From positions 1 to 42,621 of the forward strand of contig CALXXD010000008.1 of the NCBI GenBank assembly GCA_944392595.1: a stretch of 42,621 bases of DNA, given 5' to 3'. Position numbers and translations under genes: made by a program. Under the pieces are notes generated by a model. It searched no databases. It was not told where the DNA came from and saw nothing but the letters and a program-made list of their open reading frames with translations. This document shows positions 1 through 42,621 of this stretch, piece after piece. Origin of the DNA: an uncultured Alphaproteobacteria bacterium. Its GTDB lineage: Bacteria; Pseudomonadota; Alphaproteobacteria; Rs-D84. Within the stretch, counting starts at the first letter, position 1, and every line of letters starts with the position of its first letter.

Positions 1-1998
<1,998 letters not shown>

Positions 1999-2001
1999 TA
2001 A

Positions 2002-2622
2002 TTACAACCCAAACTTATACGCCGCGCCGATATAGAATTCTGTTCCATCGACTTCGATATTGTAATGATTGCCGGCGGCGTCGGTCATTTCCAAATCGCC
2101 ATAGTTTTGATACTTTACGCCCAAATTCAAATCGATGCGTTCGTTCAGTGCGAAATTGACACCAATCATCGCCGCCCAAGACATATCGGCCGTTGCATCA
2201 GACATATCCAGTGCGCCATCAACGCTGCCCCAGATGCCGGAAACGCCGACGCCCAATCCTGCATACGGTTCAACCGCGCCGCCGAATTGTTTGTATAAAT
2301 ACACATTCAGCATATTCGACCAAACATCAAAATTATAATTGTTGCCGTTTTTGCTTTTATTTGCGTATGTATATTCTGTTTCGAATTCCAATTTCAAAAA
2401 ATCGGTCAAACGATTTCCAACAATTAACCCGAAACCAAAACTGTCATCGCGAACCTTGAACCCATCGCCATTTTCAGGTTCAACCCCAAACGCCAAATTG
2501 TCATTTTTGTGCAAACGCACGCCGACATAGTTGTCGCGCCGCGGCGTCTGGCCGCCGTATTCGTTCGCCATCGCGGGCACAGTCATAAATAACGCAGTCA
2601 TAATTGCAAATAATTTTTTCAT
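2002..2622 (-). CDS. outer-membrane beta-barrel protein (opacity/OmpA-barrel-like)
   Basis: A 206-residue protein with a clear Sec signal peptide (MKKLFAIMTALFMTVPAMA, cleavage about residue 19-20). Alternating polar and aromatic strands follow, with conserved barrel phrases such as EPYAGLGVGVSG and a final strand ending GAAYKFGL. It resembles the small eight-stranded barrel superfamily (porin-like, outer-membrane protein W/opacity type). A surface or structural role is inferred; no substrate can be named. It is transcribed away from the penicillin-binding protein gene. At least three other barrels of this general type occur in the window (6356, 23922, 24703). Confidence 0.75.
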   Translation of the reverse strand: MKKLFAIMTALFMTVPAMANEYGGQTPRRDNYVGVRLHKNDNLAFGVEPENGDGFKVRDDSFGFGLIVGNRLTDFLKLEFETEYTYANKSKNGNNYNFDVWSNMLNVYLYKQFGGAVEPYAGLGVGVSGIWGSVDGALDMSDATADMSWAAMIGVNFALNERIDLNLGVKYQNYGDLEMTDAAGNHYNIEVDGTEFYIGAAYKFGL

Positions 2623-2698
2623 TCCCCATTCCTTTTATGCAAAATGTAATACGACGCATTATAGTTTTAATTTATGGAAAAACGCAAGTTGTTTGTGA

Positions 2699-2704
2699 TA
2701 TAAT
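2699..2704 (+). promoter_or_regulatory. extended -10 promoter element for the penicillin-binding protein gene
   Basis: TGATATAAT occurs here with no convincing -35. The expected start of transcription, about 2711, lies only about five bases before ATG 2716, and no Shine-Dalgarno site fits between them. The same TGATATAAT word precedes the barrel gene at 6356. Confidence 0.55.
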
Positions 2705-2715
2705 TCCATCAGACC

Positions 2716-4497
2716 ATGGGGAAAAATTTGCAGAAAAAAAACATCGCATCACGAAAAAATCAGCCTGAATCGCGCACATCCCGCGGAATGCGGATATTTG
2801 TGTGGTGTATTGATTTGTTTATGCTGTTGTTGGTTGGGGTTGCGATATACGTTGTGATTGTGTTTTTGCAGATGCCGTCACTGGATGCGATTTTACACGA
2901 AACTCGTCCGGCGACCATTATTATTTTGGATCAAGACGGCAATGAAATTCGTGCGTCAAATCGCATAATGGGAACGCCTGTATCCGTTGAAACTTTGCCC
3001 CCACATGTATGGCAGGCGATTGTTGCAATCGAAGACAAGCGATTTTTTGAACATGGTCCGGTTGAATTTCGCGCAATTGCACGTGCGATGATTTCGAATT
3101 TAATGCGCGGTCGTTTGGCTGCGGGCGGTTCAACCATTACCCAACAAACGGCCAAGAATATATTTTTATCACGTGAAAAAAAGATTTCACGAAAAATCCA
3201 AGAACTGATTTTGTCATATTGGTTGGAAAACAGATTTACAAAAAATCAAGTACTGGATTTGTATATGAATCGCGTGTCTTTGGTGGGCGGATTGCGTGGG
3301 ATTGACGCGGCGGCGCGTATGATGTTCCAACGTTCTGCAAACGAATTATCCATTGCCCAGGCTGCACAAATCGCCGCTATGTTAAAAGCGCCAACGACAT
3401 ACAGTCCGTTGGCAAATCCCGACAAAAACATTGCACGCGCTCGCGTAATATTGCAAGAAATGGTGCGCCAAGGATATATCACATTGAACCAGGCGCGAAT
3501 TGCTGCGCGACAATTGGCACCCGCCGTGCCTGCGCACAATACAAATATTTATCGTTATTGGACAGATTTTGTCCTGGACGAAGTTAAATCAACCATCGGC
3601 ACATTGGAATCTGATTTATATGTTTATACCACAATGGATATGAAATTACAGGAACGTGTTGCCGATATTTTGCCGCGCCATGTTGGCGAATACCAGGGCG
3701 CCGCCGTTGCCATGGATACGGGTGGTGCGGTGCGTGCGATGGTTGGTGGAACGGATTATCAAGAAAGTCAATTTAATCGCGCGTTGGCACTGCGCCAACC
3801 TGGCAGTTCGTTTAAGCCCGTTGTATATCTGGTGGCGTTGGAAAATGGTATGACGCCCGACAGTTATGTTAATGATTCTCCGTTTTCAATTGGCGATTAT
3901 TCACCACAAAATTATAACAAACGTTATTATGGCGATATAACTTTGGCGACCGCATTTGCAAAATCTGTTAATTCAGTGCCATTGAAATTAACCCAGCAAT
4001 TTGGAATTGATAACGTGCTGAATATGGCGGGGCGTTTGGGTGTGGGTAATAAATTGCGGCGCGAATATTCAACCGTTTTGGGTGCGTCTGAAATGTCTTT
4101 GTTGGATTTGACGACAATATATGCGGTCATTTGGAACAACGGGTATTCAGTGCGTCCATATTCAATCACAAAAATAACAGACGCGCATGGCAACATAATT
4201 TACGAACGCAATCCATCCGAACCGTTACAGGTTTTAATGCCACAAACTGTGGATTATATGACTGAATTATTGGCCGACGTGGTAAAACCCGCCGGTACGG
4301 GTCACCGTGCGATGGCCCCCGGTGTATTGGGCGGAAAAACAGGCACCAGTAATGATAACCGCGATGCTTGGTTTGTTGGCGCGTGGAATAATTTGATAAT
4401 AGGGGTTTGGACGGGCAACGATAACTTTACCCCCATGTCGTCAAAAATAACCGGCGGCACAATCCCCGCAACTATATTCCATGAAATTGTGAAATAA
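2716..4497 (+). CDS. class A penicillin-binding protein (bifunctional glycosyltransferase/transpeptidase, PBP1a family)
   Basis: Polymerises and cross-links peptidoglycan in the periplasm, anchored in the inner membrane. There is a short basic cytoplasmic tail and one membrane helix (about residues 27-50). The GT51 domain carries the catalytic glutamate in EDKRFFEHG (E106), GGSTITQQTAKN (about 137-148) and a KISRKIQE motif. The transpeptidase domain has SSFK (S364, K367), SVN (417-419) and KTGT (541-544), so all active-site motifs are intact. At 593 residues it is shorter than many PBP1a proteins and lacks a long C-terminal extension. ATG 2716 is chosen because a strong -10 box lies just upstream. 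An ABC exporter gene follows 43 bases after the stop. Confidence 0.93.
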   Translation: MGKNLQKKNIASRKNQPESRTSRGMRIFVWCIDLFMLLLVGVAIYVVIVFLQMPSLDAILHETRPATIIILDQDGNEIRASNRIMGTPVSVETLPPHVWQAIVAIEDKRFFEHGPVEFRAIARAMISNLMRGRLAAGGSTITQQTAKNIFLSREKKISRKIQELILSYWLENRFTKNQVLDLYMNRVSLVGGLRGIDAAARMMFQRSANELSIAQAAQIAAMLKAPTTYSPLANPDKNIARARVILQEMVRQGYITLNQARIAARQLAPAVPAHNTNIYRYWTDFVLDEVKSTIGTLESDLYVYTTMDMKLQERVADILPRHVGEYQGAAVAMDTGGAVRAMVGGTDYQESQFNRALALRQPGSSFKPVVYLVALENGMTPDSYVNDSPFSIGDYSPQNYNKRYYGDITLATAFAKSVNSVPLKLTQQFGIDNVLNMAGRLGVGNKLRREYSTVLGASEMSLLDLTTIYAVIWNNGYSVRPYSITKITDAHGNIIYERNPSEPLQVLMPQTVDYMTELLADVVKPAGTGHRAMAPGVLGGKTGTSNDNRDAWFVGAWNNLIIGVWTGNDNFTPMSSKITGGTIPATIFHEIVK

Positions 4498-4540
4498 ATT
4501 GCTTGAATGAAATTTTCGGTTTTTGTATGATTGGCGTGCT

Positions 4541-6313
4541 ATGGCATACAATTACAATCAAAAATTACCTAAATCTTTGTGGAAGTTTTATTTCAAATAC
4601 GCAATGCGCGGCCATTGGCCGTTGATGATTGGATATGCGATATTGTTTATGTGCGTTATGTCAGACGCTGTGTTGTTCCCAAATTATCAGCGTTGGTTTA
4701 TCGCGTTGTTTGAACAAACGCCACCGGCGGGCGTTGGATTTGTTGAGTTTGCATTGCCAACAATTTTATTTATTACGGGGTTATTTATCCTGTGGGACAC
4801 GTGCTTGATTTTGCGTGGCATGTTGCACGGTCGTTGGCAACCGATAATATCAAATCAAATATCAGATGTGTTAAATGATTTTGTCCAGCATCAGTCTATG
4901 TCGTTTTGGACCGGGCGTATGGCGGGAAAAATAAATTCCCAGATTAACTATGTAACAACCGGATTCACGGTTATTATGAATTTTTTGGAAATATTTGGTT
5001 CCATTGTGATGATTTTGATAAACGTGGGATTGGTATTGGAAATAAATTCGTATGTTGCATTGATTTTTGCGGCCGTTTTTATATTCAGATTGGTATATGG
5101 TTTGGCACTGATGAAACCGATGAGCAATTCTGCCAAAACCGCCAGTGAAGAAAACAGTTCGCTGTCCGGTAAAATCGTGGATAGTATTTCAAATTATTCG
5201 GTTGTGAAATTATTTGCCGCGGCGGATGCCGAACGCGAATATTTGAAACCTGCGCGTAAAAAGACAATTACCACACGCATTTATTCGTTCTTTATTCAAC
5301 GTTGGTTTTGGGGTTTGCCGAATTTTGTGTGGGATATTGCGTTTGGGCTGACCATGTTGCTGTGCGTGATTTTGTTTTCCAAAGGCAATATTCTGGTATC
5401 CGAAATAGTATTTACAATGTCGGTGTTCTTTAACGTTATGGGAATGATATCGCGCATTATCGGGCAAATCCCTGATGTGGTTGAAAAATTGGGCAGCGCG
5501 AAAAAATCGTACGATGAATTAAATGTAGAATTGGCTGTGCGCGATGTGGAAAACGCGCCTGATTTGGTTGTGTCACATGGCAAGATAGAATTCAAAAACG
5601 TATGGTTCAAATACAAACGCAAATGGGTTTTGCGCGATTTTAATTTAACGATAAAACCAGGCGAACGGGTCGGGTTGGTTGGACCATCCGGTGCGGGTAA
5701 ATCAACACTGGTACATTTGTTGATGCGATTTTATGATCCAACACGCGGCGAAATTTTAATCGATGGGCAAGATATAAAGACCATAACCCAGGATTCTTTG
5801 CGTCGCAGTATCGCATTTATTCCCCAAGAACCAACATTATTCAATCGTACAATTCGTGAAAATATTGAATACGGCAAACCGGGTGCCACGGACAAGCAGA
5901 TTCGTGATGCGTCGCGTCGTGCGGCCGCGCATGATTTTATCATGGGAACCGAAAAGAAGTATGATTCAATGGTTGGTGACCGTGGAATTAAATTATCTGG
6001 TGGTCAAAAACAGCGTATTGCCATCGCACGTGCATTTTTGAAAAATGCCCCCATTTTGGTATTGGACGAGGCTACATCCGCGCTGGACAGTGAAACAGAA
6101 ATCGCAATTCAAAAATCTTTTGATGAATTGGCACGCGGGCGCACAACTGTTGCCATTGCGCACAGATTATCCACTTTACGTAATATGGATAAAATCGTGG
6201 TGTTAAACAATGGCGTGGTGGTGGAATACGGCACACACAATCAATTACTGCGCCGTCGCGGCGAATATTGGCGGTTGTGGAATTTGCAATCCGGTGGATT
6301 TATCCAAGAATAA
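4541..6313 (+). CDS. ABC exporter, fused membrane and ATPase domains (MsbA-like)
   Basis: An inner-membrane half-transporter of about 590 residues. The N-terminal half has about six membrane helices (about residues 25-320). The ATPase has Walker A GPSGAGKST (about 385), signature LSGGQKQRIAIARA (about 490), Walker B ILVLDEATSALD (about 510) and H-loop AIAHRLST. This layout fits the lipid A, lipid or multidrug exporter group and acts as a dimer. The substrate is unknown; an envelope lipid is a guess from the family and the adjacent cell-wall gene. ATG 4541 is preferred over TTG 4523 because a TATGAT -10 box at 4526-4531 would place transcription start at or just before this ATG. Confidence 0.88.
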   Translation: MAYNYNQKLPKSLWKFYFKYAMRGHWPLMIGYAILFMCVMSDAVLFPNYQRWFIALFEQTPPAGVGFVEFALPTILFITGLFILWDTCLILRGMLHGRWQPIISNQISDVLNDFVQHQSMSFWTGRMAGKINSQINYVTTGFTVIMNFLEIFGSIVMILINVGLVLEINSYVALIFAAVFIFRLVYGLALMKPMSNSAKTASEENSSLSGKIVDSISNYSVVKLFAAADAEREYLKPARKKTITTRIYSFFIQRWFWGLPNFVWDIAFGLTMLLCVILFSKGNILVSEIVFTMSVFFNVMGMISRIIGQIPDVVEKLGSAKKSYDELNVELAVRDVENAPDLVVSHGKIEFKNVWFKYKRKWVLRDFNLTIKPGERVGLVGPSGAGKSTLVHLLMRFYDPTRGEILIDGQDIKTITQDSLRRSIAFIPQEPTLFNRTIRENIEYGKPGATDKQIRDASRRAAAHDFIMGTEKKYDSMVGDRGIKLSGGQKQRIAIARAFLKNAPILVLDEATSALDSETEIAIQKSFDELARGRTTVAIAHRLSTLRNMDKIVVLNNGVVVEYGTHNQLLRRRGEYWRLWNLQSGGFIQE

Positions 6314-6342
6314 TTTTGTTTTTATTATGCCTGAATTTATGA

Positions 6343-6348
6343 TATAAT
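6343..6348 (+). promoter_or_regulatory. extended -10 promoter giving a leaderless transcript
   Basis: TGATATAAT ends at 6348 and ATG 6356 begins seven bases later, which is where transcription would normally start. No ribosome-binding site is present, so the message is probably leaderless. Confidence 0.6.
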
Positions 6349-6355
6349 AATGGGC

Positions 6356-7342
6356 ATGAGAAGTAGGAACCTGCTGCTTTTACCGATTGTTTTGTGCGCG
6401 TTGATCGCCGGCAACGCCCGCGCAAATTGGGAATACGACGGCTATTACGTGGGGGATGGTGCGTATGCCGATGACGGCGGCCGTTTTACTTTTTCTGTTC
6501 GTGGCGGTATGTCATTTGGTTTTGGTTCGATTCAGAACGACATCGGTGAATTAACCCCACTGTATTACAGCGATGGCGTATCGATATTGTCTGAATTGGC
6601 GTATTTACAGGGTATAAATTCCACAAACAGTGCAGATTACGAAAATTTCAAACCGATTGGATATGTAAATATCGGTGATTTACCACCAACCAAGGATTAT
6701 GAATCATTTACATTTGCCGCGGGCGCAAGTGTCGGTTGGGTAATACCAAATTCGCCCCAGTGGCGCATTGAATTGGGTTGGGACCATATTTCTGAAAGTG
6801 AATATAATGCGTCGCCATTCTTGTCGGGTGATGCGCCGATTTTGGGTACTGACCAGAATGGCTTGGTCGCAAATATATCCAGTGGCGCGGTGCAATCAAC
6901 TGCGATGACTGATATTTTCAGCGTGATGGCTTTCTATGATTTCTTTGACGGGATGCAAAAACCGATACGCACGGTTGTTCCGTATGTTGGTTTTGGCGTT
7001 GGATATGCAGATATTTTGACAACGTTAAATATGACGGATTTGTACGGCGATTTATCGTTAAGTACGGATTTATTACCCTATGGCGACAAAGCGGATGAAT
7101 TAAGCCCGATACAGTTTTATCGTTCCGAACGTAATACTGCGAACATCGCGGGATTGTTGGCGGTTGGCCTGTCGTATGGAATCAATGAAAATACATATTT
7201 TGATTTTGGTGCGCGAATTGCATATATACCTGAAATTCGCTGGTCTTTAAGTAACAAAGACGGCACGCTGTATCGCGATTGGTACAGTTCTCAAAACACA
7301 ATATATGCAAATATAATGATTGGTCTGCGGTTCGAGTTTTAA
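6356..7342 (+). CDS. outer-membrane beta-barrel protein, 328 residues
   Basis: A signal peptide (hydrophobic run LLLLPIVLCALIAG, cleavage after NARA) precedes a Gly- and aromatic-rich sequence of amphipathic strands. It ends GLRFEF, a C-terminal phenylalanine typical of proteins folded by the BAM machinery. Phrases such as VVPYVGFGVGYADI and FDFGARIAYIPEI resemble other barrels in this window. An ATG at 6350 is in frame, but the -10 box position favours 6356. A strong terminator follows at 7346. Function beyond an outer-membrane location is not visible. Confidence 0.7.
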   Translation: MRSRNLLLLPIVLCALIAGNARANWEYDGYYVGDGAYADDGGRFTFSVRGGMSFGFGSIQNDIGELTPLYYSDGVSILSELAYLQGINSTNSADYENFKPIGYVNIGDLPPTKDYESFTFAAGASVGWVIPNSPQWRIELGWDHISESEYNASPFLSGDAPILGTDQNGLVANISSGAVQSTAMTDIFSVMAFYDFFDGMQKPIRTVVPYVGFGVGYADILTTLNMTDLYGDLSLSTDLLPYGDKADELSPIQFYRSERNTANIAGLLAVGLSYGINENTYFDFGARIAYIPEIRWSLSNKDGTLYRDWYSSQNTIYANIMIGLRFEF

Positions 7343-7345
7343 TTA

Positions 7346-7374
7346 AAAATCCGCCATTTGGCGGATTTTTTATC
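7346..7374. terminator. intrinsic terminator between convergent genes
   Basis: Ten-base arms AAAATCCGCC and GGCGGATTTT with a four-base loop, followed by a T run on the plus strand and preceded by an A run, so it can serve both the barrel gene and comM on the opposite strand. Confidence 0.85.
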
Positions 7375-8890
7375 GTACCCCATATTTTCCGCGATTTATT
7401 GGCCGGTATGATAATGCCTCGGCCAAATCAGGCATTTCAATATTTTCCGCCCCGCGCAGATCCGCAATCGTTCGCGCAATGCGTTTTATACGATTGTACC
7501 CACGGGCAGACATTCCCATTTTTTCGGCGGCATTATTCAAAAATTCGGTTAATTCGGCCGATAATGGTGCGGCCGCATCCAAAGCTGCACCATCCAGACG
7601 TGCGTTTGGCATTCCCTGCCGTTCAATTTGGCGATTGCGTGCGGCAACAACACGCACACGAATTTGCGCAGATGTTTCAACCGGTGCGTCGTCGTTTTTA
7701 TTCATATCCCACGGATTAACCGCATCAACATCAACGTGTAAATCGATTCTGTCCAATAATGGGCCGGAAATTTTGTTTTGATATGCCTCGGCACATCTGG
7801 GGGCGCGCGAACAAGACAGTGCGGCATTCCCCAAATGCCCGCATGGGCATGGATTCATCGCGGCAATCAACTGGAACCGTGCGGGATAGGTCGCGGTGCG
7901 CTTTGCACGCGCAACCATGATTTTGCCGGCCTCCATCGGTTGGCGTAAAATTTCCAAAGTTGCGCGATTAAATTCAGGCAACTCGTCCAAAAACAAAACG
8001 CCATTATGTGCCAACGATATTTCGCCCGGACGTGCATCTGCGCCACCACCCGCCAGTGATACTGCGCTGGACGTATGATGAACGCTGCGAAATGGGCGCG
8101 CGGTAATTAAAGATTTGCCGTTTAATTGACCCGCGATGGAATAAATTATGGACGTTTCCAAAATTTCATCAGGTGTCATTTCTGGCAATATGGTCGGCAA
8201 TCGCGATGCCAACATAGTTTTCCCAGACCCCGGCGGCCCAACCATTAACATCGCGTGTCCGCCGGCCGCGGCGATTTCCAAAGCGCGCTTTGCGGCGGCC
8301 TGGCCATGAACCTCGGCCATATCGATGTGCGTGGCGGGTGCGGCGTCAATTGCCGACATCTGGGGCAGGGGCAAAATCTGAGTGCCTTTGAAATGATTTA
8401 TTATTTCCAAAACGTGAAACGGCGCAAGTATATTGGTGTGTCCCGCCCATCGGGCCTCGGCCCCTTGGTCGCCGGGACATATTATCCCAAGGTTATGTTG
8501 ATTTGCCCAAACACTGGCGGGCAATACGCCGTCTGTTTTAACGATTGCACCATTCAGGCCGACTTCGCCAATGATGATATATTTTGCCAACTCGTCTTCG
8601 GGCAACACCCCCATCGCGCACAGAATGCCGCACAGTATCGGTAAATCAAAATGAGAACCAGATTTTTCCACGTCCGCCGGCGATAAATTAACAGTCAGTT
8701 TTTTCGGCGGCATAGATATGTTTAATGCAGCCAACACATTGCGAATACGTTCGGCGGATTCTTTGACCGCGCGATCCGCCAACCCGATTATGTTAAATTC
8801 AGGCTTGGCCAACCCAGCCGACAATTGCACCTGGACATCTATGGGTGTTGCATCCATCCCATTAAATATGATTGAATTCAAAGAAATCAT
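7370..8890 (-). CDS. comM: ComM/YifB family AAA+ ATPase (Mg-chelatase-like)
   Basis: A 506-residue member of the YifB/ComM family, a hexameric helicase that promotes branch migration during natural transformation and recombination in other proteobacteria. It has the N-terminal Lon-like ChlI domain (about residues 1-180), Walker A GPPGSGKT (218-225), Walker B GVLFLDELPEF (about 300) and the C-terminal Mg-chelatase-type domain ending in SYRPINRGKYG. Length and motifs are typical. It stands alone, convergent with the barrel gene and divergent from lepB. If this organism takes up DNA, or receives it from particles made by the cluster at 28-40 kb, ComM would act on the incoming strand; that link is only an inference. 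Confidence 0.9.
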   Translation of the reverse strand: MISLNSIIFNGMDATPIDVQVQLSAGLAKPEFNIIGLADRAVKESAERIRNVLAALNISMPPKKLTVNLSPADVEKSGSHFDLPILCGILCAMGVLPEDELAKYIIIGEVGLNGAIVKTDGVLPASVWANQHNLGIICPGDQGAEARWAGHTNILAPFHVLEIINHFKGTQILPLPQMSAIDAAPATHIDMAEVHGQAAAKRALEIAAAGGHAMLMVGPPGSGKTMLASRLPTILPEMTPDEILETSIIYSIAGQLNGKSLITARPFRSVHHTSSAVSLAGGGADARPGEISLAHNGVLFLDELPEFNRATLEILRQPMEAGKIMVARAKRTATYPARFQLIAAMNPCPCGHLGNAALSCSRAPRCAEAYQNKISGPLLDRIDLHVDVDAVNPWDMNKNDDAPVETSAQIRVRVVAARNRQIERQGMPNARLDGAALDAAAPLSAELTEFLNNAAEKMGMSARGYNRIKRIARTIADLRGAENIEMPDLAEALSYRPINRGKYGVR

Positions 8891-8906
8891 ATTTGCATAT
8901 TAAAAC

Positions 8907-8935
8907 TTGCGCAACGTCAATTCAAGTTATAAAAT
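8907..8935 (+). promoter_or_regulatory. promoter for lepB-rnc
   Basis: TTGCGC, 17-base spacer, TAAAAT (8930-8935). Transcription would start near 8942, giving a short leader that contains the AAAAGGGG ribosome-binding site before ATG 8966. Confidence 0.5.
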
Positions 8936-8965
8936 ACTGCGGACGAAAAGGGGATTAAATACACT

Positions 8966-9853
8966 ATGCCATTGAAAAAGAAGACAAATGTCGCACGCGA
9001 TTGGTTTAATACCATATTTTATGGTGTGCTGATTGCCATCGCGTTCCGCAGTTTTTTACTGGAACCGTTTAATATTCCATCTGGGTCAATGATACCAACG
9101 TTGCATGTTGGCGATCATATTTTTGTGGAAAAATGGCCGTATGGATATTCGCGTTATTCGTTTCCGTTTGGGTCATGGCATTTGTGGAATGGACGTTTTT
9201 GGGGGCACGAACCTGAAATTGGCGACGTTATTGTTTTTCGTAATCCGATTAACGAATCCCAGGATTATGTTAAACGCTTAATCGGCAAACCGGGCGACAC
9301 AATCCAGATGGTGGATGGCCGCCTGTACATAAACGGCGAAATTGTACCGCGTGAAAATCCGCGTCCGTACGTAATCGCGACTTTGCCACGCGCATTGCGC
9401 AGTGCGGGCTATCATATCCCAGAAAAAAATATGGTGATAAAGGGTAACAAAGTTTGGGTGGATAACAAGCCCGCCGAATTCGGATATACAATTGAATACA
9501 AAGACGATAAATTCTGTCGGGCAAACGAATGGGCGTGCGGCGTATTTACGGCAACTGAATACACAGAAACATTGCCGAACGGCGTTTCGCACAGCATTGT
9601 TGAAATGGCGGATGATGCACCATTGGATAATACGATGTTATTTACAGTCCCTGAAAATCATTACTTTTTCATGGGCGATAATCGCGACAACAGTGGCGAC
9701 AGCCGCGCTGACATTGGCTATGTCCCGCGTGATAATGTTTTGGGACCTGTGTGGTTTATATGGTATTCGCACAATTATTATTCGTCTATGTGGGCCGTAT
9801 GGAATTGGGGGCACAAGATGCGCTGGGACAGAATTGGCATGGGGATAGATTAA
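8966..9853 (+). CDS. lepB: signal peptidase I
   Basis: Cleaves signal peptides from exported proteins at the periplasmic face of the inner membrane. One N-terminal membrane helix (about residues 14-32) is followed by the catalytic serine in PSGSMIPTL (S41) and the lysine in DYVKRLIGKPGD (K103). The conserved box MGDNRDNSGDSR is near residue 232. At 295 residues it is a standard proteobacterial size. A good AAAAGGGG site precedes the ATG. rnc follows almost at once, the usual lepB-rnc pairing of proteobacteria, so the two are probably co-transcribed. Confidence 0.95.
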   Translation: MPLKKKTNVARDWFNTIFYGVLIAIAFRSFLLEPFNIPSGSMIPTLHVGDHIFVEKWPYGYSRYSFPFGSWHLWNGRFWGHEPEIGDVIVFRNPINESQDYVKRLIGKPGDTIQMVDGRLYINGEIVPRENPRPYVIATLPRALRSAGYHIPEKNMVIKGNKVWVDNKPAEFGYTIEYKDDKFCRANEWACGVFTATEYTETLPNGVSHSIVEMADDAPLDNTMLFTVPENHYFFMGDNRDNSGDSRADIGYVPRDNVLGPVWFIWYSHNYYSSMWAVWNWGHKMRWDRIGMGID

Positions 9854-9857
9854 CGTG

Positions 9858-10487
9858 ATGAAATTAAAATATGATTTCAAAAATCCAGAATTACTGGAAT
9901 TGGCATTAACGCAAAGCGGCGCGGATGCGGTACATAATAACGAGCGGTTGGAATTTGTTGGCGACCGCGTGCTGGGATTGTCTGTGGCAACGTTGCTGTA
10001 CGATATGTTCCCGGACGAGCACGAGGGCGAATTAGCGCGTCGTCATGCCATGTTGGTATCAACGGGTACATTGGCGCGCGTCGCGACCGAATTGGGTTTG
10101 GACAAAGAAATTCATCATGGTCACATGACGGCGGGGCGCACAGATCATATTTGTGCCAACGCGATGGAGGCTGTCTTTGGTGCAATCTTTATCGATGGTG
10201 GGTTTGAAGTGGCGCGAAAAATCATTGTTGATATATGGCGTGATTTGGCGGCTGCCGACGTTGTTGCACCCAAAGATGCCAAAACTGCGTTACAGGAATA
10301 TGTGCAAAAAAATGCAGGCGGCGCATTGCCAGAATACGAATATTTGGCGCAAACCGGCGCATCGCACAAGCCAACATTTAACGTGCGCGTGACGGCCATG
10401 GGGCAAAGCGCGGATGGATGTGGTACATCCAAAAAGGCGGCCAGTATTGCCGCCGCAGACGCGTTGCTGAAAAAACTTGCAATTTAG
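9858..10487 (+). CDS. rnc: ribonuclease III
   Basis: Cuts double-stranded RNA and processes rRNA precursors. The signature NERLEFVGDRVLGL (about residues 28-41, with the paired acidic residues E32 and D36) and the second acidic cluster around AMEAVFGAIFIDGG mark the catalytic domain. The C-terminal dsRNA-binding domain begins PKTALQEYVQ (about 136) and ends GTSKKAASIAAADALLKKL. 209 residues, normal size. A GTG three bases upstream is also possible. It lies four bases after lepB. The usual downstream era is absent and secG follows instead. Confidence 0.94.
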   Translation: MKLKYDFKNPELLELALTQSGADAVHNNERLEFVGDRVLGLSVATLLYDMFPDEHEGELARRHAMLVSTGTLARVATELGLDKEIHHGHMTAGRTDHICANAMEAVFGAIFIDGGFEVARKIIVDIWRDLAAADVVAPKDAKTALQEYVQKNAGGALPEYEYLAQTGASHKPTFNVRVTAMGQSADGCGTSKKAASIAAADALLKKLAI

Positions 10488-10505
10488 GCTTTTGGTATAT
10501 AAAAT
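10477..10505 (+). promoter_or_regulatory. promoter for secG
   Basis: TTGCAA, 17-base spacer, TAAAAT (10500-10505), overlapping the end of rnc. A leader of about 18 bases carries AAAGGG before ATG 10530. Confidence 0.5.
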
Positions 10506-10529
10506 AATCGCAAATTAAAGGGTTTTTAT

Positions 10530-10895
10530 ATGTTCACAATTTTATTGGTTTTGTTAATCATCGTCGCGATTTTGATGACGGGCATCATTTTATTACAAAA
10601 ATCCGAGGGCAGCGGTATGTCTGGTTCGTCCGCGGCATCTATGTTTGGTGGTGCGCTGACTGGTGCGGCGGCGGGGAATTTTTTAACACGTGCGACGGCG
10701 TGGTTGGCAACGATATTCTTTGTGCTGTGCGCATTATTGGCGTTGGTATCGGCAAAATCAGATATTGCAACCCAACAAAGTGGCCTGCGTGACGAATTGG
10801 TACAGCAGGCCGGCGCACCCGCGCAATCGGCGATACCGGCCGCGACAACGGAATCAGAAACTGCGCCAACACCGGTGGAATCTGAAAATCAGTAA
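10530..10895 (+). CDS. secG: protein translocase subunit SecG
   Basis: Accessory membrane subunit of the SecYEG channel. The protein has 121 residues with two membrane helices (about 2-20 and 50-71). Between them is the conserved loop ILLQKSEGSGMSG...FGG, the hallmark of SecG. The C-terminal tail is Pro/Ala/Glu-rich and poorly conserved, as usual in alphaproteobacteria. It is followed by a near-perfect terminator and is convergent with the small membrane-protein gene at 10943. Confidence 0.9.
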   Translation: MFTILLVLLIIVAILMTGIILLQKSEGSGMSGSSAASMFGGALTGAAAGNFLTRATAWLATIFFVLCALLALVSAKSDIATQQSGLRDELVQQAGAPAQSAIPAATTESETAPTPVESENQ

Positions 10896-10896
10896 T

Positions 10897-10930
10897 AAAA
10901 AAAAATCCCGCAATTGCGGGATTCTTTTAT
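10897..10930. terminator. bidirectional intrinsic terminator
   Basis: A perfect 20-base palindrome at 10904-10923 (AATCCCGC arms) flanked by A and T runs, between convergent secG and the gene at 10943. Confidence 0.85.
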
Positions 10931-10942
10931 TTACCAATTTAT

Positions 10943-11212
10943 TTATTTCTTGGATGTTTTTTTGGATGCTGTCTTTTTCGCGGGTGCTTTTTTTACCGTT
11001 GCGCTTACTGTGCGTTTGCCAGAAAAAGCATCGCGAAATGCGCGATACAACGCGGCACCGCATGCATACGCAACCAGCGCACTTAACGCCGTAATCAGAC
11101 CCGGAATCAGCCCGTCTGCAAAATATGCAAAGAATATAACCGCAACAATCAGTATAATTGTATAACCCAGGTTTTTACCAAAAACATTCAAGATTTTTTC
11201 AAAAGTTGTCAT
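10943..11212 (-). CDS. small membrane protein with Lys/Ala-rich tail, unknown function
   Basis: I do not recognise a named family. The 89 residues contain a hydrophobic region about 15-60 that could form two helices (IILIVAVIFFAYFADG and LITALSALVAYACGAALY). A basic tail of [16 protein letters not shown] type follows, similar in style to the histone H1-like protein encoded at 29625. The tail may touch DNA, RNA or the membrane surface. A TGATATAAT -10 box (minus strand, 11241-11246) and a GAGAGGG ribosome-binding site precede the start. Membrane location is well supported; function is unknown. Confidence 0.65.
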   Translation of the reverse strand: MTTFEKILNVFGKNLGYTIILIVAVIFFAYFADGLIPGLITALSALVAYACGAALYRAFRDAFSGKRTVSATVKKAPAKKTASKKTSKK

Positions 11213-11240
11213 ATTTTATCCCTCTCGCTTGGATGGGTAC

Positions 11241-11246
11241 ATTATA
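11241..11246 (-). promoter_or_regulatory. extended -10 promoter for the small membrane-protein gene
   Basis: TATAAT on the minus strand preceded by TGA, within an AT-rich dyad (TATCATA / TATGATA). Transcription would start near 11234, followed by GAGAGGG and ATG 11212. Confidence 0.5.
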
Positions 11247-11272
11247 TCATATTTATGATAAAAAGTCCATAA

Positions 11273-11305
11273 AAAACGGCTGTATAAATACAACCGTTTT
11301 TATTT
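11273..11305. terminator. intrinsic terminator
   Basis: Imperfect arms AAAACGGCTGTAT and ATACAACCGTTTT with T and A runs on both sides. It lies between two minus-strand genes and probably separates them. Confidence 0.6.
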
Positions 11306-11324
11306 TCAGGGGAAACTGGTAAAT

Positions 11325-12092
11325 TTATAAAATCACTTGGCCGCCAATACGTGCGTTGCGCGGAATTGGGCCAAACGATGAATCTGGGGTAACATATATG
11401 TTGCCTGTTACTGTGAATTCGCCTGCGAATTGCAACATGCCCATATCGCGCAGGAATAAATTACCATCAACAACAATCCCGCGCGGTAAAATGAATTTGC
11501 GCATGTGCTGGATGTATAAATTCCCACGAATTGTATCGCCGGGCTGTAATAATGAAACTGCACCACGATAATCAATGATAACATCGCCATACGTCACACG
11601 ACCAACGCGCGCGGTTTGACGGGCGGGAACACGATCCAATTTCGGTTCTTGGGTTACAACGGGCTTGTCAATTAATTCGTGATTTTCATTACGCGCCATC
11701 GGCAAAGATACAACTTTTTCGATGCTGCGCGCATACAAAACGCGATTATTTTGATTGGATATATGTTCAGGATTTGGTTTGATAATAACAACAGATTTTT
11801 TGTTGCATCCAACGAAATCCATAATCAACATAGAAAATAAAACAATGATTGCACACAAAAGGGTGACATTAACCAATCCAATTAAATCCAGGCAGCAAAT
11901 CCAATGCCAAACCGCGCAAATCCCGCGCCATATCGCACGGAAAGGAACACAAATCGCACCCCATGCGCGTGACAAAAACGATTGATTGCGGCGTGATGCG
12001 CCACGACGCGATTTTGCGACAGATGCGCGCTTTTTCGTGCTTTTACGGTTCATTTTTCGTGCCGCGATTTTCATTTTCAGTGCCTTGAACAT
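11325..12092 (-). CDS. membrane-anchored protein with bactofilin-like C-terminal repeats, unknown function
   Basis: A 255-residue protein of unknown function. The first 45 residues are extremely basic (many K and R). One or two membrane helices lie around 55-95. The C-terminal third (about 165-255) has short repeated strands, for example GDTIRGNLYIQ, GIVVDGNLFLRD and FTVTGNIYVTP. These look like the turns of a right-handed beta-helix of the bactofilin/polymer-forming type. I infer a membrane-attached scaffold protein, with low certainty. The upstream region has the triple TTGACA array described separately, so transcription may be strong or controlled. Confidence 0.5.
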   Translation of the reverse strand: MFKALKMKIAARKMNRKSTKKRASVAKSRRGASRRNQSFLSRAWGAICVPFRAIWRGICAVWHWICCLDLIGLVNVTLLCAIIVLFSMLIMDFVGCNKKSVVIIKPNPEHISNQNNRVLYARSIEKVVSLPMARNENHELIDKPVVTQEPKLDRVPARQTARVGRVTYGDVIIDYRGAVSLLQPGDTIRGNLYIQHMRKFILPRGIVVDGNLFLRDMGMLQFAGEFTVTGNIYVTPDSSFGPIPRNARIGGQVIL

Positions 12093-12121
12093 ATAATCAC
12101 CTTTTTATATTCGTTTGTACT

Positions 12122-12175
12122 TATTATGTCCTAAAAATAATATTTGTCAAGTATTTTTGTCAATTAATTTGTCAA
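12122..12175 (-). promoter_or_regulatory. promoter region with three TTGACA copies
   Basis: On the minus strand TTGACA occurs at 12170-12175, 12158-12163 and 12145-12150, spaced 12 and 13 bases. The last, with CATAAT at 12123-12128 (spacer 16), can drive the gene at 12092. The 23 bases at 12141-12163 are identical to 26512-26534. Confidence 0.5.
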
Positions 12176-12193
12176 GTGTAAAAATTATGCAAT

Positions 12194-12222
12194 TTGACTG
12201 GGGTATATGATTAGGATACAAT
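12194..12222 (+). promoter_or_regulatory. consensus-like promoter giving a leaderless transcript
   Basis: TTGACT, exactly 17 bases, TACAAT (12217-12222). The expected transcription start coincides with ATG 12231, the start that gives a proper lipoprotein signal peptide. Confidence 0.65.
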
Positions 12223-12230
12223 CGCATAAA

Positions 12231-12968
12231 ATGGCACGCCGATATTTTTTATTTTTATTACTGTTATTAACCGGTTGCGCGGGCACAAATTGGCACGTGC
12301 CCGCGGAATTTACGCCAAAAACAATTCACGCCGGTAATTTTGAAATTGCCACATTGCAAAAAATAACCAGTCCATCCGAACCGATACATATTTATATAGA
12401 AGGCGATGGTCATGCGTTTGATGGCCGTGGTGCGCCGACCCGCGATCCAACGCCGCGCGGGACGTTCTTGCGCGAATTGGCCGCGTCAGACACGTCGGCA
12501 AATGTTGTATATATGGCGCGCCCGTGTCAGTATATAATGTCGCCCGCGTGTGATGTATCTGATTGGACTGACGGGCGATTTTCGCCGCAAGTAATTGAAT
12601 CCGCCGCCGATGCGATAAAACAAACGGCCGCCGCGCGCCCAATAATATTGATTGGATATTCAGGTGGCGCATTGTTGTCGGGTTTGATAATTGAAAAATA
12701 TCCCGACATAAATGTGAAAAAATGGATTACAATCGCAGGTGTTTTGAATCATTCTGATTGGACGGAATATTTCGGCGACAGCCCGCTGATACACTCGATA
12801 AACCTGGATACATTGCCGCGTGTGCATCAGTTGCATTATGCGGCCGAAAACGATAAAACGGTGCCAAATTCATTAACAATGCAATGGACGGGCGGGGCGA
12901 ATACGATAATTGTTCCAAACGCCACACATGACGATTTTGAAAATTTGATTCTGGATTTTACATATTAA
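12231..12968 (+). CDS. lipoprotein with alpha/beta-hydrolase fold
   Basis: A 245-residue envelope lipoprotein. The signal sequence MARRYFLFLLLLLTGC ends in an LTGC lipobox, so the cysteine is expected to be lipidated. The nucleophile elbow GYSGG is near residue 148. A candidate catalytic aspartate lies in AENDKTVP and the histidine in NATHDDF near the C-terminus, giving a complete Ser-Asp-His triad. It is therefore probably an esterase or lipase-like enzyme at the periplasmic membrane face; the substrate is unknown. An upstream in-frame ATG at 12207 would add eight residues before the signal peptide, but the promoter position argues against it. Confidence 0.72.
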   Translation: MARRYFLFLLLLLTGCAGTNWHVPAEFTPKTIHAGNFEIATLQKITSPSEPIHIYIEGDGHAFDGRGAPTRDPTPRGTFLRELAASDTSANVVYMARPCQYIMSPACDVSDWTDGRFSPQVIESAADAIKQTAAARPIILIGYSGGALLSGLIIEKYPDINVKKWITIAGVLNHSDWTEYFGDSPLIHSINLDTLPRVHQLHYAAENDKTVPNSLTMQWTGGANTIIVPNATHDDFENLILDFTY

Positions 12969-12974
12969 AATAAT

Positions 12975-13003
12975 TTGACGAATTAAGTTTTTTGTACTAT
13001 ATA
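12975..13003 (+). promoter_or_regulatory. promoter with near-leaderless start
   Basis: TTGACG, 17 bases, TATATA (12998-13003). ATG 13014 lies ten bases downstream, leaving a leader of about three bases and no Shine-Dalgarno site. Confidence 0.55.
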
Positions 13004-13013
13004 TACCAGCGAA

Positions 13014-13874
13014 ATGACCAAGTTAAAACAACAAGATTACGGATTGATGGATATTCCTTTGTCGTGCAGCATATTTTTGGAACGCGCGCTGGGCAAGTAT
13101 ATCCGTATCAATAAAACGACTAAAAATTTTCTGCACGATTGGAATTGCGCGCTGTTGGATATTTTGAAATCTTCGCATTATAACATTCACATTGGCGCAC
13201 TGGGGCGTAAAATTATCAAAGCCGCAGAAAAGGGCGATTACGTGGTTACTAAATACGTTGAAAGTGCGCGAACCGCCCCGATGCATGCATTGCATTATGC
13301 GCTGCGTTTTTCCGACAGTGTGGATTTTTTTGATAAAAAAGTCGCATCGAATTGCAATATAAAGTTCGTTGATTTGGGATGCGGGTTTTCGCCACTGGCG
13401 CCGTTGATTCAGTATAAATATAACCTGGACGATGCGTATTGCATTGATGACAAACCCGAAATCATAGATGTATATAGCCACGTGGCTGAACGTGTCGCAG
13501 GTCGCGCCCCGCACAGTATTTCATGGGATACAGCCAAAACAATGGTAACAAATAATCAGTTAAATACTGTTGTTGCAATTGGTGTTTTGCCATACATGAA
13601 ATTGTCCGAGCAAATTTCCAGATTAAAATTCATTAACGCGAATTTTCCGAATTTCTTTTTGGAAATAAAATATAATAACGGTTCGGATAACATTGGCGAG
13701 TACGCGTTCGATTTGGCAACATTACAGAAATTGCGTATGAGTGTGGAAAATACTCGCACGCTGGAATCTACTTTGCTGCACAACAGTTTGCATTATTTGC
13801 GTAATTTCATCGGTGCCATGCCGAACAAACGCGAATTTTTGGCCGGCGAACGCAGCCTGTTTCTAAGCCGTTAA
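13014..13874 (+). CDS. class I SAM-dependent methyltransferase, possibly acting on RNA
   Basis: A 286-residue protein with a clear SAM-binding motif I, FVDLGCGFSPLAPL (about residues 117-130), and an acidic end of strand 2 (YCIDDKPE). A VVAIGVLPYM segment stands where motif IV/V would be. The DLGCGxxPLA form is reminiscent of the 16S rRNA m7G1405 (FmrO/RmtB) group, but I do not see their other conserved positions clearly. Target RNA, protein or small molecule cannot be decided. It is followed by a hairpin at 13899 and the tRNA-tail array. Confidence 0.55.
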   Translation: MTKLKQQDYGLMDIPLSCSIFLERALGKYIRINKTTKNFLHDWNCALLDILKSSHYNIHIGALGRKIIKAAEKGDYVVTKYVESARTAPMHALHYALRFSDSVDFFDKKVASNCNIKFVDLGCGFSPLAPLIQYKYNLDDAYCIDDKPEIIDVYSHVAERVAGRAPHSISWDTAKTMVTNNQLNTVVAIGVLPYMKLSEQISRLKFINANFPNFFLEIKYNNGSDNIGEYAFDLATLQKLRMSVENTRTLESTLLHNSLHYLRNFIGAMPNKREFLAGERSLFLSR

Positions 13875-13896
13875 TGCGAATATTGTACAGTATGAC

Positions 13897-13928
13897 GGTG
13901 TCACCCCAGTGTTGAACGCTGGGGTGAA
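13897..13928 (+). terminator. probable terminator
   Basis: Stem of CACCCCAG and CTGGGGTG around a short loop, followed by AATTATT. The T run is weak. Confidence 0.5.
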
Positions 13929-14009
13929 TTATTACAAATCCAGAAATTAATTGGAATAATAACAATTGCCTTCCAATACATATTCACCAGAGCTGTCTGC
14001 CCCGGTTAT

Positions 14010-14412
14010 AAAAAACACCCGCACAAGGCGGGTGGTTTTATTTCTGGGGCGGATGACCGGATTATTTCGCTGCGCTTCATCACCTTGCAAAATTGTGCGT
14101 ACGCACAACCGGCGTACTTCCGTCCGCCTTTTTGCGGCGGTTCGACCGGCTTTCTCGCCGGTTCTTATCCGCATCCTTGCACATAAATAAAAACACCCCA
14201 AACAGGGTGTTTTTATTTCTGGGGCGGATGACCGGTCACCTTCGTTGGGCAATGAATTGCCCAACTTCGTATTGTTCGCGACTGCGCGCTCACCACTCGT
14301 ATTCGCTCGGCTGCGCTGACGCTTGCCTTGCGTACTCGTATGCGAACCTCCGGTTCGAACCCGACCCGTCCAGAGTTATAAAAACACCCGCACAAGGCGG
14401 GTGGTTTTATAA
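14010..14412 (-). repeat. array of tRNA-His 3' tails, terminators and inserted short elements
   Basis: This gene-free stretch reads best on the minus strand, downstream of tRNA-His. The last 17 bases of tRNA-His including CCA (plus strand CTGGGGCGGATGACCGG) recur at 14219-14235 and 14044-14060. Each copy is followed by a terminator hairpin; those at 14016-14034 and 14386-14404 share the CACCCGC/GCGGGTG stem of the true gene. Each tail is preceded by a different insert: about 79 bases at 14062-14140 (a second copy lies at 41314-41392) and about 110 bases at 14236-14350. Both inserts begin right after a T-loop-like TCGAA. The pattern suggests repeated integration of tiny elements at the T-loop of tRNA-His. 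Confidence 0.7.
14379..14408 (-). terminator. terminator of tRNA-His
   Basis: CACCCGC and GCGGGTG arms with a five-base loop, and a T run on the minus strand just after the tRNA CCA end. Confidence 0.7.
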
Positions 14413-14413
14413 C

Positions 14414-14491
14414 TGGGGCGGATGACCGGATTCGAACCGGCGACATTTGGTACCACAAACCAACGCTCTAACCAGCTGAGCTACATCCGCC
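14414..14491 (-). tRNA. tRNA-His (GTG)
   Basis: A full cloverleaf can be drawn. The acceptor GCGGATG pairs with CATCCGC, with an additional 5' G (G-1) opposite discriminator C73, the histidine identity feature. The anticodon stem TTGGT/ACCAA holds a loop with anticodon GTG, the T-arm is GCCGG TTCGAAT CCGGT and the CCA is encoded. Confidence 0.95.
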
Positions 14492-14502
14492 ATACTGAAA
14501 TC

Positions 14503-14578
14503 TGGTGGAGCTGATCAGACTCGAACTGACGACCCCTTGCATGCCATGCAAGTGCTCTACCAACTGAGCTACAACCCC
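14503..14578 (-). tRNA. tRNA-Ala (GGC)
   Basis: A complete cloverleaf with anticodon loop ATGGCAT (anticodon GGC) in a CTTGC/GCAAG stem. The acceptor stem contains the G3:U70 pair that identifies alanine tRNAs. CCA is encoded. It lies 11 bases upstream of tRNA-His on the same strand, so the two are probably one transcript. Confidence 0.95.
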
Positions 14579-14659
14579 ATGCATTGCAATATTCTATATT
14601 TCTTCTTGCAAAAAGTCAAATCAATTTGCTAACATTTTTGAACAGCAAGGAGATATATC

Positions 14660-15220
14660 ATGGATTATCAATTATTGAAAGCCGAAGTTGAACAAAAAAC
14701 AGCCCAAACATTGGAAGTTTTACAAAATGAATATGCAGGTTTGCGTACAGGTCGTGCGTCTGTACATTTGTTGGATGGGGTGCGCGTGCCGGTGTATGGG
14801 TCTGATATGCCGTTGAATCAGGTCGCAACCGTTGCCACGCCTGATAACCAGACTTTGACTGTGACCGTTTGGGATATTAACAATGCGGGCGCAGTGGAAA
14901 AGGCAATTCGTGATTCCGGTCTGGGGCTGAACCCGATGACTGCGGGTGGGGTTATTCGTTTGAATATGCCGCCATTGACCGAAGAACGCAGAAAAGAATT
15001 AACCAAAGTTTCCGGAAAATACGCCGAAGAAGCCAAGATTTCTATGCGTAATATTCGCCAGGATGCAATGGGCAAAATTAAACGTGCCGTTGCCGACAAA
15101 GAAATTTCCGAAGATGACCAGCGTAAATTTGAAGACGATCTGCAAAAGGTGTTTGATAAACGCGCGGCCGATGTTGATGCGTTGGCAAAACAAAAAGAAG
15201 CAGATATTATGGCCGTTTAA
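14660..15220 (+). CDS. frr: ribosome recycling factor
   Basis: Works with EF-G to split the post-termination ribosome. The protein has 186 residues, the standard length. Family blocks are present: NEYAGLRTGRAS near the N-terminus, PVYGSDMPLNQVATV, IRDSGLGLNPMTAGGVIRLNMPPLTEERR and KVSGKYAEEAKISMRNIRQDA. A strong AAGGAG site lies eight bases before the ATG. The usual upstream pyrH is absent and the tRNA pair lies upstream on the other strand. uppS follows after 22 bases and this begins the frr-uppS-cdsA-rseP-bamA run. Confidence 0.97.
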   Translation: MDYQLLKAEVEQKTAQTLEVLQNEYAGLRTGRASVHLLDGVRVPVYGSDMPLNQVATVATPDNQTLTVTVWDINNAGAVEKAIRDSGLGLNPMTAGGVIRLNMPPLTEERRKELTKVSGKYAEEAKISMRNIRQDAMGKIKRAVADKEISEDDQRKFEDDLQKVFDKRAADVDALAKQKEADIMAV

Positions 15221-15242
15221 CCAAAGCATCAGGGGATAAAAT

Positions 15243-16007
15243 ATGCTGAATTTATTTAAAAAGAAAAATCGCACGCCCGTTGCGACAAACGTGTCAAAAG
15301 TTCCGAAACACATTGCTTTTATCTGTGACGGCAATCGTCGTTGGGCCGAGGCACGTGGTCTGCCGCCGTTGGCGGGGCATCGCGCAGGTATTGCCAATTT
15401 TGAAAATTTGGTCGATTGGTTTATTGCGCGTGGCGTGACAACGGTTACGTTTTTCATATTTTCCACAGAAAATTGGAATCGGTCCCAGGAAGAAGTCGAT
15501 TTTCTAATGGACTTGTTCTATACCGAATTGGATAAAAATATGAAACACGCGTTGGAAAAAAATCTGCGGTATCGCGTGATTGGTTCGCGTGACAGATTGC
15601 CCGCCCGTTTGGCAAAAAAATGTGACGAGTTGGAATCTGCGTCCGCCGAATGCACGGGTGGTACGGTTGTGTTTGCGCTGAATTACGGCGGCCAGGACGA
15701 GATTGTTGCCGCGGTAAATGATGCCATTGCGGCCGGCGCGCCAGTTGATAAGGAAACATTTGAAACTTTCCTGGATACAGGCGAATTATTGCCGATTGAT
15801 TTGATGGTGCGTACCAGTAATGAATTCAGAATTTCTAATTTCTTGCTGTGGAAATTGGCGTATGCTGAATTGCTGTTTGTGCCCCAACATTGGCCTGATT
15901 TAGTGCGCAGTGAAAAGTTGTGGCAATATACATTGGATGAATATGCAAAGCGCAATCGCCGTTTTGGTGGTGGCAAAAAGGCAAATTATTCAGGACGTAA
16001 AAAATAA
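15243..16007 (+). CDS. uppS: undecaprenyl diphosphate synthase
   Basis: Cis-prenyltransferase that makes the C55 lipid carrier for cell-wall and polysaccharide synthesis. Catalytic aspartate in HIAFICDGNRRWA (D29), the GHRAGIANF segment, FSTENWNR and the C-terminal RTSNEFRISNFLLWKLAYAE block are all present. The RTSNEFRISN segment differs slightly from the common RTSGExRxSNF. 254 residues is normal. Twelve bases separate it from cdsA, so co-transcription is very likely. Confidence 0.95.
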   Translation: MLNLFKKKNRTPVATNVSKVPKHIAFICDGNRRWAEARGLPPLAGHRAGIANFENLVDWFIARGVTTVTFFIFSTENWNRSQEEVDFLMDLFYTELDKNMKHALEKNLRYRVIGSRDRLPARLAKKCDELESASAECTGGTVVFALNYGGQDEIVAAVNDAIAAGAPVDKETFETFLDTGELLPIDLMVRTSNEFRISNFLLWKLAYAELLFVPQHWPDLVRSEKLWQYTLDEYAKRNRRFGGGKKANYSGRKK

Positions 16008-16018
16008 GGAAATTAAAA

Positions 16019-16663
16019 ATGTCTGATACAAAGAAACGTATTATTGTCGGCGCGGCCATGGTCGCAGTCGCCGCGTTAGCGGTGTTGGGTGAATATTTCG
16101 GATTTCACGCGGTTAAATATCTGGCGACAATCGTGGCAATCGGTATGGTCGCAGAAATGATTATATGTATCCTGCATTGCCCGCGCGATACAGTTTATAA
16201 AAACAAATTCTTGTTCGGTGGATTTCTGCTGCTGCTGTGCTTGGTGGCGATTTCAGCATGGGTTGTCGGTGCGCGTCCGTGGATTATGTTGTTGTTGTTA
16301 TTAACAATATGCTGTGCGGATATTGGCGCATGGTTTTTTGGTCGTCTGATTGGCGGCGATAAAATGTGGGAACATGTATCCGCACACAAAACCTGGGCCG
16401 GACAAATCGCAGGTATTATTTGTGGAACATTTGCGTCTGTGATGTATGGTTTGTTGGGCGCGGATGTGTTTATGCCGCAATTACTGTGGATTGGTATCAG
16501 TGTGTCACTGTTATCCCAATACGGCGATTTAACCGCCAGTTGGGTCAAGCGTAAAATGGGATTAAAAGATTTTGGTCGCATTTTGCCGGGGCACGGCGGA
16601 TTACTGGACAGATTCGACGGATGGATTTATGTTTTGCCGATAATTTGGTTTGTGTTGTTGTAA
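16019..16663 (+). CDS. cdsA: phosphatidate cytidylyltransferase
   Basis: Makes CDP-diacylglycerol, the precursor of phosphatidylglycerol and phosphatidylethanolamine, in the inner membrane. Multiple hydrophobic helices and the C-terminal family signature (ASWVKRKMGLKD followed by GRILPGHGGLLDRFDG, about residues 175-205) identify it. At 214 residues it is at the short end of the family. In many alphaproteobacteria dxr follows; here rseP comes next, so dxr is elsewhere or missing. Confidence 0.93.
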   Translation: MSDTKKRIIVGAAMVAVAALAVLGEYFGFHAVKYLATIVAIGMVAEMIICILHCPRDTVYKNKFLFGGFLLLLCLVAISAWVVGARPWIMLLLLLTICCADIGAWFFGRLIGGDKMWEHVSAHKTWAGQIAGIICGTFASVMYGLLGADVFMPQLLWIGISVSLLSQYGDLTASWVKRKMGLKDFGRILPGHGGLLDRFDGWIYVLPIIWFVLL

Positions 16664-16687
16664 TGTTTTTATAAAAAGGCGGGTATC

Positions 16688-17746
16688 ATGCAGATTGTTT
16701 TGGCCATTGTCGCATTGTTAATTGTTCTGGGGGTTGTGGTTTTTGTCCATGAACTGGGGCATTTTTTGGCTGCGCGATGGGCGGGCGTTCGTGTTGATAC
16801 TTTTTCCATTGGCTTTGGTCCGGCAATTGTAAAATGGCACGACAAGCATGGAACAGTCTGGAAAATCGCGTGTTTGCCGTTGGGTGGATATGTATCCATT
16901 TACGGGCAAGAGGATATGTTTGATCGTAAAAAATATGCCGAGTTACCCGCCGAAAAGAAAAAGGGTCATTATTTATCCGCGCCCGCATGGAAACAGTTTA
17001 TCATTGTTGCCGCCGGCGTTACGATGAACTTTATTTTGGCCTGGTTGATATATTCGGGAATATTTATGTTTCAACCGAAAGAAGTGCAATTGCCCGTTGT
17101 TGGCCAAGTTATCCAGGAAAGTGTTGCATTTAACGCGGGTGTAAAGCCGGGCGATATCGTTATGCAAATCGATAACGACCAAGTTACCAATTGGGGCGAG
17201 TTGATTATCGCCAAAGATTTGGCATCGCATCATGATGCAGATGTGTTATTGTTGCGCGATGACAAATTGGTTCGTGTGCAATTGGCACCGGCCGAACGTT
17301 GGGGGCTGATTGCCGACGGCAGTAAAACTGAATTGCGTAAAAAGGGATTTTTTGACGGCCTTTATGCGGGCGCGCGCGAAACTTATTATCAATCGAAAAC
17401 GTTGCTTGTGGTGTTAAAGCAAATTGTCACAGGCGAACGTTCGTCCAAACAACTGGGGTCGTTTATCACCATCGCAGAAGTTTCGGGACAAGCGTTGTCA
17501 ATGGGAATTGTTGCGTTATTGTCGATTATTGCGTTGCTGTCGGTTAATCTTGGTGTTATAAACTTGTTGCCTTTGCCGGTTTTGGATGGTGGGTATTTGC
17601 TGATTTTGATTATCGAGGCCATCATACGCCGAAAACTGGGCGGGCGCGGAATGGAAATTGCGATTTTAATTGGGTGGTTGTTTATTGCCGCGCTGTTCGC
17701 GCTGACCATGTGGAATGATTTGGCACGTGTATTTGGAATAAGTTAA
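16688..17746 (+). CDS. rseP: RIP metalloprotease RseP (site-2 protease family)
   Basis: Intramembrane zinc protease that cuts anti-sigma factors or remnant signal peptides in envelope stress control. The zinc motif HELGH (H21, E22, H25) is in the first membrane helix. One PDZ domain (about residues 125-200, PVVGQVIQESVAFNAGVKPGD) and the NLLPLPVLDGGYLL motif near residue 296 complete the active site. 352 residues. The stop is two bases before the bamA start, suggesting coupled expression. Confidence 0.95.
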   Translation: MQIVLAIVALLIVLGVVVFVHELGHFLAARWAGVRVDTFSIGFGPAIVKWHDKHGTVWKIACLPLGGYVSIYGQEDMFDRKKYAELPAEKKKGHYLSAPAWKQFIIVAAGVTMNFILAWLIYSGIFMFQPKEVQLPVVGQVIQESVAFNAGVKPGDIVMQIDNDQVTNWGELIIAKDLASHHDADVLLLRDDKLVRVQLAPAERWGLIADGSKTELRKKGFFDGLYAGARETYYQSKTLLVVLKQIVTGERSSKQLGSFITIAEVSGQALSMGIVALLSIIALLSVNLGVINLLPLPVLDGGYLLILIIEAIIRRKLGGRGMEIAILIGWLFIAALFALTMWNDLARVFGIS

Positions 17747-17748
17747 AG

Positions 17749-20031
17749 ATGAATATAAAAAAGATTTTATTTACTGTATCTGCGATATTGGGGGCGGGCG
17801 TTGCAAACGCCGCGACGGTTTCGCGTGTCGATGTGTCCGGCAATCAACGTATGGATGCTGAATCCATTCGGATTTTGGCGGATGTAAAGGTTGGCGATAA
17901 TGTCTCGGCCGAGGGCGCAAATCAAATTGCCAAAAGATTACAGGAAAGTGGATATTTTTCCCGCGTGTCTGTGCGTATGTCGGGAAACGTTTTGAAAATC
18001 AATATTACCGAGGCTCCAACCGTAAATATGGTCACCATCGAGGGTAACGATGAAATTTCCACCGACGATTTGAAAAAAGAACTGCGTTTGAAATCGCGCG
18101 ATTCTTATGATGAATCTGTTATCGGTGCAGATGTTCAACGAATGCTGACGCTGTATCAGCGCAAGGGTTTTTTCGGCACAACGATCGAGCCCCAAAAAAT
18201 CGAACTGGCGGATAATCGTGTGAATGTGGTTTATGAAATTGATGAAGGGCATCCAACTTATATCCGTCGAATTGATTTTGAAGGCAACAAAGTTTTTCGT
18301 GGGCGCGATTTGCGTGACGCGATTTTGTCGCGCGAACATGCCTGGTGGCGTTTTATGACACAGTTTGATGTGTTCGACGAAGACAGAATTTTATATGACC
18401 AACAAATGTTGCGTCAATTTTATATGCGCAATGGATACATCGATATGAATGTAACCGACGCAAATGGTGTATTTACGCCCGATCGTCAGTATTATTCTGT
18501 AACATTCACAATTGATGAAGGCGAAAAATACGATTTCGGAAAATTAACAATTAAAAATCCTTTCCCGGATGTACCGGATGAAGAATTGTATGACGAAATC
18601 GTTATGTCCGATGGTGATACATACAACATTGATTTGGTTGATGAAACAATATCGAATCTGCGCGGTGCTGTGGCGGATCATGGATACGCGTTTATAACTG
18701 TTAATCCAGTCCCGACAAAAAACGAAGAAACCAACACCGTTGATATAGAATTCCAAATTGAAAAAACAAATCGTATTTATTTAAATAACATTAACATTTT
18801 GGGTAATGTTCGCACATTTGATTCTGTGATTGAACAATTAATTCCGATGCGATCGGGCGATCCGTTTTCGCTGCAAACCATTGAAGAAGGTCGCCAAAAC
18901 CTGATGCGGACACGGTATTTCAAAAATGTTCAAATGGTGCCAAACCGCATTGCAGACGCAAATATGATTAATCTGGATATCCAGGTCGAAGAACAACCAA
19001 CCGGCGAATTATCGGGCGGCTTTGGTTGGTCAAACATCAACGGTTTTATGGTTGATGCCGGAATATCAGAATCTAATTTTATGGGCCGCGGCCAGATAGT
19101 CCAACTGCGCGGATCAATTGCACAGTATCAAAAGCAGGCGTTGTTCAGTTTCACAGAACCTTATTTGTTTGGTCGGCCGCTGTCTGCGGGATTTGATGTT
19201 TCATATACTATGTATGATTATTCGTCGTTGGGTGGTTTTGGATACGACCGCGATTCTTTAACGGTGGCGGGGCGTATGGGTTGGAAATTAACCGACCATT
19301 GGTCCCAAACGGTGCGTTTGTCTGCATCTTTTGACCAAAATTATGATTTATATACCGCGCTGGAAACGGGCGACAGTTGGCGCGATGCGACCGTATTTAC
19401 ATTGGGCACATACCTGCGGTATTACAATCTGGACACGAATTTTGAACAAAACACGCATACTGGTGTGGTTGGTAATTTGGGGATTGCATATACTGGTTTC
19501 GGAGGCACGGAAACATATATGCGATATAACGCAGATATTATCGGTATGGTAAAATTCTTTGACGACAGGTGGCAATTGCGTTCGTCATTGGAATTCGGGT
19601 TGATTCAGCCGTTGGGGGACTCGTACGTGTCGCGTGTTTATCGTTACTTCTTGGGCGGCGAAACGTTGCGTGGCTTTGATATTGCAGGTGTTGGATCGCG
19701 CAGTAAATTCTTTACAAAGTATGCTTTGGGCGGATTATGGAAAGTTAATGGTTCAACACAATTAAATTTCCCTATATTTATCCCGGATGAATACCAGGTA
19801 AAGGGATTTGTGTTCGTTGACTACGGTATTTTGGGCAAACCACCACGCGAGGAATACGAATACCAAGGCGTACCGAATTATATCGATGATACAATTCGCA
19901 CATCTGCGGGTGTTGGTATTTATTGGAACACGCCAATGGGCCCGATGAATTTCAGTTGGGGTTGGCCATTAAAGATGACGCCATACGATCGGGAACAGCG
20001 TTTCTTGTTATCGTTTGAAACCCAGTTCTGA
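17749..20031 (+). CDS. bamA: outer-membrane assembly factor BamA
   Basis: Core of the BAM complex that inserts barrel proteins into the outer membrane. The signal peptide ends around residue 21 (GAGVANA). About five POTRA repeats occupy residues 22-345 and the C-terminal Omp85 barrel residues 346-760. The barrel ends with SFETQF, and the lid region has FFLGGE..LRGFDIAG (YFLGGETLRGFD), matching the conserved loop 6 (V/I)RGF-type motif. It is full length. The four barrel proteins in this window are its expected clients. Confidence 0.95.
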   Translation: MNIKKILFTVSAILGAGVANAATVSRVDVSGNQRMDAESIRILADVKVGDNVSAEGANQIAKRLQESGYFSRVSVRMSGNVLKINITEAPTVNMVTIEGNDEISTDDLKKELRLKSRDSYDESVIGADVQRMLTLYQRKGFFGTTIEPQKIELADNRVNVVYEIDEGHPTYIRRIDFEGNKVFRGRDLRDAILSREHAWWRFMTQFDVFDEDRILYDQQMLRQFYMRNGYIDMNVTDANGVFTPDRQYYSVTFTIDEGEKYDFGKLTIKNPFPDVPDEELYDEIVMSDGDTYNIDLVDETISNLRGAVADHGYAFITVNPVPTKNEETNTVDIEFQIEKTNRIYLNNINILGNVRTFDSVIEQLIPMRSGDPFSLQTIEEGRQNLMRTRYFKNVQMVPNRIADANMINLDIQVEEQPTGELSGGFGWSNINGFMVDAGISESNFMGRGQIVQLRGSIAQYQKQALFSFTEPYLFGRPLSAGFDVSYTMYDYSSLGGFGYDRDSLTVAGRMGWKLTDHWSQTVRLSASFDQNYDLYTALETGDSWRDATVFTLGTYLRYYNLDTNFEQNTHTGVVGNLGIAYTGFGGTETYMRYNADIIGMVKFFDDRWQLRSSLEFGLIQPLGDSYVSRVYRYFLGGETLRGFDIAGVGSRSKFFTKYALGGLWKVNGSTQLNFPIFIPDEYQVKGFVFVDYGILGKPPREEYEYQGVPNYIDDTIRTSAGVGIYWNTPMGPMNFSWGWPLKMTPYDREQRFLLSFETQF

Positions 20032-20043
20032 TATTTTTATATC

Positions 20044-20073
20044 TTGACCGGGGGGACTGAATTTTCATATAAT
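20044..20073 (+). promoter_or_regulatory. promoter for the small lipoprotein/VirB8-like operon
   Basis: TTGACC, 18-base spacer, TATAAT (20068-20073). It is followed by AAGGGGG before ATG 20096. Confidence 0.6.
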
Positions 20074-20095
20074 TCATTTACCAAGGGGGAAAGAC

Positions 20096-20242
20096 ATGAA
20101 GAAAGTAATTCTGGGGTTATTTGTTGCATTGGCTTTGGCTGGTTGTGGCCAGGTTTATGACCGCGAACCCGTGGGCGTCGGTTATGACAACAACGAATTG
20201 AAATTAAGCCCATGCGCATGCATCATGGTATATCAGGCTTAA
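20096..20242 (+). CDS. small lipoprotein, 48 residues (possibly VirB7-like)
   Basis: The ORF starts MKKVILGLFVALALAGC, a textbook lipoprotein signal with LAGC lipobox at residues 14-17, then a 31-residue mature part rich in charged residues with two further cysteines near the end (SPCACIMVYQA). It has a strong ribosome-binding site (AAGGGGG) and a promoter. It is the first gene before two VirB8-like genes. Small lipoproteins of this size in that position recall VirB7 of type IV secretion systems, but the sequence alone cannot prove this. A second 48-residue lipoprotein gene lies at 22820. Confidence 0.7.
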   Translation: MKKVILGLFVALALAGCGQVYDREPVGVGYDNNELKLSPCACIMVYQA

Positions 20243-20274
20243 CCGCCCAAGTTTTTCAGGGGGGGATGATGCGA

Positions 20275-20976
20275 ATGGATTATCCAAGCGATTTTGACAC
20301 GCCTGGCTTTCCGGCCGGTTCGCGTATTGTTATATCCCGTTTTATGGGAATTGCGTCGTGCGTGTTGTTCGTGGTGATAATTTTTGCATGCATTTTGTTA
20401 TTGTGGGCTGTGCGGTCCCAGCGAATTGACCCGTTTATTGTTTCGATTGATAAATTAACTGGGGCTTGGACCGTTGTGGGGCATTCGCATGGAAATGCGC
20501 CACGGCAATATTCGGCTGTGAATTTGATGCAGCAATCTGTGGTGGTGAATTTTGCGGCCAATTGGTTCAGTATTTCTGATGATGCCATGATAAATGATGC
20601 GCTGTGGCAGTCGTGCGACCGTATTGATGATTGTGGCGTTAAAAGCAATCTGAAATATGGCGAAAAAAAGTGCGCTTTGTATTGCGCCGCCGGCGAAGAA
20701 TTATTTAACAATTTCATATATGACATTGTTCCAAAATATCAAACGCGATTTATATCTGGGGAAAAATGGGTGGTGGATGTGACCCAGATAGACATTGAAC
20801 CCGCCGGTGCAATTGGTAACAATGGCGGAACATGGCGCGTATATGCAACAATACAATCGAATATATCTGGTGATATAGATGTGGTTGCATTTGCCAAGGT
20901 TGCCAAGGACACGGAAAGATATCCGAAAACATTGGGCTTTTATGTGGCTGATTTTAACGCGTACAAGATAGATTGA
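20275..20976 (+). CDS. VirB8-like inner-membrane protein
   Basis: A short cytoplasmic N-terminus, one membrane helix (about residues 26-46, ASCVLFVVIIFACILLLWAV) and a periplasmic domain beginning DPFIVSIDKLTG. That segment closely matches the start of the VirB8 periplasmic domain in type IV secretion systems (xPYVIRVDKxTG). Four cysteines in the periplasmic part (CDRIDDC, KKCALYC) are unusual. The start is taken at ATG 20275, eight to nine bases after the G-rich ribosome-binding site; ATG 20266 is the alternative. The next gene overlaps the stop by one base. In type IV systems VirB8 nucleates assembly. No other core type IV gene is in the window. Confidence 0.6.
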   Translation: MDYPSDFDTPGFPAGSRIVISRFMGIASCVLFVVIIFACILLLWAVRSQRIDPFIVSIDKLTGAWTVVGHSHGNAPRQYSAVNLMQQSVVVNFAANWFSISDDAMINDALWQSCDRIDDCGVKSNLKYGEKKCALYCAAGEELFNNFIYDIVPKYQTRFISGEKWVVDVTQIDIEPAGAIGNNGGTWRVYATIQSNISGDIDVVAFAKVAKDTERYPKTLGFYVADFNAYKID

Positions 20977-21617
20977 TGAAAAAAGTGCTGTTATTTTTGT
21001 TGGGGATATTATTGCTGGTTTTAACCGGCGGGGTAATTTATTTGACTGGCGGTATTTTTGATGCAGGCATGAATCAACGCGTGTATCCTTACTTTTTCCA
21101 GCCCGATAATTTATCTGAACGTCGCCCTGGGGTGCCCCAGACTGCGGAATATCTGGGTGATACGCAATTTATGGATTTGTTGGTTCAAAAATATGTGACT
21201 GAATATTTTTATGCTGCGCCCGATCCTGAAAATATCGCCCGCAGAATGCGGTCAGACAGTGTGTTGGCACTTATGTCCGCACCAAGTGTATTTGAAAATT
21301 GGATTGAAACCCAGGGCGCAGAAATCCAAAAATTGGCCAGCGATAAAAGTATGCGTGTCGCGCGGGTTATCGACCGAATATATCAACCCGAAGGCGGCCG
21401 GTACTGGGTCGTAAATTACGAATTAACAACCTGGGAAAAACCAAATGATTTCGATGCCGCGCCCGTTGTTACACGTGGCACGATGTATATGGATATAACG
21501 TATGAAATGGGTATGCGGCCACTTGTCGAATTGGATGTGTTGCACGAGTATTTGGAAAGGGGCTATGATCCAGCGGCTGTGTTTCATTTCAATGTTAATC
21601 GGATTATTCAAGGGTAA
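20976..21617 (+). CDS. single-pass envelope protein, VirB8-like partner (tentative)
   Basis: A 213-residue protein with one N-terminal membrane helix (about residues 4-26) and a periplasmic domain. The domain has a helical segment (DLLVQKYVTEYFYAAPD...IARRM) followed by beta-rich RYWVVNYELTTWEK. This helix-then-sheet order is like the NTF2-like fold of VirB8, and it may be a diverged second copy. The start ATG overlaps the previous stop (TGATG) and the next gene starts in the same way (TAATG), so the three are translationally coupled. Function is inferred only from context. Confidence 0.5.
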   Translation: MKKVLLFLLGILLLVLTGGVIYLTGGIFDAGMNQRVYPYFFQPDNLSERRPGVPQTAEYLGDTQFMDLLVQKYVTEYFYAAPDPENIARRMRSDSVLALMSAPSVFENWIETQGAEIQKLASDKSMRVARVIDRIYQPEGGRYWVVNYELTTWEKPNDFDAAPVVTRGTMYMDITYEMGMRPLVELDVLHEYLERGYDPAAVFHFNVNRIIQG

Positions 21618-22405
21618 TGCGAATGCGTAAAAAGATGTGGATTTTTGTGGCAATGTTATCAATGGCGACCGCGCCGGCGTTCTGTGCGGACGATGATTTC
21701 GATTTTGATAATTTCGCAATCACAGAAAGTGGAAATTCGGATTTAACAATGTCTGATGTATCGCTGAATTCTGGGGCAAATCCGATAACTGTGAATAATT
21801 TTGATATTGCGGGCATTATGTTGGGGATGTCGTACGACGACGTCGAAACATTGTTTTTGAAAACCAAGGGCGGTTTGTATTCACTGCGTGAAAAGGATGC
21901 GATTGTATATTCGATTCAGAAAGAATGGAAATATAACCTGGATTACGAATGCAGACAACAGGGTATCGTTATCCCCGCGGAATTAAAGCAGTGCATATAT
22001 ACACTTGCGCGTGACCGTGGGTTGCTGTACGCGGCGGAAATGCACTTGGTTCGTGAAAATACAGGCGAAACAATAGATGTGTTTTTTACAAGTAACGCCG
22101 ATGATAATGTCGTATGGCGCGTGCTGTATAATAACGACGTAAATGAAATCGAGGGCGCACACGAAAAATTTTCTGACCAGCGTGAAAAGAAAATTTTGGC
22201 GTTTTGGCAGGGCGTCTTGGATAAATATGGCGCGCCTAATTCAGGGACAGACAAATGGATTTCTACGACGAATTCGTATGACCCGATGATGACGGCTTAT
22301 TATGGTGCGCTGGATTTGGTGGATATGGGGCGATATACATCTGATATAGCCCGCAATGTCCAGGCCGCCCGTGAAAATTTCCAGGCAAAACCATACGCGT
22401 TTTAA
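21617..22405 (+). CDS. exported periplasmic protein, unknown function
   Basis: A 262-residue protein with a signal peptide (WIFVAMLSMATAPAFCA). The mature part is acidic at first (DDDFDFDNF), followed by a domain with GIMLGMSYDDVETLF, a phrase also seen in small envelope domains that sense or bind partner proteins. Two cysteines (YECRQQ and LKQCIY) may form a disulfide. I do not recognise a named family. Tight coupling to the two VirB8-like genes suggests that all act in one envelope complex. Confidence 0.6.
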   Translation: MRMRKKMWIFVAMLSMATAPAFCADDDFDFDNFAITESGNSDLTMSDVSLNSGANPITVNNFDIAGIMLGMSYDDVETLFLKTKGGLYSLREKDAIVYSIQKEWKYNLDYECRQQGIVIPAELKQCIYTLARDRGLLYAAEMHLVRENTGETIDVFFTSNADDNVVWRVLYNNDVNEIEGAHEKFSDQREKKILAFWQGVLDKYGAPNSGTDKWISTTNSYDPMMTAYYGALDLVDMGRYTSDIARNVQAARENFQAKPYAF

Positions 22406-22409
22406 TAAT

Positions 22410-22751
22410 ATGACATCGTATCAAACGGGATTGTTTTCTGAATTTTTGGCGCGAATGTATTTGCGACTGCATGGGTTTCGCATTGTGCAGCGACGTTATA
22501 CAACCGGACGTAATACAGGTCGTGCAGAAATTGATATAATCGCGCGCCGTGGAAATTTACTGATTTTTGTCGAGGTTAAACGTCGTGCCGATATTATAAC
22601 CGGTCTGGATGCGGTAACCCCACGGCAATCGGGTCGGTTGCGCCGTGCAGCAGAAACTTTTATTGCGCGTAACGGATGGACGGGCAATGCGCGGTTTGAC
22701 ATAATTGTTGTTGTACCGCACAAAATCCGCTGGATTCGCGGTGCGATATAA
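22410..22751 (+). CDS. YraN/UPF0102 family endonuclease-like protein
   Basis: A 113-residue member of the YraN family, which has a restriction-endonuclease-like fold. The diagnostic pattern is E in GRAEIDIIARRGNLLIFVEVKRR: an acidic residue, then ID, then EVK, matching the E-x-D-x-x-x-x-EVK active-site pattern. The later GNARFDIIVV strand is also typical. ATG 22410 is chosen because it lies four bases after the preceding stop and starts at the family's usual N-terminus. The cellular role in other bacteria is poorly known. Confidence 0.85.
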   Translation: MTSYQTGLFSEFLARMYLRLHGFRIVQRRYTTGRNTGRAEIDIIARRGNLLIFVEVKRRADIITGLDAVTPRQSGRLRRAAETFIARNGWTGNARFDIIVVVPHKIRWIRGAI

Positions 22752-22757
22752 CTTTGG

Positions 22758-22786
22758 TTGCAAATTCGACGAATTCGGTGTATAAT
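22758..22786 (+). promoter_or_regulatory. promoter for the 48-residue lipoprotein gene
   Basis: TTGCAA, 17-base spacer, TATAAT (22781-22786). A leader of about 27 bases with AAAAGGAG precedes ATG 22820. Confidence 0.65.
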
Positions 22787-22819
22787 TAATACATGCTTTT
22801 TACGTAAAAGGAGAACGCA

Positions 22820-22966
22820 ATGAAAAAGGTAATGTTGGCTTTGTTCGCCGTTTTGACATTGTCCGCTTGTATGGGGCATTATAAACAGGGCAATTGTGAA
22901 TATGATTTCTTGCTGCACAAAGATATTTCTATTTCTAAATGGATTGGCGCAGCAACAGGTTGCTAA
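22820..22966 (+). CDS. small lipoprotein, 48 residues
   Basis: The protein starts MKKVMLALFAVLTLSAC with an LSAC lipobox at residues 14-17, then 31 residues ending SKWIGAATGC. It has a consensus-like promoter, an AAAAGGAG site seven bases before the ATG and a strong terminator directly after the stop, so it is a self-contained gene. It has the same length and lipobox position as the lipoprotein at 20096, but little similarity in the mature part. The function is unknown. Confidence 0.75.
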   Translation: MKKVMLALFAVLTLSACMGHYKQGNCEYDFLLHKDISISKWIGAATGC

Positions 22967-22973
22967 TCACAAT

Positions 22974-23000
22974 AAAAAAATCCCGCAACTGCGGGATTTT
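22974..23000. terminator. bidirectional intrinsic terminator
   Basis: Arms AAAATCCCGCA and TGCGGGATTTT with A and T runs on both sides, between the lipoprotein gene and convergent lpxI. Confidence 0.85.
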
Positions 23001-23834
23001 TTATTCATCCACAGCCATTATAAATATTTTTAATTCGTTTGCACGTTTGATAACTGCATCTTTATCCACAACAAAGCACGTTTTGGTATTCACAACAATC
23101 CCGCGCAACTTTGCGGCTGCAACGGCATTAACAGTATCAACGCCAATGGCGGGAATATCAATTCTTAAATCTTGGCCTGGTTTTGTCATTTTTGCAAAAA
23201 CCCCGCTGGGGCGTTTGTGATTTTTTCGCATATCAACCACGCGTTCCAGCATCTTGGCTGTGCCTTCGGCGGCCTCGACCGCGATTACTTGCTTATCAAC
23301 AACGACCGATGCGCCTATATCAGCCTTGCCGATTGTGTGCGATACCTCGATTGCGCGTGCTATATCGCGTTCGTCACGTTTGCCGGGTTTTGTTTTTGTT
23401 TGCACGCCCGCGCGTTGGAATGTTAATTCCGGTGCCACATCTTGGGCCGCAACAATTTCAAACCCGCGATTTTCCAGTGCTTTATTTAATGCAACCGCCA
23501 TAGAATCATACCCCCGTTGATGTTTTAATATGCTGAACAATAATCCAATTGACCATAAATCAGGCCGTAAATCCGCCAAATTCGGATGCCCCAACGCGCC
23601 AACGAATGTCAATTTTTTTATCCCGCGACGCCGAAATTGTCGCACCGCAGGCCATCCGCCCGCCGGTCGCACGGCGATGTCCGGTTTTAATCGCGCGTCG
23701 TAAAAAGGCTTTAACCCGACGACATAGACATCCCATCCCGCACGCTGCAACGCATCGCGGGTAAAAAATGGCAAATCCAACGCGCCCGCAATCAAGGCTA
23801 TTTTTTTATCTGATTTTTTTGTGTTTTTCTTCAT
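23001..23834 (-). CDS. lpxI: UDP-2,3-diacylglucosamine pyrophosphatase LpxI
   Basis: Hydrolyses UDP-2,3-diacylglucosamine to lipid X in lipid A synthesis, the alphaproteobacterial replacement for LpxH. Recognised by KIALIAGALDLPFFTRDALQ at the start, the central GFEIVAAQDVAPEL block and the C-terminal VFAKMTKPGQDLRIDIPAIGVDTVNA block. About 277 residues, normal. The start is taken at MKKNTKK (23834); an ATG at 23870 would add twelve unlikely residues. The gene stands alone, not in the common lpxD-fabZ-lpxA-lpxI-lpxB cluster. Its presence implies the cell makes lipid A. Confidence 0.88.
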   Translation of the reverse strand: MKKNTKKSDKKIALIAGALDLPFFTRDALQRAGWDVYVVGLKPFYDARLKPDIAVRPAGGWPAVRQFRRRGIKKLTFVGALGHPNLADLRPDLWSIGLLFSILKHQRGYDSMAVALNKALENRGFEIVAAQDVAPELTFQRAGVQTKTKPGKRDERDIARAIEVSHTIGKADIGASVVVDKQVIAVEAAEGTAKMLERVVDMRKNHKRPSGVFAKMTKPGQDLRIDIPAIGVDTVNAVAAAKLRGIVVNTKTCFVVDKDAVIKRANELKIFIMAVDE

Positions 23835-23921
23835 ATCCCAAATGTTACGAATAAAACGGGCTGGAATCAAGTTTCAATTTATGTTAAAATATACTCGTTG
23901 GAAAATGTTGGGTGATGTAAT

Positions 23922-24683
23922 ATGAAGAAAATATCATATTTGGGGATTTTGTCTGTATTGATTGCCATGCCTGCGTTCGCAAGTTACAGCGACGAACAAT
24001 TCCGGGACGAGGTTACCGAAGGTCTGGATTTGGTCGCCGCGCGTGAAAAGGTTGATTTGCCGGGTGATGCACCCGGCGCGCTGGGGCTGGATGTATATCA
24101 AACCGATGACGCGGGATATAATGAAGATGTGCAAATGTTTATCCCAACGCGGATGTATGTGCGCGCCGGCGCTGGATATACATTGCCGTTCGCGACTGAT
24201 TCCGCGGGTGTCGGTGGCGAAAAGTACAGCAGTAAAAACAGTTGGACAACACAAATCGGTTTGGGATGGAATTTATCATCATACGTCCGGACGGAAATCG
24301 ATTTCCAAGAATCTACGCTTGATTTTGATGGCATATCAAATGGTGCGTCTTACCAGACGTTTGGCGGTATGCTGTATTTCGATTTTGCGCGTCGCTATGT
24401 TCAAATGGGCGATATTACGTATCGTCGGCATTTTGTGCCGTTTATGGGTGTTGGCGCGGCTGTTGGTGCATACGCGTTTGATGGTACGGGTGGGGCGGAT
24501 GGATTTGTGATTGCGGCCCCGCGTGCAGCGATTGGATTTAACGTAATGCTGACTGATTTAATCGGTATTGATATTATGTATCAATACCAGATGATGATTG
24601 GCAATGGATTCGGTTGGGATGTTCGTGCGGGTGGTGTGGATAATATCAGTAATATTATGGCATCATTCCGTGTGAATTTCTGA
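23922..24683 (+). CDS. outer-membrane beta-barrel protein, 253 residues
   Basis: Signal peptide MKKISYLGILSVLIAMPAFA, then an acidic segment (about residues 21-70), then alternating strands from YVRAGAGYTLPF to the end. The last strand, IMASFRVNF, ends in phenylalanine as BAM substrates do. The YMGxGVG-like phrase FMGVGAAVGAYAF is shared with the next gene, so the pair may be diverged duplicates. The gene starts a two-gene run with 24703, 19 bases apart. Role unknown. Confidence 0.7.
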   Translation: MKKISYLGILSVLIAMPAFASYSDEQFRDEVTEGLDLVAAREKVDLPGDAPGALGLDVYQTDDAGYNEDVQMFIPTRMYVRAGAGYTLPFATDSAGVGGEKYSSKNSWTTQIGLGWNLSSYVRTEIDFQESTLDFDGISNGASYQTFGGMLYFDFARRYVQMGDITYRRHFVPFMGVGAAVGAYAFDGTGGADGFVIAAPRAAIGFNVMLTDLIGIDIMYQYQMMIGNGFGWDVRAGGVDNISNIMASFRVNF

Positions 24684-24702
24684 TAAATATGGGGTTGTGG
24701 AA

Positions 24703-25341
24703 ATGAAACTGAAATTATTAAGTTTTTGTATTTTAAGTATGTTGCCGTTTGCGGCAAATGCATCGATTCCATATCGGACCGAGCAAGTTGATATGCCCGT
24801 CCAGGCATCTGTAACGGGTGAAGATGATATGGCGTTGGCGCGCCTGCGTCGTTTTTATGTTGGTGGGATGTATGATTTCACAATGTGGAACGACGGCGAT
24901 AATATAACCGGTAAAAATACATCCGGGTTCGAGGCTTTGGTCGGCGTTCGTGCGTTTGATATTTTCAGGGTCGAAGCAAACTATATCTATAATACTGCGA
25001 AATGGGACGCGTTTGAATTGACGGGGCACGTTGCGATGCTGAACGCGATTGTCGATGCACGCATTGGCAACCTGTATCGTCCGTTTTATCACCAGCGTTT
25101 GGTGCCATACGTAGGTATTGGTGCGGGTGTGTCGTGGAATTCATTTGATGGCGTCGCGGCGGAAAAAGATGTAACGCCTGTATTGGCGGTAATGGCGGGG
25201 CTGTCAATCGAGATGGGACAATATTTCGCGGTTGATTTGGGTTACAGATATATGTATATGTTTTCGCCAAAATTTGAAACTGCGCCGGATTTAACCCCCA
25301 TGGGACATCAATTCCGCGTTGGGGCGCGTGTGCATTTTTAA
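24703..25341 (+). CDS. outer-membrane beta-barrel protein, 212 residues
   Basis: Signal peptide MKLKLLSFCILSMLPFAANA and a small barrel with strands such as RRFYVGGMYDFTMW, LVPYVGIGAGVSW and a final FRVGARVHF. The pattern is that of the eight-stranded opacity-like family. ATG 24703 is preferred to an in-frame GTG at 24697, because signal peptides here start MK. The methyltransferase gene begins 12 bases after the stop and may be co-transcribed. Confidence 0.7.
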   Translation: MKLKLLSFCILSMLPFAANASIPYRTEQVDMPVQASVTGEDDMALARLRRFYVGGMYDFTMWNDGDNITGKNTSGFEALVGVRAFDIFRVEANYIYNTAKWDAFELTGHVAMLNAIVDARIGNLYRPFYHQRLVPYVGIGAGVSWNSFDGVAAEKDVTPVLAVMAGLSIEMGQYFAVDLGYRYMYMFSPKFETAPDLTPMGHQFRVGARVHF

Positions 25342-25353
25342 GTTGGTCGTTAT

Positions 25354-26280
25354 ATGAAAACTTGTCCTTTTTTTGGCGTATGTGGTGGTTGCAAATATGA
25401 TTTTGCCGCACCCGATTATCGCGCACAAAAATTGTCTTTGATATCAGATTTACCCATAACGGGCGAAGCGGTTTGGATTGCGCCAAATACGCGCAGACGC
25501 GCTGATTTTGCCTTTGCAGATGGTGTGTTTGGATTTTATATGGCACATTCAAAAAATATTGTGCCTGTGCGGAATTGTCCGTTGTTGGTTGATGAAATAA
25601 ATAATTTATTGCCGCAATTGGAATCATTGCCGTGGGGCGGGGCGGGTGCGTGCCTGGTTACGTTATGCGATAATGGGATTGATGTTGCGATTACATCGGC
25701 TGTGCCTTATTTTTCTGGGGAATTCAAATGTGCGTGTGACAAATTAAAAAACGTTATACGCGTTACTTGGAATGAACGCACAGTGATTCAAATTGCAACG
25801 CCCAAGGTAAGTTTTTCTGGGCATTGCGTTGATTATCCCCCAAATGCATTTTTACAGCCAACTGTGCCCAGCGAAAATACATTGCGCGAAATGGTTGTCG
25901 CGGCGGCCGGTCAATCACATCGTGTGGCGGATTTATTTTGTGGATTGGGCAATTTTACATTTGCATTAAATGCAGATGGATTTGATATATCGGGCATCGG
26001 GGTAAAACGTGATTTATTCTCACATCCTTTGACGGTTGGGATGCTGGGGCAGTATGATTGCATTGTGATGGATCCACCGCGGGTGGGCGCGTTTGCCCAG
26101 TGTCGCGAATTGGTTAAAAGTAATGTTAAACGTGTGATTTATATTTCTTGCAATCCGATTACTTGGCGGCGCGATGCAAATGTATTAATCCGTGGTGGTT
26201 TTGAATTAAAATCATTGACGCCCGTCGATCAGTTTGTCGGCAGTGCGCATTGGGAACTGTTTTCAGTATTTGATAAATAA
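25354..26280 (+). CDS. RNA 5-methyluridine methyltransferase, TrmA/RlmC/RlmD family
   Basis: Adds a methyl group to C5 of a uridine in rRNA or tRNA. An iron-sulfur cluster is expected from C4, C10, C13 (CPFFGVCGGC) and C75 (VRNCPLL). FLQPTVPSENTL, the SAM motif VADLFCGLGNFTFAL (about residue 191) and DPPRVGA (about 240) follow. The nucleophile is C266 in YISCNPITW. At 308 residues it lacks an N-terminal TRAM domain and the segment after motif I is shortened (GIGVKRDLFSHPLTV), a form I associate with alphaproteobacterial members. Which uridine is modified cannot be decided. Confidence 0.88.
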   Translation: MKTCPFFGVCGGCKYDFAAPDYRAQKLSLISDLPITGEAVWIAPNTRRRADFAFADGVFGFYMAHSKNIVPVRNCPLLVDEINNLLPQLESLPWGGAGACLVTLCDNGIDVAITSAVPYFSGEFKCACDKLKNVIRVTWNERTVIQIATPKVSFSGHCVDYPPNAFLQPTVPSENTLREMVVAAAGQSHRVADLFCGLGNFTFALNADGFDISGIGVKRDLFSHPLTVGMLGQYDCIVMDPPRVGAFAQCRELVKSNVKRVIYISCNPITWRRDANVLIRGGFELKSLTPVDQFVGSAHWELFSVFDK

Positions 26281-26292
26281 TTTTGGGTAAAT

Positions 26293-26318
26293 AAAAAAAC
26301 GCCGGCGGTTTCCCGCCG
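26293..26318 (-). terminator. terminator of the candidate small RNA
   Basis: GC-rich stem CCGGCGG/CCGCCGG with a short loop, followed on the minus strand by seven T residues (26293-26299). Confidence 0.8.
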
Positions 26319-26486
26319 GTGTTTCCGAATGCCCCGAAAGGAAGGAAAGGAGAAAAAGAAATTGGGCATTCTAAACTAAATTTAAGTGGGGCCCAGAGTC
26401 CAGAGGAGAGAGAATGTAGGAGGGAGTCTGAATCCCTGAACCCCATTTGGGCTTTCGCCCCGTCGCCAGGGTTGCCCCCTTTGACG
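26293..26486 (-). ncRNA. candidate small RNA, about 190 nt, with pyrimidine-rich anti-Shine-Dalgarno loops
   Basis: The 400-base gap between genes carries a complete minus-strand transcription unit: promoter (26493-26521), about 190 bases without a convincing gene, and a strong terminator. Reading the minus strand there is a GGGCGAAAGCCC hairpin. Next is a stem (26387-26391 with 26441-26445, extended by 26399-26403 with 26436-26440) enclosing a UCUCUCUCCUCU stretch. Last comes an eight-base stem (26327-26334 with 26364-26371) displaying a 29-base loop of almost only U and C. The loops are complementary to Shine-Dalgarno sequences, like the so-called cuckoo RNAs of alphaproteobacteria. It does not look like SRP, 6S, tmRNA or RNase P RNA. 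Confidence 0.65.
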
Positions 26487-26492
26487 AATCGA

Positions 26493-26521
26493 AATGTAAT
26501 ACATAATTACTTATTTGTCAA
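26493..26521 (-). promoter_or_regulatory. promoter of the candidate small RNA
   Basis: On the minus strand TTGACA (26516-26521), exactly 17 bases, TACATT (26493-26498). A second TTGACA lies 13 bases upstream (26529-26534). The 23 bases 26512-26534 are identical to the promoter region at 12141-12163. Confidence 0.65.
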
Positions 26522-26680
26522 GTATTTTTGTCAAATTTATTTTTTAGTATCGTTTTTATGAATCAAGTCCTTGATTTTTCGTGGTTTTAGGAAATCGTAC
26601 TTGTTGTCTGTGATTGGGCATTGGAATAAAATCAATATAAAAATTCGGGGAAATCCGAATAAAACCACAGGAGAGAGAAA

Positions 26681-26926
26681 ATGACACATGAAGATGTATG
26701 GCGGGCCATAGAAAGATTTGCGACCGAACATGGCATGTCTTGTTCGGGCTTGGCAAAATGCAGCGGATTGGATCCGACCACATTTAACCGCAGCAAACGT
26801 TGGTCCAAAGAAGGGCAACCGCGTTGGCCATCAACAAACAGCATTTCAAAAATTCTGTCATCGACCGGCGCCAGTATTAATGATTTTACAAAATTCATCG
26901 AACCGCGAAACAAAGAACGTGAATAA
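26681..26926 (+). CDS. small XRE-type helix-turn-helix protein (repressor DNA-binding domain only)
   Basis: An 81-residue protein consisting of one HTH domain: VWRAIERFATEHGMSCSGLAKCSGLDPTTFNRSKRW and the following WPSTNSISKIL. I recognise the family as the N-terminal domain of alphaproteobacterial S24-type repressors, which normally continue into a peptidase-like dimer domain of over 100 residues. Here the gene stops right after the HTH and is followed by a terminator. It may be a natural stand-alone form or a truncation. A strong AGGAGAGAGAA site lies one base before the ATG and is perfectly complementary over 11 bases to the neighbouring small RNA. Confidence 0.75.
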   Translation: MTHEDVWRAIERFATEHGMSCSGLAKCSGLDPTTFNRSKRWSKEGQPRWPSTNSISKILSSTGASINDFTKFIEPRNKERE

Positions 26927-26948
26927 CGCGTCCGCATTTTGTGCGTTT

Positions 26949-26980
26949 TGACCGCGGCATTATTTCGCGGTCTTTTTTAT
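26949..26980 (+). terminator. intrinsic terminator after the small HTH gene
   Basis: GACCGCG and CGCGGTC arms with an AT-rich loop, followed by TTTTTTATT. Confidence 0.8.
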
Positions 26981-26988
26981 TGGACAAT

Positions 26989-27441
26989 ATGGCGACGTTT
27001 TATTATTCTTTGGATAAGATGTTACAGGGCGTAAAGATTTTTTCATCCGACCCAATATGGCGCAATATCTTATCAGAATTGGGCGCAACGGTGTCTGATG
27101 CGCCGAATGCTGCATATTTGGATTTTGATTCGCTGGGGTTATCGTATCCTGCAACGCCGATTGCAATCCAGACCGCAATTCAAAACGCAATCGATGGGAA
27201 TATTCAATTATTGCAAAATATTTTTGGGCGCGCTGTGCAATTGCCACGTGTCCAGGCCCAGATTGTTATTTTGCTGCATAAAACGGGCGGGATTTCTGCA
27301 TCTGATTTACGTGTTGCGTTGGGATATTCACCGACGGCCACGACACATGCATTGGATACTGCGATATATCAGTTGCGAAAAACATTTGGGCGTGATTTTA
27401 TAATAAACGAAAACGGGATATATAAACTTGGCCGGGTATAA
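26989..27441 (+). CDS. winged-helix-like protein, unknown function
   Basis: A protein of about 150 residues, taking ATG 26989 because upstream GTG/ATG starts lie inside the terminator hairpin. The C-terminal 70 residues (LPRVQAQIVILLHKTGGISASDLRVALGYSPTATTHALDTAIYQLRKTFGRDFIINENGIYKLG) resemble a winged-helix DNA-binding domain of the response-regulator C-terminal type, ending in a hairpin 'wing'. The N-terminal half is not recognised. birA starts inside its last codons (14-base overlap), so expression is coupled. A regulatory role is inferred. Confidence 0.5.
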   Translation: MATFYYSLDKMLQGVKIFSSDPIWRNILSELGATVSDAPNAAYLDFDSLGLSYPATPIAIQTAIQNAIDGNIQLLQNIFGRAVQLPRVQAQIVILLHKTGGISASDLRVALGYSPTATTHALDTAIYQLRKTFGRDFIINENGIYKLGRV

Positions 27442-28093
27442 ATTAATATCTTTTGATAAAATCCCCAGTACCCAGACATACGCGCTGGACATGGTATCAA
27501 ATGGCACTGCGCGCGATCATATCGTCATAATGGCCGAGGCTCAATCCGCAGGCCGTGGCCGGTACCAACGCACCTGGGTATCCCATCATGGAAACCTGTA
27601 TGCAAGTTTTGTTTTTGATTCTGATGAACGCGACCCACGGTTGTCTTATGTTGTTGCGGTTGCAGTGACGGAAACTTTGATTGCGTTTGGTATTCACCCA
27701 AAAATAAAATGGCCAAACGATATTTTGATTGATGGCAAAAAAGTTTGTGGAATTTTAATCGAGTATGCGTCCAGATTTGTAATTATCGGAATTGGTATAA
27801 ATATAAAATCGAACCCGACCGTGGAAAAGTATGAAACGACAAAATTGGATAATTATGTGTCTGTTGATAAATCAGAATTGTTAAGCAAACTGATGAAAAA
27901 TCTGGACAGATGGCGTCGTGTTGATTTTCCATTGGTACGCGTGCGCTGGATGGATTTGGCAACCGGGTTGAACAAGACTGTCAAGTATCGTGGTGATATG
28001 GTTGAATTAATCGGAATCAATGAAAATGGCGCATTGGTGTTGCGCGACGGTTCGCGTTATTTGTTGGCGTATGGTGATGAAATCGTGATGTAG
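27428..28093 (+). CDS. birA: biotin-protein ligase (no N-terminal HTH)
   Basis: Attaches biotin to acetyl-CoA carboxylase. The catalytic domain has GRGRYQRTWVSHHGNLYASF (about residues 38-57), KWPNDILIDGKKVCGILIE (about 96-114) and a small C-terminal SH3-like part. There is no DNA-binding domain, so it is the type that does not act as a repressor. The start is TTG 27428, overlapping the previous gene, because the first family residues (SFDKIPSTQTYA) come directly after and no ATG is available. The particle cluster's promoter follows 13 bases after the stop. Confidence 0.9.
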   Translation: MAGYKLISFDKIPSTQTYALDMVSNGTARDHIVIMAEAQSAGRGRYQRTWVSHHGNLYASFVFDSDERDPRLSYVVAVAVTETLIAFGIHPKIKWPNDILIDGKKVCGILIEYASRFVIIGIGINIKSNPTVEKYETTKLDNYVSVDKSELLSKLMKNLDRWRRVDFPLVRVRWMDLATGLNKTVKYRGDMVELIGINENGALVLRDGSRYLLAYGDEIVM

Positions 28094-28105
28094 AAAATTA
28101 TTTTC

Positions 28106-28134
28106 TTGACTTTAATGTCAAAATATGATACAAT
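28106..28134 (+). promoter_or_regulatory. strong promoter at the head of the phage-like cluster
   Basis: TTGACT, exactly 17 bases, TACAAT with an upstream TG (TGATACAAT). The -35 overlaps an inverted repeat TTGAC-N6-GTCAA (28106-28121), a possible operator. Transcription would start near 28141. Confidence 0.7.
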
Positions 28135-28140
28135 GATGCG

Positions 28141-28217
28141 CATCAAAGGGAATAATTCTGTCCGCGGGAAACCGGCGGATTTTTTATTGGTCGCGCATTT
28201 TGCGCGACCTTTTTTTA
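28141..28217 (+). ncRNA. short terminated leader RNA or small RNA before the phage-like genes
   Basis: From the promoter above, transcription would run only about 75 bases. It meets two successive hairpins: 28161-28179 (TCCGC...GCGGA, then a T run) and 28189-28209 (GGTCGCGC/GCGCGACC, then seven T). Only readthrough or antitermination would reach the hydrolase gene at 28244. It may be an attenuator or a free small RNA. Confidence 0.55.
28189..28217 (+). terminator. strong intrinsic terminator before the lysis gene
   Basis: Perfect eight-base stem GGTCGCGC/GCGCGACC with a five-base loop, followed by TTTTTTT (28210-28216). Confidence 0.85.
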
Positions 28218-28243
28218 TCAAAAATATTCTGTTGGGGGGGCGC

Positions 28244-28654
28244 ATGCAAATCATGTTAATAAAAAATCCTGATGAATCATTACGCAAAGTATATCAAATC
28301 GCACGGGTGGTTTATGCCGAAACACATGCGGTGTCTTTGCGTGCTGTCGAAGCATTAACATCAATGATTAAAAATTTTGCGATTGCGTCTGGGCATGATG
28401 TATCTGATGTGATAACAGATAAAAATTTGTTTGAATCACTGAATAAAGATTCATCGAATCATGAATTGTTATCTGTTGCGGCGGATAATCGTGGATTTCA
28501 AATGTGCGTGCGTGTTGCGCGTCGTATGATAAATGGCGGGTTGCCAGATTGCTGTTACGGCGCGACAAAATTTCATCATGACGGATATATACCGGGCTGG
28601 GCAACATCGCGTGGTTATATTGCGGACATAGACGGATTATTATTTTATCTGTGA
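28244..28654 (+). CDS. SleB-type cell-wall hydrolase (probable endolysin)
   Basis: A 136-residue protein of the Hydrolase_2/SleB family, which cuts peptidoglycan glycan strands. The family pattern is visible: an early acidic site in ARVVYAETHAVSLRAVEAL (E at about residue 26), a central segment where family members carry NR and QF motifs, and the end block GATKFHHDGYIPGWA. In alphaproteobacterial podovirus-like clusters this gene serves as lysin. A G-run (GGGGGGG) just before the ATG acts as ribosome-binding site. The ATG at 28253 is an alternative start. Lysis would be needed to release particles. Confidence 0.75.
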   Translation: MQIMLIKNPDESLRKVYQIARVVYAETHAVSLRAVEALTSMIKNFAIASGHDVSDVITDKNLFESLNKDSSNHELLSVAADNRGFQMCVRVARRMINGGLPDCCYGATKFHHDGYIPGWATSRGYIADIDGLLFYL

Positions 28655-28660
28655 TAATTA

Positions 28661-28891
28661 ATGGAAAAAATTATGAATAAAATTATCAAAGGCGGATTTT
28701 TATCAGGCCACAGAACTTACATAATATCAGGCATTGGAATATTATCTGCGATTGGCGCGTATATGGTTGGTGACACAGATATATTTACAATGTTGCAATC
28801 AATATTCACATTTGGCGGAATTTATTTTCTGCGTAAATCAAGCGAAACAAAAGGAACAACAAATGGAAAACATTCCAGAAAAATTTCTTAA
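28661..28891 (+). CDS. small membrane protein, holin candidate
   Basis: 76 residues with two short hydrophobic stretches (YIISGIGILSAIGAYMVG and FTMLQSIFTFGGIYFL) and a charged tail. It lies between the lysin and scaffold genes and overlaps the scaffold start by 29 bases. Holins are usually small, with one to three helices and a basic tail, next to the lysin, so the position fits. The sequence itself has no diagnostic motif. Confidence 0.5.
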   Translation: MEKIMNKIIKGGFLSGHRTYIISGIGILSAIGAYMVGDTDIFTMLQSIFTFGGIYFLRKSSETKGTTNGKHSRKIS

Positions 28892-29519
28892 CAAAGACGG
28901 AACTTTGAATACAGGTGCATTATTAAAATCATATTCTGAATTGGAAAAGAAAATAGGTACGATGATATCTGTGCCTGGGGAAGATTCAGATGACGTAACG
29001 CGTGCAAAATTTAATCGTGCGATTGGTGTGCCTGAAAATGCGAATGAATATCCAACAAATGATTTGTTTGATGACGAATCGTTGCGTGAAAAATTTTTAG
29101 AAATTGGATTAACTTCAACCCAAGTTGAAAAAATTTATCAGATTGCAAATGAATTTTTATCACCTGTGATAAATGAATTATTCGACATGCAAAATGAAAC
29201 AAATGCAATAAACGAATTAAAAAAATTTTTTGGTGATGATGAAAAAATGTATGAAGCAATGCGTGCAATAAATTCATTTGGTGAAAAATATTTACCGCGT
29301 GATGCGTTTGATGCTTTGTGCGCGTCACCCCAGGGAATCCGCGGCATATATGCGATGATGCAATCAATCGAACCAACCGTACAAACAGATGATGCGCCAC
29401 AAAAAAATTTAACAGAAAATGATTTGCGTCGTATGATGCGTGATCCAAAATATTGGCGTGATATGGATGAAGAATATGTCAGAAAAATAGAAAACGGATT
29501 TAAAAAATTATATTCATGA
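28863..29519 (+). CDS. capsid assembly scaffolding protein (T7 gp9-like)
   Basis: A 218-residue acidic, mostly helical protein (MENIPEKFLNKDGTLNTGALLKSYSELEKKI...). It begins with the VPEKFLN..G.LN...LLKSYSELE pattern found in scaffolds of T7-like phages and alphaproteobacterial prophages. A C-terminal basic/aromatic end (RKIENGFKKLYS) could bind the capsid subunit. It precedes the capsid gene as scaffolds usually do, although a histone-like gene is interposed. The protein would be lost from mature heads. Confidence 0.75.
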   Translation: MENIPEKFLNKDGTLNTGALLKSYSELEKKIGTMISVPGEDSDDVTRAKFNRAIGVPENANEYPTNDLFDDESLREKFLEIGLTSTQVEKIYQIANEFLSPVINELFDMQNETNAINELKKFFGDDEKMYEAMRAINSFGEKYLPRDAFDALCASPQGIRGIYAMMQSIEPTVQTDDAPQKNLTENDLRRMMRDPKYWRDMDEEYVRKIENGFKKLYS

Positions 29520-29624
29520 TGAAAAAAATTCACTTTCTTCTTTACTATTTTTTTTCTTTCATATAAAATGAAAGTAAGAACAAAAAGTTTTGTTCTATCC
29601 AAAAATAAAATAAAGGAGAGAAGA

Positions 29625-29975
29625 ATGGCATTCACATTCTTGAAGCCAGCCGCCAAGAAAGCCGCCGCGAAAAAGCCAGCGGCAAAACCGGCTGCAAAAA
29701 AAGTTGTCGCGAAAAAACCAGCGGCAAAAAAACCAGTTGCAAAAAAAGTCGTTGCAAAGAAAGCGCCTGCGAAAAAAGTAGCAGTTAAAAAAGCAGCGGT
29801 GAAAAAACCGGTTGCAAAAAAAGTCGTTGCAAAGAAAGCACCTGCGAAAAAAGTAGCAGTTAAAAAAGCAGCGGTGAAAAAACCAGTTGCAAAGAAAGTT
29901 GTTGCAAAAAAAGCACCTGCAAAAAAAACAGTTGCAAAAAAGCCTGTTAAAAAAGCATGTGCAAAAAGAAAATAA
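29625..29975 (+). CDS. histone H1-like Lys/Ala/Pro-rich protein
   Basis: 116 residues, almost entirely K, A, P and V after MAFTFLK. A 25-residue unit ([25 protein letters not shown]) is repeated about two and a half times, mirrored by 75-base DNA repeats. Such sequences resemble eukaryote-like H1 tails and bacterial HC1/AlgP-type DNA-binding proteins, which condense nucleic acid by charge. A strong AAAGGAGAGA site precedes ATG 29625 and a strong terminator follows. It sits between scaffold and capsid genes, which is unusual; it may condense packaged DNA or be an unrelated chromosomal insertion. Confidence 0.75.
29700..29935 (+). repeat. 75-base tandem repeats within the histone-like gene
   Basis: Two nearly identical 75-base units and a partial third, encoding the 25-residue motif described above. 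Such repeats can change in number by slippage or recombination. Confidence 0.7.
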
Positions 29976-29987
29976 TTTTCTGATATA

Positions 29988-30017
29988 AAAATCCCCGGTT
30001 TTCCGGGGATTTTTTTT
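29988..30017 (+). terminator. intrinsic terminator
   Basis: AATCCCCGG and CCGGGGATT arms with a short loop, followed by eight T. Confidence 0.85.
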
Positions 30018-30018
30018 G

Positions 30019-30059
30019 GAAATATTCAGTCAGATTTTTTATGTCTGACTGAATATTTC
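30019..30059. repeat. perfect 16-base inverted repeat
   Basis: GAAATATTCAGTCAGA (30019-30034) and its exact complement (30044-30059) with a nine-base spacer. It lies just after the terminator and about 135 bases before the capsid gene. It may be an RNA processing hairpin or a protein-binding site. Confidence 0.7.
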
Positions 30060-30195
30060 ATTTTGGATAATTCTGAAAAGAACCCAGTATTTTTTTGTAA
30101 TTGTGGCGCATACGTATGCATAACCACATTTGCAAATTTTATTTGCGCAAAATTTATTGCGCGTTTTTCGTTTTATTAAACAAAGGAAATAAAAA

Positions 30196-31032
30196 ATGTC
30201 TGTTTCAATTGACCAGGCCTTTACAAAACAGTTCGAGGCCGAAGTCCATTTGGCATATCAACAAATGGGCACTAAATTGCGTTCGACGGTACGCAGCAAA
30301 TCTGGTGTTATCGGCGCATCCACAACTTTCCAGAAAGTCGGACGTGGTACCGCCAGCACCAAATCGCGTCATGGTATTGTGCCGGTTATGAATTTGAATC
30401 ATGAACCTGTGGAATGTATTTTACAGGATTATTATGCCGGCGATTGGGTTGATGCTTTGGATGAATTAAAAACAAATATCGATGAACGTCGCGTTGTTGC
30501 ATCCGCAGGCGCGTATGCGTTGGGACGTAAAACCGATGAATTAATTACAAATGCAATGAGTGGCGCAACCACATCTGTTGGTGATTACAGCACAGGTTTA
30601 ACCAAAGATTTGATTTTGTCCGCACTGGAAGTCTTGAACGAAAATGATGTCCCAGACGATGGCCGCCGTTTCGCGGTTGTTGGCGTGCATCAGTGGAATG
30701 AATTGCTGTCTATGGACGAATTTGTATCTGCGGATTATGTTGGCGATAATTTGCCATTAATTTCTGGTGGCGCATCGAAAAAATGGTTGGGCATAACATG
30801 GGTTCTGTACAATGATTTGCCTGTGAATTCAACATCTGGGCGCAATTGTTTTATGTATCACGCAACCAGCATCGGACACGCATGTGGGCAAGAGGTGAAA
30901 ACTGATATATCATGGCATGGCGAACGCGCCGCACACTTTATCAGCAACAGTATGTCCCAGGGTGCGGTATTAATTGACGACACAGGCATCGTTTGTATGA
31001 AGTGCAAAGATGTCGATGGCGACAATAATTAA
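30196..31032 (+). CDS. major capsid protein (T7-like/podovirus type)
   Basis: A 278-residue capsid protein expected to have the HK97 fold. I recognise a family common in alphaproteobacterial prophages from SVSIDQAFTKQFEAEVHLAYQQ at the N-terminus, TTFQKVGRGTA, YYAGDWVDALDELKTNIDERRVVASAGAYALGRKTDEL in the middle, VPDDGRRFAVVG and the C-terminal HGERAAHFISNSMSQGAVLID. There is no sign of a protease-cleaved delta domain, consistent with use of a separate scaffold. It has its own AAAGGAA site. No frameshift or decay is seen. Confidence 0.85.
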   Translation: MSVSIDQAFTKQFEAEVHLAYQQMGTKLRSTVRSKSGVIGASTTFQKVGRGTASTKSRHGIVPVMNLNHEPVECILQDYYAGDWVDALDELKTNIDERRVVASAGAYALGRKTDELITNAMSGATTSVGDYSTGLTKDLILSALEVLNENDVPDDGRRFAVVGVHQWNELLSMDEFVSADYVGDNLPLISGGASKKWLGITWVLYNDLPVNSTSGRNCFMYHATSIGHACGQEVKTDISWHGERAAHFISNSMSQGAVLIDDTGIVCMKCKDVDGDNN

Positions 31033-31068
31033 TTTCCATAAACACAAATCAAACCAAGGGTGAAATCG

Positions 31069-31296
31069 ATGGCATTTCAAAATAAAAATCTGTCCGTGAT
31101 TGCGTATGCAAACGGATTTACACTGTGGCACTATGCGGCGAACGAAACACTGACAACGATAACGGCGTCTGGGTATTTCGATGATGTAAAGACTTTGATG
31201 AATACCGGCGATATAGTAATTATCAACGCGTCTGATAATACATCTATTAAAAAAATCACGGTCGGCGAAAGCATATCTGTTGCCGCATTGTCGTAA
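31069..31296 (+). CDS. small head-associated protein next to capsid
   Basis: A 75-residue protein beginning MAFQNKNLSVIAYANGFTLWHYAA. I know this family from its fixed place after the capsid gene in alphaproteobacterial podovirus-like prophages; a decoration or head-stabilising role is plausible but not proven. The ATG at 31069 follows AAGGGTG at a good distance; a GTG at 31060 is also in frame. It is followed by a strong terminator. Confidence 0.65.
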   Translation: MAFQNKNLSVIAYANGFTLWHYAANETLTTITASGYFDDVKTLMNTGDIVIINASDNTSIKKITVGESISVAALS

Positions 31297-31304
31297 TTAT
31301 TATA

Positions 31305-31336
31305 CCGGGGCGGGTATCGACGCCCCGGATTTTTAT
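31305..31336 (+). terminator. intrinsic terminator inside the structural cluster
   Basis: Perfect CCGGGGCG/CGCCCCGG stem with an eight-base loop and ATTTTTATTT after it. It would reduce expression of tail genes relative to capsid. Confidence 0.75.
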
Positions 31337-31359
31337 TTGTTATAAACGAGGTAATTATC

Positions 31360-31881
31360 ATGCAAACTAAACTGGATTTATGTTCGATGGCGTTGTTAAA
31401 ATTGGGCGAAACCCCGATTCAATCTTTGAATGCAGATACACCTGCAGCGCAATTGGCACGGACTTTGTTTGAACCCACGATGGATATGTTGCTGGCCATG
31501 CATCCGTGGCGATTTGCAACGCAATGTTTTCAATTAATTAAAAATAACGAAGGCAATTTTTTAATTCCGCCCCAGGTTTTGCGCGTATTGCGATGTGATG
31601 GCGCGGTTGTGGGAAATTGTATTATGTCGCCGGGCGAAACAATGAATATAACCGCCGTTGTGCGCGTGCCGTCTGAAAAGTATCCGGCATATTTTGCATC
31701 TGTCGCAATAACAAAACTAGCGATGGAATTTTGCATTCCATTGATTGGCGATAAAAATGTTTTCAGTATGTTGGCTGCATTATATGAAACAGAATTACAG
31801 TCTGCGAAATTCATAGACAGCAGTGCATCCAACGTTCATCAAAATATAACAGATTTTTCTTTGATTAACGCGCGATTTTAA
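31360..31881 (+). CDS. tail tube/adaptor protein (T7 gp11-like)
   Basis: A 173-residue protein with LDLCSMALLKLGETPIQSL near the start and PTMDMLLAMHPWRFATQ. This is the pattern of the gp11-type tubular or head-completion proteins of T7-like phages (short helical domain, then beta domain). It lies immediately before the gp12-like gene, as in T7. It would form the ring between portal and nozzle. Confidence 0.7.
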   Translation: MQTKLDLCSMALLKLGETPIQSLNADTPAAQLARTLFEPTMDMLLAMHPWRFATQCFQLIKNNEGNFLIPPQVLRVLRCDGAVVGNCIMSPGETMNITAVVRVPSEKYPAYFASVAITKLAMEFCIPLIGDKNVFSMLAALYETELQSAKFIDSSASNVHQNITDFSLINARF

Positions 31882-31893
31882 TCGGGGGACACC

Positions 31894-33609
31894 ATGACAG
31901 AATTTATGAAAACACAAAATTCTTTTGCCGACGGCGAGGTTTCTGCCGAATTTTTTATTCGTGATAATTTGAACGGATTATCACGTTTGGAAAATATGGA
32001 TGTAATCGCAGGCGGTGGATTGCGACGTCGTCGCGGATTACAAAGTTTTGCAACACTGAATTCATCCGGGCGATTGATACCATTTTCGGTCAGCGAATCA
32101 GAAAATTATTTGTTGGCATTAATCGATGGGCATTTAAAGATTTATAACAATTACGAACTTGTACGGGATCTTTTGGTTATATGGGATTTTGCGGATATTG
32201 AAAAAATACAATACGCCCAGCGCTTTGGCACGATGATATTCGTGCATCCTGATTATCGACCTTATGTTCTTACAAAAACAGATTCTGGGTTTCAATTAAG
32301 CGAATTCGCATTCGAAGTCAATGACGCAGATATGTTCGAAAATATGCCGTTTATGAAATTTGATGATGCGACTGGGGTTAAAATTACTGTTACGAAAAAT
32401 TCTGCTGGTAACAATTATGCGACATTTACAACAAACAAAGATTTTTGGCGTGCCGATAATGTTGGCACACGCATAATGTTGTTGGATAAACAATGGCAAA
32501 TAACAGAATACACCAGCCCGACCGTTGTTACCGCATACACAAATTCGCAATATACATTGCCATCCAAACCCGTTTCTGATTGGTCTGAGTCGGCATTCAG
32601 CGCGCGGCGTGGTTGGCCATGCAGCATTACTTTTCATCAGGACAGGTTGGTGTTCGGCGGCAGCAAATCGTGGCCCAGTGGTATTTGGATGTCATGTGTC
32701 GGTCGGCATAATAATTTTAATGTCGGTACAGGGCTGGATGACGAGGCAATATTTTTAACATTAATATCTGAACAGCGACAACAAATTTGCACAGTTGTAA
32801 GCAGCGACAATTTGCAAATTTTAACAAATGTTGGCGAATGGGCAATATCCAGCAAACCACTGACTCCGTCTGTGGTTGATGTTAAACAACACACTGCTGT
32901 GGGCAGTGTTGCATCGCGTTATTTGCCACCGCAAAAAATCGAGGGCGCAACAGTTTTTATATCAAATACAGAAAAAGATATTCGTGAATTATCTTTGGAT
33001 GCATTGGGTGAAAACTATAACGCACGCGATTTATGTGCCGCGTCAAAACATTTAATGAATACGCCGATTGATTTGTCTTATAACGAAGATACGCGTCAAT
33101 TATATGTTGTTATGATAAACGGCGATATGGCGACATTGAACCAGAATTCAGCATTGGGAATTTCTGCATGGGCGCGTTACAAGACGGCCGGGCAATTTAA
33201 GTCTGTGGCAACAATTGGCGGCGTTACGTACGTGATTGTTCAACGCGGCGAAGAATATTGTTTGGAACGTTTTTCAGATGATGCCTTGAACGATGCAAAC
33301 AGTTACGATTTTGCATATACTGCGGCATCATTGCCATTGCATGCATCGGGTCACAACGTGCGCACATTTCGCATCAGAAAAATATCAGCGCGAATTTTGA
33401 ACACAAAAACGTTATTTATTAACGGTACGCGTGTGGAATTTCCAAACGAAATCTATGCGTCCGATTCAAACGGATACACAGGTGATGTATCTGTAAATTT
33501 ACTGGGTACCCACCATAACGGCACAGTTGCGCCATGGGTGATTTCCAGTGACGAACAATTCCCTGCAACAATACTTTCGGTCAGTATGTCTGGAAGTTAC
33601 ATGGTATAA
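31894..33609 (+). CDS. tail tubular/nozzle protein (T7 gp12-like)
   Basis: A 571-residue beta-rich protein. The N-terminus FMKTQNSFADGEVSAEFFIRDNLNGLSRLENMDVIAGGGLRRRRG matches the gp12/stabilisation-protein family, whose members start with F..GE.SP...R.D...y..g...l.N......GG..rR.G. The middle has the typical AQRFGTMIFVHPDYRPY and the HQDRLVFGG..SWPSGIWMS phrases seen in this family. It would form the tail nozzle. The gene is intact and begins 13 bases after the gp11-like gene. Confidence 0.8.
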   Translation: MTEFMKTQNSFADGEVSAEFFIRDNLNGLSRLENMDVIAGGGLRRRRGLQSFATLNSSGRLIPFSVSESENYLLALIDGHLKIYNNYELVRDLLVIWDFADIEKIQYAQRFGTMIFVHPDYRPYVLTKTDSGFQLSEFAFEVNDADMFENMPFMKFDDATGVKITVTKNSAGNNYATFTTNKDFWRADNVGTRIMLLDKQWQITEYTSPTVVTAYTNSQYTLPSKPVSDWSESAFSARRGWPCSITFHQDRLVFGGSKSWPSGIWMSCVGRHNNFNVGTGLDDEAIFLTLISEQRQQICTVVSSDNLQILTNVGEWAISSKPLTPSVVDVKQHTAVGSVASRYLPPQKIEGATVFISNTEKDIRELSLDALGENYNARDLCAASKHLMNTPIDLSYNEDTRQLYVVMINGDMATLNQNSALGISAWARYKTAGQFKSVATIGGVTYVIVQRGEEYCLERFSDDALNDANSYDFAYTAASLPLHASGHNVRTFRIRKISARILNTKTLFINGTRVEFPNEIYASDSNGYTGDVSVNLLGTHHNGTVAPWVISSDEQFPATILSVSMSGSYMV

Positions 33610-33632
33610 AAATACAAACAAAGGATAAACAA

Positions 33633-33980
33633 ATGGGACAATTGGTATCAGATGTTACGTCTGTCTTGAATTATCGCGATTCCAAGCGCGAGGCAGAAAA
33701 TGAACGTCAGAAAATTTTGGCGGATATGGCCGCAAACGAACAAGAAAAAACAAACCTTGTGAAAAAAACTTTGGCAACCCAGCGCGCTAAATATGGGGCG
33801 TCTGGTGCATCGTCGCGCAGTATGTCTTCGGGCGCGGTGTTAAAAAGATTAAAATCTGAAACAGCGGCCCCGTATGACGAAAAACGTAAAACAAATACTG
33901 AAAAGTTAAAGAAAATCCGCGTTGCACGCCCGAATTTGTTGCAATCAATTTTGGACAAATTCGACGATTTGCTGGGCTAA
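33633..33980 (+). CDS. small coiled protein, possible internal virion protein (gp14 position)
   Basis: 115 residues, highly charged, helical, with Ala/Gly/Ser-rich centre (ATQRAKYGASGASSRSMSSGAVLKRL). In related podovirus clusters a short protein with a QRA.yGa.G......GSa pattern follows the nozzle gene. T7 places internal core proteins here, but the large core proteins and tail fibre are missing in this window; terL follows directly. Confidence 0.55.
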   Translation: MGQLVSDVTSVLNYRDSKREAENERQKILADMAANEQEKTNLVKKTLATQRAKYGASGASSRSMSSGAVLKRLKSETAAPYDEKRKTNTEKLKKIRVARPNLLQSILDKFDDLLG

Positions 33981-33993
33981 GGGGCGATTTTCT

Positions 33994-34593
33994 ATGTTGG
34001 ATGAATTTTATGATTTTTTGGACACTTGGAATGATGTACTGGGGATGAAAACCCCGGCACATCATCGCCAGATAATGGAATTTTTGGTATCAGTGTGGCA
34101 AAACAATCCGCGACGTGGATTGTTATTGGCATTTCGGCATTCTGGCAAATCTACGGTTTTGGGGATTTTTGCGGCGTGCGTTTTATTGCATCGCACAGAA
34201 ACCAGAATCTTGATTTTGTCGGCGGAATCAGGTTTGGCCACGCGTATGGTATCGCACATTCGGCATGTGTTGGAAAATCATCCATGGTGCGCGGAACTGA
34301 TACCGAAAAATAAAAAAGAATGGGCGTCGGGACGCATAACAGTAAATCGGTCGATTGGCATTCGCGAACCATCCGTCGTATGCCAAGGCATCCATGGCAA
34401 CATAACGGGATTGCGTGCCGATTTAATAATTTGCGATGATGTCGAAGTTCCCAATACCTGCAACACCGCACAGAAGCGTGAAAACCTGCGTGACAGATTG
34501 CGCGAATTGGATTTTATTTTGTCCCCATGCGGCGCGATGATTTACATTGGCACCCCGCACACGATGGATACGATATACAGAACGCACGATTAA
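33994..34593 (+). CDS. large terminase, N-terminal ATPase half (gene split)
   Basis: The DNA-packaging motor, ATPase domain only, 199 residues. Walker A is FRHSGKST (K52), Walker B LIICDDVEVPN (D148, D149) and the coupling motif IYIGTPH (about 183-189); all are intact. Translation ends four codons after MDTIYR, in sequence belonging to the inserted block. The rest of the protein is encoded at 37961-38769. A five-base repeat AACGC occurs at 34581-34585 and 37956-37960; removing the block with one copy continues the frame as RTPFLRGYREL. The stop codon abuts the stop of the opposite-strand gene at 34594. Whether this half works alone is unknown. Confidence 0.85.
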   Translation: MLDEFYDFLDTWNDVLGMKTPAHHRQIMEFLVSVWQNNPRRGLLLAFRHSGKSTVLGIFAACVLLHRTETRILILSAESGLATRMVSHIRHVLENHPWCAELIPKNKKEWASGRITVNRSIGIREPSVVCQGIHGNITGLRADLIICDDVEVPNTCNTAQKRENLRDRLRELDFILSPCGAMIYIGTPHTMDTIYRTHD

Positions 34594-35268
34594 TTAAACA
34601 GATTGATTATTATTTGTAATGCCTTCGTCGGGAACGGTTGCGGAAATAAAAGAACGTAATTTCCCCAACAATTCATCGCCGGCGTCACCGAACATAGGCA
34701 AATATGTTTCGTATTCAGGCATATCCGCCTGTAATTGCGCGCGCGCACGTTCGGATAATGGCTGGGTCAGCATATCGCTTGCGACTTTCCACAAATAATA
34801 TGCACGATAAGTTTTATTAACCAACGACCATTTTTCCAATAAATCAGGCCGCGCAGACAACGCCGCACGAATAGCCACCAACCATTGATCACCAAACTTT
34901 TTAACTACATTTAATTGTTGGATTTTGTCCAGACCGTTTTGATCGGTTGTAAATGCATCAATACCAGATTCCAATTCGGCCCATTCTGATTTTGTTAAAG
35001 TCACGGTTGCGACCGTTTCGTCCATCAGTCCGCCGTACGGCAACAAATCGCGTTCAATTGAATCCATTGGCGTTTTGCCACTGCGCAGATTTTCGATGTG
35101 CCGTACCAGGTTTTTACCCGTTGGCAATTCGCCCAGGGCGGATAAAACATCATCGGTGGCCTCGGTCATGAATACTTGATTTACCGCGGCCCACCCGCCA
35201 AAAATAACATGTTCTTGGCGATACAGATTTAACAATCTTTGTGCGATTGTACTGGATTTTGCGTTCAT
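34594..35268 (-). CDS. hypothetical protein, last gene of the inserted block
   Basis: 224 residues from ATG 35268, mostly helical, soluble, no signal peptide or clear motif; I do not recognise it. Phrases include QEHVIFGGWAAVNQVF, LPTGKNLVRHIENLRSGKTPMDSIERDLLPYGG and KFGDQWLVAIRAALSARPDLLEKW. An upstream in-frame ATG (35307) overlaps the regulator gene's end, but a G-run (GGGGGGGG) seven bases before 35268 favours the shorter form. It would be co-transcribed with the S24-like regulator. The TerL fragment's stop touches its own. Confidence 0.55.
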   Translation of the reverse strand: MNAKSSTIAQRLLNLYRQEHVIFGGWAAVNQVFMTEATDDVLSALGELPTGKNLVRHIENLRSGKTPMDSIERDLLPYGGLMDETVATVTLTKSEWAELESGIDAFTTDQNGLDKIQQLNVVKKFGDQWLVAIRAALSARPDLLEKWSLVNKTYRAYYLWKVASDMLTQPLSERARAQLQADMPEYETYLPMFGDAGDELLGKLRSFISATVPDEGITNNNQSV

Positions 35269-35293
35269 TGCCCCCCCCGTGGTTATAAAATAT

Positions 35294-36298
35294 TTATTCG
35301 ATAACAATCATCACAATGCGATGCATTGTTTTGCCGATAATTTTTTCTTCGGGCGCAGAAATCTGGCCGTAAATTTTACCGCGGGAATCGGTGCGCACAC
35401 TTACAATTTGTGCGTTTGCGACATCTTCCGGTCCCATCGCATTAAAATCTGCATCGATGCACACAGCCAAATCGCCAACGTTTGCGGGCTGATCAGAATC
35501 GGCAAACAAGTACGAATTTTCTGGGATATATCCCCCCAGTCGTTTCGAGTTTGGTTTAACCGCATAAATACCACTGCGGCCCTCCAACGGCATGGGCGCA
35601 ACAATCATAGATTTGTCTGATTTTTTTAATATGATTGATTTGCCCGACGGCATACCGAACACAGGCACAAGTTTTCTGCGCGCGCTGTCATACAATTTTG
35701 CGCCATATAAACTGCTGTGATCAATACCAGAATGCGGATTATCAGGCACCAAAACAGATTTTACACGTTCTTTGACCTTGTTTATTTGCTTGTTTAATTC
35801 GCCGGCTTTGTACAGTTCTGCGATTTTATCCAGCATAGTTTCCGTCGTGTATGCAAAAGATTGCGCCAATGGTTCGATTTCGTTTTCATAAATTTCGCGT
35901 TGGCCAACCTCGATTTTATGATACACAGACAAAGTCATTCCTGCATCTGCGGCAGCTTGGGCAATGGTTTTACCAGATTGCTGGCGAATTTTGCGCAGAC
36001 CACTGCCGAATATTTTTAATCCGCTGTCTTCGTTATCTTTTAATCTGCGTTTAATTTCGTTTTGCCATTGACCTGCGATCTCGTCAGATTCTTTGATGAA
36101 CACATCGGATAATTTGCAACCCAAAATATTACAGATGTTCAGCAATTGTTTTTGGTTTAACCGCCGCACACCCTTTTCAATCTTTGAAACAGCGGACAAA
36201 GACAAATTCGCACGGCGCGCCAGTTCGGTCATTTTCATACCATTTGCCAAACGAATGTTTCTGATGTTGTTTGGGAAAATTATTTCTTCTTGGGCCAT
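35294..36298 (-). CDS. double-HTH transcription regulator with S24/CI-like C-terminal domain
   Basis: 334 residues. Two XRE-type helix-turn-helix domains are visible: residues about 10-65 (NIRNIRLANGMKMTELARRANLSLSAVSKIEKG) and about 97-150 (GLRKIRQQSGKTIAQAAADAGMTLSVYHKIEVG). The C-terminal part (about 255-334) resembles the LexA/CI domain. ADSDQPANVGD takes the place of DSMxPxxxxGD, so the serine is kept. The later lysine site reads KIYGQI rather than xVKRL, so self-cleavage may be lost. The gene lies between dnaB and a hypothetical gene. Its upstream region (36320-36346) has TTGAC/GTCAA repeats suited to self-control. Confidence 0.75.
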   Translation of the reverse strand: MAQEEIIFPNNIRNIRLANGMKMTELARRANLSLSAVSKIEKGVRRLNQKQLLNICNILGCKLSDVFIKESDEIAGQWQNEIKRRLKDNEDSGLKIFGSGLRKIRQQSGKTIAQAAADAGMTLSVYHKIEVGQREIYENEIEPLAQSFAYTTETMLDKIAELYKAGELNKQINKVKERVKSVLVPDNPHSGIDHSSLYGAKLYDSARRKLVPVFGMPSGKSIILKKSDKSMIVAPMPLEGRSGIYAVKPNSKRLGGYIPENSYLFADSDQPANVGDLAVCIDADFNAMGPEDVANAQIVSVRTDSRGKIYGQISAPEEKIIGKTMHRIVMIVIE

Positions 36299-36319
36299 CG
36301 CAAAACTCCTTGAGATTTC

Positions 36320-36346
36320 TTGACAAAAAGTTTAGTCAAATTTGAC
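36320..36346 (-). promoter_or_regulatory. candidate operator of the double-HTH regulator
   Basis: TTGAC (36320-36324) and GTCAA (36335-36339) form an inverted repeat with a ten-base spacer, and GTCAAATTTGAC (36335-36346) is a perfect 12-base palindrome. It sits 22-48 bases upstream of the regulator's start codon. Similar half-sites occur at 28106-28121, 12145-12175 and 26516-26534. Confidence 0.45.
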
Positions 36347-36368
36347 GGCTTTGGCAAGTACAAAATAT

Positions 36369-37922
36369 TTACAATGGAATATCGTCGGGTATTGAATCAA
36401 CATCCACAGGCGTGGGCTCGATATCATCAGTTATTGGTGCAGCGATGGTTGGCGCGTTATCAAAACTGTTTTCGCCACGTGCGGCAATTTCGTCCAGGTT
36501 GTCGAACAAACTGTAATCGCCAAAGAACGCCAAATGCACAGTCTCGGGCCGGCCATGGCGGTTTTTACCGATGATAACGTCGGCCTTGCCGCGTGCGCGT
36601 TCCAATCGTTTTTGGAAACTTTCGATAATTTTTTCGTTGGCGTTACCAGATATACGCTGGGACGGATCGCGATTTTCCAGATAATATTCTTCGCGATATG
36701 TAAACATAACAATATCGGCGTCTTGCTCGATTGACCCAGATTCACGCAAATCGGACAATTGTGGTCGTTTATCATCACGTGATTCGACGCTGCGCGACAA
36801 TTGTGACAATGCGATGACCGGAACATCCAATTCTTTGGCCAGCATTTTTAACCCGCGGGTGATTTCAGAAATTTCCTGGACACGGTTATCCTTGTTTTTT
36901 CCGCCCGGCGACGTCATTAATTGCAGATAATCGATAACGATTAAAGCAATGCCGTTATACTTTCGCGCCAAACGACGTGCGCGCGTGCGAATCATCGGCA
37001 CAGACATCCCCGGCGTATCATCGATGCACAGCGGCACTTTGCCAATCGCATCGGCGTATTGAGACATTTTCAAAAAATCTTCATCGGTCAGTGACCCTTC
37101 GCGCATGGCGGATGCAGGTATCTTTGATTGCGACGACAAAACGCGCGCAGCCAATTGGGAACGTGACATTTCCAAACTGAAAAACACAACCGCCCCGCGA
37201 TAGCGTTCATTTGCGCGTCCGTACAGTATCGCATTGGCCGCATTAAATGCAATATTCATTGCCAGTGTCGTTTTACCCATGGCGGGACGACCGGCGATAA
37301 TAATTAAATCGGAATGGTGCAGGCCACTTATTGATTTATCCAACGCATTCAATCCTGTGGTCAAACCAGATAACTGCCCATCGGCCTTGTATGCGATTTC
37401 AGCCTCGCGCAGGGCGTCTTGTAACGCGTCGCCAATGGTTGCGATTTCGCGTTCTGATACGCCGGTCGAAGCCATTTCAAATAATTTTTGTTCCGCCGTT
37501 TCGATTTGCGCGGAAACTGGGTTGTCCAAATCTTCGACGAACGCAGCGTCCGTTATGGATTGCCCCAGATTAATTAATTCACGCCGCATGGCGTTTTCAT
37601 AAACTATGCGGCCATATTGTTCAACATTAACAACGGTTGCGCCCGCAGATGACAATTGGGTCAGATATTCGACACCGCCGACGGATTCCAACACACCTTG
37701 TTGGTCCAGGTAATTTTTTGCGGTGATAATATCAAACGGAATTCCTGCGGCAAATTGCCGTTCAGCCAACTTATAAATTTCTTGGTGTGCAGGATGCGAA
37801 AAATGTTCAGGTCTTAAAAATTCAGATACACGTTCCAACGCGCGGTTATTCATCAGCACCGCGGCCAAGACAGCCTGTTCGGCTTCCAGATTCGTTGGCA
37901 AAGTCTTTGGGGTAAAGTCCAT
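36369..37922 (-). CDS. dnaB: replicative DNA helicase DnaB
   Basis: The hexameric helicase of the replication fork. The N-terminal domain starts MDFTPKTLPTNLEAEQAVLAAV. The RecA-like domain has Walker A GRPAMGKTT (about 211-219), VVFFSLEMS, Walker B LIVIDYLQLM and the DLRESGSIEQDADIVMF block. 517 residues. The full bacterial type, with strong alphaproteobacterial character, points to the chromosomal gene rather than a phage helicase. The usual neighbours rplI and alr/radA are absent. The ATG overlaps the first ATG of the terminase C-terminal frame on the other strand. A -35/-10 pair (37952-37957, 37930-37935) just upstream suggests a near-leaderless transcript. Confidence 0.94.
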   Translation of the reverse strand: MDFTPKTLPTNLEAEQAVLAAVLMNNRALERVSEFLRPEHFSHPAHQEIYKLAERQFAAGIPFDIITAKNYLDQQGVLESVGGVEYLTQLSSAGATVVNVEQYGRIVYENAMRRELINLGQSITDAAFVEDLDNPVSAQIETAEQKLFEMASTGVSEREIATIGDALQDALREAEIAYKADGQLSGLTTGLNALDKSISGLHHSDLIIIAGRPAMGKTTLAMNIAFNAANAILYGRANERYRGAVVFFSLEMSRSQLAARVLSSQSKIPASAMREGSLTDEDFLKMSQYADAIGKVPLCIDDTPGMSVPMIRTRARRLARKYNGIALIVIDYLQLMTSPGGKNKDNRVQEISEITRGLKMLAKELDVPVIALSQLSRSVESRDDKRPQLSDLRESGSIEQDADIVMFTYREEYYLENRDPSQRISGNANEKIIESFQKRLERARGKADVIIGKNRHGRPETVHLAFFGDYSLFDNLDEIAARGENSFDNAPTIAAPITDDIEPTPVDVDSIPDDIPL

Positions 37923-38769
37923 GTCAGATATGGTATATAAAAATTTTGCTTTTTCAACGCCTTTTTTGCGCGGATATCGCGAATTAAAAATTCCGATAAT
38001 TTCCGCCGATGGCACGCCCACGTGGCCCGAATTATTCCCGCCATCACGCATAGATGAATTAAGGGACAGCGTTGGCGCACGATATTTTTCTGCGCAAATG
38101 ATGCTGGAATATATTGCGCCCGATCGTGCGCGTCTGGACCCAGATGCGTTACATATATACAGCGATGAATTTGATGTAACGACCGCGCGCATCGGTACCG
38201 CGCAAATAACGGGTGCAACAATTTATTGGGACCCGTCCAGCGGACACAAAAAATCAGACAACAGCGTATGCGTCCTATTGTACCGCGACGATAAAAACAG
38301 ATGCGCATTCATCCACGATGTTAAATATTTAATTGTCCCGGACGAAGAATTGCATCCGCTGGCACGGCAATGTGAAATGGTAATTGATTTTATGATGCGG
38401 GCGCGACTGCGTCGAATAAGTATTGAAACGAATGGTATCGGCAATGCGTTGCCTGAAATTATGCGCGATGTATCATCGCGACAAAATATCTCGATTTCCA
38501 TAAATCGCGTTACGAATCACATAAAAAAAGAAACCAGAATTTTGGATTCGATTGAACCGATATTAACCGCGGGGCGTCTGTATGCGCACGTTCGCGTTCA
38601 ATCGACGCCATTATTGGCGGAAATGTTGGGATGGACACCGATTGGTGGCACCACACATGATGACGGATTGGATGCTGTGGCGGGCGCGTTGTGCGCCACA
38701 CCAACACCCATTCACCCGTTATCACGTGGTATGCCGACGTTTTCCGCAAACACAGAATTTAAAATCTGA
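37921..38769 (+). CDS. large terminase, C-terminal nuclease half (gene split)
   Basis: 282 residues as an open frame. About the first 13 come from the inserted block and PFLRGYRELKIPIISADGTPTWPE onward is terminase. The RNase H-like nuclease has all three acidic sites: D104 in IYWDPSSGHKKSDNS, E169 in RISIETNGIGNALPE and D247/D248/D251 in THDDGLDAVAG. Linker phrases such as RYFSAQMMLEYIAPDRARLDP are typical of T7-like alphaproteobacterial terminases. ATG 37921 has only a weak GGGG site and no obvious promoter; the dnaB start is directly antisense. If it is translated, the nuclease would be a separate polypeptide. Overlap into the portal region is absent. Confidence 0.8.
   Translation: MSDMVYKNFAFSTPFLRGYRELKIPIISADGTPTWPELFPPSRIDELRDSVGARYFSAQMMLEYIAPDRARLDPDALHIYSDEFDVTTARIGTAQITGATIYWDPSSGHKKSDNSVCVLLYRDDKNRCAFIHDVKYLIVPDEELHPLARQCEMVIDFMMRARLRRISIETNGIGNALPEIMRDVSSRQNISISINRVTNHIKKETRILDSIEPILTAGRLYAHVRVQSTPLLAEMLGWTPIGGTTHDDGLDAVAGALCATPTPIHPLSRGMPTFSANTEFKI
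37930..37957 (-). promoter_or_regulatory. candidate dnaB promoter at the edge of the inserted block
   Basis: On the minus strand TTGAAA, 16 bases, TACCAT, ending seven bases before the dnaB ATG. It lies entirely inside the inserted block, so the block carries a complete transcription unit. Confidence 0.45.
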
Positions 38770-38788
38770 ACCAAGGGAGAAATTAATT

Positions 38789-40021
38789 ATGCAAAAAAAT
38801 TTACAGCAAATGTATCGTCGTGCGTTGGATATGCGTGCGCCATGGATAAATCGTTGGGATGCAGCCATGCGTTACACAATTCCAACAACTGATGACGATG
38901 TGGCGACTTTGTTTGATGCAACCGCATCAGATGCAGCCGACAATTTGGCGGCATCGATTTATTCGTTGCTGACGCCGCCCGAATCACTGTGGGTGTCTTT
39001 GGTACCCGAAGGCCCCGACTCGCCGGACGCAGTTGCGGCAACGATGGCTTTGCGCGCAAATTTGAACGATTCGAATTTTTATACAACAATCCACCAATGC
39101 TATATGGATTTGATAATTTTGGGCACAGCATGCCTGTTTATGGCTGAAAATCCAATTGGTGCCGCGTCTGCGTTTTCATTCACCGCAATTCCCATGCGCG
39201 ACATCGCGATTTTGAATGGCGCAGTATTTCACACTGCAACAATGCCTGCGCGGGAAGTGATGGAAAAATATCCGTCTTGGACACCGCCCGCCAATTTGCG
39301 TGACACGATAAAGCAAGACCCTGAAACGCCATTGCGGTTGGTGCAAAGTTTAATCGGAACCGATTTTGTTGCATGGCTGGACGTTGGCGGCGACATTGAA
39401 AACAATATCGTTGCGACCGGGAAATTCGAAACAAACCCGTACATAATTTTCCGTTGGTCCGTGGCCAGTGGCGAACTGTACGGACGTGGGCCGGTGTTGC
39501 GCGCTTTGCCAGATATAAAAACCGCGAATAAAGTTGTGGAACTGGTATTAAAAAACGCAACGATTGCCGTATCAGGTATATGGCAGGCCGACGATGATGG
39601 CGTGATAAATTTATCGAATATAAACCTGACGCCGGGCGCGATTATTCCAAAGGCTGTCGGTTCATCGGGATTGACGCCATTGGCAACCGGTGCGGATTTT
39701 GATGTTTCTCAAATAATATTAAAAGACCTGCGCGAACGGATACGTCACGCATTATTGGCGGACAGGTTGGGGTTGCTATCTGAAAAAGAAATGACCGCGA
39801 CCGAGATTTTGGCGCGCAACGCGGATATGGTGCGCATACTGGGCGCGACGTATGGGCGTTTGCTGCACGAATTTATCCGCCCATTGGTCGAACGCGGATT
39901 ACAGATTTTATCGCGCCGCGGGGTTATCGACAAAATAAGACTGCACAGTGATGCAGAATTAAAATACATTGCGCCAATTACAAAAATGGCAATTGCTGAA
40001 AATATGACAATGGGGGAATAA
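38789..40021 (+). CDS. portal protein (T7 gp8-like head-tail connector)
   Basis: 410 residues. Twelve copies of this family form the ring through which DNA enters the head. The N-terminus (QQMYRRALDMRAPWINRWDAAMRYTIP), LFDATASDAADNLAASIYSLLTPPESLWVSL, TACLFMAENP, GELYGRGPVLRALPDIKTANKVVELVLKNATIAVSGIW and the C-terminal EMTATEILARNADMVRILGATYGRLLHEFIRPLVERGLQIL block are the classic podovirus connector pattern. It is shorter than T7 gp8 (over 500 residues). A good AAGGGAG site precedes ATG 38789. The gene is intact. Confidence 0.85.
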   Translation: MQKNLQQMYRRALDMRAPWINRWDAAMRYTIPTTDDDVATLFDATASDAADNLAASIYSLLTPPESLWVSLVPEGPDSPDAVAATMALRANLNDSNFYTTIHQCYMDLIILGTACLFMAENPIGAASAFSFTAIPMRDIAILNGAVFHTATMPAREVMEKYPSWTPPANLRDTIKQDPETPLRLVQSLIGTDFVAWLDVGGDIENNIVATGKFETNPYIIFRWSVASGELYGRGPVLRALPDIKTANKVVELVLKNATIAVSGIWQADDDGVINLSNINLTPGAIIPKAVGSSGLTPLATGADFDVSQIILKDLRERIRHALLADRLGLLSEKEMTATEILARNADMVRILGATYGRLLHEFIRPLVERGLQILSRRGVIDKIRLHSDAELKYIAPITKMAIAENMTMGE

Positions 40022-40022
40022 A

Positions 40023-40214
40023 ATGAAAGAACTGGAACAAAACTTTGCCCGCGCGTTTGCAACAACCGCGGGCGCGATGGTATTAAAACATTTACGAAAA
40101 ATCACAATAGAACGAGTACTGGGGCCGAACGCCACCGATGCAGAATTAAGGGGGCTCGAGGCGCAACGTGCGCTGGTACATCAAATTGAAAATATGATTC
40201 AGCGGGGGAAATGA
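40023..40214 (+). CDS. Bbp19-like phage protein
   Basis: 63 residues: ELEQNFARAFATTAGAMVLKHLRKITIERVLGP...GLEAQRALVHQIENMIQRG. The FATxxGxxVLxxLR start and G/A-QRxLVxxIxxxI end fit the small Bbp19-like domain common beside portal genes of podoviruses and alphaproteobacterial prophages. It starts one base after the portal stop and its end overlaps the next gene by four bases, so the three are coupled. Exact role unknown. Confidence 0.65.
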   Translation: MKELEQNFARAFATTAGAMVLKHLRKITIERVLGPNATDAELRGLEAQRALVHQIENMIQRGK

Positions 40215-40480
40215 TGAAAAACGAACCACACGGCGCAATGGGATTTTTGGAATTTTTGCGTAACAGTTGGTTTTTAATCGCGTTTATCGCGGGCGTGATA
40301 TATTGGGTCGCACGCCAAGATACGTCGCTGGATGAATTGCATCGCACAGACACCCGATTAACAGCATTGGAAAATCGTACAACGATATTGGAAACGGGGC
40401 TTGGGCAATTACAGATAAAAATCGACACAATCCGCGAAGACGTGTCTTTAATCAAAACGGCTGTGATACAGTCCGATTAA
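40211..40480 (+). CDS. membrane-anchored coiled-coil protein, end of cluster
   Basis: 89 residues. One membrane helix (about 12-30, FLRNSWFLIAFIAGVIYWVA) is followed by a heptad-rich coiled coil (LDELHRTDTRLTALENRTTILETGLGQLQIKIDTIREDVSLIK). Proteins with this layout occur near lysis genes of phages as holin or spanin-like helpers. It overlaps the Bbp19-like gene by four bases and is followed by a strong hairpin, so it closes the transcription unit. Confidence 0.6.
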   Translation: MMKNEPHGAMGFLEFLRNSWFLIAFIAGVIYWVARQDTSLDELHRTDTRLTALENRTTILETGLGQLQIKIDTIREDVSLIKTAVIQSD

Positions 40481-40482
40481 TT

Positions 40483-40508
40483 ACAAATCCCCCATCTGGG
40501 GGATTTGT
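40483..40508 (+). terminator. hairpin ending the phage-like cluster
   Basis: Eleven-base arms ACAAATCCCCC and GGGGGATTTGT around a four-base loop. The T run after it is weak. Confidence 0.65.
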
Positions 40509-40618
40509 GACAACTGGTGCAATCGCCTGTGGCGGTACGATTTTTTTCAAAAACATCAAACATTCTTTATCCCACAGGTGTCACAGGTAAGCCACCGCCA
40601 CTGATAGCATTGTTGTAA

Positions 40619-40925
40619 TTGCAATCACCGCCAGATATTGTGTATGTGCCATCTGGGACAGTGGTTTCCGGTCAGAACGATACTTCACTGACCCCCGATG
40701 TAGATGAAGACACATGTGCGGCCACAGAAACGGTCTATTACGGCAGTCGTTCCAACAGCGGCGCAGTTTTTGGTCAAACTCAAAAAAAAAGTATCATGCA
40801 CCAGTTGTAAATCTGGATATTCGTTGGTGTCGCATACAGGCATATCCACCCGCGCCCGGGGTCCCCGCAAATACGAATGTATTTGTGGGGTGGATAAGGC
40901 GGGAATTTTATATCCTTTCAGCAAT
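40619..40925 (+). pseudogene. remnant of a Cys-rich surface-type protein gene, frameshifted
   Basis: One frame encodes GTVVSGQNDTSLTPDVDEDTCAATETVYYGSRSNSGAVFGQ, then meets a run of nine A near 40788-40796. The neighbouring frame continues with VSCTSCKSGYSLVSHTGI and YECICG. Joining the frames at the A run gives a sensible Cys-rich C-x-x-C-x-x-GY repeat of the kind found in large surface or secreted proteins. No start, signal or full domain remains, and nothing upstream to 40509 continues it. A decayed gene or a fragment left by rearrangement. Confidence 0.45.
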
Positions 40926-40930
40926 AATTT

Positions 40931-40960
40931 TTGTCATTCCCGCGCAGGCGGGAATGACAA
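40931..40960. repeat. palindromic dispersed-type repeat
   Basis: Perfect 13-base arms TTGTCATTCCCGC and GCGGGAATGACAA around GCAG. This word type (GTCATTCCCGC...GCGGGAATGAC) is widely seen as an intergenic repeat in proteobacteria. Confidence 0.7.
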
Positions 40961-40979
40961 GAGACTAAGTGGCTAATTT

Positions 40980-41262
40980 CGCACTCTCTTACCACCCCGT
41001 CGGCAAGCCGCCACCCCCCCAATGGAGGGGAACTTTGCCTGCAACGACAACATAACAAGTTCCTCATCTAGCGGAGGGGTGCCCGATACCGGGCCCCGCG
41101 AAAATGCAATTTTCGTGGGTGGTTGGGGCGGGGTGGTTAAATGCCCACCGCCCCTGTTGTGGGGGCGGGGGGTGTCGTGCTTTGCACGACGGGGGGTGGG
41201 GTTTGTCACCCGAAGCCTTAGCGAAGGGTGAAACACGAGTAACTAGTAACGAGTCACGAGTA
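40980..41262. repeat. GC-rich noncoding block with many small inverted repeats
   Basis: This stretch is far richer in G and C than its surroundings and has no credible gene. Dyads include GCCCGATACCGGGC, CCCGCGAAAAT/ATTTTCGTGGG, CACCGCCCC/GGGGCGGGG and GTCGTGC/GCACGAC. It ends in a short stutter of ACGAGTAACT-like words (41234-41264). It looks like a dispersed repeat rather than a gene, perhaps an insertion remnant. Confidence 0.5.
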
Positions 41263-41265
41263 ACT

Positions 41266-41288
41266 AAAATGCCCCGTTGGGGCATTTT
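41266..41288 (-). terminator. hairpin after a tRNA-like tail
   Basis: AAAATGCCCC/GGGGCATTTT with a three-base loop. On the minus strand it follows a CGTCTCCGCCA tail, copying the tail-plus-terminator layout beside tRNA-His. Confidence 0.6.
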
Positions 41289-41500
41289 ACTATTCCTGGC
41301 GGAGACGAAGGGATTATTCCGCTGCGCTTCATCACCTTGCAAAATTGTGCGTACGCACAACCGGCGTACTCCCGTCCGCCTTTTTGCGGCGGTTCGAACC
41401 CTCGCCCCCGGGTTCGAATCCACATTATCAAACACAATAAAAAATCACGCCCATACGGGCGTAATTATTTATTGTGGCGGTGTGGAAATAATCTACGGCG
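41289..41500 (-). repeat. second tRNA-tail array with a copy of the 79-base element
   Basis: On the minus strand there is a T-arm-like GAGGGTTCGAA (end at 41393). Then comes the 79-base element (41314-41392, two mismatches to 14062-14140), then TCCCTTCGTCTCCGCCA, the 3' end of a tRNA (probably Ser-type) without its 5' part. Upstream on that strand, a further CACACCGCCACA tail is followed by a hairpin (41443-41460, ACGCCC/GGGCGT). The element thus interrupts a different tRNA tail at the same T-loop position as in the His array. Confidence 0.6.
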
Positions 41501-41955
41501 AACGCCATACAACAAAATACAGGGATTAACAGGGAATTTTGACGGTTTTGGCGACCATATTTTCACCCACCGCGCCCAATTTCCGCGACTTTTGCAAAAA
41601 TTCACGCAAAAATAACAGGGAATTTGATTTCATAAAACAGGGATTTTACTCACATACATCAGGGAATACCCCCACTCCACCCGTGCCAAGGTATAGATTG
41701 CCATTATTTGCTGATAACCCGAAAAATCATTTCAAAAACATCAAATTATTTTGAATACAAACCTAAAAACTATGCGATTTTATCTATTTTTTGGAGTACA
41801 AACATAAAACTTATCGCCAATTATATCGCTAATTCCACCCCCATAAATTAGCGATATTTTGTATTATTTGGTAATTATCTGGGAAAAAATATTGGCTTTC
41901 TGGGAACTATCTGGTAATATCAGGTAAAACATTAACAATCCCAAAAGGATACAGA
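41501..41955. other. noncoding region with CAGGGA words and a palindrome
   Basis: No credible gene. The word CAGGGA(A/T)T recurs five times at about 41520, 41530, 41616, 41638 and 41660. An AT-rich part then leads to a 12-base inverted repeat ATATCGCTAATT/AATTAGCGATAT (41823-41834, 41846-41857), about 100 bases before the gene at 41956. The palindrome may be an operator or a weak terminator. AAAAGGA just before ATG 41956 is the ribosome-binding site. Confidence 0.45.
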
Positions 41956-42447
41956 ATGCCAAATAATCGCGACGTGGTTATCACACCAGAAATACTGAAT
42001 AATATCGCAGAAATTGACGCTTTTAATGGCGCATGGGCTGGCGGTGCTGTAAAGTTGTCTGCCGATGATTTGCAACCAGATGAAGAAAAACGAACTGTAT
42101 TAGATATAGAGCATGATTATAAAACCGCAAAAAACAATTTTGCACAGCTGATTAAAGATACTTTATATACAGACAACAGTATTAAAGCACCAAAAAATGT
42201 AGATCTTGCCAAATATGATTTGAAAGAGCCAAAGAAACTATCCGACAATCAACTGATATATGGCAAACTTTTTATAGAGGCCGCGGATTTATACCGCCGT
42301 CTTCGTATGTATTGGTTGGCAATTGTAAAAGAATACACACCTGTGGCGGAATTATTGGAAATATTATTGGCAGATGCCGTTAAATTCGGTTACAGCCATT
42401 GCAGATTGAAATATATTGAACAGGAAGTAAAAATGATAACGGGGTAA
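41956..42447 (+). CDS. hypothetical protein with Fic-like N-terminal segment
   Basis: 163 residues, soluble, acidic and helical. The first 30 residues (VVITPEILNNIAEIDAFNGAWAGG) resemble the opening of many Fic-family proteins (ITPEIL.LIAEIDEFKGAW). The rest does not contain the Fic active motif HPFxxGNGR and I do not recognise it. It may be a small partner or a remnant of a Fic-like toxin system, which is speculative. It has a good ribosome-binding site and a terminator right after. Confidence 0.55.
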   Translation: MPNNRDVVITPEILNNIAEIDAFNGAWAGGAVKLSADDLQPDEEKRTVLDIEHDYKTAKNNFAQLIKDTLYTDNSIKAPKNVDLAKYDLKEPKKLSDNQLIYGKLFIEAADLYRRLRMYWLAIVKEYTPVAELLEILLADAVKFGYSHCRLKYIEQEVKMITG

Positions 42448-42466
42448 TTAAGTTATCCCTATAAAT

Positions 42467-42492
42467 AAACCGCCGTTATGGCGGTTTTTATT
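42467..42492 (+). terminator. intrinsic terminator
   Basis: AAACCGCC/GGCGGTTT with a five-base loop, followed by TTATTT. Confidence 0.8.
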
Positions 42493-42515
42493 TAATAACC
42501 GTCTCGCGGGGGAAT

Positions 42516-42591
42516 AATAGAAAAACCTTCCAATTTAGACAATTTTTCTATTATAATAGAAAAAATGTTGAATTTATCATTTTTTTCTATT
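42516..42591. promoter_or_regulatory. twin long-spaced inverted repeats before the last gene
   Basis: AATAGAAAAA at 42516-42525 and 42555-42564 pairs with TTTTTCTATT at 42543-42552 and 42582-42591. Each pair has ten-base arms and exactly 17 bases between; the two units are 39 bases apart. They lie immediately upstream of a gene start, as an operator pair would. Confidence 0.65.
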
Positions 42592-42616
42592 AGAATACCC
42601 GTAAAAGGATTCTGAT

Positions 42617-42621
42617 ATGCC
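42617..42621 (+). CDS. start of a gene continuing past the window
   Basis: ATG at 42617 follows AAAAGGA at eight bases. The leader AAAAGGATTCTGATATGCC resembles that of the gene at 41956 (AAAAGGATACAGAATGCC). Nothing can be said of the product. Confidence 0.4.

Follow-up and report, generated by a model that had tools for sequence, protein, structure and literature searches.

tRNA-linked repeats (TLRs), long described in Escherichia coli, also stand behind tRNA genes of Candidatus Enterousia, a gut alphaproteobacterium, and in our estimate there is an even chance that they are recombination-driven cassettes, exchanged at their cognate tRNA genes and having no integrase of their own. The account starts from the array behind tRNA-His in a contig stretch of 42,621 nt, called the window, of the source genome (G000; 977 kb, 15 contigs, 39 tRNAs). 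What is new here is the non-enteric occurrence (a literature search found no earlier report of TLRs outside enterics), a fixed anatomy with a host-specific inverted arm, horizontal transfer and concerted tails.

The tRNA-His gene, which adjoins tRNA-Ala, and its downstream array all lie on the minus strand (Table 1). Leftward of tRNA-His follow a terminator, unit 1, tail copy 2, a second terminator, unit 2, tail copy 3 and a third terminator, the copied tail being the last 19 nt of tRNA-His, from T-loop A58 to CCA (AATCCGGTCATCCGCCCCA). An earlier note on this DNA had stated that the tail and its terminator recur twice downstream, and both recurrences were recovered (14238-14220 and 14063-14045), with a hairpin after each. 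The insert sizes it gave, 79 and 110 nt, are right if the count starts at the TCGAA of the second T-arm, the one borne by the element; from tail to tail the units measure 175 and 156 nt, because a terminator and an inverted T-arm are included as well. The two units have no core in common. Elsewhere in the window lies an orphan TLR with no tRNA body upstream, whose type-A core is 80% identical to that of His unit 2. A second orphan was seen near 7427 in L422, with a serine-type tail and an upstream tRNA whose body is gone and of which ...CCGCCA is left. Both orphans stand behind DNA with repeated TTCCCTG motifs.

Table 1. Features of the tRNA-His array and of the orphan TLR in the window (position 1 is the first nucleotide of the window).
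Feature	Position	Strand	Basis
tRNA-His (GTG), intact, host gene of the array	14414..14490	-	ARAGORN; Rfam RF00005, 68.9 bits
Terminator 1, head of unit 1	14375..14413	-	Inverted repeat I1 and sequence
Unit 1, inverted copy of the tRNA-His T-arm region, GGGTTCGAACCGG	14350..14374	-	Inverted repeat I5; own-tRNA inverted score 23, rank 2 of 39
Unit 1, type-B core, GGTTCG^CATACGAGT...GCCCAACGAAGG; type also at Cys and Trp	14239..14343	-	Core comparison
Tail copy 2, 19 nt, A58 to CCA; starts TGACCGG..., first two bases unlike tRNA-His	14220..14238	-	Repeat search
Terminator 2, head of unit 2	14185..14219	-	Inverted repeat I3 and sequence
Unit 2, inverted copy of the tRNA-His T-arm/acceptor, GCGGATAAGAACCGGC	14157..14184	-	Inverted repeat I4; own-tRNA inverted score 27, rank 1 of 39
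Unit 2, direct copy of the T-arm 5' half, GCCGGTCGA	14142..14150	-	Sequence
Unit 2, type-A core, three-way-junction fold with covariation	14064..14141	-	Structure alignment
Tail copy 3, 19 nt, exact	14045..14063	-	Repeat search
Distal end of the array: terminator 3 (hairpin 14044-14005) and decayed unit head ATAACCGGGGCAGACAGCTCTGG	13987..14044	-	Repeats; comparison with G041 (L099)
Orphan TLR: CCGCCA tRNA end fragment, terminator, T-arm-like segment, type-A core, tRNA-Ser tail copy AATCCCTTCGTCTCCGCCA	41297..41480	-	

The units share one plan. A tail opens the unit and a terminator follows; next stands the host T-arm in inverted orientation, then the 5' half of the T-arm in direct orientation, which ends in GGTTCG, and last a structured core of about 80-110 nt that runs up to A58. 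The breakpoint lies in the T-loop, where the earlier note had placed it, at 57^58 (before A58) at nearly all sites. The note's view that each newcomer restores the tRNA was borne out as well: the units bring their own tail and terminator, so that the tRNA is always whole. With a length of 76-181 nt they are also, as it had argued, too small to encode an integrase. The inverted arm is specific to the host, the own tRNA ranking first among about 39 tRNAs in 20 of 33 units, where 1.1 would be expected. The unit of tRNA-Gly-TCC (L006/L323), unlike all others, is without terminator or inverted arm and contains an unrelated insert (AAGTTGGGTAACCTTGCGATGC...).

When the search was repeated at every tRNA, a step that the earlier note had also proposed, tail copies were found behind at least 12 of the 39 tRNAs of G000 (Arg-ACG, Arg-CCG, Cys, two Gln, three Gly, His, Met and Trp, with Asn weak and distant). 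Partial ones are visible behind Arg-TCT, Pro-CGG, Pro-GGG and Leu-CAA, and the congener G058 has TLRs at 9 of 40 tRNAs. Across four congeneric genomes, the tRNA's own tail recurs within 900 nt downstream in 29 of 133 cases, compared with a rate of 0.5% when the tails of other tRNAs are looked for there, which excludes a chance origin of the copies. The comparison took in the small genomes of about 150 sister species, and other families of the order have units too, with different cores. A motif search with the type-C core returned 76 copies on 67 stretches, all from alphaproteobacterial or uncultured proteobacterial gut assemblies, the named ones being Candidatus Enterousia. Fifty-eight of these copies lie within 700 nt behind a same-strand tRNA, with 12 tRNA kinds represented (most of the other 18 have too little upstream sequence), and in 47 the host tRNA's tail comes next, with at most 3 mismatches. 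Near-identical tandem units with up to 4 tail copies were noticed in L114 (G079) and L106 (G060), which points to amplification between direct repeats. Immediately upstream of tRNA-Val-GAC (L155, G000:C1, about 2190-2280) lies a tRNA-Val-like copy that has decayed.

Similarity between units of different tRNAs is mostly confined to the core, from GGTTCG to the unit end (query positions 98-184 in one search). At least four core types could be distinguished: type A at His, Arg-TCT, Pro-CGG and one Met; type B at His, Cys and Trp; type C at Arg, Pro, Tyr, Ser, Lys and Gln; and type D at Gly-CCC and Tyr. A fold with the stems P1 (ACC/GGT), P2 (GCAAAA/TTTTGC) and P3 (GGCG/CGCC) is common to 18 type-A cores from several species and tRNAs; 98.1% of its pair cells are standard and 7 pairs have double changes, a result matched by 0 of 500 shuffles in a control that leaves relatedness in, while slid versions pair at 30-46%. 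The structure of the type-A core is constrained, as RNA or as folded DNA. Covariation in a type-C hairpin was judged by eye only; RNAalifold found no consensus in a mixed alignment of types B, C and D, and an Rfam scan of the units returned no known family besides tRNA. In 21 of 35 cases, where 6.4 would be expected, a core has its nearest relative at the same tRNA in a different genome; another tRNA of its own genome provides that relative in 0 of 35. Cores group by tRNA and never by genome, which indicates that core lineages are tRNA-bound and that jumps between tRNAs are rare or old.

Compared across species (the earlier note had proposed a comparison of strains for insert number), the units differ in number and order. 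The Cys unit is found in G000, G058 and G041, with none in G045; at Gly-GCC there is no unit in G045, one in G058 and two in G000; the Arg-ACG unit is intact in G000 and G041 and absent as such in G058. The Trp unit, present in G000, G058, G045 and G041, is missing in G152, a sibling, where most simply it would have been lost. The His arrays are none, A, B, B-A, A-B or A-B-A with swapped heads according to species (B-A in G000 and G041, A-B in G074, A-B-A with swapped heads in G073). Including its terminator, the Arg-ACG unit is 99.4% identical between G000 and G041, compared with 78.6% for the 1.45 kb upstream of the tRNA; judged by these identities, at least one unit was clearly passed whole between species, terminator included. 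The Cys unit is likewise 93.9% identical, against 73.2% in its downstream flank; the Trp unit of G041 is an exception (78.7% against 88.9% in the flank).

At Arg-ACG of G000 it is the distal terminator that resembles the one in G058 and G045, the proximal one being new. New proximal terminators at Arg-ACG and His mean that, at these two tRNAs at least, the unit brings the terminator along. Simple target-site duplication was rejected on this ground, although at Cys, Met and Arg-CCG the proximal terminator is identical to the distal one, as that process would suggest. Moreover, the tail copies keep pace with the gene: those of tRNA-His have 0 mismatches to the host tRNA from C61 on at 14 of 15 copy-bearing loci, among them those of three species with an acceptor changed to GCGGGTG/CACCCGC. 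In tRNA-Met, 8 of 77 positions differ between G152 (L339) and its sibling G000 (L025), and the tail copy has changed along with the tRNA; the TLR core at this locus is 98.6% and the flank 94.8% identical. As read from these comparisons, the tails evolve in concert with the host tRNA, which old scars would not do. On the minus strand of the His locus L116 (G107), a divergent tRNA-His (GCGGGCG/CGCCCGC) and a GIY-YIG ORF precede an old tail of the usual tRNA-His (CATCCGC), an arrangement that replacement of the entire tRNA would leave.

The TLRs of E. coli are the closest known system (Egan and Landy, 1978; Rudd, 1999; review PMC8144298). E. coli K-12 has 22 TLR units at ten loci, one to five per locus; 18-19 bp at the 3' end of a unit repeat the terminal part of the tRNA or 5S gene before it, and the units linked to tRNAs are without an accepted function (PMC8144298). 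For the TLRs rrA, rrB and rrF, which have a terminator on either side, RNAs are made that bind to Hfq and CsrA, and the repeated 3' end has been suggested to be an RNase E signal (PMC8144298). The units of Candidatus Enterousia likewise lie immediately downstream of the tRNA gene, end in 18-19 bp of its 3' end and occupy many loci with one to five units each, His reaching 4 tail copies. Among the E. coli loci examined (tyrV, argV/Z/Q, lysV and rrnB), the tyrV and lysV TLRs agree with the Enterousia units in the A58 junction (GAGT^AATCC), the inverted T-arm and the direct T-arm half, and the lysV TLR also in having an internal terminator. However, the core sequences are not similar, and Enterousia differs from E. 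coli in its alphaproteobacterial host and in having TLRs at about a third of all tRNAs. The RtT sRNA (Rfam RF00391, the tyrT transcript) is the tyrV TLR of E. coli, and "RtT sRNA" is also annotated at lysV; the RF00391 covariance model found no match among Enterousia units, either at the gathering threshold or at E up to 5. By sequence and layout, the Enterousia units are of the same kind as E. coli TLRs and not of the same sequence family. In E. coli strains, lysV has 0, 1 or 2 TLR units of 156 bp between flanks that are otherwise nearly identical (L253-L256), its direct repeats taking in tail and terminator, and tyrV has one to four copies.

Tycheposons, ICEs and phage satellites are elements with tyrosine integrases that reside in tRNA genes. 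They too insert in the tRNA 3' half, the newcomer restoring the tRNA and the old tail being left behind, and TLR units do contain a tRNA 3'-half identity block that restores the gene. In contrast to these elements, TLR units are shorter than 200 bp and gene-less, being too short to encode an integrase, and one family serves many tRNAs. REP/BIME repeats are short, structured and non-coding, and are moved by RAYT (Y1) transposases. TLRs are short structured non-coding repeats as well but differ by their strict association with tRNAs, and a Y1 domain (PF01797), as expected for RAYT/REP or IS200/IS605 systems, occurs in 1 of 13 TLR-bearing genomes, which is not G000.

The search for a mover covered tyrosine recombinases, Y1 transposases, reverse transcriptases and GIY-YIG nucleases. 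G058, where nine tRNAs bear TLRs, encodes no more than two tyrosine recombinases, as many as XerC and XerD would account for, so a resident dedicated integrase was rejected and the T-loop-specific tyrosine recombinase that the earlier note had suggested looking for did not emerge there. For the comparison with integron cassette arrays, which have an integron integrase (IntI), tyrosine recombinases were counted as a family: most TLR-bearing genomes hold two or three (G000 has three), two being expected for XerC/D. The Y1 transposase is absent in 12 of 13 TLR-bearing congeners, and reverse transcriptase, present in 4 of the 13, is absent in 9; neither was retained as a mover. Single-domain GIY-YIG ORFs lie 100-130 nt behind some tRNAs, but these start after CCA as a separate element, and G058 has one GIY-YIG match, presumably UvrC; this nuclease was rejected too.

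The GIY-YIG ORFs belong to a second element family located directly after the tRNA CCA, in which a structured leader (CCCTTCGC...GCGAAGGAGTGTCCACCGTAGCCTTGGCGTAGGCGGAC) precedes a nuclease ORF of 80-115 aa. It was seen at L161, L162 and L165 (Gln-TTG), L163 (Thr-GGT), L172 (Gly-CCC) and L116 (His), and ORF-less leaders stand in G000 behind Lys-CTT, Val-TAC, Val-GAC, Trp, Gly-TCC and Gln-CTG. As to vectors, no viral contig contained the type-C core, and a lone type-A pattern match among them (L428), with no tail or tRNA, was taken as chance; phage records gave no convincing TLR matches. Of the plasmid matches, the one examined, a 50 kb "plasmid" with the lysV unit, carries gltX pieces and looks like mis-assigned chromosome. 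No excised circle or transfer vector was seen.

In the cassette reading, a unit would come and go through recombination at its cognate tRNA gene, in the 3' arm, and the 19 to about 60 bp of identity in the repeated tail and terminator would assist. The tRNA would be rebuilt each time, so that the site stays open and arrays may grow, shrink and be homogenised, and horizontal spread would consist in the uptake of DNA carrying the same tRNA. The tail-and-terminator repeats make ordinary homologous recombination possible (loss, duplication, homogenisation), and many array changes look like its outcome in the sequence comparisons. The excess of own tails downstream of tRNAs, the filled and empty orthologous tRNAs, the reordering, the Arg-ACG transfer, the concerted tails, the host-ranked inverted arm, the 0, 1 or 2 units at lysV and the scarcity of enzymes all favor this reading. 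On the other hand, homologous recombination alone leaves unaccounted the same core type at 12 isoacceptors and the inverted arm of the own tRNA. The first arrival of a core at a different tRNA, with that tRNA's tail and inverted arm, would fall outside the model and may need a further enzyme. Nor need a passive cassette be more conserved than neighbouring DNA or have covarying stems, as is the case here.

The main alternative is that the units are small structured RNAs, transcribed when the tRNA terminator is read through and kept by selection, with the tail copy paired to the inverted arm as a processing signal. The earlier note held that the same arrays at identical positions in distant relatives, with conserved stems, would argue for a functional RNA; the same arrays were found at the same tRNAs, with conserved covarying stems, within the compass of the genus, which makes such an RNA a serious rival. 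The type-A covariation, conservation of the units above the adjoining flank, tail copies kept identical to the tRNA and, by analogy, the E. coli TLR transcripts and their suggested RNase E signal would all suit it. Yet the unit is dispensable at each tRNA, with clean absences or losses in sister species and E. coli strains, the cores differ (types A to D) between tRNAs of one genome, an intact terminator precedes nearly every unit, and one unit has passed between species, so that we regard this alternative as doubtful. The proposal of the earlier note, repeated site-specific integration of miniature elements mobilised from elsewhere, has held up as regards mobility, in the differing number and order of units and the one horizontal move, but not as regards a dedicated integrase. 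The mover, acting in trans, would be a tyrosine, serine or RNA-guided recombinase with the T-arm as its recognition site. Such elements would agree with a junction that falls precisely at 57^58 in many tRNAs, with generic cores that always sit between GGTTCG and A58 and with newcomers that have their own terminator at Arg-ACG and His, and inverted plus direct T-arm copies would suit site recognition on two strands. Considering the recombinase complement of G058, the prevailing absence of Y1 transposase and reverse transcriptase, and the rarity or age of jumps between tRNAs, we consider it unlikely. Finally, islands often sit at tRNA 3' ends and typically leave tail copies as scars, and the units could be what remains of ordinary tRNA-integrated islands whose interior was lost and whose ends have decayed. 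The recurrence of core families of the same size at a dozen tRNAs and in many species speaks against this, as do the covarying structure, perfect tails, tandem identical units and own-tRNA inverted arm, and it appears most improbable.

Returning to the cassettes, a broader reading, which we put forward tentatively, is that the TLRs of E. coli and Enterousia may be widespread gene-less structured mobile cassettes of the tRNA T-loop, in which a spare 3' end would keep the insertion harmless and spread would run by way of the cognate tRNA, with the inverted T-arm as address. To the TLRs known in E. coli since 1978, Candidatus Enterousia adds the comparative material: a fixed anatomy, filled and empty sites, transfer and tails that track the tRNA. 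Overall, the question of whether these repeats are mobile elements or functional RNAs becomes directly testable, also in E. coli, where the lysV unit is naturally absent, present or doubled.

Follow-up and report, generated by a model that had tools for sequence, protein, structure and literature searches.

What is encoded on the minus strand between positions 26293 and 26521 of the window, the 42,621-nt stretch of DNA analyzed in this study, where a promoter and a terminator bracket about 190 bases? The preliminary description proposed a new small RNA (sRNA) without a credible gene, and each of the elements on which that proposal relied was recovered. The promoter (26493 to 26521, minus strand) consists of a -35 hexamer, TTGACA (26521 to 26516), separated by 17 nt from a -10 hexamer, TACATT (26498 to 26493); it is kept in 119 of 120 distinct homologous loci, with a spacing of 17 nt in 104. 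The intrinsic terminator (26293 to 26326, minus strand), which corresponds to helix 5 of the covariation alignment, comprises the hairpin CCGGCGGGAAACCGCCGG (26319 to 26302) followed by a T run; in a scan of a 2-kb stretch, few terminator-like sites were as strong. With its start placed, by inference, 7 nt past the -10 hexamer, the predicted transcript extends over approximately 193 nt (about 26293 to 26486, minus strand), an extent drawn from the covariance model matches and the fold z-score; the ORFs that overlap it were all spurious in the ORF check.

A second TTGACA lies 13 nt upstream of the -35 hexamer (26529 to 26534, minus strand), and a doubled TTGAC was present at 102 of the 119 homologous loci that bear the promoter. 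Elsewhere in the window, a threefold TTGACA array (TTGACAAATTAATTGACAAAAATACTTGACAAAT; 12175 to 12141, minus strand) that resembles this doubled form lies upstream of a small Arg/Lys-rich ORF; such arrays are possibly a lineage-specific strong promoter form or an operator. The locus is syntenic. A divergent gene for an 81-amino-acid HTH protein (26681 to 26926, plus strand), which has a weak match to Pfam HTH_26, is preceded by the RBS GGAGAGAGAA at 26670 to 26679 and is itself a possible target, is found no more than 1.5 kb away at 116 of 166 loci; at the same distance limit, a biotin-ligase gene is present at 96 of these loci and a convergent RlmD/TrmA-like uracil methyltransferase gene, which does not belong to the sRNA (here 25354 to 26280, plus strand), at 59. 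In the window, the biotin-ligase gene is immediately adjacent to a set of phage-like genes (28106 to 31029): one may encode a cell-wall hydrolase, another encodes a major capsid protein (Pfam Phage_capsid_2, E = 5e-70), and between the two is a histone-like ORF rich in lysine and alanine (29624 to 29975). This cluster is prophage-like or gene-transfer-agent-like, in a genome of about 1 Mb.

The predicted fold of the sRNA has an energy of -78.4 kcal/mol, compared to a mean of -60.0 kcal/mol for shuffled sequences (z = -4.1), and none of 200 shuffles folded as well. As the preliminary description had claimed, two stems expose pyrimidine loops with CUCC motifs, and both loops are unpaired in the fold. 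The 5' domain (26449 to 26486, minus strand) contains two small, less conserved hairpins and is variable in length, being shortened in some species. Hairpin I (26387 to 26445, minus strand) has a long stem and a 22-nt loop, and the invariant 28-nt sequence AGACUCCCUCCUACAUUCUCUCUCCUCU (26402 to 26429, minus strand) comprises this loop and its loop-closing pairs. Hairpin II (26327 to 26371, minus strand) has an 8-bp stem and a 29-nt loop that contains UUUCUUUUUCUCCUUUCCUUCCUUUC (26336 to 26361, minus strand), the core of which, UCUCCUU(U)CCUU, is conserved throughout the family. The loops carry different motifs and are not repeats of one: loop I reads CUCCCUCCUACAUUCUCUCUCC and loop II reads UCUCCUUUCCUUCC.

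Comparison among sister genomes bore out the stems. In the alignment of 30 species, 97.7% of pair cells held standard pairs, and 13 base pairs (40 cells) had changed on both sides, versus shuffled means of 5.1 +/- 1.3 and 8.3, respectively; none of 500 shuffles attained the observed covariation, and sliding the pairing abolished the signal. In hairpin II, four of the eight pairs had changed on both sides, and 100% of the cells remained paired, with none broken. In loci from outside the genus, both stems, including the long one of hairpin I, are entirely different in sequence and still fold, whereas AGACUCCCUCCUACAUUCUCUCUCCUCU is unchanged. This 28-mer was exact in 119 of 120 distinct loci from many genera, a count that is partly conditioned because most of these loci were found via a 20-nt exact match inside loop I; in contrast, the loci found with the covariance model did not rest on such a match. 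Loop II retained UCUCCUU(U)CCUU in 117 of the 120 loci. Fixed loops on changing stems are what is expected of a molecule that acts by loop pairing, and stems that covary around invariant loops, bracketed by a promoter and a terminator, are the signature of a base-pairing sRNA. These and the following counts span related genomes and species and are not independent samples; nevertheless, the conserved promoter and covarying stems confirm that the locus lies far beyond chance.

The size of the RNA and its strong, conserved promoter would also suit a stable housekeeping RNA, such as 6S, SRP, or tmRNA, that had been overlooked. At gathering score, however, Rfam returned nothing at the sRNA locus (the only matches in the window were two tRNAs elsewhere) or in nine divergent homologous loci, in agreement with the earlier statement that no standard RNA was matched, and the best subthreshold matches were far below their gathering scores. 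One such match, to the ylbH leader on the plus strand (25.6 bits versus a gathering score of 50), spans the terminator and the purine tract read in reverse and was judged to be an artifact. Given also the strong covariation, it is extremely improbable that the locus encodes a known housekeeping RNA or no RNA gene at all.

A covariance model built from the 30 species detected the sRNA in 169 of 201 genomes of the order Rs-D84, which comprises "Candidatus Enterousia" and its relatives, and a nucleotide search placed it in nearly all genomes of the window's genus. Among good-quality genomes of the order, the sRNA was present in 113 of 126 (about 90%), and it was found in 13 of 23 genera. Among the genomes that carry it are those of "Candidatus Enterousia" and MAGs of ruminant, horse, and other origin, and several of the records are labeled Rickettsiales; all except one (168 of 169) belong to the window's own family. 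The lone match in another family, in genome G038, was weak (E = 1.5e-6), with one similar hairpin and no clear terminator. This hairpin (G038:C18:50266-50363, locus L206) has a loop, UUUAUAUUCUCUCUCCUC, similar to loop I and lies downstream of the promoter-like sequence CTTGACAAA; it is possibly a distant relative or a chance resemblance. When a class-wide draw of 385 genomes was searched for the 22-nt pattern of loop I with up to two mismatches, no match was obtained in the 381 alphaproteobacterial genomes outside the genus.

What, then, do the loops recognize? The preliminary description suggested that they could pair with ribosome-binding sites, and a sharper form of this claim holds: loop II complements dnaA start sites and loop I complements the start of a prepilin-like operon, rather than both serving as generic decoys. 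Bases 26336 to 26357 (minus strand) of loop II form 22 contiguous pairs with the RBS of the organism's own dnaA gene (-34.2 kcal/mol, with an opening cost of 3.1). The other 410 TIRs of this genome, sampled from about 440 kb with gene starts set by a simple SD-aware heuristic rule that leans to purine-rich sites, yielded a single outlier, the SIMPL gene (-29.9 kcal/mol), followed by a value of -19.7. When the TIRs of six species, taken from partial stretches of their genomes, were pooled by orthologue, dnaA ranked first among 286 groups for loop II (combined p = 7.8e-6), ahead of the top groups of all 20 shuffled loop II sequences (2e-5 to 4e-4), with SIMPL and then a TPR protein behind it. 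An unbiased scan of all positions in the six-genome stretches likewise returned dnaA as the best nonself match of loop II in genomes G021 and G171.

The most incisive evidence came from two pattern scans for exact complements, one for each loop. Those of loop II were concentrated at the same gene. The complement of the loop II core, GGAAGGAAAGGAG, had 14 nonself copies in 24 genomes, 12 of which were at dnaA start sites, whereas its reversed control did not occur in these genomes. Among the leaders of 30 genomes, GGAAGGAAAGGAGAAA or close variants stood directly before the dnaA start in most Enterousia and in genera g18, g19, g27, and g28; in the last two, the match is kept although DnaA is only 52 to 56% identical to the query. 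Weak matches were observed in G118 (-17.7) and several other genera (-5 to -19). The identity of DnaA is backed by Pfam. Many Enterousia dnaA leaders contain, upstream of the RBS, a further conserved block like GGTGGTTTTTACACTCTTGCGCGGGCAGGAAACTCTTTT (e.g., L373 1380-1500, the dnaA leader on G000:C5, and other dnaA leaders in L364-L384), which is unexplained by the sRNA.

Since the 16S rRNA ends in ...CACCUCCUUUAUAG, the SD sequence is AAAGGAGG, and loop II is predicted to pair with the part of the dnaA leader that directly precedes the start codon, where it would cover the SD. A 22-bp helix within a closed 29-nt loop would be topologically strained, and stem II would therefore have to open. 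Pairing alone leaves the sign of regulation unset, so that the RNA could instead activate or stabilize its targets, or act as a sponge titrated by dnaA mRNA. We regard such roles as distinctly unlikely because the paired segments cover the SD beside the start codon, which is the usual geometry of repression (NfeR1, PMC10746234; EcpR1, PMC4414408) and makes repression the expected sign.

The targets of loop I were resolved by its two halves. In this genome, the 5' half (26413 to 26426, minus strand) is predicted to pair over 14 contiguous bases (-24.6 kcal/mol) with the RBS of the gene that heads a run of three, at a site that costs about 12 kcal/mol to open. The products of the three genes start with type IV prepilin-like segments (GNFLLQALLAL, GASMLEVLLAL, and GSMLVELLMS); the first product matched no Pfam or NCBIfam family, and "prepilin-like" is therefore a reading of sequence. 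The complement of this half, TGTAGGAGGG, occurred at seven nonself sites in 24 genomes, all upstream of the prepilin-like gene and six within about 20 nt of its start (about 43 nt in G180); the exact match was present in only 7 of the 24 genomes. In the all-position scan the prepilin-like gene was the best nonself match of loop I in this genome and in G171, and it was the top orthologue group for loop I (5e-6), yet 2 of 20 shuffles beat it.

The 3' half of loop I (26402 to 26415, minus strand) is complementary to GGAGAGAGAA-type RBSs, and it may pair with those of the divergent HTH gene and, in some species, the SIMPL-domain gene. Of 95 distinct leaders of the divergent HTH gene, 19, representing a subclade, contain GGAGAGAG, which fits this half and is seldom found in other TIRs (0 of the 410 sampled from this genome and 3 of 346 in G021). 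The SIMPL-domain (DUF541) gene (G000:C2:50448-51188) was considered as a main target and kept as secondary only, being inconsistent across species: in this genome its RBS matches loop II by approximately 20 nt (-29.9 to -31.5 kcal/mol), whereas in several other species it is of the GGAGAGAGAA type and fits the 3' half of loop I. It may be a target whose partner loop has switched. The possibility that loop I exactly complements a consensus RBS followed by AUG (CAUUCUCUCUCCU) was also considered and was ruled out, as GGRGRGRGRRTG was found only opposite the sRNA.

It can be argued that an RNA of this type is a generic, cuckoo-like anti-SD molecule that damps many purine-rich RBSs, of which dnaA and the prepilin-like gene are merely the best. 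CUCC is present in both loops, pairing is more stable at TIRs than in gene interiors, and further groups, namely, SIMPL and the TPR protein, scored high for loop II. In bulk, however, loop I paired with TIRs no better than shuffled loops did in either the own-genome or the six-species set, exact complements are concentrated at single genes, and the only place in the genome where GGRGRGRGRRTG occurs is opposite the sRNA; moreover, generic damping would need no 28-nt invariant loop. We therefore consider a generic role unlikely. A second alternative is that the unchanging pyrimidine-rich loops sequester an RNA-binding protein, e.g., a cold-shock protein or S1, instead of pairing with mRNAs. A gene for a CspA-like protein is present, and Hfq homologues were absent from the 2339 ORFs in the partial sampling of six genomes. 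Protein binding does not, however, predict exact complementarity of 10 to 22 nt to orthologous RBSs in many species, and sequestration is very unlikely.

In our assessment, the locus most likely encodes a trans-encoded antisense sRNA that represses dnaA and the prepilin-like operon. The locus, its fold, its conservation, and its complementarity, including the concentration of that complementarity at named genes, are direct results of computation, and they support the interpretation originally offered. It can be envisioned that the two stems display long single-stranded pyrimidine loops that pair with selected RBSs, and that the resulting duplexes would keep the 30S subunit from loading and would probably also favor decay of the mRNA. 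The sRNA would thus probably switch off the translation of dnaA and of the pilus-like operon, and the outcome would be less DnaA, and hence less replication initiation, together with less of a pilus-like surface system. Transcription, the condition of expression, repression, mRNA decay, and a purpose in growth control are the parts of this scheme that we infer.

These predictions are reminiscent of EcpR1 from Sinorhizobium meliloti (Rhizobiales), a repressor of dnaA that acts through the pairing of a loop with the RBS and through decay that depends on RNase E (PMC4414408). Both are alphaproteobacterial trans-acting sRNAs with two stem-loop domains and a conserved loop that pairs, here by prediction, with the dnaA RBS and start (PMC4414408); the corresponding 22-bp pairing is predicted in most Enterousia and two further genera. 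Unlike the loop 1 motif of EcpR1, UCCGCCGCAUCU (PMC4414408), which is absent here, the dnaA loop of this sRNA is UCUCCUUUCCUUCC. The EcpR1 locus lies downstream of divK-pleD, whereas this one lies between the HTH/biotin-ligase and RlmD-like genes, and the second target of EcpR1 is gcrA, whereas here another loop is predicted to address the prepilin-like operon.

The likeness to cuckoo RNAs noted in the preliminary description stood with respect to the way of working. As in alpha-r14/NfeR1 and the cuckoo RNAs, unpaired loops with an ultraconserved anti-SD sequence are carried on stems that diverge; the targets of those RNAs are blocked at the RBS (PMC10746234; PMC3927594), and translational repression by NfeR1 has been experimentally shown (PMC10746234). 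NfeR1 and EcpR1 are both reported to be Hfq independent. The likeness did not extend to sequence: the alpha-r14/NfeR1 and cuckoo RNAs repeat the defining motif CCUCCUCCC in three or four loops, whereas this motif is absent here and two long loops carry different motifs with different predicted targets. The CcsR1 model (RF02791, Rhodobacter), which represents another alphaproteobacterial RNA with a CU-rich anti-SD loop, scored only 13.1 bits against a gathering score of 65.3. NmsR/RcoF of Neisseria (RF02877) similarly has a UUUCUCC anti-SD loop followed by a terminator, but its model match was at chance level (20.7 bits versus 52) and the lineage is unrelated. Because the defining motifs and Rfam models were not matched, the sRNA was not filed under EcpR1 or cuckoo/alpha-r14. 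Among trans-acting sRNAs with anti-SD loops, what is new is the specific predicted targets and the presence of two different loops, each dedicated to conserved targets of its own, in a family of gut bacteria whose genomes are about 1 Mb in size.

The order Rs-D84 consists of uncultured bacteria with reduced genomes for which a symbiotic or parasitic lifestyle has been proposed (PMC12306168). Little is known about regulatory RNAs in uncultured bacteria of a symbiont-like kind whose genomes measure about 1 Mb. Because the targets and the pairing bases are named, a two-plasmid reporter test is feasible without culturing the organism. More broadly, we regard as evenly balanced the proposition that this sRNA is a near-universal, family-wide RNA checkpoint in a reduced-genome lineage, one that would corepress dnaA and a pilus-like system through two dedicated loops and that arose independently of EcpR1. 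The predicted target is the replication initiator, as it is for EcpR1 in the distant Rhizobiales; if the two are independent, they would represent the convergent evolution of RNA control over DnaA.

Follow-up and report, generated by a model that had tools for sequence, protein, structure and literature searches.

By its sequence, the type A core is the folded, RNA-like centre of a small non-coding module that stands behind many tRNAs. The module is probably an alphaproteobacterial tRNA-linked repeat (TLR), that is, a non-coding unit with a conserved fold and tRNA 3' ends as its borders, for which recombination, transfer of the core and a read-through RNA may be assumed. As far as sequences can be compared, its plan is already known from the E. 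coli TLRs, and the alphaproteobacterial core appears as newly seen and distant. A second, unrelated-looking core in the same tRNA-derived wrapping gives the TLR class a general plan, and the alphaproteobacterial modules supply a comparative data set with filled and empty sites; the origin and function of TLRs thereby become testable. Since the inverted and the split T-arm occur in both groups, E. coli and Alphaproteobacteria, the wrapping and not the core sequence is suggested to define the class.

Two copies in one contig

The window, i.e. the whole analysed stretch of 42,621 nucleotides, comes from a 0.98 Mb genome assembled in 15 contigs, of which it is contig 8. The nearest named relatives belong to Candidatus Enterousia, a group of gut-dwelling Alphaproteobacteria whose genomes are reduced (order Rs-D84) (PMC12306168). 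Positions 14062-14140 and 41314-41392 of the window are identical at 77 of 79 positions, in agreement with the two mismatches given in the preliminary description, and their flanks differ by tRNA. This pair is one of the few long repeat families detected by the repeat search; shuffled windows contained zero repeated 20-mers. When read on the minus strand, the first copy ends in AATCCGGTCATCCGCCCCA (14063-14045), identical to the 3' end of the tRNA-His at 14414-14490, and the second one ends in AATCCCTTCGTCTCCGCCA (41315-41297), a tRNA-Ser 3' end. In both copies a GG(T)TCGA half precedes the core, so that the setting described earlier, between a T-loop half and a tRNA 3' end of Ser instead of His type in the second copy, was recovered with both halves. 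The interruption of a tRNA tail, also described there, applies to the partial copy of the tRNA 3' end, which is split, but not to a tRNA gene itself within the window. The His copy lies behind the intact tRNA-His, within a partial duplicate of the 3' end of this tRNA; for the Ser copy no intact tRNA was found within the window by ARAGORN or by sequence. Segmental duplication is ruled out because the flanks vary with the local tRNA and do not follow the repeat.

All parts of the first array are on the minus strand. The host tRNA-His(GTG) occupies 14414-14490 (ARAGORN) and is followed by a type C module at 14220-14413 (sequence, repeat family D3), containing a terminator, an inverted T-arm (14372-14346), a different core and a copy of the tRNA-His 3' end (14235-14220). 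Both tRNA-His modules are separated by a terminator-like hairpin, AATAAAAACACCC..GGGTGTTTTTATT, at 14186-14219. The type A module then presents the inverted T-arm/acceptor of tRNA-His, AGGATGCGGATAAGAACCGGCG (14156-14177), the T-arm 5' half, GCCGGTCGA (14142-14150), the core at 14064-14141 (79-bp repeat 14062-14140; match to the covariance model R1 at 14148-14073, E 2.9e-21), and the T-arm 3' half with the acceptor 3' strand and CCA, identical to tRNA-His (14045-14063). The second copy, on the same strand, begins after a terminator-like hairpin at 41432-41473 and comprises an inverted T-arm, GGATTCGAACCC (41410-41421), the T-arm 5' half, GGGTTCGA (41394-41401), the core at 41316-41393 (79-bp repeat 41314-41392; R1 match 41400-41325, E 2.3e-23), and the T-arm 3' half, acceptor 3' strand and CCA of tRNA-Ser at 41297-41315, with 0/18 mismatches to tRNA-Ser 3' ends; another terminator-like hairpin follows at 41258-41296. 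Two further, more distant copies of the own genome are located behind tRNA-Pro(CGG) and tRNA-Arg(TCT).

The second copy adjoins a phage remnant with a terminase (37921-38769) and a head-tail connector (38582-40021). On its other side, near the contig end, there are three CAGGGAA repeats at 41530-41660; similar TTCCCTG repeats occur beside orphan tRNA-Ser-type copies in genomes G104, G137 and G028, and these repeats are possibly integrase arm sites. The tRNA-Ser(GGA) of the own genome faces outward near one end of contig 2, at a distance of 228 bases, and for this reason this end and that of the window contig may join. By way of a guess, the second copy may then be a displaced tRNA-Ser module. 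The complete genome G104 has a copy of the same lineage (79366) on the strand of its tRNA-Ser(GGA) (22800), 56 kb further downstream.

Module plan, host tRNAs and turnover

Nearly every copy in the congeners has the same order of parts. An intact tRNA with CCA is followed, usually after a terminator-like hairpin, by an inverted T-arm (partly with the acceptor) and a short loop, then by the T-arm 5' half (GGTTCGA), the core, and the T-arm 3' half and acceptor 3' strand of the same tRNA up to CCA. The core measures about 60-90 nt and the whole unit about 110-175 bp; the loci hold from single units to fourfold arrays. Modules at tRNA-Arg(CCT) and at one tRNA-Glu have no terminator and begin almost at CCA (gap 16-24).

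Genome-wide counting of the copies and their flanks, as the preliminary description had proposed, revealed a fixed site at T-loops. An intact tRNA on the same strand was found 16-653 bases upstream in 73 of the 87 copies, 12 anticodons being represented, and most of the other 14 end in a recognisable tRNA 3' end. A position after TTCGAA in every copy holds in so far as GGTTCGA is the usual T-arm 5' half, but GGTCCGA, GGTTTGA and GGTTCA are found where the host tRNA differs, the half thus tracking its host. The last 18 bases of the upstream tRNA are repeated exactly in 44 of 72 testable copies and are partly or largely decayed in the remainder, with on average 2.0 mismatches of the 3' end to the own tRNA versus 4.7 to the best other tRNA. 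The inverted T-arm scored higher with the own tRNA than the mean of the other tRNAs in 68/69 copies; the scores of the other tRNAs also exceeded those of shuffles, since the palindromic TTCGAA contributes part of the signal.

In the R1 search, 83 of 115 congeners (Ca. Enterousia) carried type A, with up to 10 copies per genome. A genus-specific family, as suggested by BLAST, was rejected upon matches of the covariance model in 5/20 genera of the order. The further genera are g20, g21, g4 and g9, in which the copies are located mostly behind tRNAs Glu, Met, Gln, Gly, Ser and Tyr and usually possess the 3' ends of these tRNAs.

The site at tRNA-Arg(CCT) is filled in some species and empty in others. 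Five genomes have type A units at this place and one has another module (type B); in most other genomes 15-45 bases separate the CCA from the start codon of the next gene, which is conserved. A tree of this gene, with modest support, requires 4 changes to explain the five filled sites. Exact tandem units were found at tRNA-Arg(CCT) in G094 (110 bp) and at tRNA-His in G087 (four units of 164 bp). At one more array (L116, G081:C2), the upstream tRNA-Arg(TCT) has an intact 3' half and a replaced 5' half and is followed by two type A units.

The nearest neighbour of a core sits behind the same tRNA in other species in 62% of cases versus 10.6% in shuffles, and in the same genome in 1.7%. Sharing of cores by genome rather than by tRNA was thereby rejected; such a grouping, mostly by tRNA, does not resemble an element that hops freely. 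The window pair departs from this grouping, as its Ser copy combines Ser-type flanks with a His-type core. Judged from the sequence, this core could be read as a product of conversion or of transfer of the core alone.

Core fold and comparison with E. coli TLRs

As modelled, the fold of the type A core is backed by strong compensatory base changes. The covariance model R1 was built from 29 cores, whose alignment has 92% standard pairs and a covariation score reached by no shuffle. After adding the other genera, 92% of cells were paired and double changes were present in 13 of 16 pairs, with none of 500 shuffles being as good; the double-change cells numbered 173 versus 49 in shuffles, and the paired share went down to 24-40% in slid controls. 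This alignment was fitted to the model, and plain helix sequences therefore also count: the helix GCAAAA/TTTTGC reads GATTTT/AAAATC, GCGGTT/AACCGC, GAAAAT/ATTTTC or GGCAAT/ATTGCC in other copies, including those of other genera. A simple helix script did not recover the counterpart of GCAAAA/TTTTGC in the loci L299, L300 and L308, where other or shorter helices were chosen. The hairpins noticed in the preliminary description are present in the sequence, but covariation backs GCAAAA/TTTTGC, GGCG/CGCC and TTGTGC/GCACAA instead. In single-sequence folds the inverted T-arm is predicted to pair with the split T-arm, which leaves three elements, namely the closed stem, the T-arm hairpin and the core; this closed fold is clearest for tRNA-Arg(CCT) (z -3.7) and less clear for the other tRNAs.

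Read-through transcripts of the tRNA could accordingly be pictured in the closed form, with the core protruding from them as a three-way-junction RNA that would be selected for its fold. Transcription by read-through from the tRNA is most likely by analogy with the rRNA-linked E. coli TLRs, for which it has been reported. A terminator-like hairpin lies between tRNA and module in many copies, so that co-transcription would need read-through. The fold may belong to a host small RNA or serve the module's own spread, with a slight preference for a transcribed RNA.

The E. coli TLRs comprise 22 members at ten loci, and their last 18-19 bp exactly match the 3' terminus of the tRNA or rRNA before them (PMC8144298). 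They have been known since 1978; their function is unknown apart from the three rRNA-linked members studied, the members in tRNA operons being without known function (PMC8144298). In E. coli K-12, ten TLR units were found in eight stretches. The first TLR seen was the 178-bp tyrT repeat (Rfam RF00391, RtT). An inverted T-arm followed by a T-arm 5' half was detected behind tyrT, tyrV, lysV and lysQ (L281, L282, L288, L290), with 0/200 shuffles as good; 6 of the 10 units examined, mostly between tRNAs, are without a clear inverted T-arm. The tyrT unit is predicted to adopt the same closed form as the type A modules, and the minimum-energy fold of the lysV/lysQ unit has the T-arm hairpin and lacks the closing stem.

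Like the type A modules, the E. coli TLRs are situated directly behind a tRNA on the same strand, repeat its 18-19 3' bases from the T-loop on, and form tandem copies. At lysV and lysQ the terminator precedes the module, as in most type A loci. The rrA, rrB and rrF TLRs likewise lie between two terminators, but they stand behind 5S rRNA and bind Hfq and CsrA in vitro (PMC8144298). The core sequence and helices differ between both groups, and type A, being alphaproteobacterial, places a single core family behind a dozen or more tRNAs. R1 with default filters matched no E. coli TLR, and without filters it reached only 11 bits. The Rfam RtT model, which is built on E. coli-type sequences, gave at best 29 bits in 39 congeners at a gathering cut-off of 45 bits; among the matches listed, all below this threshold, 3/4 were type A units (G007, G025, G002), far above their genome share. 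Membership in a known Rfam family was rejected, there being no credible match other than tRNA. Common descent of the type A modules and the E. coli TLRs is likely; it is not established, because the R1 and RtT scores are too low.

Origin of the modules and the tRNA-Ser(GGA) hotspot

For an alphaproteobacterial TLR, whole units could duplicate or vanish by recombination between the directly repeated tRNA 3' ends, which would leave the tRNA unharmed. The core alone would occasionally move, or be converted, into the module of another tRNA, and for this reason the flanks would always match the local tRNA. The mobile T-loop family proposed in the preliminary description stands as regards the family itself, its precise position relative to T-loops and its species-variable presence, but a search near the copies gave no gene for a recombinase or transposase, and the cores keep mainly to their tRNAs. 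The type A module is not a classical transposon: a MITE or insertion sequence was rejected, as there are no element-specific terminal inverted repeats and the inverted repeat is the T-arm of the host tRNA, varying with it.

An unlikely alternative is a non-autonomous integrative mini-element, which a tyrosine integrase acting in trans would insert at the T-arm together with a replacement tRNA 3' end, in the manner of an island. Integrases are known to target T-loops (PMC1762012), and islands leave behind a displaced fragment along with the regenerated target (PMC4383910). The direct repeat from T-loop to CCA at both ends, the existence of filled and empty sites, and the occurrence behind tRNA-Ser of several unrelated cores that have their borders in common agree with such an insertion. 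Regenerated tRNA, displaced 3' fragment and T-loop position are also what type A has in common with the T-loop islands and prophages at class II integrase sites (Ms6, PMC1762012; Islander, PMC4383910). Unlike them, type A measures only about 110-175 bp, has no integrase, does not hold the whole T-loop on both sides and contains a covarying RNA core. The 3' repeat of 18-19 bp is common to both junctions, but the distal one is without the TTCGA part of the 7-nt T-loop, and a T-loop overlap shared by both sides is thus doubtful. Sequence specific to the tRNA is moreover present in the unit in both orientations, along with a covarying RNA fold, and a simple attP needs neither. Around 30 integrase loci, the flanks contained neither a tRNA nor a core, and the exact patterns of the type A and type B cores were absent from viral contigs. 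Of the integrases of the own genome, two look Xer-like and one is P4-like, none of them near a copy. Neutral duplication, in which the core would be old drift and replication slippage at the palindromic T-arm would have left incomplete and partly inverted copies of tRNA ends, is very improbable. It would account for the inverted and direct T-arm copies, the tandem repeats and a core-less hairpin at tRNA-Ser in G091 (L215), but one core family behind many tRNAs of several genera with compensatory changes is unexpected of slippage, and the double-change counts given above disfavour it.

The last alternative concerns tRNA-Ser(GGA). In two genomes, the sole tRNA-Ser(GGA) found matches only positions 1-74 and then runs straight into the core (L227:655-813 in G116:C2; L177:195-350, minus strand, in G013:C19). 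The gene is composed of the 5' end up to GGGTTCGA, the type A core and AATCCC..CCA, with matching acceptor strands. No second tRNA-Ser(GGA) was found in the G013 and G116 assemblies, which are 91% and 94% complete drafts, and the gene is intact in nearly all other genomes. A self-removing, intron-like insertion would sit in the T-loop of the tRNA gene and be removed from its RNA, an explanation that is very improbable. By this account a tiny RNA element would enter T-loops and be removable from the precursor, the interrupted tRNA-Ser would still yield a tRNA, and the modules would be parking places; such a course of events is very improbable. If it were true, the E. coli TLRs could perhaps be parking places as well. 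The sole interrupted genes with their matching acceptor strands, set beside the intact genes elsewhere, speak for removal. Against it, only two draft genomes are concerned, and a deletion from one CAAGGGTTCGA to the other, the first in the tRNA and the second in the module, would leave an identical sequence. No known intron family in Rfam is matched by the core, and nearly all other copies lie in partial tRNA copies, where splicing would yield nothing.

tRNA-Ser(GGA) is a hotspot with several unrelated modules that have a common 3' border. The type B family, GGTTCGACAACAAGTAGATTT..AAATCGTCACGGTT..GAGGGAAT, has the same tRNA 3' border and was noted behind tRNA-Ser, Met and Arg (L133, L143, L165, L198, L205, L218). 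Further module types at tRNA-Ser(GGA) have an inverted tRNA 3' end at the start and ..TATTGTGTATCGAGG..TTCGTCTCCGCCA at the end; the hairpin at L215 has no core. A relative of the P4-like integrases, of about 340 aa, is encoded near tRNA-Pro and fabF (L272:3078-4124, minus strand, G000:C12) and seems to be without the usual catalytic residues. Since nearly all congeners encode similar proteins of 335-350 aa, it may be a domesticated DNA-binding protein. The window itself contains a 15-nt repeat, seventeen-fold, at 29643-29986, overlapping the ORF 29568-29975, and at the contig end (42515-42592) a palindrome with 42-nt arms, TAATAGAAAAA..TTTTTCTATTA.
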